From contig DATBTN010000009.1 in assembly GCA_036559195.1 (NCBI GenBank), positions 1 to 56,636 on the forward strand: DNA of 56,636 nucleotides. Direction: 5' to 3'. Both the position numbers and the translations under genes were made by a program. This DNA is from Candidatus Baltobacteraceae bacterium. Lineage in GTDB: Bacteria > Vulcanimicrobiota > Vulcanimicrobiia > Vulcanimicrobiales > Vulcanimicrobiaceae. Shown here one piece after another: positions 1-56,636 of the stretch; position 1 is the stretch's first letter; each line of letters starts with the position of its first letter. The notes under the pieces were generated by a model. That model saw nothing but the letters and a program-made list of their open reading frames with translations. It was not told where the DNA came from and ran no database searches.

Positions 1-65
1 CCCGATCCGCCCCCGGTCGACATGGCAATAACGATGGCTGCGGCTACAAGAAACGCCGTGAACAT
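1..65 (-). CDS. Partial small membrane or secreted protein, N-terminus only
   Basis: An open frame reads off the left edge of the window on the minus strand. It starts with ATG at position 65 and is preceded by an excellent ribosome-binding site, AGGAGGGG, seven or so bases upstream. The visible 21 residues begin MFTAFLVAAAIVIAMSTGGG: a hydrophobic stretch with no charged residue, typical of a signal anchor or a single transmembrane helix, then a glycine-rich turn. The rest lies outside the window, so no family can be named. The strong RBS is the main reason to believe it; it could also be the start of a very small membrane peptide. Confidence 0.5.
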   Translation of the reverse strand, partial: MFTAFLVAAAIVIAMSTGGGS

Positions 66-412
66 GGGTCCCCTCCTGGGTGGAAAGTGCTAGCAAAGCG
101 GTCATCCTGACCAGAGCCGCCCGTATGGACACCGAACCGAGGTTTTAAGAACGATCGCGCCTGGGCTCCCCGCGGCCGGCTTTCCTTCGAAAGCGAGCGT
201 TCCGCTTCGTGTGACCAAGAACCTAGTGCCCGTCGACGGAGTCGCGAGGACATCGGCATGTTCGTGGATTTGGATCGTTGGGGTAGGGACGAATTGCAAC
301 GAGGCGGTGACTAAACCGCACAGCAATTTCGTCGGCGGGATACGTCGCATTTTCGACCCAATATCGGGCCGTCGATAGCTGGCCGCACGTCCAAACGAGC
401 TCACCGAAAAAA
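66..412. other. Gene-poor stretch between partial gene and tRNA terminator
   Basis: About 350 bases hold no convincing gene. Open frames exist on the minus strand (for example 102-404), but their composition is unlike a protein, they lack a ribosome-binding site and they run into the tRNA terminator. It probably contains the promoter for the minus-strand partial gene at the left edge. Confidence 0.4.
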
Positions 413-450
413 AAGAAAAACCCCGCCAAATTTTAGACTTGGCGGGGTTT
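413..450 (-). terminator. Rho-independent terminator of the tRNA-Asn gene
   Basis: On the minus strand, directly after the tRNA, a stem CCCCGCCAA pairs with TTGGCGGGG and is followed by TTTTTCTTTTTTTT. This is a textbook intrinsic terminator and the strongest one in the window. Confidence 0.93.
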
Positions 451-454
451 CACA

Positions 455-530
455 TGGCTCCGGATGCTGGACTCGAACCAGCGACCCGCTGATTAACAGT
501 CAGCTGCTCTACCAACTGAGCTAATCCGGA
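455..530 (-). tRNA. tRNA-Asn (anticodon GTT)
   Basis: Read on the minus strand from 530, the acceptor arm TCCGGAT pairs perfectly with ATCCGGA. The D-loop motif AGCTCAGTTGGTAGAGC, the anticodon arm CTGAC-TGTTAAT-with GTT anticodon, and the T-arm GGTTCGAGTCC are all present. The discriminator base is G and the terminal CCA is encoded in the DNA (455-457). A strong terminator follows immediately, so it is transcribed as a single tRNA. Confidence 0.97.
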
Positions 531-628
531 ACAGGTGGTCGGCGTCGATGATTCTGCGAACGCGGATTTGGCCCTTCTTGCCGGCCCCAGAGACCGGCCC
601 CTCGCCCATTTCTGGGTACGATGAAGCC

Positions 629-1246
629 ATGAATATCGGGATAATAGGCTCAGGCCACATTGGCGGAAATCTCGGGAAACTGCTGGCGCGAAAAGGTCAC
701 AAGCTCTATTACAGTTTCTCGCACGACGAGGCCAAACTCGAAAATCTCGCGCGCGATGCCGGCAACGAATCTAAAGCCGCGACGCCGTACGACGCGGTGC
801 TCTGCGCCGACGTCATCGTGCTTTCGCCTCCTTGGACGCAAATCGACGAAGCGCTGGCGAAGGCCGGCGATATCTCGGGCAAGGTCGTGATCGATACCAC
901 CAACCCGTACAATCCGGATTTCACGATCCAGGAACTGCCCGAAAACGAGTCGTCGAGCGAAATCGTCGCGAAAAAGATTCCGCAGTCCAGCGTGGTGAAG
1001 GCGTTCAATACCCTTAAAGCGCAAACGCTGCTCGATCGAACGGAGCAAGGCATCGCCGTCTTCTACTGCGGTGACGACCCGATCGCGAAAAACACCGTCG
1101 CCGGGCTGATCGCGGATTGCGGCTTCGTTCCGGTCGATGCCGGAACGCTCAACGAGGGACGCCTTCAACAGCCCAATACCGACCGCTACCTCAAGGAGCT
1201 GACCAAAGAACAAGCGGAGCAGCTGCTTGGGTCGCCCGCGCACTGA
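629..1246 (+). CDS. NAD(P)-binding oxidoreductase of the F420-dependent reductase family
   Basis: The protein is 205 residues and starts MNIGIIGSGHIGGNLG, a Rossmann strand-glycine-loop-helix with the GxGxxG dinucleotide motif. Later come the ADVIVLSPPW and KVVIDTTNPYNPD segments typical of the NADP oxidoreductase, coenzyme F420-dependent family (PF03807). The family moves hydride between NADP and F420 or reduces other small substrates; the substrate cannot be read from sequence. An in-frame start exists at 548, but the Rossmann strand begins right at 629, so that start is preferred although its RBS is weak. It is monocistronic, between tRNA-Asn and a convergent secreted-protein gene. Confidence 0.8.
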   Translation: MNIGIIGSGHIGGNLGKLLARKGHKLYYSFSHDEAKLENLARDAGNESKAATPYDAVLCADVIVLSPPWTQIDEALAKAGDISGKVVIDTTNPYNPDFTIQELPENESSSEIVAKKIPQSSVVKAFNTLKAQTLLDRTEQGIAVFYCGDDPIAKNTVAGLIADCGFVPVDAGTLNEGRLQQPNTDRYLKELTKEQAEQLLGSPAH

Positions 1247-1272
1247 ATCGGCCGCATTTTCAGCCTAAACGC

Positions 1273-1305
1273 ACTACGGCGCCCGAGATACTCGGGCGCC
1301 GTAGT
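1273..1305. terminator. Long hairpin between convergent genes
   Basis: A perfect 15-bp inverted repeat (ACTACGGCGCCCGAG and its complement) with a three-base loop sits between the stop codons of two converging genes. It probably ends transcription from both sides, though neither side has a T-tract. Confidence 0.7.
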
Positions 1306-1332
1306 CGCGCAAGCGGAGCGTTCTTGCCGGAG

Positions 1333-1944
1333 TTAGTAGTGACTGGCCTGACGACGCACCACGAGCGGACGAGTCAGCGTTAGCGAAACGCTCGTACCCT
1401 GCGTGAGCGCCACGTTCGACTTCTTGTTGTAGCCGATGAGGAATCCGCCCGCGGCACCCGCGGCGCCGCCCACGTTCGTGTGAAGAATCGTTTTGCCGAG
1501 GATATTGCCCAGCACCATGCCGCCGATGGTCGTGAGCGCCACGTGCCCGCCGTTACGCGTTTGCTGCTTCGGTCCGCCGCCCGTCATCTGCGCTTCGAGC
1601 GGATACGATGTGCCGTTTTGGAGCGTGATCGTATTGAACGAAAGATCGAGTTCGGGATTGCGTCCCTGACCGGCCGGGGTGACCTTGATCACTTCGCCGT
1701 TGATTACGGCGTTGGCCAAATCTTGATCGTCTTCCGGGTATGGCGAAACCACGCGCATGGTGAACCGGTCGCCGACTTGGGCGGTGCCGCTGTCGAGCGA
1801 GCCGTTCATCACGGCGTTGACGGAATCGCCCTTTGAAAGCGTGATCGAGTAGGCGGCCTGGGCCGTCAGCGGCGCGGACGCGAAGGCCGTTGCCCCCAAT
1901 GCCGCTGCGATGGCGAGTGCCGAGAATTTGCTCCGAAAGCTCAT
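1333..1944 (-). CDS. Secreted protein with glycine-zipper segment, unknown function
   Basis: 203 residues. The N-terminus MSFRSKFSALAIAAALGATA followed by a small-residue region ending near AQAAYS is a classical Sec signal peptide with cleavage near residue 31. The ATG has a good RBS (AGGAGATCTG). The middle is beta-rich and polar; residues about 140-172 form a Gly/Ala-rich stretch (GGMVLGNILGK, GGAAGAAGGFLIGY) that looks like a glycine zipper able to pack into or against a membrane. It ends with a beta strand SVSLTLTRPL. I do not recognise a named family. A periplasmic or outer-membrane-associated location is likely. Confidence 0.75.
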   Translation of the reverse strand: MSFRSKFSALAIAAALGATAFASAPLTAQAAYSITLSKGDSVNAVMNGSLDSGTAQVGDRFTMRVVSPYPEDDQDLANAVINGEVIKVTPAGQGRNPELDLSFNTITLQNGTSYPLEAQMTGGGPKQQTRNGGHVALTTIGGMVLGNILGKTILHTNVGGAAGAAGGFLIGYNKKSNVALTQGTSVSLTLTRPLVVRRQASHY

Positions 1945-2013
1945 CAGATCTCCTTTTGTGAAGCCGCGGGCGCGTCATAATTGCTTGCCCCGGCGGAACT
2001 ACTTCACCTAGTG

Positions 2014-2042
2014 AACGAGCCTTCTCAATGAGAAGGCTCGTT
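2014..2042. terminator. Hairpin between metK and the secreted-protein gene
   Basis: AACGAGCCTTCTCA pairs with TGAGAAGGCTCGTT almost without a loop. A T-rich run (TTTGTTTT) follows on the plus strand only. On the minus strand it lies 27 bases past the metK stop and probably ends that operon, although that side lacks a clear T-tract. Confidence 0.6.
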
Positions 2043-2068
2043 TGTTTTGGTGGGCGACCGAGCGTAGA

Positions 2069-3289
<1,221 letters not shown>

Positions 3290-3294
3290 CGAGA

Positions 3295-7935
<4,641 letters not shown>

Positions 7936-7939
<4 letters not shown>

Positions 7940-8739
7940 GAAACGAGCTCCAAGAAGGGGGCGATGTCGTCGGGTTCGACATCCATGCCGACGCCCCGTT
8001 TGTTATAGCGGATGTCGTGAAAATCCGAGCCGCCGCTCATCACGAGCCCGTGGCGCGCCGCCTTTTCGCGAAAGTGATGCACCTGCGCGGGTTCGTGTGA
8101 GGGGTAAAAGACTTCGAGCCCGCGCAGTCCGTGCTCCGCAAGCTCGTCGATGATCTCGTAATCGTGAAGCCGCCCCGGATGCGCGAGCACCGGAACCCCG
8201 CCAACCGCAACGATCGCCTCGATGGCCTCGTGCGGACCGATGTGGTCGGCCGGAACGTACCCGGGTTTGCCGCGCCGCAAGAGCGTGCGAAACGCGCTCT
8301 CGATATCGCCGACGAGCCCTTTGCGTATCAACGCTTTCCCAACGTGCGGGCGACCGAGCACGGCACCGCCGTCGGCCTCGGCCTCGACCTCGGCCATCGT
8401 GATCGGATAGCCCGAGGCCGTCAGCGCGCCGACCATGCGTTCCATTCGTTTGCGCCGCTCCGCGCGGTTGCGCTCCAAGATTCCGACCAGCGTTGAATCG
8501 CCAAGCGGCAGTCGATATCCGAGGATGTGCACTTCGTTTGCGTTGTAGGTCGTGTTGATCTCGATCCCGGTCACCAAGCGAACGTGTTTGGGGAGTTCGA
8601 ATTGGCCGTATGCGGCCAGCGTGTCGTGATCGGATATCGAAAAGACCGTGACGCCGCGCTCGACCATAAGATCGGCGAGCGCCTGTGGTTTCAGACTCCC
8701 GTCGCTCTCGAGCGTGTGAGAGTGAAAGTCTACGATCAA
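7936..8739 (-). CDS. PHP-domain metal-dependent phosphoesterase (TrpH/YciV-like)
   Basis: 267 residues if translation begins at the TTG at 8739, which overlaps the spoVS stop as TTGA. That start gives MIVDFHSHTLESDGS, exactly where the PHP HxH metal motif should lie; the open frame upstream is spoVS antiframe. Further metal ligands are visible in SISDHDTLA, TGIEINT, VPVLAHPGR and SGGSDFHD. Family members are 5'-3' exoribonucleases or 3',5'-nucleoside bisphosphate phosphatases (RNase AM / YciV). Overlap with both neighbours implies co-translation with SpoVS and the M16 peptidase. Confidence 0.88.
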
Positions 8740-9041
8740 CCGGCTACGTGTGGGCGGCGTTCGATGGCTAGCGAGATGCCGGTACGTTCGTTGCCCTCGA
8801 TCTCGACGTCTATAAATGAAGGGACGCACGCGAGATCGATCTCGCCGCCGCGCAGATACGTACGCGCGATGGCGATCGCCTTGACCGCCTGGTTGATCGC
8901 ACCGGCGCCGACGGCTTGCAGTTCGGCCGACTCGCGCTCGCGCAGCACCGCCGCCAATGCGCCGGCCACGGAGTTCGGATTGCTCTTCGCGGAGACTTTC
9001 AGGACGCTGGTGGTAACATGCTTTGCTGGATTGCCGATCAT
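8736..9041 (-). CDS. spoVS: SpoVS-family protein
   Basis: 101 residues. The core VLKVSAKSNPNSVAGALA, then VGAGAINQAVKAIAIAR, and the acidic FIDVEIEGNERTGI segment match stage V sporulation protein S, a small Alba-like nucleic-acid-binding fold. The N-terminus is about a dozen residues longer than in Bacillus. In Bacillus SpoVS affects sporulation and septation; the family also occurs in non-sporulating phyla such as Deinococcus-Thermus, where its job is unclear. It overlaps ymdB by four bases (ATGA), the same ymdB-spoVS neighbourhood known from Firmicutes. No other sporulation gene is seen in the window. Confidence 0.93.
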   Translation of the reverse strand: MIGNPAKHVTTSVLKVSAKSNPNSVAGALAAVLRERESAELQAVGAGAINQAVKAIAIARTYLRGGEIDLACVPSFIDVEIEGNERTGISLAIERRPHVAG

Positions 9042-9811
9042 GCTATGCCTCGTTGAAAGATGCGTTTGATCTCAGTCGCCCGACCCGTCTCAACGTCGAT
9101 CCTTACAACCGCGGCGCAAAACTGTTTGGTTCCGGTTTTTTGAACGGAAAACCGCTCGGAGAATCCGGTCGTAAACCGGTCCAGCACGGGGCCCGCCTCC
9201 ATCCCGATGACCCCATCGGTGGGACCGGTCATGCCCACGTCGGTCAAATAGGCGGTTCCCCCAGGGAGAATGTGCTCGTCCGCCGTCTGGACGTGGGTGT
9301 GGGTTCCGTAGATCGCGGAGACGCGCCCATCCAGGTAGCGTCCGAGGGCCACTTTCTCGCTCGTAGCCTCGGCGTGAATGTCGACCACGATGATCTTCGT
9401 CAAGCGTCCGAGGTCCGCCAACTCCGCGTCGACCACGCGAAACGGGTCGTCGACCGGCGGCATGAAGGTGCGGCCCATCACGTTAAGCACGCCGACGGTC
9501 ACGCCGTTTGCCACAAACGTGCCCGAACCGCGGCCGGGCAGACCGGGCGGATAATTCGCCGGCCGAATCACCCGCTCGCTCGTCTCCAGGTACGCTTTGA
9601 AGTCGCGCTTATCGAAGATGTGGTTTCCGCTGGTGATGAAATCGACGCCGGTCTCGAACATTTCTTCGGCGGTCTGCGCGGTCAAGCCGAAACCGCCCGC
9701 GGCGTTCTCGCCGTTGGCGATGCAGGCGTCTACGTTATATTGATCGCGCGCAAAGGGAATGCAGCGCTTGAGGGTGTCGCGACCGGGAGATCCAACGACG
9801 TCCCCGATCAC
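9038..9811 (-). CDS. ymdB: YmdB-type calcineurin-like metallophosphoesterase
   Basis: The TIGR00282 family hydrolyses cyclic nucleotides such as 2',3'-cAMP in Bacillus. Metal-site motifs are clear: IGDVVGSPGRD at the N-terminus, ANGENAAGGFG, TSGNHIFDKRDF, DIHAEATSEK and YGTHTHVQTAD. From GTG at 9811 the protein is 257 residues but would lose most of its first beta strand. CTG at 9817 would give LLVIGDVVG and a normal strand; no ATG or TTG exists nearby in frame. The upstream unknown gene ends at 9829. It is followed by spoVS with a four-base overlap. In Bacillus this gene sits after rny, which is not present here. Confidence 0.92.
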   Translation of the reverse strand: MIGDVVGSPGRDTLKRCIPFARDQYNVDACIANGENAAGGFGLTAQTAEEMFETGVDFITSGNHIFDKRDFKAYLETSERVIRPANYPPGLPGRGSGTFVANGVTVGVLNVMGRTFMPPVDDPFRVVDAELADLGRLTKIIVVDIHAEATSEKVALGRYLDGRVSAIYGTHTHVQTADEHILPGGTAYLTDVGMTGPTDGVIGMEAGPVLDRFTTGFSERFSVQKTGTKQFCAAVVRIDVETGRATEIKRIFQRGIA

Positions 9812-9828
9812 GAGCAGGGTGAGAGTAG

Positions 9829-10383
9829 CTAGCGGCGAGCCGATGCCTTCGCTTTCTTTTGTGATTTCAAGAAATACACCAGTACGCGCTTCTCTTCGCG
9901 GAACCCCACCAAACTCTTCGACTGCGTCGGATCGCGCATCGCTTCGATCGCGTACTCGACCGCTTCTTCTTGCGCCGCGGGATCCTCGTCGGGATGTTCG
10001 TCTTGCACCGGATTGCGCACCAGCGTTTCGCCGAAGCGCTCCGTCATCAGTGCGGTCACCATGACGAGCTCGTCTTTGGTAAAGCTCTCGAGGTCGCGGG
10101 TGACGTGGACGAAGGTCATCGCGCGGTCGGATTCGGACTCGACCGCGATCACGCGCCCGTCCGCGAGACCGTCGAGGGCGAGGAATCCGGCAACGTGCTC
10201 CTCCACGCTGGCCGCAACGGCTGTCTGCGCCCGGCGATCGAGACGCGCGCGGACCGCGAAGCTCACGCGCACGGTGCCTTCGCCCGGCGTCGAGCGCAAC
10301 GATGCGATCTCGGGAAAGCGCACGAGCAACGCACAGATCAGGCTGACCGTGTCGGAATTTTCGACGGGTAATCTGGCGTTCAT
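9829..10383 (-). CDS. Unknown cytoplasmic protein at head of ymdB operon
   Basis: 184 residues, ATG start with a purine-rich GAAGGAAG upstream. No signal peptide or membrane segment. The first 100 residues look like an alternating alpha/beta domain; the second part holds the acidic stretch VQDEHPDEDPAAQEEAVEYA, and the end is strongly basic (LKSQKKAKASARR), which could contact RNA or DNA. I do not recognise the family. It occupies the place where rny (RNase Y) stands in Firmicutes, but shows no KH or HD motif. Its close spacing to ymdB (about 12-18 bases) indicates co-transcription. Confidence 0.75.
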   Translation of the reverse strand: MNARLPVENSDTVSLICALLVRFPEIASLRSTPGEGTVRVSFAVRARLDRRAQTAVAASVEEHVAGFLALDGLADGRVIAVESESDRAMTFVHVTRDLESFTKDELVMVTALMTERFGETLVRNPVQDEHPDEDPAAQEEAVEYAIEAMRDPTQSKSLVGFREEKRVLVYFLKSQKKAKASARR

Positions 10384-10525
10384 AGAATGGCACGCTTCCT
10401 TCGCAGTGGCCGGTTCGGGGTGAGCTCCGGGTGGGGGCCGTCTCTTAGACGCGGCCTCAACGTCCCCCCTTGTGGATTCACGACCTAATACCCGCCCGCC
10501 CAGGGCCGGGTTCCGAAATCTGGTC

Positions 10526-10551
10526 GAAAGGAGTATCCTTTCGCCGACCTA
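10526..10551 (+). promoter_or_regulatory. GAAAGG-nn-TATCCTTT-n-GCCGA element, copy 1
   Basis: Upstream of the membrane-protein gene at 10594 there is GAAAGGAGTATCCTTTCGCC, then GACCTA. It includes a perfect 8-bp palindrome CGAAAGGA / TCCTTTCG (10525-10532 with 10536-10543). A second copy with 19 of 22 identical bases lies at 36460. The GCCGA block resembles the -10 element of sigma-28/sigma-D promoters, but the spacing to the A-rich block is 17 rather than 19, so this reading is only a suggestion. Confidence 0.6.
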
Positions 10552-10593
10552 CCTAGTTGAATTCCCCGTCAGGTGTGCCTATGATGATCCCTA

Positions 10594-11133
10594 ATGAAGC
10601 GGATCGCGAAGCTAGCCGGCGCGCTGCTGCTCGGTTTGCCCGCCGCCGTTTTGGCGCACGCGGCGCTTTTCGGTCATGCCCACGTCCTGGCCGGTATTCA
10701 TCACAACGAAGTCGTTGAATCCGCCTCGTCGCTCGCCGCGGCCGTCGCCGTCACCATTGCCGTCGGCTGTCTGCTGGGAACGCGACGCGTCCAGAGCGGC
10801 TCGATCCTCGCCGCCTGCGCCACGGCATACCTGCCAGGTCCGCTCGCGCTCGCGCTCGCCGCATTGTGCTGGTTTACATCCCTCGAAGCGCTTGAGGGCC
10901 GCGGAATCGGACTCGCGGGTCTCGCCGCCGCGGTTCTCTGCGCGCTCCTGCTCACGCTGCTCGCCCGCGCCTTCGTGCGAACGTTCGCAGCGATCACCCT
11001 GCGGTTTACCGCGCTGCAGACGCGCAAGCGCGAACCGGCTCCCGTCAGCCTCACGGAGCACCGTGCGCCGAGGGCCACCTCGCGCCTCGCGCATACCCGC
11101 CGCTTCGCTCGTCCGCCTCCGGCCTTCGCGTAA
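10594..11133 (+). CDS. Small multi-pass inner-membrane protein, unknown function
   Basis: 179 residues. MKRIAKLAGALLLGLPAAVL is a first hydrophobic segment, followed by a His-containing loop (HAALFGHAHVLAGIHHNEVV), then helices at about 46-62, 72-90 and 104-130, and a basic, probably cytoplasmic tail rich in Arg and Pro. The His-rich loop could bind metal, which would suit the downstream TonB receptor and His/Met-rich protein, but this is an inference. I know no named family. It is preceded by the GAAAGG...CCTTT-GCCGA element. Confidence 0.7.
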   Translation: MKRIAKLAGALLLGLPAAVLAHAALFGHAHVLAGIHHNEVVESASSLAAAVAVTIAVGCLLGTRRVQSGSILAACATAYLPGPLALALAALCWFTSLEALEGRGIGLAGLAAAVLCALLLTLLARAFVRTFAAITLRFTALQTRKREPAPVSLTEHRAPRATSRLAHTRRFARPPPAFA

Positions 11134-11140
11134 CGCATCC

Positions 11141-11154
11141 GGCGCTTCGGCGCC
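11141..11154 (+). other. UUCG-capped hairpin in the TonB-receptor leader
   Basis: GGCGC-TTCG-GCGCC lies between the membrane-protein stop and the receptor start. It may be a weak attenuator or simply protect the processed mRNA; there is no T-tract. Confidence 0.4.
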
Positions 11155-11192
11155 AAGACTCCACTCCGTCTTTGCGTTTTCAGGAAGGTTTT

Positions 11193-13496
11193 ATGCGATA
11201 TTTTGCTGCGGCACTCATGGCCGCACTCTTCTGCTGTACGGGTCTACCCGCGATTGCAGCCACCACCGGCGTCGTGCGCGGGAATGTGATCGTCAACAAC
11301 GCGCCCAAAGCCGGCGTCGAACTCACGCTCAAGGCCGACGGGACCCTGCTCCAAACGACCTCCGATGCCGCGGGCAACTACATCTTCGCGCTCGTTCCGT
11401 TCGGCACGTACACGCTGGTGGCGCACTATTCGGGAGTGCCCGATAAGCGAGTCTCCCTCGATGTGAGTTCGGACTCGGTCTCCACGGTCAATCTCGCGCT
11501 CGGCGATCTGAAGATCATCGGCAGCGCGGCGGTTTCCGCGCGGGCCGGGGCCTCGGGGAATCCCGTCTCGGTCAATGCGATCGGCCGTCAAGAACTCGCC
11601 GCGCTGCCCACCAACAACAGCCTCAACAGCGTGGTACAGACCGTGCCGGGCATCGTAAAGTTCTCGTACGGTGAGCCCGTCGCGCACGGATTTCACGGAT
11701 TGAGCTACGAGATCGACGGCGCTCCGATTCCGCAGGCCACCAGTTCCAACTTTGCCGAGCTGATCGACCCGAAGAATATCGACTCGGTCGAAATCCTCAC
11801 CGGCGCGTTTCCGGCCGAATACGGCGGAAACCGCGAAGGCGCGGTCGTGAACATCGTGACCTCGCGCATCAACGATCTCACGCAGCCGTTTGCCGGTTCG
11901 ATCTCCGGCGGGGTAGGAAACTACGGTCAAACGCTCGCCAGTTTCGACACGGCATCCAAGTTCGGGAAGACCGAACTCTTCTTCAATGCCAACAGTCAGC
12001 GTAGCACGCGCGGTCTCGACACGCCCACGTTCAATCCGATCCACGACAACAGTTCGCAATCCGATCAATTCCTGCGCGTGATCGCGCCGATCGGCGCGCG
12101 CGACTCGCTCGGGTTCGACTTCTCAAACCAGCTCGCGCAGTTCCAAATTCCGATCAACACGAGCGCCAACAATCCGACCGACCCGCAGGTGAGCCTGCCG
12201 GGGACCGATGACGTGCAGCGTGAGTACGACCGGTATGCGAACCTCAATTTCACGGCCGTCTCGAAAGATGGAAACGGCGTCTTTCAATTCATCCCCTGGG
12301 CCCGCTACACGCGCATCGCCTACGAAGGGGATCTACACAACGACGTGCTCGCCACGCAGCCCGATCCGAGCACGGGCACGCCCACGAATCTGGTCGGGCT
12401 GCGGCAAGACCGCCGGGCCAGCTACGCCGGATTGCGCGTCTCCGATTTCCGGGCGCTCGCGCATCACTCGATCAAGGTCGGCATCGATCTCACCCACGAA
12501 TATTTCAACGCGGTGCAAACCTTCGCACAGGGCGGCCAGCCCAACGTCAACGAGAATGTTTCTCAACCTGGCTCCCAGATCGGCGTTTACGCCGAAGATA
12601 AGTGGTCGCCGTCCCGCGCGCTCTCCGTGAGCTACGGGCTGCGATACGATCACTCGACCGGCTTTACCGGCGGCAATCAACTGAGCCCGCGCATCGGCGT
12701 AAACGTCGCGCCGGACTCCAAGAACGTCGTACACTTCTACTACGGCCGCTTTTATGCGGCGCCGCAACTCGAGGACGTGCGCCAAGCCTGCGTGGCGCTT
12801 TCGGGCTGCCCGGCGATTCCGGTCTACGATCTTAAGCCGGAGACCGATTCGTACTTCGAGATGGGCGTCGCGCACACGTTCTCGCCGCGTCTTAACGGCT
12901 ACGTGAACTTCTTCGATCGTCGCGCCTCCAACGTGCTCGACACGACGCAGCTGCTCAACACGCCCCTCTTCGCGGTCTTCAACAACGCCATCGGGCGCGA
13001 CGAGGGCGTCGAGTTTCGACTTGCGGGCAGCGCCGGGATCGCCGATTCGTTCTTCCTCTCCGGCACGATCTCGCACGCCGAGGCGGCCGGCGTTTCGGGC
13101 TCGACGTTCCTCTTCGGCCCCAATCCCAACCCGCCCGGGCCGATCACGGCGGCGTCGTACCAGCCGGAGGATCACGATCAAACGTACGAGGCCAACGGCG
13201 CGTATACGCACCGTTTCGGGACCGATCGTACCTTCTTTGCGACGCTGCAAGGCGAGTACGGCACCGGGTATCCGGTGCAATTCCAGAGCGGCCCCGACCG
13301 GCTGCCGGCGCACCTCACCTTCGATCTGGCTTTGGGCAAAGAGGCCGGTAAGAACGGATCGCGCTCGCTCGGCTTCGACCTCGACGTTACCAACGTGCTC
13401 GATCATCAATACATCATCAAGATCGCCAACGGCTTCAACACCACGCAAGTCGCGAGCGGCCGTAACGTGTTGCTGCGAGTGACCGCGCCGTTTTAG
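11193..13496 (+). CDS. TonB-dependent outer-membrane receptor with carboxypeptidase-regulatory N-terminal domain
   Basis: 767 residues; ATG at 11193 follows CAGGAAGGTTTT. A signal peptide (MRYFAAALMAALFCCTGLPA) precedes a carboxypeptidase-D regulatory-like beta sandwich (about 28-105, GVVRGNVIVNNAPKAGVEL). Then comes the plug (about 135-235, with the VQTVPGIV and YEIDGAPIPQ features) and a beta barrel ending in a terminal aromatic strand LLRVTAPF. Such receptors import scarce ligands across the outer membrane using TonB-ExbB-ExbD energy. The substrate is unknown, but the next gene encodes a His/Met-rich secreted protein, so a metal, possibly copper, is plausible. Presence of this gene shows a diderm cell. 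Confidence 0.92.
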   Translation: MRYFAAALMAALFCCTGLPAIAATTGVVRGNVIVNNAPKAGVELTLKADGTLLQTTSDAAGNYIFALVPFGTYTLVAHYSGVPDKRVSLDVSSDSVSTVNLALGDLKIIGSAAVSARAGASGNPVSVNAIGRQELAALPTNNSLNSVVQTVPGIVKFSYGEPVAHGFHGLSYEIDGAPIPQATSSNFAELIDPKNIDSVEILTGAFPAEYGGNREGAVVNIVTSRINDLTQPFAGSISGGVGNYGQTLASFDTASKFGKTELFFNANSQRSTRGLDTPTFNPIHDNSSQSDQFLRVIAPIGARDSLGFDFSNQLAQFQIPINTSANNPTDPQVSLPGTDDVQREYDRYANLNFTAVSKDGNGVFQFIPWARYTRIAYEGDLHNDVLATQPDPSTGTPTNLVGLRQDRRASYAGLRVSDFRALAHHSIKVGIDLTHEYFNAVQTFAQGGQPNVNENVSQPGSQIGVYAEDKWSPSRALSVSYGLRYDHSTGFTGGNQLSPRIGVNVAPDSKNVVHFYYGRFYAAPQLEDVRQACVALSGCPAIPVYDLKPETDSYFEMGVAHTFSPRLNGYVNFFDRRASNVLDTTQLLNTPLFAVFNNAIGRDEGVEFRLAGSAGIADSFFLSGTISHAEAAGVSGSTFLFGPNPNPPGPITAASYQPEDHDQTYEANGAYTHRFGTDRTFFATLQGEYGTGYPVQFQSGPDRLPAHLTFDLALGKEAGKNGSRSLGFDLDVTNVLDHQYIIKIANGFNTTQVASGRNVLLRVTAPF

Positions 13497-13561
13497 TCCA
13501 ACTCTCGCTCGCGCTCGTCAACCTGGCGGTCGCGCTAGGGCTGCTCGTCCCGGGCGTTCCG

Positions 13562-14350
13562 GTGCTCGTCACCGGAGCGCGGGGCGGCAGCCCGGCGATT
13601 CGGGCACACCTGATCGCGAAGCCCGAACGCGATCCGCTCGTCGTGAATTTGAACGAGGTCGCGCGCGACGGGACGCGCGTCGTACGCGCATACGATTGGG
13701 ATATGACCAAACGCGTGCACTTGATCGTCGTGAGCGACGATCTGCACGCGTTCATGCACGTGCATCCGGTGTTGGGGGCAGACGGACATTTCCGGCTGCG
13801 GCTGCGGCTGCCGCACGCCGGTCTCTATCATTTGTACTACGACGGCGTCGCGCATGGTTTGGGGCGGCAGATCTTTCGCTTCGATCTGCCGGTCGCGCGG
13901 CCGGCGGTCGCGTTGGCGGCGCGACCGTTGGCGCCGACCTCGAATCTCGTGCGGGCGGGTCCCTATACGGTTCGGATAAGCCGCCTGACGATTCCGGTCG
14001 GCGAACCGGCGCTCTTTCACGTTGAGATCAGAAAAAACGGCAAACTCGCGACCGGCCTGCACCCGTACCTCGGCGCGATGGGGCACGGCGTGTTGATCGG
14101 GGCAGCCGACCTTTCATATCTGCACGTGCACGCGATGGACGCGATGATGATGGAGATGATGGGTACCGACGATTGCGGCGATGCGGTCATGTCGATGATG
14201 GCGCCGATTCCGCCCGACGCGCCGGTTTCGCCGAAGCTGCAATTCCTTATTGCGGCGCCGCGCGCGGGAGCCTACAAGTTCTGGCTGCAGTTTCGGGGCG
14301 GCGAGCGCAACTACGTCGCGTCGTGGACGCTGACGGCGAGAAGTTCGTAG
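13562..14350 (+). CDS. Exported His/Met-rich protein, probable copper handling
   Basis: 262 residues from GTG 13562. The same frame is open upstream to inside the receptor gene and encodes a hydrophobic, signal-like stretch (LSLALVNLAVALGLLVPGVP), so the true start may be a non-standard codon such as CTG at 13523. Two beta-sandwich-like halves contain paired histidines: HAFMHVHPVLG, LPHAGLYHLYYDG, then HPYLGAMGHGVL and YLHVHAMDAMMMEMMG. This PYLGAxGH...HVH arrangement is shared with secreted actinobacterial proteins found near copper genes. I infer soft-metal binding in the periplasm, in partnership with the preceding TonB receptor. Confidence 0.75.
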   Translation: MLVTGARGGSPAIRAHLIAKPERDPLVVNLNEVARDGTRVVRAYDWDMTKRVHLIVVSDDLHAFMHVHPVLGADGHFRLRLRLPHAGLYHLYYDGVAHGLGRQIFRFDLPVARPAVALAARPLAPTSNLVRAGPYTVRISRLTIPVGEPALFHVEIRKNGKLATGLHPYLGAMGHGVLIGAADLSYLHVHAMDAMMMEMMGTDDCGDAVMSMMAPIPPDAPVSPKLQFLIAAPRAGAYKFWLQFRGGERNYVASWTLTARSS

Positions 14351-14352
14351 CG

Positions 14353-15555
14353 CTAGTGTAGATAGGGGTTCGGGTCGACCGGCGAGCCGTTCTTGCGAAC
14401 TTCGAAGTGCACGTGCGGGCCGGTGCAGCGGCCGGTGCAGCCGGAGGCTCCAATCGCCTGACCTTTTTGCACTTCTTGGCCGACGCTTACGAAAATCTGC
14501 GACATGTGGCCGTACCCGGTCGAGATCCCGCCGCCGTGATCGATCGCGACGTAGTTACCGTACCCGCTCACCCAGCCCGCGATGATAACGCGCCCGCCGG
14601 CTGCGGCCTGCACGGTCGTTCCGGATGGAACGCCGATATCGATCCCAGGATGCATTTCGCCACCGCCGCCGCCGTACGGATTGGGGCGCCAGCCAAAGGG
14701 CGACGTGATCGGTCCGTTGACGGGCCACATGAATTCGCCGGCGCCCGGCGGGACTTGCGGGACGATGCCTTTCGCCGCATTCTCACGCGCGATCTCTTCC
14801 TGTTGCGCGCGAATGTCGGCTTCCAACTGTGCTTCTTCCTGCGCCGAAATCTCCTCGAGCTGGTGCACTTCGCCCGCGACGGAAACGCGTTGCACGTCGG
14901 CAGCGGAGACCAGCGCGACGCGTTCTTGGGCCAAGCCGGCCAGCTGCGATCGTGCCTGCGCCTGTTGCTGCTGCTCGTTTTCCAGCTGGACCAGCCGCTC
15001 GTCGAGCCGTTGTTTCGCGCGCGAGACGTTCTTCACCGCAACTTGCCGCACGGCGATCGCGCGGCTATTCGCCTTGAGCAAGAGCTGCACGTCGTGCCAG
15101 TGCTCCACAAACTCCGAAAAGGAGCGCGAACTCAAGAGTACGTCGAGATAGTTTTGGCTGCCGTGTTCGTAAATTTGAACCAGACGCTTCTTGTAGAGGT
15201 CGTCGTGGAGCTGCAGCGAGCGCTGGGCGGCTGCGAGCTGCGTCTGGGCGAACGCGATCCGGTGCCGGTTGGCCTCGGCGAGGCTCTGCAATCCGGCTAT
15301 TCGAACGTTGACGCCGGCGATCGCACCGTTGGTTCGGTCGAGTTGATCGCGCAGATCCCGCTCGCGCATCCGCTCGAATTGCAGCTGATCTTTCTTGCGT
15401 TCCAAGCGCAGGTGCGTCTGGTGGATCTGCTCCTGGTGGCGCCGGATGCGATCGCGAATACCCGATGCGTGGGCCGTCGCACCCGTATATGGTAGAGCGC
15501 CTGCAAGGGCCGCGATCAAGGCGACCGCGACGATGGAGCGGTGTCCCACGTTCAC
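14353..15555 (-). CDS. M23 peptidoglycan endopeptidase with coiled coil (EnvC/NlpD-like)
   Basis: 400 residues starting at GTG. A signal peptide ends near THASG; residues about 32-265 form long charged coiled coils, as in EnvC; residues 275-400 are an M23 (LytM) domain. The zinc residues look intact: H302 and D306 in HPGIDIG, and the HVH pair at 381-383 in GPHVHFEV, so it may be an active endopeptidase and not only an activator. Expected role: cutting cross-links in periplasmic murein during division or growth. It converges with the His/Met-rich gene and is divergent from hldD. Confidence 0.93.
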   Translation of the reverse strand: MNVGHRSIVAVALIAALAGALPYTGATAHASGIRDRIRRHQEQIHQTHLRLERKKDQLQFERMRERDLRDQLDRTNGAIAGVNVRIAGLQSLAEANRHRIAFAQTQLAAAQRSLQLHDDLYKKRLVQIYEHGSQNYLDVLLSSRSFSEFVEHWHDVQLLLKANSRAIAVRQVAVKNVSRAKQRLDERLVQLENEQQQQAQARSQLAGLAQERVALVSAADVQRVSVAGEVHQLEEISAQEEAQLEADIRAQQEEIARENAAKGIVPQVPPGAGEFMWPVNGPITSPFGWRPNPYGGGGGEMHPGIDIGVPSGTTVQAAAGGRVIIAGWVSGYGNYVAIDHGGGISTGYGHMSQIFVSVGQEVQKGQAIGASGCTGRCTGPHVHFEVRKNGSPVDPNPYLH

Positions 15556-15629
15556 GGATCAGATTCTTCACGAAGGACTCGGGCATTTCCCACCTTGAAC
15601 TCCGAGAGTCGCTCGACCGAAGGGACAGC

Positions 15630-16652
15630 ATGCACGACCTCTCACGCGGACAACTCGTCGTTACCGGTGGCGCCGGCCTAATCGGCTCGGCGCTCGTATG
15701 GGCGCTCAATCGCCGCGGGCTCGACGACATCCTCGTGGTCGACCGCCTCGACAGCAGCGAGAAGTGGCGCAATTTGGTTCCGTTGCGTTACGCCGACTAT
15801 CTCGACGCCGACGAGTTCGAACGGCGCGTTCTCGAATCGCCCGGCGCCTTCGACGGCGTCGCGGCCGTCTTCCATCTCGGCGCGTGCTCGGCAACCACGG
15901 AGACCGACTCGGCCTATTTGATGCGCAATAACTATGCGTACACGAAGCATCTCGCGCATTGGGCGGCCGAGCGCGGCGTGCGGTTCGTCTATGCGTCCTC
16001 GGCGGCGACCTACGGCCCTCTCGAGGAAAACCTCTCCGACGAGTGCGATCTCCAAAGCCTGCGCCCGCTCAACATGTACGCCTATTCGAAGCATCGCTTC
16101 GATCTCTACGCGCGGCGCAGCGGATTGCTCGATCACATCACCGGGCTTAAATACTTCAACGTCTTCGGTCCCAACGAACAGCACAAGGGCGGCATGCGCA
16201 GCCTCGTCGACAAGGCCTATCGTCAAATTCGCGAACGCGGCGTGGTCGAGCTCTTTCGCAGTTACCGCCCCGAGTTCCGCGACGGCGAGCAGCGGCGCGA
16301 TTTTCTCTACGTCAAGGATGCCGTAGAGATGAGCCTGCATCTGGCCTCCGCACCGGCGTACGGTCTTTTCAACATCGGGTCGGGCAGCGCCCATACGTGG
16401 CTGGATTTGGTGCGGCCGATCTTCCGCGCCCTCGATCTGCCCGAGCGCATCGAATTCGTGCCGATGCCGCCGGAGTTGCGCGAGAAATATCAATATTTTA
16501 CGTGCGCGCGAATCGAGCGGCTGCGCGCCGCCGGGTACGATCGGCCGATCCAGCCGCTGGAAACGGCGGTCGACGACTACGTCCGCAACTACCTCGTAAG
16601 CGACGCCCGGCTCGACCCGGCGCAGGCACCCGCAACCGCCGCAGTCAAATAG
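15630..16652 (+). CDS. hldD: ADP-L-glycero-D-manno-heptose 6-epimerase
   Basis: HldD converts ADP-D-glycero- to ADP-L-glycero-manno-heptose for the inner core of LPS. The 340-residue short-chain dehydrogenase/epimerase has the NAD(P) loop TGGAGLIGS at the N-terminus, the SSAATYG serine region, the YAYSK catalytic Tyr-Lys pair and the diagnostic KYFNVFGPNEQHKGGMRS segment. ATG 15630 follows AGGGACAGC. It implies heptose-containing LPS, and so a true outer membrane. No other heptose gene is adjacent, so the rest of the pathway lies elsewhere. Confidence 0.93.
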   Translation: MHDLSRGQLVVTGGAGLIGSALVWALNRRGLDDILVVDRLDSSEKWRNLVPLRYADYLDADEFERRVLESPGAFDGVAAVFHLGACSATTETDSAYLMRNNYAYTKHLAHWAAERGVRFVYASSAATYGPLEENLSDECDLQSLRPLNMYAYSKHRFDLYARRSGLLDHITGLKYFNVFGPNEQHKGGMRSLVDKAYRQIRERGVVELFRSYRPEFRDGEQRRDFLYVKDAVEMSLHLASAPAYGLFNIGSGSAHTWLDLVRPIFRALDLPERIEFVPMPPELREKYQYFTCARIERLRAAGYDRPIQPLETAVDDYVRNYLVSDARLDPAQAPATAAVK

Positions 16653-16659
16653 CGGCGCA

Positions 16660-17409
16660 ATGGGACAACCGACACGCGCCGACCGCCGGCGCCAAACGCG
16701 CGGATCGAATACCGATGGCCCACGCCGCCGCGACCCGATGATACCGATATACCTCGGTTTCTTGGTCGTTCTCGTCGCGATCTTTCTGGCATTTTTCATC
16801 GCGCGCCAGGTGCAAGACCACCAATATGCCGTCGCGATCGCGACGCCGACGCCGGGACCGGACGCCTCCGCCAAGCCAATTCAATTGGCCGACCTGCAGC
16901 CGATCGGCAAACCCTTCGAGCACAATAAGGGCGCCACCGCCGATTCAAAAACCGGCGGGTTGGGCTCGGCCGTCGACGGCATCGCGTGCGAAACGACCGA
17001 GGGCGTACGCCTGCACGTGCACGCGCATCTTTCGCTCTTCGTCAACGGCGTACAGATGCAGATCCCGCAGTCGATCGGTATCGCACCCGACCTCACATCG
17101 CCCAGCGGCGCGTGTCTGTATTGGATTCACACGCACGGCACCGACGGCATCGTTCACATCGAGTCGCCGCAGCTGCATCCGCCCAGCGGCGGTCCGTTCA
17201 CGCTCGGCATGATGTTCGATATCTGGGGAACGCCGCTCTCGAAGTCGCAAGTCGGCCCGTTCAAAGGCCCCGTAACCGCCTACGTTAACGGCGCCCCCTA
17301 CGACGGCGACCTCCATGCGATCGCACTACTCGCCCATCAAGAAATCACGCTCGAGGTCGGCAAACCGCTCGTCCCGCCGCCCTATTACATCTTCCCGCCC
17401 AACGACTAA
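16660..17409 (+). CDS. Membrane-anchored extracytoplasmic protein with HVHAH motif
   Basis: 249 residues. A basic cytoplasmic N-terminus (about 1-27) leads to one transmembrane helix (IPIYLGFLVVLVAIFLAFFI) and a Pro/Thr linker. The folded domain contains RLHVHAHLSLFVNGV, CLYWIHTHGTDGIVHIESP and FTLGMMFDIWG. I have seen this arrangement in uncharacterised secreted proteins of Actinobacteria and Chloroflexota; no function is established. The clustered histidines and single cysteines suggest metal binding. It follows hldD by seven bases, so it is probably co-transcribed, though a functional link is not obvious. The ATG at 16738 just before the helix is an alternative start. Confidence 0.7.
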   Translation: MGQPTRADRRRQTRGSNTDGPRRRDPMIPIYLGFLVVLVAIFLAFFIARQVQDHQYAVAIATPTPGPDASAKPIQLADLQPIGKPFEHNKGATADSKTGGLGSAVDGIACETTEGVRLHVHAHLSLFVNGVQMQIPQSIGIAPDLTSPSGACLYWIHTHGTDGIVHIESPQLHPPSGGPFTLGMMFDIWGTPLSKSQVGPFKGPVTAYVNGAPYDGDLHAIALLAHQEITLEVGKPLVPPPYYIFPPND

Positions 17410-17425
17410 CCCCGCGCGCTTCGCG

Positions 17426-17827
17426 CTTCGCGCTTCGTGCTTCGACAAGCTCAGCATGACAAAGCACCTCCCTTGTCATCCTGAGCCCGTCGAAGGACGG
17501 AGCCTGTCGAAGGACGAGCCTGTCGAACGACGAGCTTTCGAACGACGCGGTTACAGTAGCTTCGCGCTTCGTGCTTCGACAAGCTCAGCATGACAAAGCA
17601 CCTCCCATGTCATCCTGAGCCTGTCGAAGGACGGCCTGTCGAAGGACGAGCCTGTCGAACGACGAGCTTTCGAACAACGCGGCTACAGTAGCTTCGCGCT
17701 TCGTGCTTCGACAAGCTCAGCATGACAAAGCACCTCCCTTGTCATCCTGAGCCTGTCGAAGGACGAGCCTGTCGAAGGACGAGCCTGTCGAAGGACGAGC
17801 CTGTCGGACGAGCTTGTCGAAGGACGG
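17426..17827. repeat. Tandem array of REP-like palindromic repeats, about 133-bp unit
   Basis: Three near-identical units begin at 17426, 17560 and 17692 (spacing 134 and 132). Each contains TTCGACAAGCTCAGCATGAC and, about 15 bases on, the near-complement GTCATCCTGAGCCTGTCGAA (two mismatches), then short reiterations of CCTGTCGAAGGACGAG. The intergenic region holds nothing else. The same element occurs alone at 33139, as an inverted pair at 50966, and inside add at 56287. Confidence 0.92.
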
Positions 17828-17830
17828 AAG

Positions 17831-18400
17831 CTACAATACTTTTTGCAGTTCGGCGTTCAATTGGTCGGCGGGGACTTCGCCGGAGTTGACGTAGGTGATG
17901 TGTTTCGAGCGATCGATGATGACGATCGTCGGGAAGCCGCCTTGCAGGTAACGATTGGCGACGGTGAGTTCGCCGTCGTACGCAACCGGATACTTCACGT
18001 GAAACTGCTGCGCGAAGCGTAAGACATCGGCCGCCGTCTCGGGGGTTTGGCCGTCGATTCCAACGTTGCTGCCGGAGACGGCGACGAACGCGACCTTGCC
18101 GAGATTGGCGCGGTAGAGTTCGTCGATAACCGCCGTCTCGCGTTGGCAGTGCGGACACCACGTTGCGAAGACCTCGAGGAACACGGGCTTCTTCGTCTTG
18201 TTGAGATCGAAGAGGCCTTGCGTGGTCAAGGCTTGGAACTCCGGCGCGCGCCCGCCCACGGCGATTTTCGGCGCGACCGGCGCGGCAGTCTGCGTTGCGA
18301 GCGGCGAGATGGTCGAGGGCCGGCGCGCGAAATAGATGGCGGCCGCGATGGCGACGACCACGATCGCGAGCGTTACGTAAAGGGCGGAGCGGCGATTCAT
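17831..18400 (-). CDS. Membrane-anchored thioredoxin-like protein (TlpA/ResA type)
   Basis: 189 residues from ATG 18400, which overlaps the upstream stop as ATGA. An N-terminal helix (LYVTLAIVVVAIAAAIYFA) anchors a periplasmic thioredoxin domain with the active site TWCPHCQRE, here CPHC as in DsbA-type oxidases instead of the CPPC/CEPC of most reductants. The cis-proline region is GGFPTIVIID. It probably handles disulfides in exported proteins or cytochrome maturation. Paired with the MauE-like membrane protein just upstream, which in methylamine-dehydrogenase clusters passes electrons to a thioredoxin-like partner (MauD). Confidence 0.88.
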   Translation of the reverse strand: MNRRSALYVTLAIVVVAIAAAIYFARRPSTISPLATQTAAPVAPKIAVGGRAPEFQALTTQGLFDLNKTKKPVFLEVFATWCPHCQRETAVIDELYRANLGKVAFVAVSGSNVGIDGQTPETAADVLRFAQQFHVKYPVAYDGELTVANRYLQGGFPTIVIIDRSKHITYVNSGEVPADQLNAELQKVL

Positions 18401-18834
18401 TCCGCTCTCATACGGCGATCGAGCGCAAAGCTCCCGGGCGCTTGCCACGCCACGAACGCACACGCCGCAGCGAGCGCGAGATCGAACGCCACGTGCGGCC
18501 AATCCGTGGGCGCCGCATCTGCCGGCCCGAAACACCCGCAGTTCGCGGGAATGTGGCGCACCACCGCCGAGGCGATCGCGGCCCCGTACAGGGCGAATTG
18601 CGCGGCAGCCACGATCGCCGCGCCGCGCGTGAAGAGCCCGGCGGCGAGATAGAGCCCGATTCCCACCTCAAAGAACGGCAGGATCACCGCAAGCGGTGCG
18701 ACGACTGCGGCCGGCAGCAGCCGGAAACCCGTGATGGCAACCGCCAAATCGTTGAAATGGCCGACCTTCAGAGCACCGGCAACGATCAGAACCAACGCGA
18801 TCGCGATTCGCAAAACGAGCGTGACGATCCCCAT
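18397..18834 (-). CDS. MauE/DoxX-family membrane protein
   Basis: 145 residues with four predicted helices (about 5-22, 44-67, 73-92, 108-128). The motif PANCGCFGP between helices 3 and 4 is the paired-cysteine site of the MauE branch, related to VKOR/DsbB-like electron carriers. Start ATG overlaps the previous stop by one base, and its own stop overlaps the TlpA-like start. I infer that it re-oxidises or re-reduces the thioredoxin-like partner across the membrane. Confidence 0.85.
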   Translation of the reverse strand: MGIVTLVLRIAIALVLIVAGALKVGHFNDLAVAITGFRLLPAAVVAPLAVILPFFEVGIGLYLAAGLFTRGAAIVAAAQFALYGAAIASAVVRHIPANCGCFGPADAAPTDWPHVAFDLALAAACAFVAWQAPGSFALDRRMRAE

Positions 18835-19868
18835 CAGCGCGTTGGAGCGAAGAGGCGCGTCATCGGTACGACGCCCGCATCGTTTGCGTGCTGCAGATAG
18901 CGATGAATGCCGAACGCATCGTCGATCGTGCGCAAGAGCGAGTAGTGACTGTACGGCGTCGGATCGACGACGGCGCGCGGTCCGCGATTGGTGATCACGA
19001 TCGTTGAAATGTGGCCGCCGCCGGCGTTGGCCGGATCTTTGGGATTGGTCCCGCAGCAGCCCTGCGCGCCGTCGGCGTCGTCTTCGTCGAAGGTCACCAC
19101 GATTGCCGCGTTGCCGGGCTGTTTCCAGACCGGCGATGCCATGATTTCGTCCACGAGCGATTTGACGTGACGGTCGCCGCGCCGGATGAGCAGATGACCG
19201 TTGCGGCAGTCGGGCGGCGAATCACCTTCGCCGACGCCGTGCATGTCGTTACAGAGATTGGGGATGATTAGCGAGAAAGCCGGGACGGCTCCGCTATGCA
19301 GGTCGGCGTGCAGCCGATCGAAGCCCACGATATGGCCGGCTCGATTGGGATCGCGCCGAACCGAGGTGAACTCGATAAACCCCGAGTGTTTCGCCGCGTA
19401 GACGTACAGATCGGCGGGCAGATCGCTCGGGTGCGGATCGGTTGCGTAGGCCGCGAGCGAACCCGCTTTCGGCAGCGATTCGTTGTAATTTTTCCAGCTT
19501 ACCCCGGCGCCCGCGAATTGCGTAGCCAGCGACGGCGCGTCGATGGCGTGCGGTGCGTCGTCGACGATTCCGTACGTCGAGCCGCCAACGAGGGCGACGT
19601 AGTTCGGCTCGCTCGGATGCGATTCGGCATAGAATCGCGACGCATAGCCGTACGCATGCGCGAACGCGGTGATCGCCGGTGCGTCCGGCGAGTTGACGAT
19701 CTCTCCGTCGGATTTATTCTCATCCATAAGAACGAAGATATGGGCGTACCGCGGAAAGTGCAGATCGGCGGCCGACGGCGCCGCGTTCCCGGCCGGCGCG
19801 GTGCCCAGAGTCACGAGCAGCGCCGCCGCCGCTATGACGAGGCGTGAGGCGAGAAATCTCGATTGCAT
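18834..19868 (-). CDS. Secreted phosphoesterase (acid phosphatase / phospholipase C family)
   Basis: 344 residues, signal peptide to about residue 29 (ending GNAAPSAA). The phosphoesterase fold (PF04185) is shown by the early metal site HIFVLMDENKSDGEI, the SEPNYVALVGGSTYG segment, and the later VVTFDEDDAD with GGGHISTIVI and SHYSLLRTIDDAFG. This matches AcpA/phospholipase-C-like enzymes that release phosphate in the periplasm. It is the first gene of a three-gene overlapping operon with the MauE-like and TlpA-like genes; the functional reason for this pairing is not clear. Confidence 0.88.
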   Translation of the reverse strand: MQSRFLASRLVIAAAALLVTLGTAPAGNAAPSAADLHFPRYAHIFVLMDENKSDGEIVNSPDAPAITAFAHAYGYASRFYAESHPSEPNYVALVGGSTYGIVDDAPHAIDAPSLATQFAGAGVSWKNYNESLPKAGSLAAYATDPHPSDLPADLYVYAAKHSGFIEFTSVRRDPNRAGHIVGFDRLHADLHSGAVPAFSLIIPNLCNDMHGVGEGDSPPDCRNGHLLIRRGDRHVKSLVDEIMASPVWKQPGNAAIVVTFDEDDADGAQGCCGTNPKDPANAGGGHISTIVITNRGPRAVVDPTPYSHYSLLRTIDDAFGIHRYLQHANDAGVVPMTRLFAPTR

Positions 19869-20004
19869 TCGCCTATCTTCTCAAAAGACTCCTCAAGACC
19901 GCCTTAACGCAGGCCTCCGGGGCGACTTGTGCCGCATCCCGAGGGGCGCATATCGGGTATCCTCCTCTAGGCACCCTTTCAAACGCAACACGCGGAGGAG
20001 ACTC

Positions 20005-20589
20005 TTGGCGATCGGCCCTCGCTCGAACTCGCGGCTCGGAAAAGCGGTCGCCGCACTGATTTCGTGCGCGCTGCTCGCGGCTTGCGCTCGCGCAAGCAGC
20101 CCGGCGCTTCACGGAACCGCATACGTCCCGCCGCGCCCCGCACCCGAATTCGCCTTGCCCTCGACCGTCGGCAGGACGTTCGATCTTGCCAAAGCGCGCG
20201 GCCACCTCGTCGTGCTCTACTTTGGTTTCACGCACTGCGCCGACGTCTGCCCGCAGACGCTCGCCCACGTCGACGCAGCCATCCGAGCGGCGCAGACGCC
20301 GGCGGTTCGGCTCGTTTTCGCGAGCATCGATCCGCGTCGGGATTCGATCGCGGCCGAGCGGGCCTTTTTCGCACGAGCCGCCGTGCGCGCTATCGGCGTT
20401 ACCGGCACCGCCGCGCAACTGGCTCCGGTATGGAAGGCCTACGGCGTCTCGATCGCGCCGCAACTCCACGACATCGCGCATAGCGACTACCTCTACCTGA
20501 TCGATCCGAACGGATCGCTGCGCGAAGTGCTTCACGCCGACGTGCCGATCGCCGATCTCACCGCAGATTTGCGCGCGCTCGCATCGTGA
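20005..20589 (+). CDS. SCO1/SenC-family copper-thiol lipoprotein
   Basis: 194 residues from TTG 20005, chosen because GGAGGAG stands five bases upstream and the frame before it lacks a signal. The N-terminus leads to the lipobox LLAAC at about residue 30, so it is probably a lipoprotein. The thioredoxin fold carries the copper motif CADVCPQT (CxxxC), and the conserved His seems to lie in HDIAHSDYLYLIDP. Family role: delivering copper to the CuA site of cytochrome c oxidase, or thiol redox sensing. Its stop overlaps the ABC-F start (GTGA). Confidence 0.9.
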   Translation: MAIGPRSNSRLGKAVAALISCALLAACARASSPALHGTAYVPPRPAPEFALPSTVGRTFDLAKARGHLVVLYFGFTHCADVCPQTLAHVDAAIRAAQTPAVRLVFASIDPRRDSIAAERAFFARAAVRAIGVTGTAAQLAPVWKAYGVSIAPQLHDIAHSDYLYLIDPNGSLREVLHADVPIADLTADLRALAS

Positions 20590-22409
20590 GCGAGGAACTG
20601 CTGCGCTTTACCGATCTCGAGTGCCATTACGGTGCGCGCGAGATCTTCGCCGACGCTTCGGGCGTGTTGCGCGAGGGCGACCGCGTCGGCCTCGTCGGGC
20701 CCAACGGAGCCGGCAAGTCGTCGCTGCTGCGCTTGCTCGCGGGCATCGAAACGCCGTACGGCGGCCGACTCGTCCGTTCGAAAGACGCGCAACTCGGATA
20801 CCTCGCGCAGAGCGTCGCCGACGAAACGCAGGCGACGCTGCAAGAACTCATCGACGCCGCGCTCGCACGTGCCAGCGATAGCGAATGGGGGCTGCGCAAC
20901 AAGATGCTGCGTACGATGCTCGCGGCCTTCGGCTTCGCGCCCAAGGATCACGAGCGACCGCTGCGCGAGTTCTCCGGCGGCCAGCGCGCCAAGGCGGCGC
21001 TCGCACATCTGCTCATCGACGCGCCCGACTACTTGATTCTCGACGAGCCGACGAATCATCTCGACATCGAAACCGTGCGCTGGCTCGAAAGCTTTATCGC
21101 AAACGACAAACGCTCGTATTTGATTGTCTCGCACGATCGCTACTTTCTGGATCGCGTCGCAACGCAGATATGGGAACTCGAGCGCGGTCATCTGCACGCG
21201 TACGAGCCGGCAATGCCGGCCTATACGTCGTACGTCGAACAGCGCGCCGCCCGGCTGGATGCCGAGCGCCGCGCGTACGAACAGTTCGTCGGCGAACGCG
21301 ACAAGCGGCGCACCGAAATCGCATCCCTGCGCGCTACGCGCGGCTCGCACGACTACAGCCAGGTTCGCAGCCGCGAAAAGCAGCTGGCACGCGTCGAATC
21401 GGCGCTCGAAGCACCGCCGCCCGCGGCGCCGCGGGCGCGCATCAACGTGCGCTTGCACGCCGCCCGCCGTGCGAGCAACGGATTCGCCTTCGAAACGACG
21501 GCCCTCTCCAAGGCCTACGCGCACCCGCTCTTCACCGATCTCGCGGTCGACGTCGCCTCCGGCGAACGTCTCGCGATCGTGGGCCCGAACGGCGCCGGCA
21601 AGTCGACGCTGCTGCGAATTCTCGCCGGCGACGCCGCGCCCGATAGCGGAACGGTTCGCTACAATCCCGCGGCGCGCGCCGCCTACTTCGCCCAAAACGC
21701 CCACGATCAACTCGATGTGGATGCGACCGCGGTCGACAACGTGCTGGCCGCAGCGCCGGTGACGCCCGAAGAGGCGCGCACGCTGCTGGGCCGCATGCGC
21801 ATCAGCGGCGAAGCCGCCGACAAACCGGTGAGCGCGTTCTCGGGCGGCGAACGCCGGCGCATCATGCTCGCGCGGCTGATGGCGCGCAAAGCCGACGTTT
21901 TGCTGCTCGACGAGCCGACGAACGATCTCGATATCGAGAGCCGCGAAGCGCTCGAAGATGTGCTCGACGAATACGCCGGCTCGCTCATCGTCGTCTCGCA
22001 CGACCGGTATCTGCTCGCGCGTCTCTCCGATCGCGTTCTCTGGATCGACAACGGCGCCTGGGGACTGCTCGAAGGCGGTTACGACGCCTACGAAGCGCAA
22101 GCGCGCCAGCGCGAACGCGCCAACGACGGTCGCGCTCGCGACGATGGCGAGCGCTCGAAGGGCTCCCGGACCACGCCGCTGCGCGCTCGCTCGCAACTCG
22201 AAACCAAAATCGGCAAAATCGAGCGCGATATCGCGCGGCTCGACGCGCGCAAAGCCGAGATCGAAGTCCTCTTCACGCAGGCCGAACTCTACGACGATCG
22301 CACGCGCGTCAAGGCGCTCCACGAAGAACTCGCCGACCTCGCCGGTAAGAGCGAGCAGGCGGTGCGAACGTGGGAAACGTTGTTGGACCGCCTCGCCCAG
22401 ATGGCGTAA
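20586..22409 (+). CDS. ABC-F family ATPase (Uup/Ettel-like translation factor)
   Basis: 607 residues with two ATP-binding cassettes and no membrane segment. Walker A loops GPNGAGKSS and GPNGAGKST, signature motifs FSGGQRAKAALA and FSGGERRRIMLA, and Walker B regions ending LILDEPTNHLDIE and LLLDEPTNDLDIE are all intact. A charged linker with tyrosines (about 215-300) and a C-terminal coiled coil (about 540-600) resemble Uup or EF-3-like ribosome factors. It acts on the cytoplasmic ribosome, perhaps relieving stalls or giving antibiotic protection. GTG start overlaps the SCO1 stop. Confidence 0.92.
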   Translation: MSEELLRFTDLECHYGAREIFADASGVLREGDRVGLVGPNGAGKSSLLRLLAGIETPYGGRLVRSKDAQLGYLAQSVADETQATLQELIDAALARASDSEWGLRNKMLRTMLAAFGFAPKDHERPLREFSGGQRAKAALAHLLIDAPDYLILDEPTNHLDIETVRWLESFIANDKRSYLIVSHDRYFLDRVATQIWELERGHLHAYEPAMPAYTSYVEQRAARLDAERRAYEQFVGERDKRRTEIASLRATRGSHDYSQVRSREKQLARVESALEAPPPAAPRARINVRLHAARRASNGFAFETTALSKAYAHPLFTDLAVDVASGERLAIVGPNGAGKSTLLRILAGDAAPDSGTVRYNPAARAAYFAQNAHDQLDVDATAVDNVLAAAPVTPEEARTLLGRMRISGEAADKPVSAFSGGERRRIMLARLMARKADVLLLDEPTNDLDIESREALEDVLDEYAGSLIVVSHDRYLLARLSDRVLWIDNGAWGLLEGGYDAYEAQARQRERANDGRARDDGERSKGSRTTPLRARSQLETKIGKIERDIARLDARKAEIEVLFTQAELYDDRTRVKALHEELADLAGKSEQAVRTWETLLDRLAQMA

Positions 22410-22421
22410 ACTACCAGAAGC

Positions 22422-23375
22422 ATGGGTTTTCTCCACACGCTCCTTCTGATGACCGCGATGCTGCCGATTCACGGCACCGTCCTCGGCTCGGCGAGCAATG
22501 GCACGGTTATCATCCGCAACGACCCCGTGACCGCAACGGTGCCCGCGCTGACCCGCGCCTACAACGTCGAGCCCAAGCTGCCCCTAAAACCGGGCGTCGG
22601 CATCGACGGCTTTTTGGACCGCTCGACGACTCCGTGGCGCTGGTACGATGCGGCCATCGCGGCGAAATTCACGCCGGGGCTCCCCGACCCGGGCAAGGTC
22701 AATTCGCTCGATTTCGGCTCGCACGTTCCGCAGACGCGACTCGTCGATCAAAACGGCAAGCTCGTCGATCTCGCGAGTTCGTTCCCGGGCAAAGTCCAGC
22801 TGATCAGCTTCGTCTTCACCCGCTGTCCAGATAAAGACGAATGCCCGCTCGTGAGCGCCAAGTTCGGCGAGTTGCAGCGCCAGCTCGATCCGGCGAAATT
22901 TCACCTCGTGCTCGTAAGCCTCGATCCGGTCTACGATTCGCCGGCGATCCTCAAGCGCTACGGCAAACAATTCGGCGCGAACCCCGCATCGTGGTCGCTC
23001 GTCACCGGGCAGCCCGCGCAGATCCAGCACCTGCTCAACCGCTTCGGCATCTCGTCGATGCGCGTGAGCGACGCGAACTTCATCCACAACGATAAGGTCT
23101 TCCTCATCGATCAACGCGGCGCGATCGCCGACGTCGTCGACACCCTGGGCTGGTCGCCCAATTCGATGGTCGCCGAAGCGCGCCACACCGCCGGCCTCGT
23201 CTCCAGTCCGCTCGGCCGCTTCCAGCTCTCCCTCATCGCAAGCGTCGTCGCCCTCTGCGGCGGCAGCCAATACTCGGGTGTCGTCCTCCTCGAAACGGTC
23301 CTCTTCTTACTGATCGCCGCCGCCTCGTTCGTAACCCTCAGCTGGGTAGCCCGCAAACTCTGGAAGAACGCTTAG
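22422..23375 (+). CDS. Second SCO1/SenC-like protein, membrane-anchored with long extensions
   Basis: 317 residues. A signal peptide (MGFLHTLLLMTAMLPIHGTV) is followed by an unusual 90-residue N-terminal extension, a thioredoxin/SCO domain (about 100-260) and a C-terminal helix (VVLLETVLFLLIAAASFVTL). The cysteine pair is TRCPDKDECP, CX5C spacing, a known variant of the CX3C copper motif. The candidate copper His lies near ANFIHNDKVFLID. It lies 13 bases after the ABC-F gene, so two SCO paralogues flank an ABC-F gene in one operon. Confidence 0.85.
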   Translation: MGFLHTLLLMTAMLPIHGTVLGSASNGTVIIRNDPVTATVPALTRAYNVEPKLPLKPGVGIDGFLDRSTTPWRWYDAAIAAKFTPGLPDPGKVNSLDFGSHVPQTRLVDQNGKLVDLASSFPGKVQLISFVFTRCPDKDECPLVSAKFGELQRQLDPAKFHLVLVSLDPVYDSPAILKRYGKQFGANPASWSLVTGQPAQIQHLLNRFGISSMRVSDANFIHNDKVFLIDQRGAIADVVDTLGWSPNSMVAEARHTAGLVSSPLGRFQLSLIASVVALCGGSQYSGVVLLETVLFLLIAAASFVTLSWVARKLWKNA

Positions 23376-23417
23376 GCTGGCGGTTGGGGCGCGCGCTACA
23401 TTATTTCGCGCTGAGCA

Positions 23418-23470
23418 CGAGCAGGGGTCCCCGTCGGTCCCTGCTCGCCTATGGTGTTTTTTTTTGTTTT
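23418..23470 (+). terminator. Rho-independent terminator after SCO/ABC-F operon
   Basis: CGAGCAGGG pairs with CCCTGCTCG across a 12-base loop, followed about ten bases later by TTTTTTTTTGTTTT. It is placed 43 bases after the SCO-like stop. Confidence 0.75.
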
Positions 23471-23569
23471 CGGCAGCAAGCGCGACTTCTGCAGGACGCG
23501 GGACGCAAGGAGAGTGCCGCTACGACTGTATTCTACTAGCGACACCCTCAGGGAAGCGCGACGACGTGT

Positions 23570-24802
23570 TTATGGATTAGGGATCGCAGCGGTCGGAGTC
23601 GGAATCGGCCGCACCGGAGCGTAACAAATGCGCGTTCCGCAATGGTTCGGTGGTGTCGGTCTTGGGTTAGGCGTATTTGAAGGCATCGGATGAGGGTCGG
23701 TCGCGACCCAAGCATTTGAGTATGACGTGGCACTCCAATTGTAGACCGCACCTTGCCCGGATGCGTCGTTCGTCAGACACGCCGCGCCGGTTGGATTCCC
23801 TGGCGAGCCGATCGCATCAGAAGATTGCGCGAGTCGGAAGTAATTCTGCGAATCAATACCTGGCTCGACAGCTAGTTGGATGTTCTTTTCTTCCATTGTA
23901 GGCAGTGATGGGCACGGACCGGGGTAAAGGTGTGTTTCAAATAGCGCGTAGCCGTACTGCGCAAAGCCATAGTTTGGATTGCTCGGTGTCAAATTGCCAA
24001 TTGTTATCATCTCATCCGCCCACCCGCTAGCGCTGTAATCGTAGAGCGCTCCGTGCCAAGCACGCTGCGGATCACCCACGGGTTGGTAGATCTCGACGGT
24101 GACCTCTGGAATACCGTCTCCAAGATCTCGCACAAAACGCGATTGGAAATTTGAATCCATAGGTATAGCATCGATGCTCACACTTCCCGGATACGTACAC
24201 AAGTCGCCAAAGTAGAAATCAGCAGCCGTCGTCCCTGGAAATACGTCGTTATCCGTGTAGACGGACCCGCCTTCGATACAGCCAGTCGTATTATCTCCAA
24301 CGTTTAGGCCAGCATGGAAAGTATTCGCAACTACGTTACCATCCTGAATGCTGCTTCCTGATCCAGGGGGCGCTGCGGGTAAGTACACTAAACCAGGCGC
24401 CCAGGCAACTACTGTACCATAGATATCGTCGAAGCTTTGGCCGTAAACGAATCCGGCCTGTCCGCTCCCATTATAGACTTGGTTTACGGACATCGGCGAG
24501 CGTGATTGCGAGGCGCTCGTGCGAAGAGAGTGTAGCCACTTGGACTGTGCTTGGTAGTGTTGCGAATTGGCGGTAACTATCATTTCATGTTTTCCGCCCA
24601 TTGCGAGAAAGCTGATATGCTCAACGATGTTAGGATGGGCAGGGTTAAGTGGTTCTGCCGGTGTCGCATGCAGCAACGCGGTCAAGCTTCGGGGAGCGAC
24701 AGAATTATATGGAATTGACGAAGTTCCGTTGCTCATGCACGCGCTGAGGGTAGCTGTGCAGGCAATAATAGAAAAGACCGCTCTGTGGAAACGAATGCTC
24801 AT
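23570..24802 (-). CDS. Lipoprotein of unknown function in AT-richer island
   Basis: 410 residues from ATG 24802. MSIRFHRAVFSIIACTATL followed by SACMSNG is a lipoprotein signal with a Cys near residue 22. The mature part is rich in Gly, Ser, Asn, Tyr and Trp (for example YGQSFDDIYGTVVAWAPG and DYSASGWADEMITIG), suggesting a beta-rich secreted domain; the C-terminus is a proline/threonine tail (PNPRPTPPNHCGTRICYAPV). I recognise no family. Base composition is visibly lower in GC than on either side and codon choice is less G/C-ending, suggesting recent acquisition or relaxed selection. Confidence 0.7.
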   Translation of the reverse strand: MSIRFHRAVFSIIACTATLSACMSNGTSSIPYNSVAPRSLTALLHATPAEPLNPAHPNIVEHISFLAMGGKHEMIVTANSQHYQAQSKWLHSLRTSASQSRSPMSVNQVYNGSGQAGFVYGQSFDDIYGTVVAWAPGLVYLPAAPPGSGSSIQDGNVVANTFHAGLNVGDNTTGCIEGGSVYTDNDVFPGTTAADFYFGDLCTYPGSVSIDAIPMDSNFQSRFVRDLGDGIPEVTVEIYQPVGDPQRAWHGALYDYSASGWADEMITIGNLTPSNPNYGFAQYGYALFETHLYPGPCPSLPTMEEKNIQLAVEPGIDSQNYFRLAQSSDAIGSPGNPTGAACLTNDASGQGAVYNWSATSYSNAWVATDPHPMPSNTPNPRPTPPNHCGTRICYAPVRPIPTPTAAIPNP

Positions 24803-24866
24803 TTCAAGAGGTCGCTTTCTCTCACCCGGTGAGGAAACATCGGAGCGCCCAGCGGCACCCGGGCTT

Positions 24867-25160
24867 CTATCTACTAGAGCCCGGGCAAGGCTCCTTTGAC
24901 GTTCGCGACTTTCTTTTTGGGTTTGGCGTTGGACTCGGGCGAGCCCACGCGGGCGGGTGGCACGGATCAAATAGATGCGTCATCGGGCTGGGGTGCGATT
25001 CATGAACGGGAATTAGCGTTTTCGCGGTCTTCGAATCGATCGGCTGTACAGTTGAGCTTGAACGGGCGTGCTCGTTTGACACGCATGAGAGGGATAGAAG
25101 GCACCCCGCGAGCGACAGGATCCTAACCCCTATTGTAACTGCGTTGAAGTGTACATTCAT
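24867..25160 (-). CDS. Small proline-rich lipoprotein candidate
   Basis: 97 residues from ATG 25160. The start MNVHFNAVTIGVRILSLAGC and then LLSLSCVSNEHA is a plausible lipoprotein signal (lipobox LSLSC). The rest is short, Pro/Ser/Lys-rich and probably disordered, with no recognised domain. It lies directly upstream of the larger lipoprotein, in the same orientation and same AT-richer stretch, so the two may travel as a unit. No strong RBS; it could be a spurious frame. Confidence 0.45.
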   Translation of the reverse strand: MNVHFNAVTIGVRILSLAGCLLSLSCVSNEHARSSSTVQPIDSKTAKTLIPVHESHPSPMTHLFDPCHPPAWARPSPTPNPKRKSRTSKEPCPGSSR

Positions 25161-25257
25161 TCTGCGCCTAACGGTAAACGGTATGAACAGAAATCGCAAC
25201 TACAGCGCGATGCAGCCTCGTCCCGGGGGCGCCCCGTTTCACGATCGCTTCGATCCA

Positions 25258-25330
25258 GGGCTTTTGGGTGAGGGGCCGGCCGAACGGTTAACCTGAGAAT
25301 TAGAGAGGCCGGCCCCTCACCCAAAAGCCC
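25258..25330. repeat. Perfect 24-bp inverted repeat
   Basis: The arms at 25258-25281 and 25307-25330 (starting GGGCTTTTGGGTGAGGGGCC) are exact reverse complements over 24 bases, with a 25-base loop containing GGTTAACC. There is no T-tract on either side. It marks the right border of the AT-richer island and stands 81 bases before the ECF sigma gene. Confidence 0.9.
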
Positions 25331-25411
25331 GCCCTCCACCCTCGATTACGCTAGCGGCGAGAACGGGGCAAGAGGCGCGGAACTACCGGAGGGTTAAAAT
25401 CCGTATTCTTA

Positions 25412-25975
25412 ATGGGAGTACCGCGAAAACCGATCGAGCCGCCGTCGCCCGAGCAGGCTGCCTTTCTGGAGAGGGCAATCGAGCAGTATGGCAAGGCGGT
25501 TTATAACTTCGCGTACCGCCTGACCCGCAACGAAGCCGACGCCCGCGACCTTACGCAGGACGCGTTTATTCGCGTCTACCGGGCCTGGCGGAGCTTCCAA
25601 CCGGGGACGTCGTTTCTCTCGTGGGTCTACCGAATCGTCACCAATTTGTACCGGGATGAACTTCGGCGCAAAAAAGGACGTTATCAAGAGGAGATACCTG
25701 AGGACAACGCGCCGCAGGAGTACGGGGGAGAACGGCCGCTTGCGGTCTCGCCGATCGAAGAACTCGTCGAGGGTCAACTCAGCGAACCGCTCGCGCGTTC
25801 GCTCGAAGCGCTCTCGCCGGATCAACGCCAAGTCGTAACGCTCGCCGATATCGAGGAGTACAGCTACCAAGAAATCGCCGAAATTATGGGATGTTCGATC
25901 GGCACCGTACGATCTAGATTACACCGAGCCCGTGCACTTCTCAGAAGGCTACTACAGAAACAGTTACAACAATGA
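25412..25975 (+). CDS. ECF (extracytoplasmic function) RNA polymerase sigma factor
   Basis: 187 residues. Region 2 is clear: YNFAYRLTRNEADARDLTQD and the SFLSWVYRIVTNLYRDELR recognition helix. Region 4 ends with SYQEIAEIMGCSIGTVRSRL, a helix-turn-helix for -35 binding. A linker of about 45 charged residues separates them. The gene overlaps the zinc anti-sigma gene (ATGA), which is followed by an RseB-like gene, so it is probably an RpoE-like envelope-stress sigma released when the anti-sigma is degraded or modified. No candidate autoregulatory promoter could be identified by eye. Confidence 0.95.
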   Translation: MGVPRKPIEPPSPEQAAFLERAIEQYGKAVYNFAYRLTRNEADARDLTQDAFIRVYRAWRSFQPGTSFLSWVYRIVTNLYRDELRRKKGRYQEEIPEDNAPQEYGGERPLAVSPIEELVEGQLSEPLARSLEALSPDQRQVVTLADIEEYSYQEIAEIMGCSIGTVRSRLHRARALLRRLLQKQLQQ

Positions 25976-26496
25976 TGCAGCACGCAACAACCGACCAACT
26001 CATCGACTACATCCACGGGGCGCTAGCGCCCGAAGAGGATGCATTCGTTCACACCCATATCGATACGTGCGGCGCCTGTCGCGAAGAATACGCTTCCGAA
26101 GTTTCGCTCACGGAGCTTCTTCGCACGCACGCCGCGGCCGAGGAACGGGAGATGCCCTCGACGATTAAGGCTGCGATTTGGCAGCAGATTCGCGACGCCG
26201 CTCCATCCCCGGCCCAACGCGTGATCGCGTGGATGCGCCCCGCGATCGCCCTGCCCATCGCCGCAGCCATCGTGTTGGCCGCCTACTTCGGCCTGCACAC
26301 GCAACCGGTTTCGGCGGCGCCGATGATCGATGCCGCATACTTGCTGCAGGATCACGCCGCGATGAACTCGACCGTGCCGTTCGGCGATCGAACCGGCGCA
26401 AACCCGGCAACGCTCGAGGGTCAATCCTCGGCGTCGGGCGATCAAACCGCGGTGAACGTGGAGCCCGTGGCATATACGGCGGATGCAAATCGTTAG
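25972..26496 (+). CDS. Zinc-finger (ZAS) anti-sigma factor, single-pass membrane protein
   Basis: 174 residues. The N-terminal anti-sigma domain carries the HxxxCxxC motif in HTHIDTCGACREE, with the preceding IDYIHGALAPEED helix. A transmembrane helix (AIALPIAAAIVLAAYFGL) follows near residue 85-103, then a short polar periplasmic tail of about 65 residues. It should hold the sigma factor at the membrane. Overlaps sigma by four bases and the next gene by 14. Confidence 0.92.
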   Translation: MMQHATTDQLIDYIHGALAPEEDAFVHTHIDTCGACREEYASEVSLTELLRTHAAAEEREMPSTIKAAIWQQIRDAAPSPAQRVIAWMRPAIALPIAAAIVLAAYFGLHTQPVSAAPMIDAAYLLQDHAAMNSTVPFGDRTGANPATLEGQSSASGDQTAVNVEPVAYTADANR

Positions 26497-27511
26497 TAAG
26501 TTCTTAGCGATGCTCGCGCTGACGATTCTCGTCAGCGCGGCCGCCGCCCGCGCGCAAGGCGGCAACGCCACCGAACTGCTGCGCCAGGCGATCGACGCGC
26601 CGAACACCGTTTCGTACGTTGGACAAGTTCAGAATCTCGAGTTCGGTTCGTCCAAAGCCGAGGCTTCGATCTTTCGCATCGAACACGATTCGCCGAACCT
26701 CACGCGGCGCTGGTACGTCGCGCCGCAGACGCTCTACGGCGACTCGATCATCAGCCGCGGCGACACCAGCTACAACGTCGACGTCAAGACCAATCGCGTG
26801 ATCGTCACCAAAGACGACGCCATCGACGATCAAGTCGCGCAGGACGACAACTTCGCGCTCCTGAGCCGCAACTATCGTGCGATCTCCGGCACCGACGAGA
26901 ACGTTGCCGGGCGACCGGCGCTCTCGATCTTGCTGGTGAATAAATACACCGGCCAGACGGTGATGCGCATTTGGCTCGATTCGCAGACCAAGCTCGTGTT
27001 ACAAAAAGAGCAGTACGGCAGTAACGGGTCGGTCATCCGTCAGATGCGCTTCGAGCAAATCCGCTTCGTTAAGGATCTTCCCGACGGAATCTTTTCGGTT
27101 CCGTCCAAGGGTTTCTCGCGCGTGCAGGGCACGACTACGGGCATTCCCTCCAACGATTTGGCCGGCGCGGTACGCACGGCCGGATTTAAAGCGCGCGGCC
27201 CGCGCTATCTGCCCGACGGATTTACGCCCGTTGCGGCCGACGTTACCGATATCAAGGGTATCCGCACGCTGCATCTGCTCTACTCGGACGGCGTGCGAAC
27301 GGTCTCGCTCTTCGAAAACGCGCGCGGCGCCGCCGTCGATTTGAGTCATTACCGGTCGCATCCGACCAAGGTGTCGCAGAGCGACGCGCAATACGTCGAA
27401 GACGGCCCGATTACGCTGCTCGCGTGGGCGGCCGAAGGGCTCCACTTCGCCGTCGTCGGCGAACTCAATCTCGCCGAACTCGGAAAAATCGCCGCTTCCG
27501 TCGTTCCTTAG
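26483..27511 (+). CDS. RseB/MucB-like periplasmic regulator (LolA-like fold)
   Basis: 342 residues; signal peptide MQIVSKFLAMLALTILVSAA ending near ARAQ. The first 200 residues match the LolA/RseB-type half-barrel seen in MucB/RseB (segments SYVGQVQNLEF, RWYVAPQTLYGDSI, VLQKEQYGSNG). A smaller domain follows (PRYLPDGFTPVAADV; ARGAAVDLSHY), as in RseB. In the E. coli system RseB shields RseA from proteolysis and senses LPS or misplaced lipoproteins. Gene order sigma, anti-sigma, RseB supports this role here. Confidence 0.85.
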   Translation: MQIVSKFLAMLALTILVSAAAARAQGGNATELLRQAIDAPNTVSYVGQVQNLEFGSSKAEASIFRIEHDSPNLTRRWYVAPQTLYGDSIISRGDTSYNVDVKTNRVIVTKDDAIDDQVAQDDNFALLSRNYRAISGTDENVAGRPALSILLVNKYTGQTVMRIWLDSQTKLVLQKEQYGSNGSVIRQMRFEQIRFVKDLPDGIFSVPSKGFSRVQGTTTGIPSNDLAGAVRTAGFKARGPRYLPDGFTPVAADVTDIKGIRTLHLLYSDGVRTVSLFENARGAAVDLSHYRSHPTKVSQSDAQYVEDGPITLLAWAAEGLHFAVVGELNLAELGKIAASVVP

Positions 27512-28515
27512 CGTAGATCGCGAATGCGCTCGAGCGCGGCCAATTGCGGCGGCGGAACGGCTTGCGTTCGCGCGGCGCTGCGCTCGGTAATGCCTGCATC
27601 GTGCGTTGAAAGAACGAGCGAGACCGATCGCGCGAGCGCGTCTACATCGTAGCCGCCCTCGAGCACGTAGGCAACGCGGCCTTTGCAATACTCTTGGGCC
27701 ACCGATCCCACGAGCGCGGCCAGCGGTCCCGCGGCCTCCGCGTCAACGCCGAGATCTCCAACCGGGTCGCCTGCGACGTAGTCGAAGCCGGCGCTGACGA
27801 TCAAGAGATCGGGCCGCGTGTGTCGCGCGATCTCCGGCAGCAACCGTTCCCAGAGCGCGACGAAGGGCTCGGTGCCGAACGCGTGGGTGGGCAGCGGGAC
27901 GTTTGCAATCGCATCGGCGCCGAGGCGGTAGTTATCGCGAATCGTCCCGGTACCGGGATATGCCGGAAAAGCGTGCGTCGAGACGTAGGATAGTCCATCG
28001 CCCGCCGCCGCTTGCGTGCCGTTGCCGTGATGGTAATCGAAATCGACGACGAGCACGCGACCGCCGTGCGCGGCGAGATACGCGCGCGCCGCGATGGCCG
28101 CGTTATTGAAGACGCAGAACCCCATGCCGCGCGCGCCTTCGGCGTGGTGTCCGGGCGGGCGCACCAGCGCGAAGACGGGCGCGTCGTAGCGCACCGCGGC
28201 CTCCATCGCGGCGATCGCGCCGCCGGCGGCGCGGCGCGCCACGGCGAGCGAGCGCGCGTCGACCAGCGTATCCCCGGTGGAAAGATAGCCGGCGACGCCT
28301 TCGAGCGATCCGACCTCGCGCTTGACGGTCTCGAGATACGCCGGCGCGTGTACCCGCACGATTTCTTCGTCGCTGGCATCGCGCGCCGCGACCCGTTCGC
28401 CGAACTGTCCTCGAGCGGTTAGATACGAAGCGACCACCTCGACGCGGTCGGGTGATTCCGGATGGGGAATCCCGCGTAGGTGGTCGCCATAGGTTTCGTC
28501 GGAGACGATCCTCAC
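27508..28515 (-). CDS. Histone-deacetylase-family amidohydrolase (AcuC/HDAC-like)
   Basis: 335 residues from GTG. Zinc deacetylase hallmarks: RPPGHHAEGARG with the His pair near 123-124, GFCVFNNAAIAA, and the metal-binding VLVVDFDYHHGNGTQ, followed by SAGFDYVAGDPVGDL and YVLEGGYDVDALA. Bacterial members act on acetyl-polyamines, acetyl-lysine (AcuC on acetyl-CoA synthetase) or other amides. An acs gene is in this window (48956), so AcuC-like control of Acs is possible but unproven. Its stop overlaps the RseB-like stop (convergent). Confidence 0.92.
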   Translation of the reverse strand: MRIVSDETYGDHLRGIPHPESPDRVEVVASYLTARGQFGERVAARDASDEEIVRVHAPAYLETVKREVGSLEGVAGYLSTGDTLVDARSLAVARRAAGGAIAAMEAAVRYDAPVFALVRPPGHHAEGARGMGFCVFNNAAIAARAYLAAHGGRVLVVDFDYHHGNGTQAAAGDGLSYVSTHAFPAYPGTGTIRDNYRLGADAIANVPLPTHAFGTEPFVALWERLLPEIARHTRPDLLIVSAGFDYVAGDPVGDLGVDAEAAGPLAALVGSVAQEYCKGRVAYVLEGGYDVDALARSVSLVLSTHDAGITERSAARTQAVPPPQLAALERIRDLR

Positions 28516-28532
28516 GTCACGAGCAGAGCGGC

Positions 28533-30071
28533 TTAGCCGGGCTTCTTCTTCGACGCGTGCGGACTGGGTTTGGAGAGGCTGTTGATCGATGCTTGGATGT
28601 TCTTGTACTCTTTGGTACCGGGCTTCATCACCTTGAGCAGCCGTTTGTAGGCACCGATGGCTTTGCTCTTCTGATTGACTTGCGTGTACGAAACGCCCGC
28701 CATATAGAGCAGCTGCGGGTTCTGATCGAGGTAGGCTTTGACGTTTGCATCGAGTACGTCGAAGATCTGCGCGGCCTCTTTGTAGTTCTTGAGGCTATAG
28801 TCCGAGCCCGCGACGCAGCCCAGCGTCTCCGGCGCGCGCTGGATTTGGAACGACTTGCTGCAGGCGTCGCGCGCGCTTCCGTAGTTGTGCGTCGCGATAT
28901 AGGCCTGGCCGAGAAGTGCGAACGCCTGCGCGGTCGGAGCGACGTCGCCCAGATGCTTGAGATATCCGATCGCATCGGTGGTTTGGTGGCTGCTCAACTT
29001 GATCTCCGCCATGTCGAGAAGCGCGCCCGGCTCGTCTTTATTGACTTGCAGCGCTTGCAAGAACTCTTGCTGCGCCTTGGGGGTCTGGTGCTGACCCGCG
29101 AGATACTCGCCGTAGGCCGTGTACCCGGAAGCGACTTTCGGATAGGCGGCGATCGCCGCTTGGAAGGTCTGATCGGCTTGCGCGTTTTGCTTGGCGGCAA
29201 CGTACATGGCGGCCTTGCGAATCGAGATCGCGACCTTGTCGTCATCGGTGGTCGCGGCGGCGATGGCATCGTCGAATGCCGCGGCGGCCTTCGGGATATC
29301 GTTCTGCTGTGCCAAGAGATCGGCGCGGAAGACGAGGACTTGCACGTTTCTCGGATCGATCGCTCGCGCGCGGTCCACCGCGGCAACCGCGGACGACAAG
29401 GCTTTTTGATTCGCGTAGGTTTGCGCCTCTTGCAGCAGCGGCGTCACGTCTTTGGGATCGAGTTTGAACGCGGCCTCGAACTGCGCGCGCGCCTCGTCGT
29501 ATTTCTTCTCGGTCGCATCGACGATGCCGAGCGTCGTAAACGCGCGCGGATCGGTCTTGTTGAAGGTCACGGCCCGGTTCGCGATGCGCTCCGCATCCTT
29601 CGGCCGATTGGTCTTCAGGTACAGATCCGCAAGCGTGCTGAGCACGCCGATATTCGTGGGTTCGAGATTCGACGCGCTCTCGAGATCCGCAATGGCCTGC
29701 GGCACGCGGCCGAGCGCCGCTTGGGCCGACCCGTCGAAGTAATAGACCTGAGCGGTCTTCTCACCGAGCTGCAGCAGTTTTTGCGTCAGCGGCAGCGAGA
29801 GTTCCGGATGGCCGACCGCGAGATACTGCTGGGCGAGCCCCACGAGCGCATCGCGGTCGTTGGGATTGGCCTTGAGCTTCTCTTGCAGACGCGGAATCGC
29901 GATGCCCGGCGGCTCCGGCGTCGCGGTTGGGATCGGCGCCGGTGCGGCCGATGGCGTTGCGGTGGGTGCCGGCTTTCCGCCGAAGAGTCCGGCGCTCGCG
30001 CTCCCGCCCGGTAGCGCAAACGCGGCTACGACGGCGGTTATAAACGACGCGACGAGTAGGGTTCGTTTCAA
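28533..30071 (-). CDS. Exported tetratricopeptide-repeat protein
   Basis: 512 residues from TTG 30071 (MKRTLLVASFITAVVAAF signal). A Pro/Ala/Thr-rich linker (about 30-56) is followed by about 12 TPR repeats, for example NPNDRDALVGLAQQYLAVGH, EPTNIGVLSTLADLYLK and KNYKEAAQIFDVLDAN. The protein ends in a Lys-rich tail. TPR arrays scaffold protein complexes; a periplasmic assembly role is inferred. It stands between the HDAC-like gene (17 bases away) and etfA, all on the minus strand. Confidence 0.85.
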   Translation of the reverse strand: MKRTLLVASFITAVVAAFALPGGSASAGLFGGKPAPTATPSAAPAPIPTATPEPPGIAIPRLQEKLKANPNDRDALVGLAQQYLAVGHPELSLPLTQKLLQLGEKTAQVYYFDGSAQAALGRVPQAIADLESASNLEPTNIGVLSTLADLYLKTNRPKDAERIANRAVTFNKTDPRAFTTLGIVDATEKKYDEARAQFEAAFKLDPKDVTPLLQEAQTYANQKALSSAVAAVDRARAIDPRNVQVLVFRADLLAQQNDIPKAAAAFDDAIAAATTDDDKVAISIRKAAMYVAAKQNAQADQTFQAAIAAYPKVASGYTAYGEYLAGQHQTPKAQQEFLQALQVNKDEPGALLDMAEIKLSSHQTTDAIGYLKHLGDVAPTAQAFALLGQAYIATHNYGSARDACSKSFQIQRAPETLGCVAGSDYSLKNYKEAAQIFDVLDANVKAYLDQNPQLLYMAGVSYTQVNQKSKAIGAYKRLLKVMKPGTKEYKNIQASINSLSKPSPHASKKKPG

Positions 30072-30133
30072 AGTACCACGTTTTCCTTATTTAGATGATC
30101 GACACGGTAATAACGCCGGGGTCGCGGCTTTTG

Positions 30134-31120
30134 TCACGCGTGCGCTCGTGCCTCTTGGACCAGTTTCGTCAGTTCCGGGAGAATGGCGAAGGCGTCGCCG
30201 ACGACGAGCAGGTCGGCAAATTCGCCGATCGGCACGCTGGCGTCCCGATTGATTGCCACGATGGTCTTCGCCGTCTGCATGCCCACTTTGTGTTGAATGG
30301 CCCCGGAAATCCCGGCGGCGATGTACAGGTTCGGGCTCACGGTCTTGCCGGTTTGACCGATTTGCAGGCTATAGGGCACCCAACCCGCGTCGGCCGCCGC
30401 TCGCGAAGCGCCCACGGTGCCGCCCAGCGCGTTCGCCAGCGGCCGCAGGAGCGTCTCGAACGGTTCGGGGCCGCCCAGGCCTCGACCGCCCGCGACCACC
30501 GCGGGAGCCTCTTCGAGGCCCATTTCGCCCGAGGCTTCTTCCACCTCGGTTTCGATCGACATCCGGTAGGTCTTGCCCGCCGGCTTTGCAAGCTCGACGA
30601 TCTGTGCGCCCGAGCCGCCCGCTTGGGCGGCAAAGGAATTCGGACGAACGGTTACCACGCCGAACTGGGCGCCCTCTTTAAAAGCGCACGTCGTGATCTG
30701 TGCGCCGCCGAGTTTCGGCGCTATACATCCCACGCGTCCGGCCTCGGGCCGAATGTCGGTGACGTCGGAGTTCATTCCCGCATCGAGACGCGCGGCCAAA
30801 CGGCCGGCCACGTCGCGGCCGAGCATCGTGTTGGGAAGGAGCACGACCGCCGAATCCACGCTCTTCGCAAGCGCTTCCATGTAATCGATCGTCGGATCGA
30901 GCAGGTACGAATCGACCTCGCCGTCTTCATTCACGTGAATGGTATCGAGCGGATAGTTCTTCAGCGTTTCCGCGATGCTCTTCGCGCCCGCGCCGAGCGC
31001 GACCGCGTGAGCCTTCCCGCCGAGCGCATCGGCGAGCCGCCGCGCTTCGGTCGCAAGTTCGAACGTCACCTTGCGCGTTTGGCCGGCTTTGTGTTCGACG
31101 TAGACGATGACGTTGCGCAT
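30134..31120 (-). CDS. etfA: Electron transfer flavoprotein alpha subunit
   Basis: 328 residues. The N-terminal domain begins MRNVIVYVEHKAGQTRKVTF; the C-terminal FAD domain holds VSPNLYIAAGISGAIQHKVG, IVAINRDASVPIGEFADLLVVGD, the standard FAD-binding signature. With EtfB it carries electrons from acyl-CoA dehydrogenases to a membrane ETF-quinone oxidoreductase or, in bifurcating forms, to other acceptors. ATG overlaps the etfB stop by one base (TGATG). Confidence 0.96.
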   Translation of the reverse strand: MRNVIVYVEHKAGQTRKVTFELATEARRLADALGGKAHAVALGAGAKSIAETLKNYPLDTIHVNEDGEVDSYLLDPTIDYMEALAKSVDSAVVLLPNTMLGRDVAGRLAARLDAGMNSDVTDIRPEAGRVGCIAPKLGGAQITTCAFKEGAQFGVVTVRPNSFAAQAGGSGAQIVELAKPAGKTYRMSIETEVEEASGEMGLEEAPAVVAGGRGLGGPEPFETLLRPLANALGGTVGASRAAADAGWVPYSLQIGQTGKTVSPNLYIAAGISGAIQHKVGMQTAKTIVAINRDASVPIGEFADLLVVGDAFAILPELTKLVQEARAHA

Positions 31121-31908
31121 CAGACGAGTTTCTTTTCTTTAAGGAAGTCGAAGATGATTTTCGCACCGGATGCGCCATCGTCCGCCGTGACGATTTGGCC
31201 CTTCGCGCGCGCCGCAGGAGCCGCGGCTTCGAGCAATTCGGTCTTCGCACCGCTCGCGCCGACTTTCCCGTCGAGCTCGAGCTCGCCGGCGGTCATGGCC
31301 ACGATGCTCTTTTTCTTCGCGCCCATGATGCCTTTGAGCGAGGGATAGCGCGGCTCGCCGACCGCCATCGTCACGCTGACGAGCGCCGGCAACGTAACGT
31401 TGACGACTTGATAGCCGCTGTCGGTCTCGCGCTGCGCTTTAAGCGCATCGCCGGTAATATCGAGGTGGCGCGCGTTGGTAACGCCGGGCACGCCGAGATA
31501 TTCGGCAAGCGCGCCGGGCACGCCGCCCGTGCTGCCGTCGTCGGCGAGGCCGCCGCAGATGACCAAATCGAATCCGATGTTCTTTAGCGCGGCCGCCATC
31601 GCAACGGCGGTTCCCCACACGTCGCTGCCTTCGAGAGCCGGATCGCTCAGCATGACCGCATCGTCGGCGCCCATGGCGAGCGCTTTGCGAACGATCTCCT
31701 TGCCGGTTTCGGGCACCATGCTAAAGACCGTGACGGTCGTATCGCCGCCGATCTTTTCTTTGAGTTGGAGCGCCGCTTCGAGAGCGTACTCGTCGTACGG
31801 ATTGAGAACCGTCTCGAGACCGGTGCGAACCAGCCGCTTCGTCGAGGGATCGATCCGTTTGGTCGCATTGGTATCGGGTACCAACTTCACGGTGACCACG
31901 ATCTTCAC
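31120..31908 (-). CDS. etfB: Electron transfer flavoprotein beta subunit
   Basis: 262 residues from GTG with a GGAGG RBS 11 bases upstream. Opening KIVVTVKLVPDTNATKRID, then the EAALQLKEK and AMGADDAVMLSD AMP-binding segments, VICGGLADDGSTGGVPG, and the signature LPALVSVTMAVGEPRYPSLK. A small hairpin (31939-31955, CCCGGC/GCCGGG) lies in its leader. First gene of the etfBA pair; no acyl-CoA dehydrogenase is adjacent. Confidence 0.96.
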   Translation of the reverse strand: MKIVVTVKLVPDTNATKRIDPSTKRLVRTGLETVLNPYDEYALEAALQLKEKIGGDTTVTVFSMVPETGKEIVRKALAMGADDAVMLSDPALEGSDVWGTAVAMAAALKNIGFDLVICGGLADDGSTGGVPGALAEYLGVPGVTNARHLDITGDALKAQRETDSGYQVVNVTLPALVSVTMAVGEPRYPSLKGIMGAKKKSIVAMTAGELELDGKVGASGAKTELLEAAAPAARAKGQIVTADDGASGAKIIFDFLKEKKLV

Positions 31909-32005
31909 GGGGAGAAAAGCCTCCTAAAACGCGCGAAACCCGGCTGAACGCCGGGAGGAACCCGGTTCCTTTGGAGCATCTCCCGTGTCGAACCTGCTTT
32001 TTGCG

Positions 32006-33088
32006 CTACCGTGCGGCCGGTTGGCGGCCCCGCCCGCGCTGATATTGGTTTGGCACGAACGGCTCGGCGCCGAGTTCGTCGGCCGCATCCCAGGTCCAGC
32101 GAGGATGGCGAATGAAGCCGCGCGCCAGTTCCACGCAATCCGCGCGCCCTTGCGAAACGATCGCTTCGGCCTGCGCCGGATCGGTGATCATACCGACGGC
32201 CATCGTCGGCACGCCGGTTCGCTCGCGAATCGTCTGCGCGAACGGCACCTGGTATCCGGGCTCGACCGCAATCTTTTGCAGCGGCGAGAGACCGCCGCCG
32301 CTGCAGTCGATGAAGTCGCAGCCGAGTTTTTTCAGTTCGAGCGCGAGCGCGACCGAATCATCGAGATCCCACCCGCCTTCCACGTAGTCGCTGGCCGAAA
32401 TGCGAACGCCCAACGGTTTGTGCGCCGGCCAGACGGCGCGCACGGCCGCGAAGAGTTCGAGCGGAAAGCGCATGCGGTTTTCGCGACTGCCACCGTACGC
32501 ATCGGTGCGCTGGTTCGAGAGTGGCGAAAGAAATTCGTGGGCGAGATAGCCGTGCGCGAAATGCAGTTCGATCGCATCGACGCCGATTCGCTCGGCGCGC
32601 TGCGCGGCCGCGACGAAGTCATCGCGGACTTTTTGCAGCCCGCGCGCGTCGAGTTCGCGCGGCACGTGCCAACCGTCGGTGTAGGCAAGCGCGCTCGGCG
32701 CGACCGGCTGCCACGCATCCGGCCCGTCGTAGCGGCCCCCGCCGTCCCACGGCGGCTGCGTGGAACCTTTGCGCCCCGCATGTGCGAGTTGCACGCCGAC
32801 GGCGCTGCGCGTCCATTCGTGTACGAAGCGCACCACTCGTTCGAGCGCGGCTTCGTTTGCGTCGCTGTAGAGCCCCAGACAATGCGGCGTGATCCGCCCT
32901 TCGGGACTCACGTGGGTCGCTTCCGTGAAGGCGAGTGCCGGTCCCGAGAGCGCGAACTGCCCGAGGTTCACGACGTGCCAGTCGCTAGCCGAACCATCGA
33001 TGGCCGAATACTGACACATCGGCGAAACGACGATCCGATTCGCCAATTCGAGCGAGCGAAACGCAATAGGTGAAAACAACGCACTCAT
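32006..33088 (-). CDS. NADH:flavin oxidoreductase, old yellow enzyme family (YqjM-like)
   Basis: 360 residues from ATG 33088 (GGAG seven bases before). The FMN barrel starts LFSPIAFRSLELANRIVVSP with the YqjM-type MCQYSA (a regulatory Cys in the thermophilic-like class). The substrate pair appears in VQLAHAGRKGS and ELHFAHGYLAHEFLSP; the phosphate site is AVGMITDPAQAE and ARGFIRHP. It reduces activated alkenes, quinones or peroxides with NAD(P)H. It stands alone, upstream of etfB in the same direction. Confidence 0.92.
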   Translation of the reverse strand: MSALFSPIAFRSLELANRIVVSPMCQYSAIDGSASDWHVVNLGQFALSGPALAFTEATHVSPEGRITPHCLGLYSDANEAALERVVRFVHEWTRSAVGVQLAHAGRKGSTQPPWDGGGRYDGPDAWQPVAPSALAYTDGWHVPRELDARGLQKVRDDFVAAAQRAERIGVDAIELHFAHGYLAHEFLSPLSNQRTDAYGGSRENRMRFPLELFAAVRAVWPAHKPLGVRISASDYVEGGWDLDDSVALALELKKLGCDFIDCSGGGLSPLQKIAVEPGYQVPFAQTIRERTGVPTMAVGMITDPAQAEAIVSQGRADCVELARGFIRHPRWTWDAADELGAEPFVPNQYQRGRGRQPAAR

Positions 33089-33138
33089 AACGCCGCTCCA
33101 AACCCGCAACCCCGCCCCCAAGTTGCACCCGCCCATAG

Positions 33139-33194
33139 TTCGACAAGCCCGCCATGACCGTTTTTTTTTGTCATCCTGAGCCTGTCGAAGGACT
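33139..33194. repeat. Single REP-like palindrome
   Basis: TTCGACAAG...CATGAC and, after nine Ts, GTCATCCTGAGCCTGTCGAA form the arms. The same element is in the tandem array at 17426. It fills the short gap between the flavoprotein and the small acidic-protein gene. Confidence 0.85.
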
Positions 33195-33203
33195 GACTAC
33201 GGG

Positions 33204-33368
33204 CTAGACGTGTTCGTCGGGGTCGGCTTCGTGGGCGTCGCGCTGGTCGTCTTGGTTAGGATTGAGGTCGGTGTCGCCGTAGACGGCTTGCGCGCGTTCG
33301 ATCGCTTCCCGATCGAGTTCCGGGATATCGGCATCCGCCGGGTCGTTGGGTTGAATCTCGCGTTTCAC
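33204..33368 (-). CDS. Small acidic disordered protein
   Basis: 54 residues from GTG 33368, with an excellent RBS (GGAGGAACGAAC) and a GTGA overlap with the HAD stop. It reads MKREIQPNDPADADIPELD and ends in a run rich in Asp, Asn and Gln (TDLNPNQDDQ, HEADPDEHV). No domain; a disordered acidic peptide. Together with the other tiny acidic gene upstream of the HAD gene it forms a three-gene unit. Confidence 0.65.
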   Translation of the reverse strand: MKREIQPNDPADADIPELDREAIERAQAVYGDTDLNPNQDDQRDAHEADPDEHV

Positions 33369-34039
33369 GTTCGTTCCTCCTCGCGCACGCCAACCTCGTC
33401 GAGATGGCGGCGCAGATCGTCCGGGTCGGCGTAGACGCGATATGCGCCCGCCTGCTCGAGTTCGGTCGCTCCATAGCCGCCGGCCAGGATGCCGATACTC
33501 AAAAAATGCGCGCGACGCGCGGCCAGCATATCCCAAACGCTGTCGCCCACGGCCATCGCATCCGAGGAATCGACGCCGAGCTTCTGCGCCGCGGTCAAAA
33601 AGACGTCGGGGTCGGGTTTGGCTCGGTCGACGTCGTCGCGCGTCGTCACGGGTACGTTCGGCGGAACGCCAAGCAGTTCGAACATCGGCGCGGCGTCAGC
33701 CGCGGCGGCGCTCGTTGCGATCGTCCATTTCACATTGAGATCGCTAAGCTCGCGCAACAGCTCGCGCGCGCCCGGCAGCGGCCGAATCGATGGAAGCAGG
33801 CTCTGAAACTCCTCGGCATGCCGCCGCTTCAAACGTTCCGTCGTGTCGGGGTCGATTTCGCGCCCCAGTTCGCGCATCAGCGCACGGACGAGCGGTCCGC
33901 CGCTCATACCGATCCGCCGATGAATGCGCCAGACGGAGAGTTGGAGATCGCACTCGGTCAACGCCGTATTCCACGCCCGGACGTGCTGATAGACGCTGTC
34001 GACCAGCGTGCCGTCGAGATCGAAGATGAATGCCGGCAT
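33365..34039 (-). CDS. HAD-superfamily phosphatase (phosphoglycolate-phosphatase-like)
   Basis: 224 residues. HAD motif I FDLDGTLVDS is at residues 5-14, motif II TIATSAAAAD, motif III Lys in DRAKPDPDVFL and motif IV GDSVWDMLAA. A helical cap domain occupies about 16-85, as in Gph or beta-phosphoglucomutase. Substrate unknown. It is flanked on both sides, with 5-base spacing and 4-base overlap, by tiny acidic protein genes. Confidence 0.9.
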   Translation of the reverse strand: MPAFIFDLDGTLVDSVYQHVRAWNTALTECDLQLSVWRIHRRIGMSGGPLVRALMRELGREIDPDTTERLKRRHAEEFQSLLPSIRPLPGARELLRELSDLNVKWTIATSAAAADAAPMFELLGVPPNVPVTTRDDVDRAKPDPDVFLTAAQKLGVDSSDAMAVGDSVWDMLAARRAHFLSIGILAGGYGATELEQAGAYRVYADPDDLRRHLDEVGVREEERT

Positions 34040-34044
34040 CTCCC

Positions 34045-34224
34045 TTAGGGTTTTTTCTTTTCGTTCTCACCGAACGTGTCGTCGCTGTTGTCGGCATCGT
34101 CTTGCTGGGAGTCGACTTGATCGCCGTCGAGATTCAGGTCGTGCGAGGCTTCCTCGCGCTTCGCCGGCGACGCGCCCTCGTTGTCGGTAAACGTGTCTTG
34201 AAACACATCCTTACGTTCGTTCAT
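34045..34224 (-). CDS. Small highly charged disordered protein
   Basis: 59 residues from ATG 34224: MNERKDVFQDTFTDNEGASP, a KREEASHD patch, then a run of Asp/Gln/Ser (DGDQVDSQQDDADNSDD) and a Lys-rich end. No fold is expected. It is the first gene of a three-gene unit with the HAD phosphatase and a second small acidic gene. No strong RBS, so confidence is moderate. Confidence 0.55.
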   Translation of the reverse strand: MNERKDVFQDTFTDNEGASPAKREEASHDLNLDGDQVDSQQDDADNSDDTFGENEKKKP

Positions 34225-34346
34225 GCATTTGTTGTACCCCGAAACGTCGCCGAAAAGATACTCGTGGGTCCAAAGTCGAAGCAGGGCGTATCCCGCCTCA
34301 CAGCCCTGGGCCATGGGCGGCCGCACCGCTTTTCATCGAGGTATGC

Positions 34347-36233
34347 ATGAAGCGTTTCTTCTTTTCATTGTGCCTGGCGCTGGGAGCGGCCGGACTCGCT
34401 ACCGGCCCCGGATTGGCCGCGGGCGCCGCATCGGCGCCATCGCTGGCGACGGCGGCCGCACCGATGACCGTCGTACTCGATGCCCGCCTCGCGCCCCGCG
34501 GACTAATGCGGTCGCACCTGACGATTCCCGCGAAGCCGGGGCCTTTTACGATCGTCTACCCGAAGTGGATTCCGGGCGAACACGGCCCGACCGGACCCCT
34601 TAACGATCTCGTCGCGCTGCGCGTCGCCGGCGGCGGCCACGCCATCGCCTGGAGTCGCGACAAGGTTGATATGTACGCGTTCCACGTCGAGGTTCCGCAA
34701 GGCGTCTCCACGCTCGATGTCGATTTCGACGTCGCGCTCAACGCCCCGGGCGACACGATGGCGACCAAGAACATCGCCATCGTCAACTGGAATCGCGACC
34801 TGCTCTACCAAGCAGAAACGAACTCGCACGAAGTCTTCGTCAAGCCCAGCATCATCTTGCCGCACGGCTGGAGTTACGGCACGGCGTTGCCGCAGGCCAA
34901 ACAATCCGGCGATCGCATCGACTTCGGCGAAGTGCCGCTCAACATGCTCGTCGATTCACCCCTCGACATGGGCCGCTTCTACAAACACGTCAAGCTCTGG
35001 CAGCAAGGCGACGCCGTCGACATGCTCGATCTCTTCGCGGACAAACCGCAAGATCTCGACATCGCACCGAAAGTCCTCGCCGAATACAAACGTATGCCGT
35101 TCGAAGCCTTCGCGCTCTACGGCGGCCGCCACTGGAACGTCTACCATTCGCTGATCACGCTCAGCGATGCGATCGGCTTTCAAGGCATCGAACATCATCA
35201 AAGCAGCGACGATCGCGCGCCCGACGATTTCCTGACGAATCCGACCGAAGCGCTCGAAGGCGGCGATCTCGCAACCCACGAGTTCTCCCACTCCTGGAAC
35301 GGAAAATACCGCCGCCCCGACGATCTCACCACGCCGAACTTCCAGGTGCCGATGCAGACCGATCTGCTGTGGGTGTACGAGGGCATGAATCAGTATCTCG
35401 GCGACCTGCTCTCGTTTCGCACCGGCATTCGCGACGCCAAAACCTATCCCGAATTCCTCGCGAACATTTACGCCGCGATGGATACCGAACCGGGACGCCG
35501 CACGACTCCGCTCATCGACACGACCACCGCCGCGCCGTACCTCTACCAAGCGCGCGGTGCGTATTCGTCGCTGCGCCGCACGGCCGGCGACTTCTATACC
35601 GAAGGCGAGCTGATTTGGCTCGACGCCGACACGATCATTCGCGAAGGAACGGGCGGCAAAAAATCGCTCGACGATTTCCTGCATTTGTACGCCGGCGGCA
35701 CGACGGGCCCGATCACCGTCACCTACACGCGCGCCGACGTGGAGCACCTGCTCGGCGAGGTCTATCCCTACGATTGGCACGGATTCTTCGAACGGTACGT
35801 CTATCAGATCTCCGAACATCCGCCGACCGACATGATCGCACGTTCCGGTTACGAATTAGTCTACACCGACAAGGCGAACGCATTTATTGCGGCGGGTCAT
35901 GGGATCAACGACTGGTACTCGCTCGGAATCACCATCGCGAAAGACGGCGCCGTGCGCGACGTGCGCGAGGGATCGCCTGCGTGGAACGCCGGCATGGCGC
36001 CCGGCATGAAAATCGCGGCGGTTAACGAGCAAGAGTGGTCGCCCGACGCTCTCGAGTACGCCATAAAGACGGCACAACATGCGAAGAGCGCGATCGACGT
36101 GCTCGCCGACAACGACGGCTTCTTCGGCACCTACCGCATCGACTATCACGGCGGCCTCAAATACCCGCACCTCATTCGCGTCAAGTCCAAGCCGGATATG
36201 CTCGCGAAAATCATGGCCCCGCACGCCCGCTAG
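34347..36233 (+). CDS. Secreted M61-family (glycyl) aminopeptidase with PDZ domain
   Basis: 628 residues with a signal peptide (MKRFFFSLCLALGAAGLATG). An N-terminal beta domain (about 40-220) leads to the metallopeptidase domain with HEFSH (H311, E312, H315) in ATHEFSHSWNGKYRRP and the downstream Glu in VYEGMNQYLGDLL. A PDZ-like domain (about 530-620, SPAWNAGMAPGMKIAAVNE) closes the protein. This matches Sphingomonas-type glycyl aminopeptidase. Cleaves N-terminal residues from peptides in the periplasm. The hairpin at 36219 overlaps its stop codon. Confidence 0.93.
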   Translation: MKRFFFSLCLALGAAGLATGPGLAAGAASAPSLATAAAPMTVVLDARLAPRGLMRSHLTIPAKPGPFTIVYPKWIPGEHGPTGPLNDLVALRVAGGGHAIAWSRDKVDMYAFHVEVPQGVSTLDVDFDVALNAPGDTMATKNIAIVNWNRDLLYQAETNSHEVFVKPSIILPHGWSYGTALPQAKQSGDRIDFGEVPLNMLVDSPLDMGRFYKHVKLWQQGDAVDMLDLFADKPQDLDIAPKVLAEYKRMPFEAFALYGGRHWNVYHSLITLSDAIGFQGIEHHQSSDDRAPDDFLTNPTEALEGGDLATHEFSHSWNGKYRRPDDLTTPNFQVPMQTDLLWVYEGMNQYLGDLLSFRTGIRDAKTYPEFLANIYAAMDTEPGRRTTPLIDTTTAAPYLYQARGAYSSLRRTAGDFYTEGELIWLDADTIIREGTGGKKSLDDFLHLYAGGTTGPITVTYTRADVEHLLGEVYPYDWHGFFERYVYQISEHPPTDMIARSGYELVYTDKANAFIAAGHGINDWYSLGITIAKDGAVRDVREGSPAWNAGMAPGMKIAAVNEQEWSPDALEYAIKTAQHAKSAIDVLADNDGFFGTYRIDYHGGLKYPHLIRVKSKPDMLAKIMAPHAR

Positions 36234-36242
36234 GGCGTGCGG
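36219..36242 (+). terminator. Hairpin over the M61 stop codon
   Basis: CCGCACGCCC pairs perfectly with GGGCGTGCGG around a four-base loop that contains the stop codon TAG. It has no T-tract, so it may act mainly as a 3'-end stabiliser. Confidence 0.6.
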
Positions 36243-36279
36243 TCTAGCATGACCGCAATAGCCGACGCTCGATAACGTT

Positions 36280-36363
36280 TGGGATGACCGGGGGTCGAAC
36301 CCGGATGCCCTTTCGGGCGACAGATTTTAAGTCTGTTGTGTCTGCCGATTCCACCATCATCCC
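36280..36363 (-). tRNA. tRNA-Leu (anticodon TAA)
   Basis: On the minus strand the acceptor GGGATGA pairs with TCATCCC; the anticodon arm CAGACTTAAAATCTG displays TAA. A long variable arm (TCGCCCGAAAGGGCA) marks a class II tRNA such as leucine. T-arm GGGTTCGACCCCC. The discriminator is A and no CCA is encoded, unlike the tRNA-Asn and tRNA-fMet genes of this window. Confidence 0.95.
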
Positions 36364-36409
36364 GCTCGGGCAGGCCAAGGCTAGGTTAGCGCGCCAGGGG
36401 GTGCATTAC

Positions 36410-36429
36410 TGCCGAGCGTTCGCTCGGCA
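36410..36429. other. Hairpin upstream of the STAS gene
   Basis: TGCCGAGCG pairs with CGCTCGGCA across two bases, followed by an AT-rich stretch TTCAAAATATT. It lies between tRNA-Leu and the GAAAGG element; function not clear. Confidence 0.45.
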
Positions 36430-36459
36430 TTCAAAATATTGGATAAGAGGGCGCGGCAC

Positions 36460-36485
36460 GAAAGGTCTATCCTTTGGCCGAACCT
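36460..36485 (+). promoter_or_regulatory. GAAAGG-nn-TATCCTTT-n-GCCGA element, copy 2
   Basis: GAAAGGTCTATCCTTTGGCC followed by GAACCTA stands 16 bases before the STAS start codon. Compared with copy 1 at 10526, 19 of the first 22 positions are identical, and the three differences lie exactly at the spacer positions. The arms AAAGG and CCTTT are complementary. Confidence 0.6.
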
Positions 36486-36500
36486 AAGCCTATAGGACAC

Positions 36501-36812
36501 ATGACCGACAATACCACCGAACGGGTGATGAAGATCGATCTCTACGGGGAGTTCGATCTTTCGCGCCGCGACGAGCTGACCGCGGCACTCGAGCCCGCCG
36601 CCACGGCCGACCTCGCGCAGTTGCACTTCATCGACACGACCTATATGGACTCGACGGCGCTCGGTTGTCTGATCCGTCTTCGCAAGAAAATGCGCGATCA
36701 CAACCCGCAAAGCCATATCCGCATCATCGCCCCCAGCCCGCAGATGCGCAAGCTCTTCGACATCGCCGGCCTTCTCGAGATCTTCGAGATCGACGTGGAC
36801 CGCGCGGGCTAG
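36501..36812 (+). CDS. STAS-domain anti-sigma-factor antagonist
   Basis: 103 residues from ATG 36501. The STAS fold is shown by MKIDLYGEFDLSRRDEL, the phosphorylatable serine region YMDSTALGCLIRLRKK and the SPQMRKLFDIAGLLEIFEI helix, close to SpoIIAA/RsbV. Such proteins release a partner sigma factor from its anti-sigma kinase when unphosphorylated. No anti-sigma kinase or phosphatase gene is adjacent, so its partners are elsewhere. The gene follows copy 2 of the GAAAGG element closely, so it could itself be controlled by an alternative sigma factor. Confidence 0.9.
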   Translation: MTDNTTERVMKIDLYGEFDLSRRDELTAALEPAATADLAQLHFIDTTYMDSTALGCLIRLRKKMRDHNPQSHIRIIAPSPQMRKLFDIAGLLEIFEIDVDRAG

Positions 36813-36824
36813 AGGCCGCCCGAC

Positions 36825-37073
36825 CTATTGCCGGTAGTGCTCGACCGTATCGGCCGAGCGAATTTGCGCTGCCGCCGGATCTTGTCCCGCATCGCGGCGC
36901 GCGCGTCGCTGGCGTAAGAGGTCCCAATACCGGTCGAGGGCGACGTTTACTTCATCCAAGCGCGTGCGGTCGGCCAAGGGCAGCGAACCGGCTTCGGCCC
37001 GTTCGAGCAAACGATGCTCCTCGGCGACCAGCTCCTCGATATGGCTGTGAATGTCGGCGTCTTTCATACTCAC
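36825..37073 (-). CDS. DUF2630 family small protein
   Basis: 82 residues (GTG 37073; ATG 37067 is an alternative). It contains DIHSHIEELVAEEHRLLERA and VALDRYWDLLRQRRARRDAG, the hallmarks of DUF2630, an all-helical protein found mostly in Actinobacteria, with no known function. It directly abuts the stop of the next upstream gene. Confidence 0.85.
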   Translation of the reverse strand: MSMKDADIHSHIEELVAEEHRLLERAEAGSLPLADRTRLDEVNVALDRYWDLLRQRRARRDAGQDPAAAQIRSADTVEHYRQ

Positions 37074-37598
37074 TTATTCCCCGGGTTTGGGCGGCGAAAT
37101 CTGCAGGAGACCGAGCACCTCCTTGAGCCGGTCCGCATACGCCTCGTGGCCGGCGCGAGTGAATTCTTCGCGCAACTGACGCAATTCATCGATCGCGCGT
37201 CCCACATTGGGGCGGTTCATCTCACGAAACATCTCGCGCGCTCGATTGAAGCGCTGCTCGTCGTCGTCCTCGCGGCCGCCGCGGCGCTCGAACGAAGGTA
37301 AGTCTTCGGAGTGCCCGAGCACGATATCGGCGACGATTTCGATGATCGCATCGGAGTGCGCGCGCGCGATGGTCGCGGCGAGATCGACGTACCGATCCTC
37401 GCGATCGCGCGCCGAGATGGCGATGAGATTCGCCTCGACGCAGAGCTCGACGAGCCCGCTCACCAGCGGTACGGCGTCGGCCGCGGCATCGAGATAGGCC
37501 TCGTAGACCTCGTCCTCGTCCTCGTCGGCGGCTTCGAGATAATCGTTCCAGGCGCGCCGCGCTTCGAGCACGGAGCGATACACGTCACCTTCGGACAT
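37074..37598 (-). CDS. Acidic cytoplasmic protein, unknown function
   Basis: 174 residues from ATG 37598 (MSEGDVYRSVLEARRAWND). Mostly helical and strongly acidic (AADEDEDEVYEAYLDAA; RREDDDEQRF region), no signal or membrane segment. Ends with a helical segment YADRLKEVLGLLQISPPKP. I do not recognise it. Its stop touches the DUF2630 start, so the two are co-translated. Confidence 0.7.
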   Translation of the reverse strand: MSEGDVYRSVLEARRAWNDYLEAADEDEDEVYEAYLDAAADAVPLVSGLVELCVEANLIAISARDREDRYVDLAATIARAHSDAIIEIVADIVLGHSEDLPSFERRGGREDDDEQRFNRAREMFREMNRPNVGRAIDELRQLREEFTRAGHEAYADRLKEVLGLLQISPPKPGE

Positions 37599-37656
37599 GC
37601 CGCCATCTTCCGTCCCCACGGAGCGTGTCCTTGAGGATTGGGCGAAGCCGATTCCT

Positions 37657-39744
37657 CTAGAGCTTTTTCAAGAGCCAATCCGCCGAGCGGCTGTAGAGTT
37701 CAAGCATGTGCGCGTAGACGAGATTCTCGTGCGTTTCGTTGGGGAAGACCAGCTCTCGAACGTCGACGCCTTTGGCGCGCAGGCGCGTTGCCAAATCGAC
37801 GCCTTGCGAGAACGCGACGTTGCGATCGTCGTCGCCTTGCGAGAGAAAGACGGGCGAACGCCACGTGTCGATCGCGGCGACCGGCGATGCGTCGTAGGCG
37901 ACCTTGCGCTGCTGCGGCGTCCCCTGCTTCGATCCGTAATCGTGATCGAGCAGCGTGGCCCAGTTATGAACGCCGGCCATGTCCACGCCGGCTTTGAAAA
38001 TATCCGAATTGCGTGCGAGCCCGAGCGCGGTCAAATAGCCGCCGTACGATAACCCATAGATCCCCAGCCGCTTCGCATCGACGTCGCTGCGCGCTTGCAA
38101 GTACTTCGCGCCGGCGAGTACGTCTTGATACTCGCTCCCTCCCAGATAGCCGTAGTTCTTCGCCTCGCGAAAGTCATGGCCGTACATGATTCCGCTGCGA
38201 TAATTGATCGAGAGGACGACGCATCCGTGGTTGGTGTAGTATTGGTTCGATTCGTAGAGATTCGTGTAGGCTTCCATGTAATGAAATCCGGGCAGCATCT
38301 GGCGTTGCGATCCGCCATGATCGAAGATGATCGCGCAGTGCGTGCCGGCGTCGGGATTCGGGACGAAGAGCTGCGCGTGCAGCAGCAATCCGTCGATGGA
38401 GTGAAACGTAACGAGCTGCGGCTCGACGACGGCCCTCGCCGGGAACGATCGAGGCACCTCTGGGCCGCCGGCCGCAGCGACGCTTCCACTCGCGCCGCGC
38501 ACGAACACCGCGGGCGGATGCGAGTAATCGGCGTCGACGAACGCGAGCGCTCCCCCCGCCATGGGGCTCGGTTGCCACTGGCTGTGCGGACCGTGCGTGA
38601 GTTGCACGGGCGCACCGCCCGCGAAGGGGACGCTCGCGATGTGCCGGCGATCGATATCGCCGATGTTGGTCGTGTAGACCAGGCGCGCGCCGTCGAGCGT
38701 TTGGGTTACGGTCTCCGTCTCGCCGTCGCCGGGCGTGAGCAAACGCGCGGCGCCGCCGGTCGCACGGATTGCGTAGAGATGGCGCCAGCCGTCTTTTTCC
38801 CACGGAAACGCGATGTAGCCGTTTTTCGACCAAAAGAGTTGGCTGCGGCTGTCGGTTTCGTAATAGACCGATCCCATCCCGGCGTCGGCGGTAAAGAGTT
38901 GATGCCCGGTTCCGGTCGCCGCATCGGCGACCCAAATGGACCACGGCGCTTCAATCGTCGGATCGGCGTAGGCCGAAAAATCCTCGCGTAGACCCGGTTG
39001 GCGCACGAAGGCAACCTGCGCGCCGTCGGGCGACCACACCGCATAACTGTCGTTTGCGAAATTCGGCGCCGCGTACGTCAAGGTCGTGCGCGCGAGCGAA
39101 TAGATAACGACGTATCCGTGATTGCCGCGACTATCGGTAAAGGCGATGCGGCGGCCGTCGGGCGACCAGCGCGGATCGCCCAGGTCCCCTCGAATCGTAA
39201 AGAGCCGCTTCGCCTTGCCGATCGAAACGGCGCCTCGCGTGGCGCGAAGCGCGGCGATCATCGGTTGTCCCCGCAACAGCCACACGATGCTCGCACCGCT
39301 TGGCGAGATCGCGGGCGAGTCGCCCTCACCCACGCGAACCGGCTTACCGCCCGTCGCGGCGATGACCCACACGTTCTGTCGCGGCGGATCGGGAAGATTG
39401 CGCGGATTCGGATACTCGGCCCGATCGTTGCTGCCCCCGCCCCGCACGTACGCCACGGCGTTCTCGTTGGGAGCGATCCGCGGTTGGGAAAGGTCCTGGC
39501 CGTCGTCCCGCGTGTAGTCGGTTAAGCGCCGCGCGCGTCCGCCGCGATCAAGGTAGAGATTGCGCCGTCCGCGTTCGTCGGCCGTGAAAACGAGCATGGT
39601 TCCAGCCGGTGACGCGGTGACGTCGTCGACGAAGGGTGCCGATAAAATGTCATCCATCGAAAACGGCGCGGCGGCAAGCGCGGGAGCGGCAGCCAACGCG
39701 AGAAGCACCGCGAGCATAGGCGCGCGCAACGCGATCCGAAGCAT
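37657..39744 (-). CDS. Secreted S9-family prolyl oligopeptidase / acylaminoacyl-peptidase-like
   Basis: 695 residues from ATG 39744 with a perfect GGAGG. Signal peptide MLRIALRAPMLAVLLALAAA. A seven-bladed beta-propeller with WD40-like/TolB motifs (DPRWSPDGRRIAFTD, YAVWSPDGAQVAFV) covers about 40-420. The alpha/beta hydrolase holds the nucleophile Ser566 in GLSYGGYLTALG, acid in SQGDDDRNV and His in NETHENLVY. It removes oligopeptides or acyl-amino acids in the periplasm. Monocistronic. Confidence 0.93.
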   Translation of the reverse strand: MLRIALRAPMLAVLLALAAAPALAAAPFSMDDILSAPFVDDVTASPAGTMLVFTADERGRRNLYLDRGGRARRLTDYTRDDGQDLSQPRIAPNENAVAYVRGGGSNDRAEYPNPRNLPDPPRQNVWVIAATGGKPVRVGEGDSPAISPSGASIVWLLRGQPMIAALRATRGAVSIGKAKRLFTIRGDLGDPRWSPDGRRIAFTDSRGNHGYVVIYSLARTTLTYAAPNFANDSYAVWSPDGAQVAFVRQPGLREDFSAYADPTIEAPWSIWVADAATGTGHQLFTADAGMGSVYYETDSRSQLFWSKNGYIAFPWEKDGWRHLYAIRATGGAARLLTPGDGETETVTQTLDGARLVYTTNIGDIDRRHIASVPFAGGAPVQLTHGPHSQWQPSPMAGGALAFVDADYSHPPAVFVRGASGSVAAAGGPEVPRSFPARAVVEPQLVTFHSIDGLLLHAQLFVPNPDAGTHCAIIFDHGGSQRQMLPGFHYMEAYTNLYESNQYYTNHGCVVLSINYRSGIMYGHDFREAKNYGYLGGSEYQDVLAGAKYLQARSDVDAKRLGIYGLSYGGYLTALGLARNSDIFKAGVDMAGVHNWATLLDHDYGSKQGTPQQRKVAYDASPVAAIDTWRSPVFLSQGDDDRNVAFSQGVDLATRLRAKGVDVRELVFPNETHENLVYAHMLELYSRSADWLLKKL

Positions 39745-39774
39745 TCTTACCTCCACGACGAGAATTACAGGCAG

Positions 39775-40683
39775 TTATACGTGCGATTCGCGCTGCGCGA
39801 GCAGATACCCGTAGAGTAAGTCGCTGGTGCTTACGGTCGCGCGCTCGTGTCCGGCGAGCGCGAATATCGCGTCGAGTAAAATGAGTCCCGCCGGCAAGAT
39901 GTCGGCGCGTTGCGGATTCATGCCCGGCAGGTGCCGGCGCGCATCGAGGTTCAACGCGCGCAGTTGAGCGAGCGCGAGCCGGAGATTCGTGCGGGAAAGT
40001 TCGAAGCTTTCGAACGGATCGCGATTGCCGCGCAGGATGGCTGCGGCCGTCGTCGCGCTTCCGCCCACGAAGACCAATCGATCGACGGCCGGCAGCGCCC
40101 CAACCGGCGCGAGAATCGCGACCGCACGCGCCATCGCATCGGCCATCGATGCATCGTCGATGGCGCCGCGATCGCCGCCGAGTATCGGGACGGCTTCGGT
40201 TAACCGCACGGCCCCGATCTCGCACGAAACCGTCCGTTCGACGCGATCGTGCGTGCCGGTCGCATATTCCGTGCTGCCGCCCCCGCTATCGGCCACGCCG
40301 TAACGTTCCGCTCGCGGCAACGCCGCAACCGCGCCGAGAAACGAATACCGCGCCTCGTCGGGGCCGTCGAGAATCACGAGATCGGCGCCCACGAGTTCCC
40401 GGACGCGCACCGCAAACGCGAGCGCGTTCTCCGCACGCCGCAGAGCGCTCGTTGCAATCGCGACGATCGAATCGGCGCGCCCCCGAAGCTCTCGCACGTA
40501 TTCGCCCACGGCGTCGAGCGTGCGCCGCATCGGAAGTTCGCCGAGATGCCCCGACTCGCGCAGACCCTCGCCGATGCGCGTGCCGATCGAACGTTGCCAA
40601 ACGATCGCCGAAGCGTCCGCGTCGAAGGCGGCGAGCAGCGCGCGCGTCGAGTTCGTGCCGATGGAGATGACCGCGCGATGCAC
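39775..40683 (-). CDS. ppx: Ppx/GppA-family exopolyphosphatase (short form)
   Basis: 302 residues from GTG 40683. VHRAVISIGTNSTRALLA is the first phosphate loop (usually DIGSNS/DxGTNS); here the first acid is Ile-Ser instead of Asp, see ISIGTNS. SALRRAENALAF, VADSGGGSTEY and VFVGGSATTAAA follow, the ASKHA-fold signatures. Only the N-terminal Ppx/GppA core is present, without the HD C-terminal domain of the long enzymes. It hydrolyses polyphosphate or pppGpp. Start codon lies one base after the stop of the S1-like gene. Confidence 0.9.
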   Translation of the reverse strand: MHRAVISIGTNSTRALLAAFDADASAIVWQRSIGTRIGEGLRESGHLGELPMRRTLDAVGEYVRELRGRADSIVAIATSALRRAENALAFAVRVRELVGADLVILDGPDEARYSFLGAVAALPRAERYGVADSGGGSTEYATGTHDRVERTVSCEIGAVRLTEAVPILGGDRGAIDDASMADAMARAVAILAPVGALPAVDRLVFVGGSATTAAAILRGNRDPFESFELSRTNLRLALAQLRALNLDARRHLPGMNPQRADILPAGLILLDAIFALAGHERATVSTSDLLYGYLLAQRESHV

Positions 40684-40684
40684 G

Positions 40685-41047
40685 TTAGTCGTCGGTGGAG
40701 TGGCGCGACTCGAAGAGCGCCGCGCGCTTTTTCTTGCGCAAGAAATGCCGCTCGTGCGCCGGTGGCACCTCGGGCGTCTCCCATTCCTGGGTCTCTTTGA
40801 GATATTCGGCAATTTGGGCTTCGAACGCATCGTCGCGAATCTGCGGCGCCAAGAGCACGATCGGATGGCGCCCGTCGCGCGCGAGCACGAATTGCAGGTC
40901 TTTGCGGCCGGTCATCGCGCGCTGATAGGCGGCTCGATGGGTTTGGACGTCGGATGCGGGCGCGCTTGCGACTTGTCCGGACTCGAGGCGGACCGTTCCA
41001 CCGAACGCGTGCAGATTGAGAACCGTGCCGCGGACCAACTCGCTCAC
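40685..41047 (-). CDS. Possible S1-like RNA-binding small protein
   Basis: 120 residues from GTG, overlapping the ftsB stop (GTGA). The first 60 residues (VRGTVLNLHAFGGTVRLESG) resemble an S1/OB strand pattern, followed by a charged helical region and a basic tail (HFLRKKKRAALFE). I place it only as S1-like; no named family. It separates ftsB from ppx in a tightly coupled operon. Confidence 0.7.
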   Translation of the reverse strand: MSELVRGTVLNLHAFGGTVRLESGQVASAPASDVQTHRAAYQRAMTGRKDLQFVLARDGRHPIVLLAPQIRDDAFEAQIAEYLKETQEWETPEVPPAHERHFLRKKKRAALFESRHSTDD

Positions 41048-41367
41048 TGGCGGGTCGAGCGGCTCCCCGGTTTGACGTAGATGATCGCTTCGTCGGGACC
41101 GACCAAGTGCAGACGCTCGTGAATCTCGGGAATGGCGCCCGCCGGATCGCTCAGGCGCTTGACCTCGCGCTCTTCTTCGCGTTTGCGCGTGCGCAGATCC
41201 GCAACGTCGTGCTGAACGCCCGCCAAGCTGCGCGCCATGGCGACGTTCTCGTTGACGATTCGAGCAAATTGAATGCTCACCAGCGTAAAAACGACGGCGC
41301 CCAACGCAACCACGGCGAGACGGCTACATAGACGCACGACCCCGTTCGGCCGTTTGCGCCCGTTCAC
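41044..41367 (-). CDS. ftsB: Septum-formation initiator FtsB/DivIC family
   Basis: 107 residues from GTG 41367, chosen because this GTG overlaps the accA stop (GTGA), like its neighbours; an in-frame TTG 13 codons upstream is the alternative. One transmembrane helix (LAVVALGAVVFTLVSIQFA), then a periplasmic coiled coil (ENVAMARSLAGVQHDVADLR) and a short C-terminal region, the standard FtsB/DivIC topology. It forms a complex with FtsL and FtsQ in the divisome. Lying between acetyl-CoA carboxylase and Ppx is unusual. Confidence 0.85.
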   Translation of the reverse strand: MNGRKRPNGVVRLCSRLAVVALGAVVFTLVSIQFARIVNENVAMARSLAGVQHDVADLRTRKREEEREVKRLSDPAGAIPEIHERLHLVGPDEAIIYVKPGSRSTRQ

Positions 41368-42344
41368 GCCTTTATTCTTGCCATTTCCTGGCGCCCGTCT
41401 TGCCAAGCGCCTATCTTCCGATACTTCTGATAACGCGCCTCACGCAACTCCGCCGGCGAAAGCGTCGCTAACTTTCGCAGCGAGGTTTCGATTGTTCCGA
41501 GTACGCGCGCGATCGTTCCAACCGGATCGCGATGCGCACCGCCTATCGGCTCGGAAACGATCTCATCGACGATCCCAAAACCCAATAGGTCCTGACTCGT
41601 TAACTTCAATCTCGACGCCGCTTCTTCCGCTTTTGTCGCATCGCTCCACAGGATCGCCGCGCAGCCTTCCGGACTAGCAACCGTGTACACGCTATGCTCG
41701 AGCATCAGCACGCGGTCCGCGATCGCCAACGCGAGCGCCCCGCCGCTGCCACCCTCGGCGATCACGGTCGAGACGATCGGGACCGGAGCCTGCGTGAACT
41801 CGTAGAGGCACGACGCGATGGCTTCGGATTGTGCGTGTTCCTCGGACGAGATGCCGGGATCGGCGCCCTTGGTGTCCACAAAGGTCACGATCGGCAAACC
41901 GAGCCGTCCGGCCAGGTGCGCAAGCCGCTTGACTTTGCGATAGCCCTCGGGCGAAGGCATTCCGAAATTGCGGCGCAGATTCTCCTTGGTATCGCGGCCG
42001 CGCTGCTCGGCGATCACCACGATGGCGCGATCCCCAAGCTTTGCAAACCCGCCCACGATCGCCGGGTCGTCACGAAAATAGCGGTCGCCGTGCAGCTCGT
42101 CGAATTGAATCAGTTGCGCGATGTAATCCAACGAGGTCGGCCGGCTGGGATGGCGGGCCATATTGACCTTCTCCCAGGGCGACATCGATCCGAAAACTTC
42201 TTGCTGGATCTGCGCGTATTTGCTTTCGAGCGCGCGAATCTCCGCGGACATGTCCACCGGCTGATTGGCGTTGACCGCGCGAAGCTCGTTAATGCGCTTC
42301 TCGAGTTCGAGGAGCCCTTTTTCGCGTTCGACGATGACGTTCAC
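41364..42344 (-). CDS. accA: Acetyl-CoA carboxylase carboxyltransferase subunit alpha
   Basis: 326 residues from GTG overlapping accD (GTGA). The carboxyl-transferase fold shows AIVVIAEQRGRDTKEN, FGMPSPEGYRKVKRL, FVDTKGADPGISSEEH and VIAEGGSGGALALA (oxyanion glycines). With AccD it moves CO2 from biotin to acetyl-CoA, making malonyl-CoA for fatty acids. AccB and AccC are not in the window. Confidence 0.97.
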   Translation of the reverse strand: MNVIVEREKGLLELEKRINELRAVNANQPVDMSAEIRALESKYAQIQQEVFGSMSPWEKVNMARHPSRPTSLDYIAQLIQFDELHGDRYFRDDPAIVGGFAKLGDRAIVVIAEQRGRDTKENLRRNFGMPSPEGYRKVKRLAHLAGRLGLPIVTFVDTKGADPGISSEEHAQSEAIASCLYEFTQAPVPIVSTVIAEGGSGGALALAIADRVLMLEHSVYTVASPEGCAAILWSDATKAEEAASRLKLTSQDLLGFGIVDEIVSEPIGGAHRDPVGTIARVLGTIETSLRKLATLSPAELREARYQKYRKIGAWQDGRQEMARIKA

Positions 42345-43204
42345 AGCGCGGCTCCGAGCGCGGTCTTCTCACCGCGGGTCGCGTAATCGAGCAGACGCGC
42401 GAGCATCGGTTTGAGATCGTGGCGGTCGACGACCATGTCGATGTGCCCTTTCTCGAGTAAGAATTCGGCAGTCTGAAAATTGTCCGGCAGCTTCTGCCGG
42501 ATCGTTTGCTCGATCACGCGCCGGCCGGCAAAACCGATCATCGCCTTCGGCTCGGCAACGATCACGTCGGCCTGAAAGGCAAACGACGCGGAGACGCCGC
42601 CGGTGGTCGGATCGGTGAGAACGGTTACGAAGAAGTTCCCCTCCTCCATAAAATGCGAGACCGCAGCGGTCGTCTTCGCCATCTGCATGAGCGCGAGCAT
42701 ACCCTCTTCCATGCGCGCACCGCCGCTAGCGGTAAAGATGATGCAGGGCACGCGTCGCCGGCGCGCCTCTTCGAGCAGCATCGCGATCCGCTCGCCGACG
42801 ACCGTACCCATCGTGCCGCCGCGAAAGTGAAAATCCATCACGCCGAGCGCCACGTCGAACCCGCCGAGCTTCCCGAATCCGCAGACGATGCCTTCGCTCA
42901 ACTGCGTTTTTTCGCGCGACTCCGCGAGCTTGTCGGGATAGGATTTTTTGTCGACCCACTGCAGAGGATCGCCGGGCTGAACCTCGTTGCCGATCTCGCT
43001 AAAATCGGAATCGACGAGCGTGCTGATACGATCGTAGGCACTCATGCGGAAATGGTTGCCGCATTTCGTGCACACGTAGAGGTTCGCCGCGAGATCGCGC
43101 CGGTAGAGCACTTCGCCGCACTTCGAACATTTCGTCCAGAGCGCCGCGTCCTCGCTCGACTCGGTCTTGCTGCGCCGGCGGCGCAGCCATTCTGGCATCG
43201 GCAT
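42341..43204 (-). CDS. accD: Acetyl-CoA carboxylase carboxyltransferase subunit beta
   Basis: 287 residues from ATG. The N-terminal C4 zinc finger (WTKCSKCGEVLYRRDL, CTKCGNHFR) and carboxyltransferase segments FHFRGGTMGTVVGERI, FTASGGARMEEGMLALMQM and GFAGRRVIEQTI are typical. First of the accD-accA-ftsB chain; its start follows the glycosyltransferase stop by three bases. Confidence 0.97.
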   Translation of the reverse strand: MPMPEWLRRRRSKTESSEDAALWTKCSKCGEVLYRRDLAANLYVCTKCGNHFRMSAYDRISTLVDSDFSEIGNEVQPGDPLQWVDKKSYPDKLAESREKTQLSEGIVCGFGKLGGFDVALGVMDFHFRGGTMGTVVGERIAMLLEEARRRRVPCIIFTASGGARMEEGMLALMQMAKTTAAVSHFMEEGNFFVTVLTDPTTGGVSASFAFQADVIVAEPKAMIGFAGRRVIEQTIRQKLPDNFQTAEFLLEKGHIDMVVDRHDLKPMLARLLDYATRGEKTALGAAL

Positions 43205-43207
43205 GGC

Positions 43208-43930
43208 TTACGCCTTACCCGAACCTGGAAAGAAGCGCCCGCCGTACAGTTTGCGCAGCTGTTTGAGGTAGTTAAAGATCTCTTTCTCGTTGAGCTTCGA
43301 TTCGCCGGCGACCCGATCGGTGAACACGTACGGTACCTCGAGCGCGCGCCCGTAGTGACCTTTGGCGATAACTTCGAGCCCGATCTTGAAGCCGATCGGA
43401 TCGAGTTCGATTCCGTCAAGCGCTTCGCGCCGTACCAGGAAATAGCCGCTGGTTAAATCTTTGATCGGCGTCAGCGGCGCGGCCAGCATGCACGCAACTC
43501 GCGACGTGACTTTGCGCTTGAGCGGCCAATTCGTGATGCCGCCGCCCTTGACGTAACGGCTTCCCACGGCGAGGCCGTAGCCGCCCGACTCGATCGCCGC
43601 AACCATGCGCGGCAGAATCTCGATATCGTGGCTAAAGTCGGCATCCATGGCGCCGAGCGCTGCGGAGTCGGGACGCGCGAAGCGCCACCCTTCGATAACG
43701 CCGCTCGAAAGTCCGAGCTTGCCCGAACGATGCAGCGCGCGAACGGGAAACTCGAGCGCGAGCCGATCCACGATCGCGCCGGTCCCGTCGGGAGAGTTGT
43801 CGTCGACAACGATCAACTCGCCGTCGAGTTCGTTCTTTTTGAAAACCCCGTCGAGCGCGCGAATGAGACGCTCGATGCCCCCGGCCTCATTGTAGGTCGG
43901 AATGACGATTGAAAATTTCAGTTTACCCAT
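43208..43930 (-). CDS. GT2 dolichol/polyprenol-phosphate mannosyltransferase-like
   Basis: 240 residues from ATG 43930. GT2 nucleotide-sugar domain with FSIVIPTYNEAGGIE, IVVDDNSPDGTG and the metal DxD DADFSHD; then GLAVGSRYVKGG and a C-terminal FFP tail. No membrane segment, like the soluble DPM1 class. Transfers mannose or a similar sugar from a nucleotide to a polyprenyl phosphate at the inner face of the membrane. Heads the accD operon. Confidence 0.9.
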   Translation of the reverse strand: MGKLKFSIVIPTYNEAGGIERLIRALDGVFKKNELDGELIVVDDNSPDGTGAIVDRLALEFPVRALHRSGKLGLSSGVIEGWRFARPDSAALGAMDADFSHDIEILPRMVAAIESGGYGLAVGSRYVKGGGITNWPLKRKVTSRVACMLAAPLTPIKDLTSGYFLVRREALDGIELDPIGFKIGLEVIAKGHYGRALEVPYVFTDRVAGESKLNEKEIFNYLKQLRKLYGGRFFPGSGKA

Positions 43931-43999
43931 AGCCAACCCGGCTCTATACGACGCCTCGCAGCCTCTTTCCGCCGGTTGCTCCGACCGGAGCAGAGTCCG

Positions 44000-44278
44000 C
44001 TAATGGAGGCGCCACAGGAGCGGATCCTGCGCCGGATCGAACGCGATGAGGTCGGCGTAGGCCTCCCGGCTGCTGCGCAGTACGACGATGTCGTCTTCGA
44101 TGTTGAGCACCTCGTCGGTCTCGACGAGCGTCTCCTCGCCTCGCAGCGTCCAATAAATGCAGAGATACTCCGGCACGCGAGAGTCGCCCGTTGCGTAAAC
44201 GGCGCGCACTTCACCAACCGGCTCGTGGCCGCACCGGACGGGCGTGCCGGGATCGAGGTCCCTCAGTAACTTGGCCAT
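44000..44278 (-). CDS. Small protein of unknown function downstream of Cys/Met enzyme
   Basis: 92 residues from ATG 44278. Beta-rich pattern (GTPVRCGHEPVGEVRAVYA, EYLCIYWTLRGEETLVE, NIEDDIVVLR) suggests a small barrel similar to PRC or SH3-like domains. The start lies eight bases after the PLP-enzyme stop. No family assigned. Confidence 0.65.
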   Translation of the reverse strand: MAKLLRDLDPGTPVRCGHEPVGEVRAVYATGDSRVPEYLCIYWTLRGEETLVETDEVLNIEDDIVVLRSSREAYADLIAFDPAQDPLLWRLH

Positions 44279-44286
44279 GCCGCTTC

Positions 44287-45459
44287 TTACCCAAAAGAGC
44301 CGCTGGGGCCGGCTCGCAGCGCGCGGTCCAGATCGGCGAGCAAATCCCGCTCGCTCTCCAGCCCCACCGAGAGGCGCACGAGCGACGGGGAGATGCCGGC
44401 CTGCGCGAGCGCGTCGGCACTCATGATGCCGCCCCACATCGCGGCCGGATGCACGATGAGCGATTCGACGCCGCCGACGCTCGCCGCGCGCTGTGGGAGC
44501 GTTACCGCCGAGAGCACTCGCTCGGCGGCCTCGAATCCACCGGCGACCTCGAAGCTGAGGATGCCTCCGAACCCTCGCATCTGCGCGCGCGCTAACTCGT
44601 GTTGCGGATGCGACGGCAGTCCGGGGTAGTGGACGGCGGCCACCGCCGAATGCCGCGCGAGCATCTCCGCCACGAGCAACGCCGATCGGTTGTGCCGCTC
44701 CATGCGGACCGCGAGGGTCCGCAGACCGCGCAGAACCAGGAACGCATCCAAAGGTCCGAGCACCGCACCGATCACGATCAACGTTTCCCAGCACGCTTCG
44801 ATGCGTTCGTGCGATCCCGCGATCGCGCCGCAGATGACGTCGGAATGTCCGTTGAGATATTTCGACACGCTGTGCACCACGAGGTCGATACCGAACTCCG
44901 TGGGCCGTTGATTGTACGGCGTCGCGAACGTGTTGTCGGCGATCGTCACGATACCGCGCTCGCGCGCGAGACCCGCGATCGCGCGTAGATCGGTGACCTG
45001 CAACAGCGGATTGCTCGGCGTCTCCAATACGATCGCACGCGTATTGGGACGAATCGCTTGCGCGAACGCTTGCGGCTGCGTTTGATCCACGAACGTCGTC
45101 TCCACGCCGAACCGCGACAGCCAGGTTTCGAGAAACGCCGTCGTTCCGCCGTAGAGGCTGCGTTGCGCGATCACGTGATCCCCGGCGCGTACCAGCGAGA
45201 GCACGGCCACCGAGATTGCAGCCATGCCCGATGCGGTGACTAAGGCGGACTCGGTTCCTTCCAGTTGCGCGAGCAGATTCTCGACTTGGCCGAGCGTGGG
45301 ATTGCCGTATCGCGTGTAAAAGCGTTCGTGACGCGGCCGGCGAGCCATCTCGTCGAATTGCGCGGCGTCGCTCGCGCGGAAGGTCGCCGTTTGATAGATC
45401 GGCGCAACGAGCGCATCGGAGGCTGGGTCCGAGTGCTGGAGCAGCGTATCGAAATCCAT
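44287..45459 (-). CDS. Cys/Met metabolism PLP-dependent enzyme (cystathionine gamma-synthase/lyase type)
   Basis: 390 residues. The PLP lysine is in HSVSKYLNGHSDV, with the YTRYGNPT, ALVTASGMAAISVA, ETPSNPLLQVTDL and ADNTFATPYNQRP hallmarks. The family includes MetB, MetC, methionine gamma-lyase and O-succinylhomoserine sulfhydrylase; these cannot be separated by eye. It could supply homocysteine or methionine for the ahcY-metK cycle at the other end of the window. Confidence 0.9.
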   Translation of the reverse strand: MDFDTLLQHSDPASDALVAPIYQTATFRASDAAQFDEMARRPRHERFYTRYGNPTLGQVENLLAQLEGTESALVTASGMAAISVAVLSLVRAGDHVIAQRSLYGGTTAFLETWLSRFGVETTFVDQTQPQAFAQAIRPNTRAIVLETPSNPLLQVTDLRAIAGLARERGIVTIADNTFATPYNQRPTEFGIDLVVHSVSKYLNGHSDVICGAIAGSHERIEACWETLIVIGAVLGPLDAFLVLRGLRTLAVRMERHNRSALLVAEMLARHSAVAAVHYPGLPSHPQHELARAQMRGFGGILSFEVAGGFEAAERVLSAVTLPQRAASVGGVESLIVHPAAMWGGIMSADALAQAGISPSLVRLSVGLESERDLLADLDRALRAGPSGSFG

Positions 45460-45463
45460 CGGC

Positions 45464-46195
45464 TTATGCGTCCCCTTCCGTTGCGTAGTTTAGAATCGCT
45501 AGGAGTGCGATGCCGGCGGTCTCCGTGCGTAATATCCGCGATCCGAGGGAGAGCACGCGCGCACCCGCCGCGGTTGCGGCCTCGGCTTCGGCATGCGAAA
45601 AACCGCCCTCCGGTCCGATCACGACCAGCACGTCGCGCGCGTTAGCCACGGCGGCCGGCAACGCGTCTCGCAGCAACGCGCGCGGCGCGAGCTCCCAGGG
45701 AAAGAGCACGCAATCGTAGCCCTCGAAGCGCGCGATTACATCCGCAAACGTAAGCGGGCTTTCGACGGCCGGAATCTCGCGCCGCCCGCACTGCGCGGCG
45801 GCGGTCTTCGCGAGGCGGCGCCAGCGCTCGACTTTATTGCCGCCGGCTCCGATGACGACCGATCGTTCGGATTCGAACGGCAATAGGGCCGTTACGCCGA
45901 GCTCGGTGAGTTTCTCCACCACGAAGTCCATCTTCTGGCCCTTCGGAATGCCTTGGGCGACGGTAACGCGCAGCCCCCGCTCCGATTCACCGCCGGCAAC
46001 GCGCGCGCCGAGCACCGCGTGAAGCGATCGATCGAGCGTGGCCGCGAAGAGCGTCGCGGTCGAATCGATCACCGCGACCGCATCGCCTTCGCGCAGGCGT
46101 AAAACCGTTGCGATCTTACGTGCGTCGGCACCCCCGAACGCAACGATATCGCCCGGCGCGCGTACGCCTTCCACGAAAAATCGCGGCGCGCTCAA
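45464..46195 (-). CDS. rsmE: 16S rRNA m3U1498 methyltransferase
   Basis: 243 residues from TTG that overlaps the dnaJ stop (TTGA). SPOUT-fold motifs: VAQGIPKGQKMDFVVEKLTE, LLPFESERSV, AAAQCGRREIP, VVIGPEGGFSHAEA and LGSRILRTETA, the SAM-binding knot. It methylates U1498 of 16S rRNA. Position after dnaJ is a widely conserved order. Confidence 0.95.
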   Translation of the reverse strand: MSAPRFFVEGVRAPGDIVAFGGADARKIATVLRLREGDAVAVIDSTATLFAATLDRSLHAVLGARVAGGESERGLRVTVAQGIPKGQKMDFVVEKLTELGVTALLPFESERSVVIGAGGNKVERWRRLAKTAAAQCGRREIPAVESPLTFADVIARFEGYDCVLFPWELAPRALLRDALPAAVANARDVLVVIGPEGGFSHAEAEAATAAGARVLSLGSRILRTETAGIALLAILNYATEGDA

Positions 46196-47316
46196 TCGGG
46201 TTTGAACGCCTCTTTGAATTTGTCCACGAACGATTTCTCGTCAACGCGATCGGCGCTTACGCGAGCGTATTCTTCGAGCAACTCGCGCTGGCGTTTGCTC
46301 ACCTTCGAGGGTACGACTACGTGCACGGTGACCACGTGGTCGCCGCGCTGCGTGCCGCGCACCGTCGGCATGCCGTGACCGCGCATGCGATAGATCGTGC
46401 CGCTTTGCGTACCCGCGTGGACGTTGAGACTGAGTTCGCCGTCGAGCGAGGGTACGGCGACCACGCCGCCGAGCGCCGCTTGCGGAAAACTGGCCGCCAC
46501 GTCGACGAACGTGTCGTTGCCTTCGCGCCGAAAGAGCGGGTGGCGTGCGAGATTGAGGTACACGTAGAGATCGCCCGCCGGGCCGCCGCGAATCCCGGCT
46601 TCGCCGCTGCCCGTGATCCGAATGCGGCTTCCGTCGTCGACGCCCGCCGGCACCTTCACCGTGAGCTTGCGCTCGACTTCGCGCCGGCCGCGCCCACTGC
46701 AGGACGGACACGGATCTTGAATCACTTGACCGTCGCCGCCGCACTTGGTGCAGGCCGATTGCGTAACGAATTGTCCGAGCGGTGTCTGACGAACCATGCG
46801 CATGACGCCGCTGCCCGAGCAGCGATCGCACGGTACGATAAGGGTGTTGGGTGCGGCGCCGGATCCCTTGCAGGTCTCGCATTGCGCGAGATGATTGAAG
46901 GCAATATCCTTCGTGGTTCCCGCGAACGCTTCTTCGAGCGTTACCTCGAGATCGTAGCGCAGATCCGATCCGCGCGTGGGCGCGTTGCGGCGCGCCTGCT
47001 GACCGCCCGAGCGCGTCTCACCGAAGAACATGTCGAAGATGTCGCCGAAACCGCCGGCCTGCGCGCCGAATCCGAAATCGCCGAAGCCGCCGTTGGCACC
47101 GGCCGAACCGAAGCGATCGTAATGGGCGCGCTTTTGGGGATCGGAGAGCACCTCGTAGGCCTCGTTGATCTCTTTGAAGCGGTGCTCCGCCTCCACTTTG
47201 TCGGAGGCGACGTCGGGATGGTGGGTGCGCGCGAGTGCGCGATAGGCTTGTTTGATCGCATCGGCATTCGCATCGCGGCTAATGCCGAGAATCTCATAAA
47301 AGTCTTTAGTGGGCAT
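46192..47316 (-). CDS. dnaJ: Chaperone DnaJ (type I)
   Basis: 374 residues. J domain with HHPDVASDK; a Gly/Phe-rich linker (GGFGDFGFGAQAGGFGD); four CxxCxGxG zinc repeats (CETCKGSG, CDRCSGSG, CTKCGGDG, CPSCSGRG); then the substrate-binding beta domain. It delivers unfolded proteins to DnaK. It follows hrcA by five bases; grpE and dnaK, which normally lie between, are missing from this locus. Confidence 0.97.
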   Translation of the reverse strand: MPTKDFYEILGISRDANADAIKQAYRALARTHHPDVASDKVEAEHRFKEINEAYEVLSDPQKRAHYDRFGSAGANGGFGDFGFGAQAGGFGDIFDMFFGETRSGGQQARRNAPTRGSDLRYDLEVTLEEAFAGTTKDIAFNHLAQCETCKGSGAAPNTLIVPCDRCSGSGVMRMVRQTPLGQFVTQSACTKCGGDGQVIQDPCPSCSGRGRREVERKLTVKVPAGVDDGSRIRITGSGEAGIRGGPAGDLYVYLNLARHPLFRREGNDTFVDVAASFPQAALGGVVAVPSLDGELSLNVHAGTQSGTIYRMRGHGMPTVRGTQRGDHVVTVHVVVPSKVSKRQRELLEEYARVSADRVDEKSFVDKFKEAFKPD

Positions 47317-47321
47317 GAATG

Positions 47322-48371
47322 TTATTTAATTTCTACGTCCGCTAGCCGTTCGGAGAGCGTCTCGGCAGTACCGGACGCGAGCGCCATCAAGCGCGCGTAC
47401 GGCATGCGCCGCGGCCCGAGAATCGAGAGCATGCCGATGGCATGTTCGCCAAAGCGATAGGGAACCGTCACGATGCTAAAGTCCGTCATTTCGTCAGAGC
47501 CGAGTTCGTGGCCGATCTTCACGCTGGTCGCATCGCTCACCATCGAATCGGCGACCAGATCGTAGAGCGTTTTCTGTTCTTCCACGATTCGCAGAATGGA
47601 GCGCAGCTTGCGAAGATCTTGAAACTCGGGTTGATCGAGGAGGTTCTGCGCGCCTGCCGCCGAGACGGTCGGCGCTTCCGCCGAGCCGGCGTTTCGCAGC
47701 GCGGCGAGTACCGCGTGCTTGAGGTCGTCGTGCAGCCCGAGCTCCGCGACGGCCCCCGCCACATCGGCCTCGCCGATTTCGCGAAGCATCCGGTTGGACA
47801 GCCGAACGTTGAGCGCATTCGAAAGTCGCGTGAGGTCGTCGGGTGAGATGTCGGCGCCCACTTCGAACATGCTCTGAGCCGAGACGCCGAGTGAGGTCAC
47901 TACGATCGCGACGCCGGTGCGAGCGGAAAGCCAGATCAGTTGCACGTGGCGGAACGACTGCGAATCGGGCGAGGGTTTGGTGACGAACGCCACGTTTCTC
48001 GAGAGCCGGCCAAGCAAGCGCGTGGTGTTGTCGATGATCTCGTCGAGTTCGCGGCTCGCGTCGCGCAGTTCGTCGCGAATACGGTGGCGGTCTTCGGTCG
48101 CGAGCAGCTCCGGCTGCATGAGATCGTCCACGTAGGTTCGGTACCCGCTGTCGGAGGGCACGCGCCCGGCCGAGGTGTGCGGCTGAACCAGATAGCCCGC
48201 AGCCTCGAGCTCCGCCATATCGTTTCGCACGGTGGCCGCGCTGACGCCCAGGTTGTACTTCTGGGTCAGGCTCTGCGAGCCGACGGGCTCGGCCGTGGCG
48301 ATATATTCGTAGACGACGGTCGCCAGAATATACGCCTTTCGCTTGTCGAGATCGCCCGGGCCGTTCTTCAT
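47322..48371 (-). CDS. hrcA: Heat-inducible transcription repressor HrcA
   Basis: 349 residues from ATG 48371. N-terminal winged helix KRKAYILATVVYEYIATAEP with GVSAATVRNDMAELEAAGYL and HTSAGRVPSDSGYRTYVD. C-terminal dimerisation/GAF-like domain ends VGEHAIGML-like (FGEHAIGMLSILGPRRMPY). HrcA represses dnaK/groE operons by binding CIRCE. I found no full CIRCE palindrome here; a partial match (TTGCTAAG) lies upstream on the minus strand. Confidence 0.95.
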   Translation of the reverse strand: MKNGPGDLDKRKAYILATVVYEYIATAEPVGSQSLTQKYNLGVSAATVRNDMAELEAAGYLVQPHTSAGRVPSDSGYRTYVDDLMQPELLATEDRHRIRDELRDASRELDEIIDNTTRLLGRLSRNVAFVTKPSPDSQSFRHVQLIWLSARTGVAIVVTSLGVSAQSMFEVGADISPDDLTRLSNALNVRLSNRMLREIGEADVAGAVAELGLHDDLKHAVLAALRNAGSAEAPTVSAAGAQNLLDQPEFQDLRKLRSILRIVEEQKTLYDLVADSMVSDATSVKIGHELGSDEMTDFSIVTVPYRFGEHAIGMLSILGPRRMPYARLMALASGTAETLSERLADVEIK

Positions 48372-48377
48372 CAAAGC

Positions 48378-48905
48378 CTATCTTAGCAATCTACGGCCCG
48401 GACTGCCAATAGCTTTTAACGCGCCGCCTCTGGGCGGTCGCGTCAGCGCTGCCTCGACGGCTGCTTGGAGTTCGGACCAATCGAGCCCGCCGACCGAGAC
48501 GTATGCCACGTTTCCGGCCGAGTCGAGGACCAGCGTGTCGGGCACCTCGGCGATGGAGTAGGCTTTGGAGAGTTTGCCGGTGCTGTCTTCCAGCAGCGGC
48601 AGCGCCTCGTGGTGGCCGGTAAGGTAGCTGCGCGCGACGCCGGCGGGCTCGGACGAGATCGTTACTAGCGCGATCCGATCGCCGTAGATCTGCTTGAGGC
48701 GGCCGAAGTAGGGCAACTCCGTCGTGCACGGCGGACACCAGGTTGCCCAAAAATTGATCACCACCGGGCGGCCGCGCAACGTCGTAAGCGGAACGGCACC
48801 GCGCGCGGTTGGGATGTCGAACGCGGGCGGCGGCGCGCCGAAATGAATGTTCGCGAGTCCGGTCGACGCGCTTGCCGCAAGCAGTAAGACGTGGACGACG
48901 TTCAC
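48378..48905 (-). CDS. TlpA/ResA-like thioredoxin
   Basis: 175 residues from GTG 48905. A short signal segment (VVHVLLLAASASTGLA) and a thioredoxin domain with FWATWCPPCTTELP, the standard CPPC motif, and cis-Pro in AEVPDTLVLD. Periplasmic thiol reductase for cytochrome c maturation or similar. It is just upstream of hrcA (six bases) and divergent from acs. Confidence 0.88.
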   Translation of the reverse strand: MNVVHVLLLAASASTGLANIHFGAPPPAFDIPTARGAVPLTTLRGRPVVINFWATWCPPCTTELPYFGRLKQIYGDRIALVTISSEPAGVARSYLTGHHEALPLLEDSTGKLSKAYSIAEVPDTLVLDSAGNVAYVSVGGLDWSELQAAVEAALTRPPRGGALKAIGSPGRRLLR

Positions 48906-48955
48906 CCCGACTCATTCGGCAGGCATGGATACTCACTCCCCGGTACATCGCCCGA

Positions 48956-50917
48956 ATGAAGAACGCCGATGCAATCGAAGCGCTCTCCCAAGAGAGCCGT
49001 CGCTTTCCTCCCCCGGCGGAGTTTGCAAAAAACGCCAACGCGCGACCGGAAATTTACGAAGAAGCCGAACGCGACTACCTCGCATTCTGGGCTTCGTGGG
49101 CGCGCAAGCTCGAATGGATGACGCCGTTTACCAAGACGCTCGAATGGAACGAACCGTTCGCGAAATGGTTTTCGGATGGCGAGCTTAACGTTTCGGTGAA
49201 CTGTCTCGATCGTCACGTGCGCGCCGGCAAAGGCGACAAGGTCGCCTATTATTACGAAGGCGAACCGGGCGATCGCTGGACGATCACGTATCGAGCCCTG
49301 CTCGATGAAGTCTGCCGGTTCGCAAACGGACTGCGCAAACTCGGCATTAAAAAGGGCGACCGGGTCGCCATCTACATGCCGATGATTCCCGAGTTGCCGA
49401 TCGCCATGCTGGCCTGTTCGCGCATCGGCGCCGCTCACTCAGTCATTTTCGGCGGATTCTCGCCGGATTCGATCGTCGATCGCGTCAACGACGCGCAGTG
49501 CGTCGCGCTCATTACGGCCGATCAAGGCTGGCGTCGCGGCAACCACGTTGCGCTCAAACACAATTGCGATATCGCGATGGAGCAGACGCCGTCGATCGAG
49601 CATTGCATCGTTGCAAAGCGCGTCGGCGAGCCGATCGAGATGAAACCCGGCCGCGACGTGTGGTATGCGGACGTGGTGGAAGGTCAGCCGACCGAGTGCG
49701 AGCCCGAGCGCATGAACGCCGAAGATCTTCTCTACCTGCTCTACACGAGCGGCACCACGGCAAAACCGAAGGGTATCAAACACACGACCGGCGGCTATCT
49801 CACGCACGTGACCGCAACCCACAAACTGGTCTTCGATTTGAAGGAAGACCAAGACGTCTATTGGTGCGCTGCCGACATCGGCTGGGTGACGGGGCATTCG
49901 TATATCGTCTACGGTCCGCTCGCCAACGGCGCGAGCAGCGTTATCTACGAGGGCACGCCCGATTTCCCCGACAAGGATCGCCTCTGGTCGATCGTCGAGC
50001 GATACAAGGTCACGATCCTCTATACCGCGCCGACCGCGATTCGTACGTTTATGAAATGGGGCGAATCGTATCCGCAAAAACACGACTTGCGTTCGCTGCG
50101 TCTCTTGGGCTCGGTCGGCGAACCGATCAATCCGGAGGCCTGGATGTGGTACCGCGAACACATCGGCGGCAACCGCGCTCCGGTGGTCGACACGTGGTGG
50201 CAGACGGAGACCGGCGGAATCATGATCTCGCCGCTTCCGGGCATCACCTCGACGCCGCCGGGAAGCGCGACGCAGCCGTTACCCGGCATCGCCGCCGATA
50301 TCGTCAACGATCTGGGCGAATCCGTTCCGCTCGGAGGCGGCGGCTACGTGGTTGTGACGCGCCCGTGGCCGGGCATGCTGCGCGGCATCTACGGCGACGA
50401 CGAGCGTTACAAGCAGACGTATTGGTCGAAGTTTCCGCACATGTATTTAGCCGGCGACGGCTGCCGGCGCGATACGGAAGGGAACTACTGGTTCATGGGC
50501 CGCATCGACGACGTCATGAACGTGAGCGGCCACCGAATCTCGACGACGGAGGTCGAGAGCGCGCTCGTCGATCACCCGAAGGTCGCCGAAGCGGCCGTCT
50601 GCGGAAAACTCGACGACATCACGGGTCAAGCGATCTACGCCTTCGTTTCGTTGCGCGGCGCGGATCCTGGCAGCGCGGCCCTGGCGGATGAATTACGCGA
50701 TCACGTCGCCGAACAAATCGGCAAATTCACGCGCCCGAAGTACATCACGTTCACGCAAGAACTCCCGAAAACGCGCAGCGGCAAAATCATGCGCCGCCTC
50801 CTGCGCGACGTCGCCGAAGGCCGCACCCTCGGCGACACCACCACCCTCGCCGACGCCGCCGTAGTCAAAGAACTCCAAACCCGAGCCACCCAAGAGTCCA
50901 GCAAAGAAGAGAGCTAA
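48956..50917 (+). CDS. acs: Acetyl-CoA synthetase (AMP-forming)
   Basis: 653 residues from ATG 48956. Adenylate-forming signature LLYTSGTTAKPKG, the WWQTETGGIM region and LAGDGCRRDTEGNYW, and the acetylatable lysine in PKTRSGKIMRRLL, which controls Acs in many bacteria. Converts acetate, ATP and CoA to acetyl-CoA. Propionyl-CoA synthetase is a close alternative. The C-terminus ends in a Ser/Glu-rich tail. Regulation by a deacetylase (AcuC-like, 28.5 kb) is possible. Confidence 0.94.
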   Translation: MKNADAIEALSQESRRFPPPAEFAKNANARPEIYEEAERDYLAFWASWARKLEWMTPFTKTLEWNEPFAKWFSDGELNVSVNCLDRHVRAGKGDKVAYYYEGEPGDRWTITYRALLDEVCRFANGLRKLGIKKGDRVAIYMPMIPELPIAMLACSRIGAAHSVIFGGFSPDSIVDRVNDAQCVALITADQGWRRGNHVALKHNCDIAMEQTPSIEHCIVAKRVGEPIEMKPGRDVWYADVVEGQPTECEPERMNAEDLLYLLYTSGTTAKPKGIKHTTGGYLTHVTATHKLVFDLKEDQDVYWCAADIGWVTGHSYIVYGPLANGASSVIYEGTPDFPDKDRLWSIVERYKVTILYTAPTAIRTFMKWGESYPQKHDLRSLRLLGSVGEPINPEAWMWYREHIGGNRAPVVDTWWQTETGGIMISPLPGITSTPPGSATQPLPGIAADIVNDLGESVPLGGGGYVVVTRPWPGMLRGIYGDDERYKQTYWSKFPHMYLAGDGCRRDTEGNYWFMGRIDDVMNVSGHRISTTEVESALVDHPKVAEAAVCGKLDDITGQAIYAFVSLRGADPGSAALADELRDHVAEQIGKFTRPKYITFTQELPKTRSGKIMRRLLRDVAEGRTLGDTTTLADAAVVKELQTRATQESSKEES

Positions 50918-50934
50918 CCGCACACTTCGGCTCG

Positions 50935-51169
50935 GCGTTTGTTCGCGTGACAACGCGCACGTTTCTTGTCATCCTGAGCTTGTCGAAGGACGGGCCTGTC
51001 GGGACACGTGCGCTACATGCGTCGTCCTTCGACAGGCTCAGGATGACAAACGAACTTCGTCTCCGCGTTTGTTTGCGTGACAATGCACGCTTATGATCTA
51101 CGTTTGCTTGCGTGGCGACGTACGCTTAGGATCTGCGTTTGGTTTGCGTGGCGATGCGTCTTTGGCTAG
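50935..51169. repeat. Degenerate 35-bp tandem repeat, interrupted by REP pair
   Basis: Units starting (G/A)CGTTTG... begin at 51065, 51100 and 51135, exactly 35 bases apart, with a fourth copy at 50935. They share TTGCGTG(A/G)C(A/G)A and CGCTTA(T/G)GATCT but diverge freely. An inverted REP pair (50966-51049) separates the first copy from the rest. The gap contains no gene. Confidence 0.75.
50966..51049. repeat. Inverted pair of REP-like elements
   Basis: TTGTCATCCTGAGC-TTGTCGAAGGACG at the left and its near-complement at the right (CGTCCTTCGACAGG-CTCAGGATGACAA) form a long hairpin between acs and the nuclease gene, placed where a bidirectional terminator would be expected. Confidence 0.85.
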
Positions 51170-52185
51170 TGGGTGGCGTTGAGGATGGTGCGGACGGGTT
51201 GGGCGGGGTAGCCGACGCTTTCGTTGATGCTGTCGTCCCAGGCCCAGGCGGTGAGGTCGCGCAGTTCGGCGGCGCCGGCGGCGAGACGCGCGTCGCAAAA
51301 GGTTACGGCTTGCGGCGTGGCGCGAACGAAGCCGCCGGTTTTGTCGATCGAATAGAGTTGGGTGACGGTTGCGTTCGTGGCCTGCAGGTAGCTCTCGATC
51401 GCACCGAGCGCTTCTTCTTGTGTCGCGAGCGCCGCGGATTGCCGTGGGGCGGGAGCTGCCATCAGGCCGGCTACGGCTCGCTCTTGCGCGTAACGATTCA
51501 CGAACGTGCTCTCGAAAAACGCGTGGATGTCGCGCGACGTCGAGTAGCCCTTCGGATTGGGATACTCGCCCCACCCGTTGAAATGCACCGTGACGTGGAG
51601 CGGTTGCGACGCATCGCCGACGAAGTGGCCCCACACACCGGCGTCGCGAAGGATCAGGTGCTCTTCGATCGCGCGATCGCTTGCCGCGCGCCGGCGGCGT
51701 GCGGCGCTCGCATCGTGCGTCGCGCGGTACGCATCGACGCGCCAATACGCGAAGTCCATGCGCAACTGCTCCCACCCGTCGAGAATCGCATACGGCAGAT
51801 AGCCCGTCTTGTATTGATCGCTGCCCGCAGCGCGCAGCGCCGTGTCGTACGCTTCTCGCGTCTCGGGCAGCGCGCCCAGCTTCAGCGCGCCGGCGATAGT
51901 GCCGTCGTCGAGTACGTCGAGGTAATGGCCGGGATCGTACTGCGCATCCCACGCCCGACCCGAGCCTTTGAGCGCGTCTTCTTCCGGGCCGAGAAACGCC
52001 AGTTCGTCGGCGGCCGCAGCAGTTCGCATGAATGCCGGCAGGCGCGAAGGCAGCGACGCCGCCGCCAAGCGGTTGATCATCGTGTGTCCCTTGGTTCCCC
52101 ACGCGAGCGCGGGTTCGTTCGTCGCGAGTAGCGCCGTCGCGCAGACGAGCGCGCCGGCAAGCAGCGCGGATATCGGTCGTGCCAT
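51166..52185 (-). CDS. Secreted S1/P1-family zinc nuclease
   Basis: 339 residues; ATG 52185 overlaps the dinG stop by one base (TTG 52188 is alternative). Signal peptide MARPISALLAGALVCATALL ending near ALA, so the mature protein begins with Trp-Gly (WGTKGHTMINRLA), as expected since the N-terminal Trp binds zinc. HYLDVLDD, GDASQPLHVTVHF and LAWGT-like zinc ligands follow. Cleaves single-stranded nucleic acid and 3' phosphates in the periplasm. Confidence 0.9.
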   Translation of the reverse strand: MARPISALLAGALVCATALLATNEPALAWGTKGHTMINRLAAASLPSRLPAFMRTAAAADELAFLGPEEDALKGSGRAWDAQYDPGHYLDVLDDGTIAGALKLGALPETREAYDTALRAAGSDQYKTGYLPYAILDGWEQLRMDFAYWRVDAYRATHDASAARRRRAASDRAIEEHLILRDAGVWGHFVGDASQPLHVTVHFNGWGEYPNPKGYSTSRDIHAFFESTFVNRYAQERAVAGLMAAPAPRQSAALATQEEALGAIESYLQATNATVTQLYSIDKTGGFVRATPQAVTFCDARLAAGAAELRDLTAWAWDDSINESVGYPAQPVRTILNATH

Positions 52186-54074
52186 CAAAAGAACTCCGTT
52201 AGCTCGTCGAGGTTTGTCACGCGTTTGGCCGGGGGCAGCGCGTCGAGAATCGTGGCGCCGTAGCGCGAGGAGGCGGCGCGACCGTCGAGCAGCGCGACCA
52301 ACCCGCGATCGCTCTTGCTGCGAATGAGCCGGCCGAAGCCCTGTTTCAGGCGGACGATCGCCGAGGGAATCATGTAGTGTTCGAAGCCGTTATAACCGCG
52401 TGCTTCAAGCGCTTCCACGCGCGCTTGCACGAGCGGATCGGCCGGCGACGGAAACGGCAGACGATCGATGATGACGCACGAGAGCTGATCGCCGACCACG
52501 TCGATGCCTTCCCAGAACGTTCCGGTAGCAAAAAGCACGGCGTTCGGTGTCGCGCGAAACCACTCGAGCAGGCGCGTGCGCGGCAGTTCGCCTTGCAGGC
52601 GAATCGGATAGGGGATGCGCTCGCGCACCAACGCGTAGACCTCGCGAAGTCGCAGGTACGACGTGAAGAGCACGAAGGCCCGGCCGCGGCTGCGATCCAA
52701 ACATTCCTCGATCAACGGGGCCGCAAGTAGCGCGAAATTGACGGCTTTGGGATTGAGCTGCGGCGGAGCGACGAACAAACGCGCCTGCGCGGGATAGTCG
52801 AAGGGTGAGGGAGCGATCAATTCCTGCGCGTCGACGACGCCGAGCGATCGCCGCAGAAATTCGAACGATCGGCCGTTGGCAATCGTCGCGCTCGTGAGAA
52901 CCACGCTCGACGTGCGTTCGAAGAGATGCAGGCGTAGGAACTCCGCGACATCGTGCGGCGCGCTGTTGACCTCGTAGCGCCCGTCGTTCTCGGCGCGCTC
53001 CGCCCACGCGATCGCTTCGTCGCCGGGCATGTGCGCCCGATCGATCGTCGCCTCGTGCGCGAGGATCGCCCGCATCGAGAGATCGCGGCGGCGCTCGGCC
53101 TCGGCATCGTTCTGCGGTTTTTTCTTTAGCGCTCCATGCCAGTTTGCGTAGAGCCAGTTCTCGAGCTTGAAGAGCGTGTCGCGCAGATCCGCGAGCGCCG
53201 GCAACGCGTGATCGTTCGCGCGCAACGGGTACCGGTCGCCGGGCACTTGCGCGAGCGCCGATTCCAATCCGCGAACGCCGGCGTCGAAGTCGCGTTCGAA
53301 GTGCGCGGGCAAGTGGTAGGTTCGATGGAGTTTTCGCAGCATGCGCCCGACGGTCGCGCGCGAGAGCGTCGCCGTTAGGGCGGCGGTCGCCCAGCGTTCG
53401 CACTGATGTGCCTCGTCGAGGATGACGTGATCGTACGGCGGTAAGAGGCCGCCGCCCATGGCGAGATCGAGAAAGAACAGCGCGTGATTGACGACCACGA
53501 TATCGGCGTACTTCGCCTCGTCGCGCTTCTTGAAGAAGTAACACTCGCGGAAGTGTTCGCAAAATTCGCCGACGCAATCGTCGGCGTCGGCGTCGAGTTG
53601 CTCCCAATCGTCGCCGCTCGGGGTGAAGGGCAGTTCCGAGCGATCGCCCGTTCGGGTGCGCGCCCCCCATTCCCAGAGCTCTTGCATTCCGCGCGACGGT
53701 GCGACGAGTCGATCCGCCCGCATACGTTCGAGCTTTTGGCGGCAGAGATAATGACTACGCCCCTTGAGCAGCGTGACCCGCGCCGGAAGCCCGAGCGCGC
53801 GCACGACAAGCGGAATATCCTTGGTGTACAGCTGCTCCTGCAGCGCGATCGTGCCGGTCGAAAGGACGATCTTCTTGCCGCTTCGCAGCGCCGGAATGAG
53901 GTAGGCGAGTGACTTGCCGACACCGGTTCCGGCTTCGACGATCGTGTGCATCCCTTCGAGAAACCCGCGCTCGATGAGATGCGCCATCTGCACTTGTCCG
54001 GGGCGCGCCTCAAAACCACCCAGGGCGCCCGCAACCGGGCCGTCCGGTGCGAAGACGTCGTCGATGGCGATCAT
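52185..54074 (-). CDS. dinG: DinG-family DNA helicase (iron-sulfur, XPD-like)
   Basis: 629 residues from ATG 54074, overlapping the rhomboid stop (ATGA). Walker A EAGTGVGKS at about 47-55, motif II DEAHQC, four Cys for a 4Fe-4S cluster (YLC, DDC, EFC, REC spread over the RAD3-like insertion) and motif VI QGFGRLIRS. A 5'-3' helicase that clears R-loops or G4 DNA. The open frame further upstream is only rhomboid antiframe. Confidence 0.93.
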   Translation of the reverse strand: MIAIDDVFAPDGPVAGALGGFEARPGQVQMAHLIERGFLEGMHTIVEAGTGVGKSLAYLIPALRSGKKIVLSTGTIALQEQLYTKDIPLVVRALGLPARVTLLKGRSHYLCRQKLERMRADRLVAPSRGMQELWEWGARTRTGDRSELPFTPSGDDWEQLDADADDCVGEFCEHFRECYFFKKRDEAKYADIVVVNHALFFLDLAMGGGLLPPYDHVILDEAHQCERWATAALTATLSRATVGRMLRKLHRTYHLPAHFERDFDAGVRGLESALAQVPGDRYPLRANDHALPALADLRDTLFKLENWLYANWHGALKKKPQNDAEAERRRDLSMRAILAHEATIDRAHMPGDEAIAWAERAENDGRYEVNSAPHDVAEFLRLHLFERTSSVVLTSATIANGRSFEFLRRSLGVVDAQELIAPSPFDYPAQARLFVAPPQLNPKAVNFALLAAPLIEECLDRSRGRAFVLFTSYLRLREVYALVRERIPYPIRLQGELPRTRLLEWFRATPNAVLFATGTFWEGIDVVGDQLSCVIIDRLPFPSPADPLVQARVEALEARGYNGFEHYMIPSAIVRLKQGFGRLIRSKSDRGLVALLDGRAASSRYGATILDALPPAKRVTNLDELTEFF

Positions 54075-54718
54075 GCTTCGATGTGCGATTCGAGTTCCGC
54101 GCCGGTCCGCGCATCGACGACGCGCGTGCGCACGGGCTTGGGCGGCCAGAATAGCACGAGCGTCAGCACGAATCCGGCAATCAGCCCGGCGAGATGTTCT
54201 TGCTTCGAGATCATCGGCACCGCGAACGTGATGATCAGATTGATCGCGAGCAATCCAATGTTCGCTTTGATCAGCTGCATGCCGGGTTTGCCGAGTTTGA
54301 ATCCGATTGCGAAGAGCGCCCCAAAGAGACCGAAGATCGCGCCGCTGGCGCCGAGCGTCGGAATATCCGGCTGCGAGAAATAGACGGCGCCGAGCCCCGC
54401 GCAGAGCAAGGAGACGGCATAAATGAGGGCCATCTTCGCGCCGCCGACGGCGCTCTCGATGAATCGCCCGAGCGAGTAGAGGGAGATCATGTTCACGCCG
54501 ATGTGAATGATGCTGGCGTGCAAGAATCCGCTCGTGACGATACGCCACCACTGGTTATCCTGCGTGACGAGAAACGGTACGAGCGCGCCATCGCGCACGA
54601 TCGTGCCGTTGGTAATGTTGCCGCTCAACACGCCGCCGCCCGAACTCACGATCTCGTACAAAAATGCGAGCACGTTGACGATGATCAGCACCCGCGTGAC
54701 GGTTGCGCGTTGGCTCAG
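54071..54718 (-). CDS. Rhomboid-family intramembrane serine protease
   Basis: Six helices with the catalytic serine in LGASGAIFGLFGALF and the His in KQEHLAGLIAGF, preceded by the NxxxN/HxGxN region SIIHIGVNMISLYSLG. From the CTG at 54718, which overlaps the mntR stop as CTGA, the protein is 215 residues and begins (M)SQRATVTRVLIIVNVLAF, the normal rhomboid N-terminus. The GTG at 54691 (206 residues) removes the basic cytoplasmic segment. There is no ATG. Cleaves membrane substrates. Confidence 0.88.
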   Translation of the reverse strand: MSQRATVTRVLIIVNVLAFLYEIVSSGGGVLSGNITNGTIVRDGALVPFLVTQDNQWWRIVTSGFLHASIIHIGVNMISLYSLGRFIESAVGGAKMALIYAVSLLCAGLGAVYFSQPDIPTLGASGAIFGLFGALFAIGFKLGKPGMQLIKANIGLLAINLIITFAVPMISKQEHLAGLIAGFVLTLVLFWPPKPVRTRVVDARTGAELESHIEA

Positions 54719-55389
54719 GACTCGCTCCCGGTGACCATCACCATGCGCGCGAGTTCGAGCGAGATCGCGTGCGAGGCTTTTCCGATCTCGACGGTGATCG
54801 GGCCTCCGAGCGGTGCCTTCCCGTGAATCCGGACTTTGGCGCCGGGACGCAATCCCATCTCGCCGAGGTAGCGCAGAATCTCCGGCACTTCGTCGGTCAC
54901 GCCTTGCACGACGGCGCGCGAACCTTCGTCGAGTTGCGCGAGCGGAAGCCCGGTCCGAATCGGGTCGCTCAAATCTTTCGGCGGAATCGGGTGCCCGTGC
55001 GGGCACACTTGCGGATCGCCGAGGATCTCGACGAGCCGGGCTTCGACTTTGTCGGAGATTGCGTGCTCGAGCATGCAAGCCTCGGCGTGCACCTCGTCCC
55101 ACGACATCCCGAGCACGTCGGTCAGCAGACGTTCGGCGAGCCGGTGCCGGCGCAGCACGCGGACCGCGACCTCGAGGCCCTTGCGCGTGAGGCGCACTTC
55201 ACCGCGTGTAACCTGTTCGAGGTAGCCCTCGCTTGCAAGCTTCTTGAGCATGCCCGAAACCGAAGCCGGCGCGACGCCCAATTCGGACGCGAGCCCCGAG
55301 GTCGTAACGCCCGGACCCTCGCGTTCGAGCCGGTAGACGCCCTCGAGATACTCCTCGGTCGACTCCGCAAAATGACTATGGCCGGACAT
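54715..55389 (-). CDS. mntR: DtxR/MntR-family metal-dependent repressor
   Basis: 224 residues. N-terminal winged helix (ESTEEYLEGVYRLEREG, LGVAPASVSGMLKKL), metal/dimer domain with WDEVHAEACMLEHAISD and CPHGHPIPP, and a C-terminal FeoA/SH3-like domain. Senses Mn or Fe and represses uptake or activates efflux. Its start overlaps add by 14 bases. No transporter gene is adjacent. Confidence 0.92.
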   Translation of the reverse strand: MSGHSHFAESTEEYLEGVYRLEREGPGVTTSGLASELGVAPASVSGMLKKLASEGYLEQVTRGEVRLTRKGLEVAVRVLRRHRLAERLLTDVLGMSWDEVHAEACMLEHAISDKVEARLVEILGDPQVCPHGHPIPPKDLSDPIRTGLPLAQLDEGSRAVVQGVTDEVPEILRYLGEMGLRPGAKVRIHGKAPLGGPITVEIGKASHAISLELARMVMVTGSES

Positions 55390-56458
55390 GCGTACTGGTG
55401 TTCGACGCGCTGCGGCCCGGTTCCATCACGCTCGCCGCCCGCAGCAACTCGCGCATGCTCGCCTTGAGGGAATCGGCGGCAAAGGACGCGTCGATCGCGT
55501 TCCCGATCAGGCGCAGGAGCGTCGTCTCGCCGGCGATCGACGCGACGTACTCGTACTCTTGCGTGATGCTCGTTCGAAAGAGCGCCGGATCGTCGGCATC
55601 GATCGTGACGACGACGCCCGCGGCATCCAGTTCGAGCAGCGGATGCGGGTGCTCGCGCGAGGCGATGCCGGTGAGAAAGTTCGAGGTCGGGCAAATCTCG
55701 AGCGGAATCTGCCGGTGCGCCAGCAGCTCGACGACGTCGCGATCTTCGAGCGCGCGCACGCCGTGCCCGATCCGTTCGACGTGCAAACGTTCGATCGCAT
55801 CGCGAACGCTCGTCGCCCCGGCCGCTTCGCCTGCGTGCGCCACGCAGTGCAGCCCGGCCGCGCGCGCGAGCGCGAACGGCTCTTCAAAATCCCCAGCCGG
55901 AAAGCGCGCTTCGTCACCGCCGAGTCCGATGCCGATCGCCCCCAAATCGGTGAGGCCGATCGCGAGTTTTGCGGTTCGCATCGCGCTCTCGAGACCGAAG
56001 TTGCGCGTCAGATCGACGATCAATCGCAACTCGATGCCGCTACGCTCGCGCTGTGCTTCGAACGCCGAGCGAATCTCCCGCACGCAGGCGCGCACGTCGA
56101 GCTCGGGATGAAAGAACAGCCAAACCGACGGCGAGATGAAGATCTCTCCATACACGACGTTCTGCGCCGCCGCATCGAGCGCGTACTCCGCCGCCAACCG
56201 CGCATAATCGCCCGGCTCCTTCAGCGCCCGGCTCACCGCCGCAAACGTCAACAAAAACTCCGAAAAATCCCCAAACGCATACACGCTGTCATCCTGAGCC
56301 TGTCGAAGGACAGGAGCTTGTCGAAGGACGGGCCGGTACGTGGTCGCCACCCCATGTCGCGCGGCCAATTCGAGAAACGTCGCAGCCTGGAGCGTTCCCT
56401 CAAGGTGGCAATGCAACTGAACCTTCGGAAGCGCGCGTATGAACTCGCTCGTAGCCAT
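55376..56458 (-). CDS. add: Adenosine deaminase with repeat-encoded insertion
   Basis: 360 residues from ATG 56458 (GAAGG upstream). The zinc site LHCHLEGT is at H16/H18, HAGE in CVAHAGEAAG, the VERIGHG segment and DADDPALF near the C-terminus. It converts adenosine to inosine, or adenine in the related branch. Residues about 43-58 (RPVLRQAPVLRQAQDDS) are encoded by a REP-like element lying in frame within the gene. The active-site residues elsewhere are intact, so the protein is probably functional. Confidence 0.92.
   Translation of the reverse strand: MATSEFIRALPKVQLHCHLEGTLQAATFLELAARHGVATTYRPVLRQAPVLRQAQDDSVYAFGDFSEFLLTFAAVSRALKEPGDYARLAAEYALDAAAQNVVYGEIFISPSVWLFFHPELDVRACVREIRSAFEAQRERSGIELRLIVDLTRNFGLESAMRTAKLAIGLTDLGAIGIGLGGDEARFPAGDFEEPFALARAAGLHCVAHAGEAAGATSVRDAIERLHVERIGHGVRALEDRDVVELLAHRQIPLEICPTSNFLTGIASREHPHPLLELDAAGVVVTIDADDPALFRTSITQEYEYVASIAGETTLLRLIGNAIDASFAADSLKASMRELLRAASVMEPGRSASNTSTHVRP
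56287..56332. repeat. REP-like element inside add
   Basis: TGTCATCCTGAGCCTGTCGA, then AGGACAGGAGCTTGTCGAAGG, matching the intergenic family, stands within the add reading frame without causing a frameshift. Confidence 0.9.
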
Positions 56459-56553
56459 CGGCAAACCACCTTCGCAACCTTTTGCTCGGCTCCCGCAGTT
56501 TACACGAGCAGCAGGAGAACGGTATGGGGTTCTCCGTATATACATGACCGCGA

Positions 56554-56630
<77 letters not shown>

Positions 56631-56636
56631 CGTACA

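Follow-up and report, generated by a model that had tools for sequence, protein, structure and literature searches.

A candidate nascent-chain regulator at the head of a putative copper-acquisition operon in a poorly studied bacterial phylum

Few arrest leaders that respond to copper have been described so far, and surveys of RAPP/RGPP leaders have added predicted ones. The closest precedents are CruR (PMC9426467), CutF (PMC9973294) and the RAPP/RGPP leaders that stand before TonB receptors (PMC12992588). CruR of Bordetella pertussis is a DUF2946 upstream ORF of 145 residues that precedes BfrG/CrtA with a gap of 162 bp and acts via Rho termination, in an operon whose third gene is PepSY_TM (PMC9426467, PMC12914433). 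CutF, which precedes cutO in Rhodobacter capsulatus, belongs to DUF2946 and has both a Sec signal and a CxxxC motif; it is switched on by copper, and a stem hides the Shine–Dalgarno sequence of the next gene (PMC9973294). The leaders of TonB receptors in that survey are reported almost all to carry a signal sequence; members ending in RPPP fell outside it because RAPP and RGPP were used (PMC12992588). The same source describes SLIV_18480 of Streptomyces lividans as a small protein with a C-terminal RxPP, four predicted membrane segments, a predicted His/Met copper site and a metal-related next gene.

The locus considered here lies in a 56,636-nucleotide stretch (the window) and comprises the following genes.

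10594..11133, + strand: P1 gene, encoding a predicted four-helix membrane protein of 179 residues; proposed metal-sensing arrest leader
11193..13496, + strand: TB gene, encoding a TonB-dependent receptor with CarboxypepD_reg, plug and barrel domains
13466..14350, + strand: P3 gene, encoding a Met/His-rich, probably exported protein
19669..20589, + strand: SCO1/SenC protein (PF02630), context; ORF start uncertain
22422..23375, + strand: second SCO1/SenC protein (PF02630), context

Genes were taken from a simple codon-bias caller, by which some starts were misplaced. The TB start is most likely ATG 11193, behind AGGAAGG (11182–11188), and not TTG 11172. The first usual start of P3 is GTG 13562; an in-frame signal-peptide-like stretch upstream of it, open from 13466, contains no ATG, GTG or TTG. 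The first-pass annotation had described three consecutive genes, two of them with clustered His/Met, and SCO-type copper chaperones nearby. The ORF and gene calls returned P1, TB and P3 in this order on the + strand, and both SCO-type proteins were recovered by PF02630. The clustering held for P3, whose densest cluster (11 His plus Met in 30 residues) ranks first among the 50 proteins called in the window, and much less for P1 (5 in 30 residues; rank 15 of 50); TB is not His/Met-rich (rank 41 of 50). Two COX1 and two ExbD genes were found over the cut-off in the genome.

The naming of TB as a TonB receptor was borne out by matches to PF07715 (plug) and PF00593 (barrel) over the cut-off. No copper-receptor model was among its 22 NCBIfam matches, and its nearest solved structures by profile were 9gbc and the colicin I receptor. 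The window P3 gave no Pfam match at E ≤ 1, CopC, PCuAC and YtkA included; YtkA was matched weakly by three of 17 P3 relatives (best E 0.021), and folding P3 from its sequence alone gave a poor model (mean pLDDT 41). Profile matches between P3 and polyubiquitin chains, in which no single stretch passed, were discounted as an artefact of repeats.

P1 had also been credited with a shared promoter-like motif, which was not named. Upstream of the gene a palindrome was found.

10525..10543, unstranded: palindrome CGAAAGGA-GTA-TCCTTTCG ahead of P1; may be an operator or a promoter element

This palindrome (CGAAAGGAGTATCCTTTCG) has a relative within the window at 36459–36477, and its core AAAGGNNTATCCTTT occurs in exactly two copies in the 2.48 Mb draft genome at ≤1 mismatch (reversed control, 0). 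A search for longer promoter motifs common to P1 and other window sites yielded nothing besides the palindrome. Three matches to riboswitches or known RNAs near P1 (8000–19000, E up to 1), all far below the gathering score, were rejected.

P1, which had been called unfamiliar, gave no Pfam or NCBIfam match over the cut-off. It occurs in 63 genomes of one family, and its named relatives belong to Candidatus Eremiobacterota; a weak, profile-unconfirmed match (L124) was excluded from the 65 homologues used. The AlphaFold2 model consists of four helices and a low-confidence tail from residue 145, and its comparison with solved structures gave 0 matches at E ≤ 0.001. Two histidines, H22 and H30, are invariant across 16 aligned homologues. 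Membership of DUF2946 failed by profile and by motif: none of the 16 homologues matched PF11162 at E ≤ 1, PF11162 was over the cut-off in 0 of 99 genomes (two weak matches lay away from P1 places), and CxxC was present in only 1/65 homologues.

The end of P1 is its most constant part, and three elements at the P1–TB junction are used below.

11110..11121, + strand: codons for R173-P174-P175-P176; R[P/A]PP kept in 64/64 complete homologues examined
11121..11127, + strand: predicted stem left arm GGCCUUC, inside the P1 end; 7 bp, two of them G–U
11182..11188, + strand: TB Shine–Dalgarno sequence AGGAAGG; predicted stem right arm at 11184–11190

The family is one of small proteins, membrane-targeted according to the AlphaFold2 helices, with RxPP near the C-terminus. 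RPPP was found in 56/65 homologues and RAPP in 8/65, the remaining one being cut by a contig end, and the motif sits on the low-confidence tail, 1–17 residues ahead of the stop. Across 50 non-redundant tails the R, P and P are 100% conserved and every other tail position ≤76%; the proline codons vary while the prolines do not. R[AP]PP occurs within the last 25 residues of only five of 753 other called genes, several of which are c43/c53 leaders. The distance from ExxE to RPPP is 75–81 in 56/56 homologues and 77–78 in 48. Set against the RAPP and metal-motif spacing of DUF2946, P1 has RAPP in 8/64 and RPPP in 56/64, with the spacing measured to ExxE and not to CxxC.

On the same strand, P1 is followed directly by a TB-type receptor in 51 of the 65 homologues (66–124 bp between profile ends), by another ORF in 13 and by the contig end in one. 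The gap is 26–69 nt in 50 of 52 P1–TB pairs; a misassigned start and an intervening gene account for the other two. Where TB is absent and downstream DNA is present (13 cases), the next gene is of copper type in ten: c24-CopC-CopD (6), CopC-CopD (2), SCO (1) and c18-multicopper oxidase (1); one of the 13 ORFs is only 17 codons long. The P1-TB-P3 triple was found in six genera of the bacterial family. Because the P1–receptor linkage and the triple both recur, the unit shows the co-occurrence across genomes whose absence had been named as a point against the importer proposal.

The last codons of P1 are predicted to base-pair with the Shine–Dalgarno sequence of the next gene, and this pairing co-varies across the family. 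When the arms of 40 representatives were compared with swapped arms, own arms paired better at z −7.6 (0/20,000 permutations), and at z −4.6 (0/20,000) when only positions outside the proline codons and Shine–Dalgarno core were used; control gene pairs gave z −0.87 and, in a repeat using the start rule of the P1 neighbours, +1.12. The Shine–Dalgarno sequence was predicted to be paired (above 0.5) with the final 14 codons of P1 in 53/63 leaders, against 5/37 controls (the pairs with a recognisable Shine–Dalgarno sequence among 103), and such pairing was not predicted above 0.5 in 10/63 leaders. By computation, a stem hiding the next Shine–Dalgarno sequence, as in CutF, is predicted. Folding accounts only weakly for release of the next start: with the ribosome footprint blocked, the predicted freedom of the Shine–Dalgarno sequence rose from 0.09 to 0.23 in 50 receptor leaders and from 0.03 to 0.19 in 13 others, a gain above 0.3 being reached in 11/63. 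In the window itself the lock is weak; the stem has five Watson–Crick and two G–U pairs (longest Watson–Crick run, 5), the Shine–Dalgarno sequence is already 0.46 free and the leader fold has z −2.32. For the c43 leader L101:5293-5937 the pairing is doubtful because the start used opens 14 codons only, 48 bases ahead of the point where the SCO frame begins.

P1 resembles CruR in standing first in the operon, in having an arrest-type RxPP shortly ahead of its stop codon and at a near-fixed spacing from a putative metal site, in being followed by a TonB receptor, and in its copper and respiratory-oxidase links. It differs in its lack of CxxC or a DUF2946 match over the cut-off, its four predicted helices with His/Glu, its mostly RPPP end, its shorter gap, its pairing to the Shine–Dalgarno sequence where CruR uses Rho, and in P3 as third gene. 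With CutF, P1 shares a proline-rich end, copper genes downstream and, here by prediction, the hidden Shine–Dalgarno sequence; the left arm of its stem lies within its own last codons, and the proposed sensor is a membrane protein. The likeness to SLIV_18480 is one of published description. The best reading of P1 is a translation-arrest leader that would work like CruR and CutF, with arrest, copper sensing and direction being inferred.

P1 might instead be a working inner-membrane part of an importer, a permease or metal-handling subunit passing metal inward, with RPPP as a protein-interaction or folding signal. This we regard as unlikely. The constant linkage with the receptor and the conserved His and Glu residues within or close to the predicted helices would suit it, as would a length of 179 residues, long for a pure leader, although CruR has 145; against it, the most conserved region is the extreme end of the low-confidence tail, the genes directly downstream differ in kind, and the end pairing co-varies, which control neighbours do not show. 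The two roles are not exclusive, and P1 could have both; as a whole, P1 looks like a regulatory arrest leader and is unlikely to belong to a transporter. Less likely again, and in our judgement quite improbable, is that the pairing reflects translational coupling only, a ribosome finishing P1 opening the TB start with neither arrest nor sensing. The overlap of the stem with the P1 end and Shine–Dalgarno sequence and the short gaps would follow from coupling, but the invariant R[P/A]PP, its near-fixed distance to ExxE and the constancy of the prolines over varying codons would be left unexplained, and control neighbours lack such pairing.

The earlier proposal of a copper or related metal importer survives in part, in that the unit is best read as lying in a neighbourhood for copper uptake. 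Strong CopC genes lie within 6 kb of P1 homologues at 10/69 places (0.09 expected), and SCO genes within 12 kb at at least 19/69 (0.9 expected), partly because a single gene order is conserved; a genome size of 2.8 Mb underlies the expected numbers, and the 69 places include seven partial or weak matches without fetched sequence. Handling of zinc or manganese (Zur-type) instead of copper is suggested by ZnuA within 6 kb of P3 relatives in 20/54 places and of P1 at 2/69 places (0.25 expected), and by recurring genes of the Fur family near several P1–TB loci and of Nramp in the surroundings of several P3 or TB loci. We consider this improbable for the present unit: P1 favours CopC over ZnuA, and no ZnuA match was found in this 97% complete genome. 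Some loci of the P3 family are linked to copper and others to ZnuA, which justifies the cautious wording 'related metal' of the earlier proposal; the window P3 falls on the copper side (branch 100/99; a five-row set with two P1/copper loci, 99/99).

The arrest-leader reading can be set out as follows. P1 would enter the inner membrane during its synthesis, where the conserved helix His/Glu could bind metal, presumably copper. Once the ribosome had reached the R-P-P-P codons, its exit tunnel would contain the 28 residues that separate the motif from the last helix, and the motif suggests a pause at these codons. As co-variation supports, the end of the P1 message would pair with the next Shine–Dalgarno sequence; the TB start should be freed because the paused ribosome covers the P1 end, and receptor would be made. 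Metal binding or P1 folding would end the pause and lock the start again; the sign, on when copper is scarce, is borrowed from CruR. TB would then bring copper, free or chelated, over the outer membrane, P3 would hold it in the periplasm, and the two SCO proteins, 5–8 kb past P3, would supply the heme-copper oxidases of this genome. On this evidence it is reasonably probable that the unit is a copper-acquisition operon with P1, as a nascent-chain regulator, at its head. More tentatively, and with slightly more doubt than confidence, the copper genes of the family may be under portable leader cassettes, multi-helix P1 and the rarer c43/c53, in which metal would be sensed during synthesis, the ends would read R[P/A/G]PP and the leader's own end codons would lock the next start, before receptors, CopC-CopD, SCO and cytochrome/oxidase genes; of these leaders, c43 is perhaps distantly related to P1.

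If correct, this reading would add a different sensor, with four predicted membrane helices and His/Glu, to the known leaders, and would bring RPPP, left out of the RAPP/RGPP survey, among arrest motifs. The arrest end of the protein and the RNA lock would use the same codons, and the controlled gene would be swapped naturally behind one type of leader. A concrete function is thereby offered for a membrane protein found in these 63 genomes, together with a testable prediction of how copper may be imported in a phylum that has been little studied.

The window, which carries the three-gene unit, is all of contig C9; the draft genome measures 2.48 Mb and is 97% complete. P1 (10594–11133, +), a predicted four-helix membrane protein and proposed metal-sensing arrest leader, is followed by the TonB receptor TB (11193–13496, +), with carboxypeptidase-regulatory, plug and barrel domains (Pfam), and by P3 (13466–14350, +), a Met/His-rich and probably exported protein. 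The palindrome AAAGGNNTATCCTTT has only two copies in the genome, at 10525–10543 before P1 and at 36459–36477 before a STAS-domain gene.

When 84,980 species were searched for the pattern [RTY]RRFARPPP, 15 loci were found and confirmed by tblastn, with record titles of Candidatus Eremiobacterota/Eremiobacteria in 14 and only 'bacterium' in one. Of the phylum's 149 genomes, 65 had a P1 match to a 16-member profile; 63 belong to the family of the window, and the two that do not gave weak and partial matches. Regions (L-numbers) were fetched around P1 and P3 places (80) and around further P3 places (20), genes in them were called and clustered (c-numbers), and the profiles were then rebuilt.

P1 had no Pfam match over the cut-off (best Rce1-like, E = 0.014). 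In 16 aligned homologues G14, H22, G27, H30, G34, G69, P81, E98, E101, R146 and R173–P176 are invariant and H37 is almost so. An AlphaFold2 model from 15 rows (mean pLDDT 82.9, pTM 0.70) predicts helices at 2–26, 37–62, 83–101 and 107–144, with low confidence for the tail from residue 145. Positive charge in membrane proteins generally marks the cytoplasmic side (the positive-inside rule); because the tail is Arg-rich (mean 7.2 R+K versus 0.8 D+E in the 29 residues preceding the motif, n = 50), this rule suggests a cytoplasmic location within the predicted topology. Every one of the 64 complete P1s has R[P/A]PP at its C-terminal end (RPPP 56, RAPP 8); the motif lies close to the stop, and its spacing to the ExxE site is almost constant. 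The three residues following the motif Arg are encoded by 23 codon combinations among the homologues, and the motif is therefore kept as protein sequence and not as RNA alone.

Two copper-linked arrest leaders offer precedents: changes to the RAPP motif of CruR are reported to abolish expression of its TonB receptor gene (PMC9426467), and for CutF the Shine–Dalgarno sequence (SD) of cutO is described as hidden by a stem (PMC9973294). RAPP/RGPP leaders are reported to be enriched upstream of TonB-receptor, YcnI and PCuAC genes; arrest was demonstrated for CruR and also for seven proteins of S. lividans, among them one that has four membrane segments with a predicted copper site; in ApdA and ApdP it was partly retained with Pro replacing Ala (PMC12992588). 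Structures of RAPP-stalled ribosomes have been solved (PMC10951233), and CrtA is described as a copper-chelate importer serving respiratory oxidases (PMC12914433). A literature search returned nothing joining Eremiobacterota with an arrest peptide, and titles and abstract openings of the papers found on copper, arrest peptide, upstream and TonB left the phylum unnamed; neither proves absence from print.

Across 63 leaders the end codons of P1 (left arm) are able to pair with the SD region of the next gene (right arm), a pairing referred to here as the RNA lock. Arms (left/right) include CTCCGATC/GATCGGAG, CTCCCCC/GGGGGAG, CTCCCGTC/GACGGGAG, CTCCTCGG/CCGAGGAG and CCTACGATCG/CGATCGTAGG, with CCTCCGGTCG/CGACCGGAGG ahead of c24 and TCCTCCGG/CCGGAGGA ahead of CopC–CopD. 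Since Pro codons are C-rich and SDs are G-rich, each left arm was compared with its own right arm and with those of other leaders, and the arms co-vary.

Own versus swapped arms
Receptor leaders (30 representatives): z −6.6, 0/20,000
The 13 other targets (11 representatives): z −2.55, 145/20,000
All leaders (40 representatives): z −7.6, 0/20,000
Bases outside Pro codons and SD core only (45 representatives): z −4.6, 0/20,000
Control, 103 adjacent gene pairs: z −0.87, 3856/20,000
Control, 58 SD-bearing pairs, same start rule: z +1.12, 17434/20,000

With near-copies removed more strictly, the counts of 20,000 were 0 and 2 for full arms and 23 and 19 for outside bases. Watson–Crick runs of at least 7 occurred in 34/63 leaders (controls 3/100 and 2/58), and in partition-function folding the pairing of the SD to the final 14 codons of P1 exceeded 0.5 in 53/63 leaders versus 5/37 controls. 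The window is among the weaker cases, having a 7 bp stem with two G–U pairs and a leader z of −2.32. When the footprint of a stalled ribosome was masked, the predicted freedom of the SD rose only modestly, from 0.09 to 0.23 in receptor leaders and from 0.03 to 0.19 in leaders of other targets; given this small gain, the release step is unexplained by a simple footprint-masking model. What the data show directly is the gene content, the linkage, the conserved motif and the co-varying arms; the arrest itself and the sign of the regulation we infer.

TB was directly after P1 in 51/65 profile-confirmed cases (66–124 bp between profile ends), and P1 was at a contig end in one. The 13 non-TB cases comprised c24 and then CopC and CopD (six), a CopC–CopD fusion next to P1 (two), SCO directly after P1 (one), the cytochrome-c-like c18 (two, with a multicopper oxidase next in one), a 122-residue protein without assigned family with TB 446 bp past P1 (one) and an ORF of 17 codons, P3 lying farther downstream (one). 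This ORF, in L097 (P1 at 5926–6540, +), starts MFRI, resembling receptor starts in this set, and is possibly a receptor remnant. The one c24 member scanned had no Pfam match.

Replacement and adjoining genes
L090:6628–7539, c24 (~300 residues), replacing the receptor after P1 ahead of CopC–CopD
L092:5063–5986, c24, likewise
L105:2364–3269, c24, likewise
L110:3006–4733, c18, N-terminal CxxCH and cytochrome c domain, adjoining P1–TB and multicopper oxidase
L087:9024–10751, c18, likewise

Strong CopC genes lay within 6 kb of P1 at 10/69 places versus 0.09 expected, a proximity accounted for by 9 of the 18 such genes; at this distance P3 was found at 7/69 places (0.21 expected) and ZnuA at 2/69 (0.25 expected). 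SCO within 12 kb, at no fewer than 19/69 places versus 0.9 expected, is weaker evidence than the next-gene swaps because one conserved gene order accounts for much of it. The metal sensed is presumably copper, and the receptor's ligand would be copper, free or chelated. Fur-family and Nramp genes are likewise recurrent in the fetched regions, and a DtxR/MntR-type iron-dependent repressor with a FeoA domain is encoded at 54715–55389 of the window's own contig. A single ORF (L101:6191–8626, +) combines CopC, CopD and a signal peptidase S26 domain.

R[APGS]PP or RAGP was found within the last 28 residues of 7/753 non-P1 genes, five of which form two clusters, c43 (three; RAPP, RAPP, RGPP) and c53 (two; RPPP), of hydrophobic, membrane-type proteins as judged by eye.

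c43/c53 members and the genes directly after them
L101:5293–5937 (−) and L101:13176–14060 (+), SCO and a TonB receptor with secreted repeats in this region
L081:8329–8994 (+), redoxin-family gene
L068:11321–11896 (−), TonB receptor
L079:6846–7508 (−), TonB receptor

Pairing between the ends of these five and the SD of the following gene runs over 6–8 bases (at least 7 in 4/5), the L101 SCO pairing being doubtful because the SCO start is unclear. Profile comparison of P1 gave a probability of 33 (E = 5e-4) with c43 and of 3 with c53. The receptor at L101:14108–16099 (+) is fused to an N-terminal secreted-repeat domain (PF03640, 'unknown function').

P3 had no match in Pfam or NCBIfam; 17 aligned members share five invariant His positions. 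The reading at 13466–13561 is signal-peptide-like and lacks an ATG, GTG or TTG start, which may reflect a rare start codon, a sequence error or decay. ZnuA lay within 6 kb of P3 at 20/54 places versus 0.22 expected, and CopC, at this distance, at 3/54 versus 0.06. A 48-row tree is split by a 100/99 branch into 22 rows (P1/copper loci 10, other 11, ZnuA-linked 1) and 26 rows (ZnuA-linked 20, other 6, including the second P3 of this genome, from contig C20). The P3 of the window lies on the 22-row side, within a 99/99 five-member set that includes two P1/copper loci and shares, in all five, a Met-rich loop with DCGD; it would hold copper in the periplasm.

L143, L144, L146, L147 and L165–L179: separate P3 clade beside ZnuA genes

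This ZnuA-side clade looks like a zinc counterpart of the copper-side P3.
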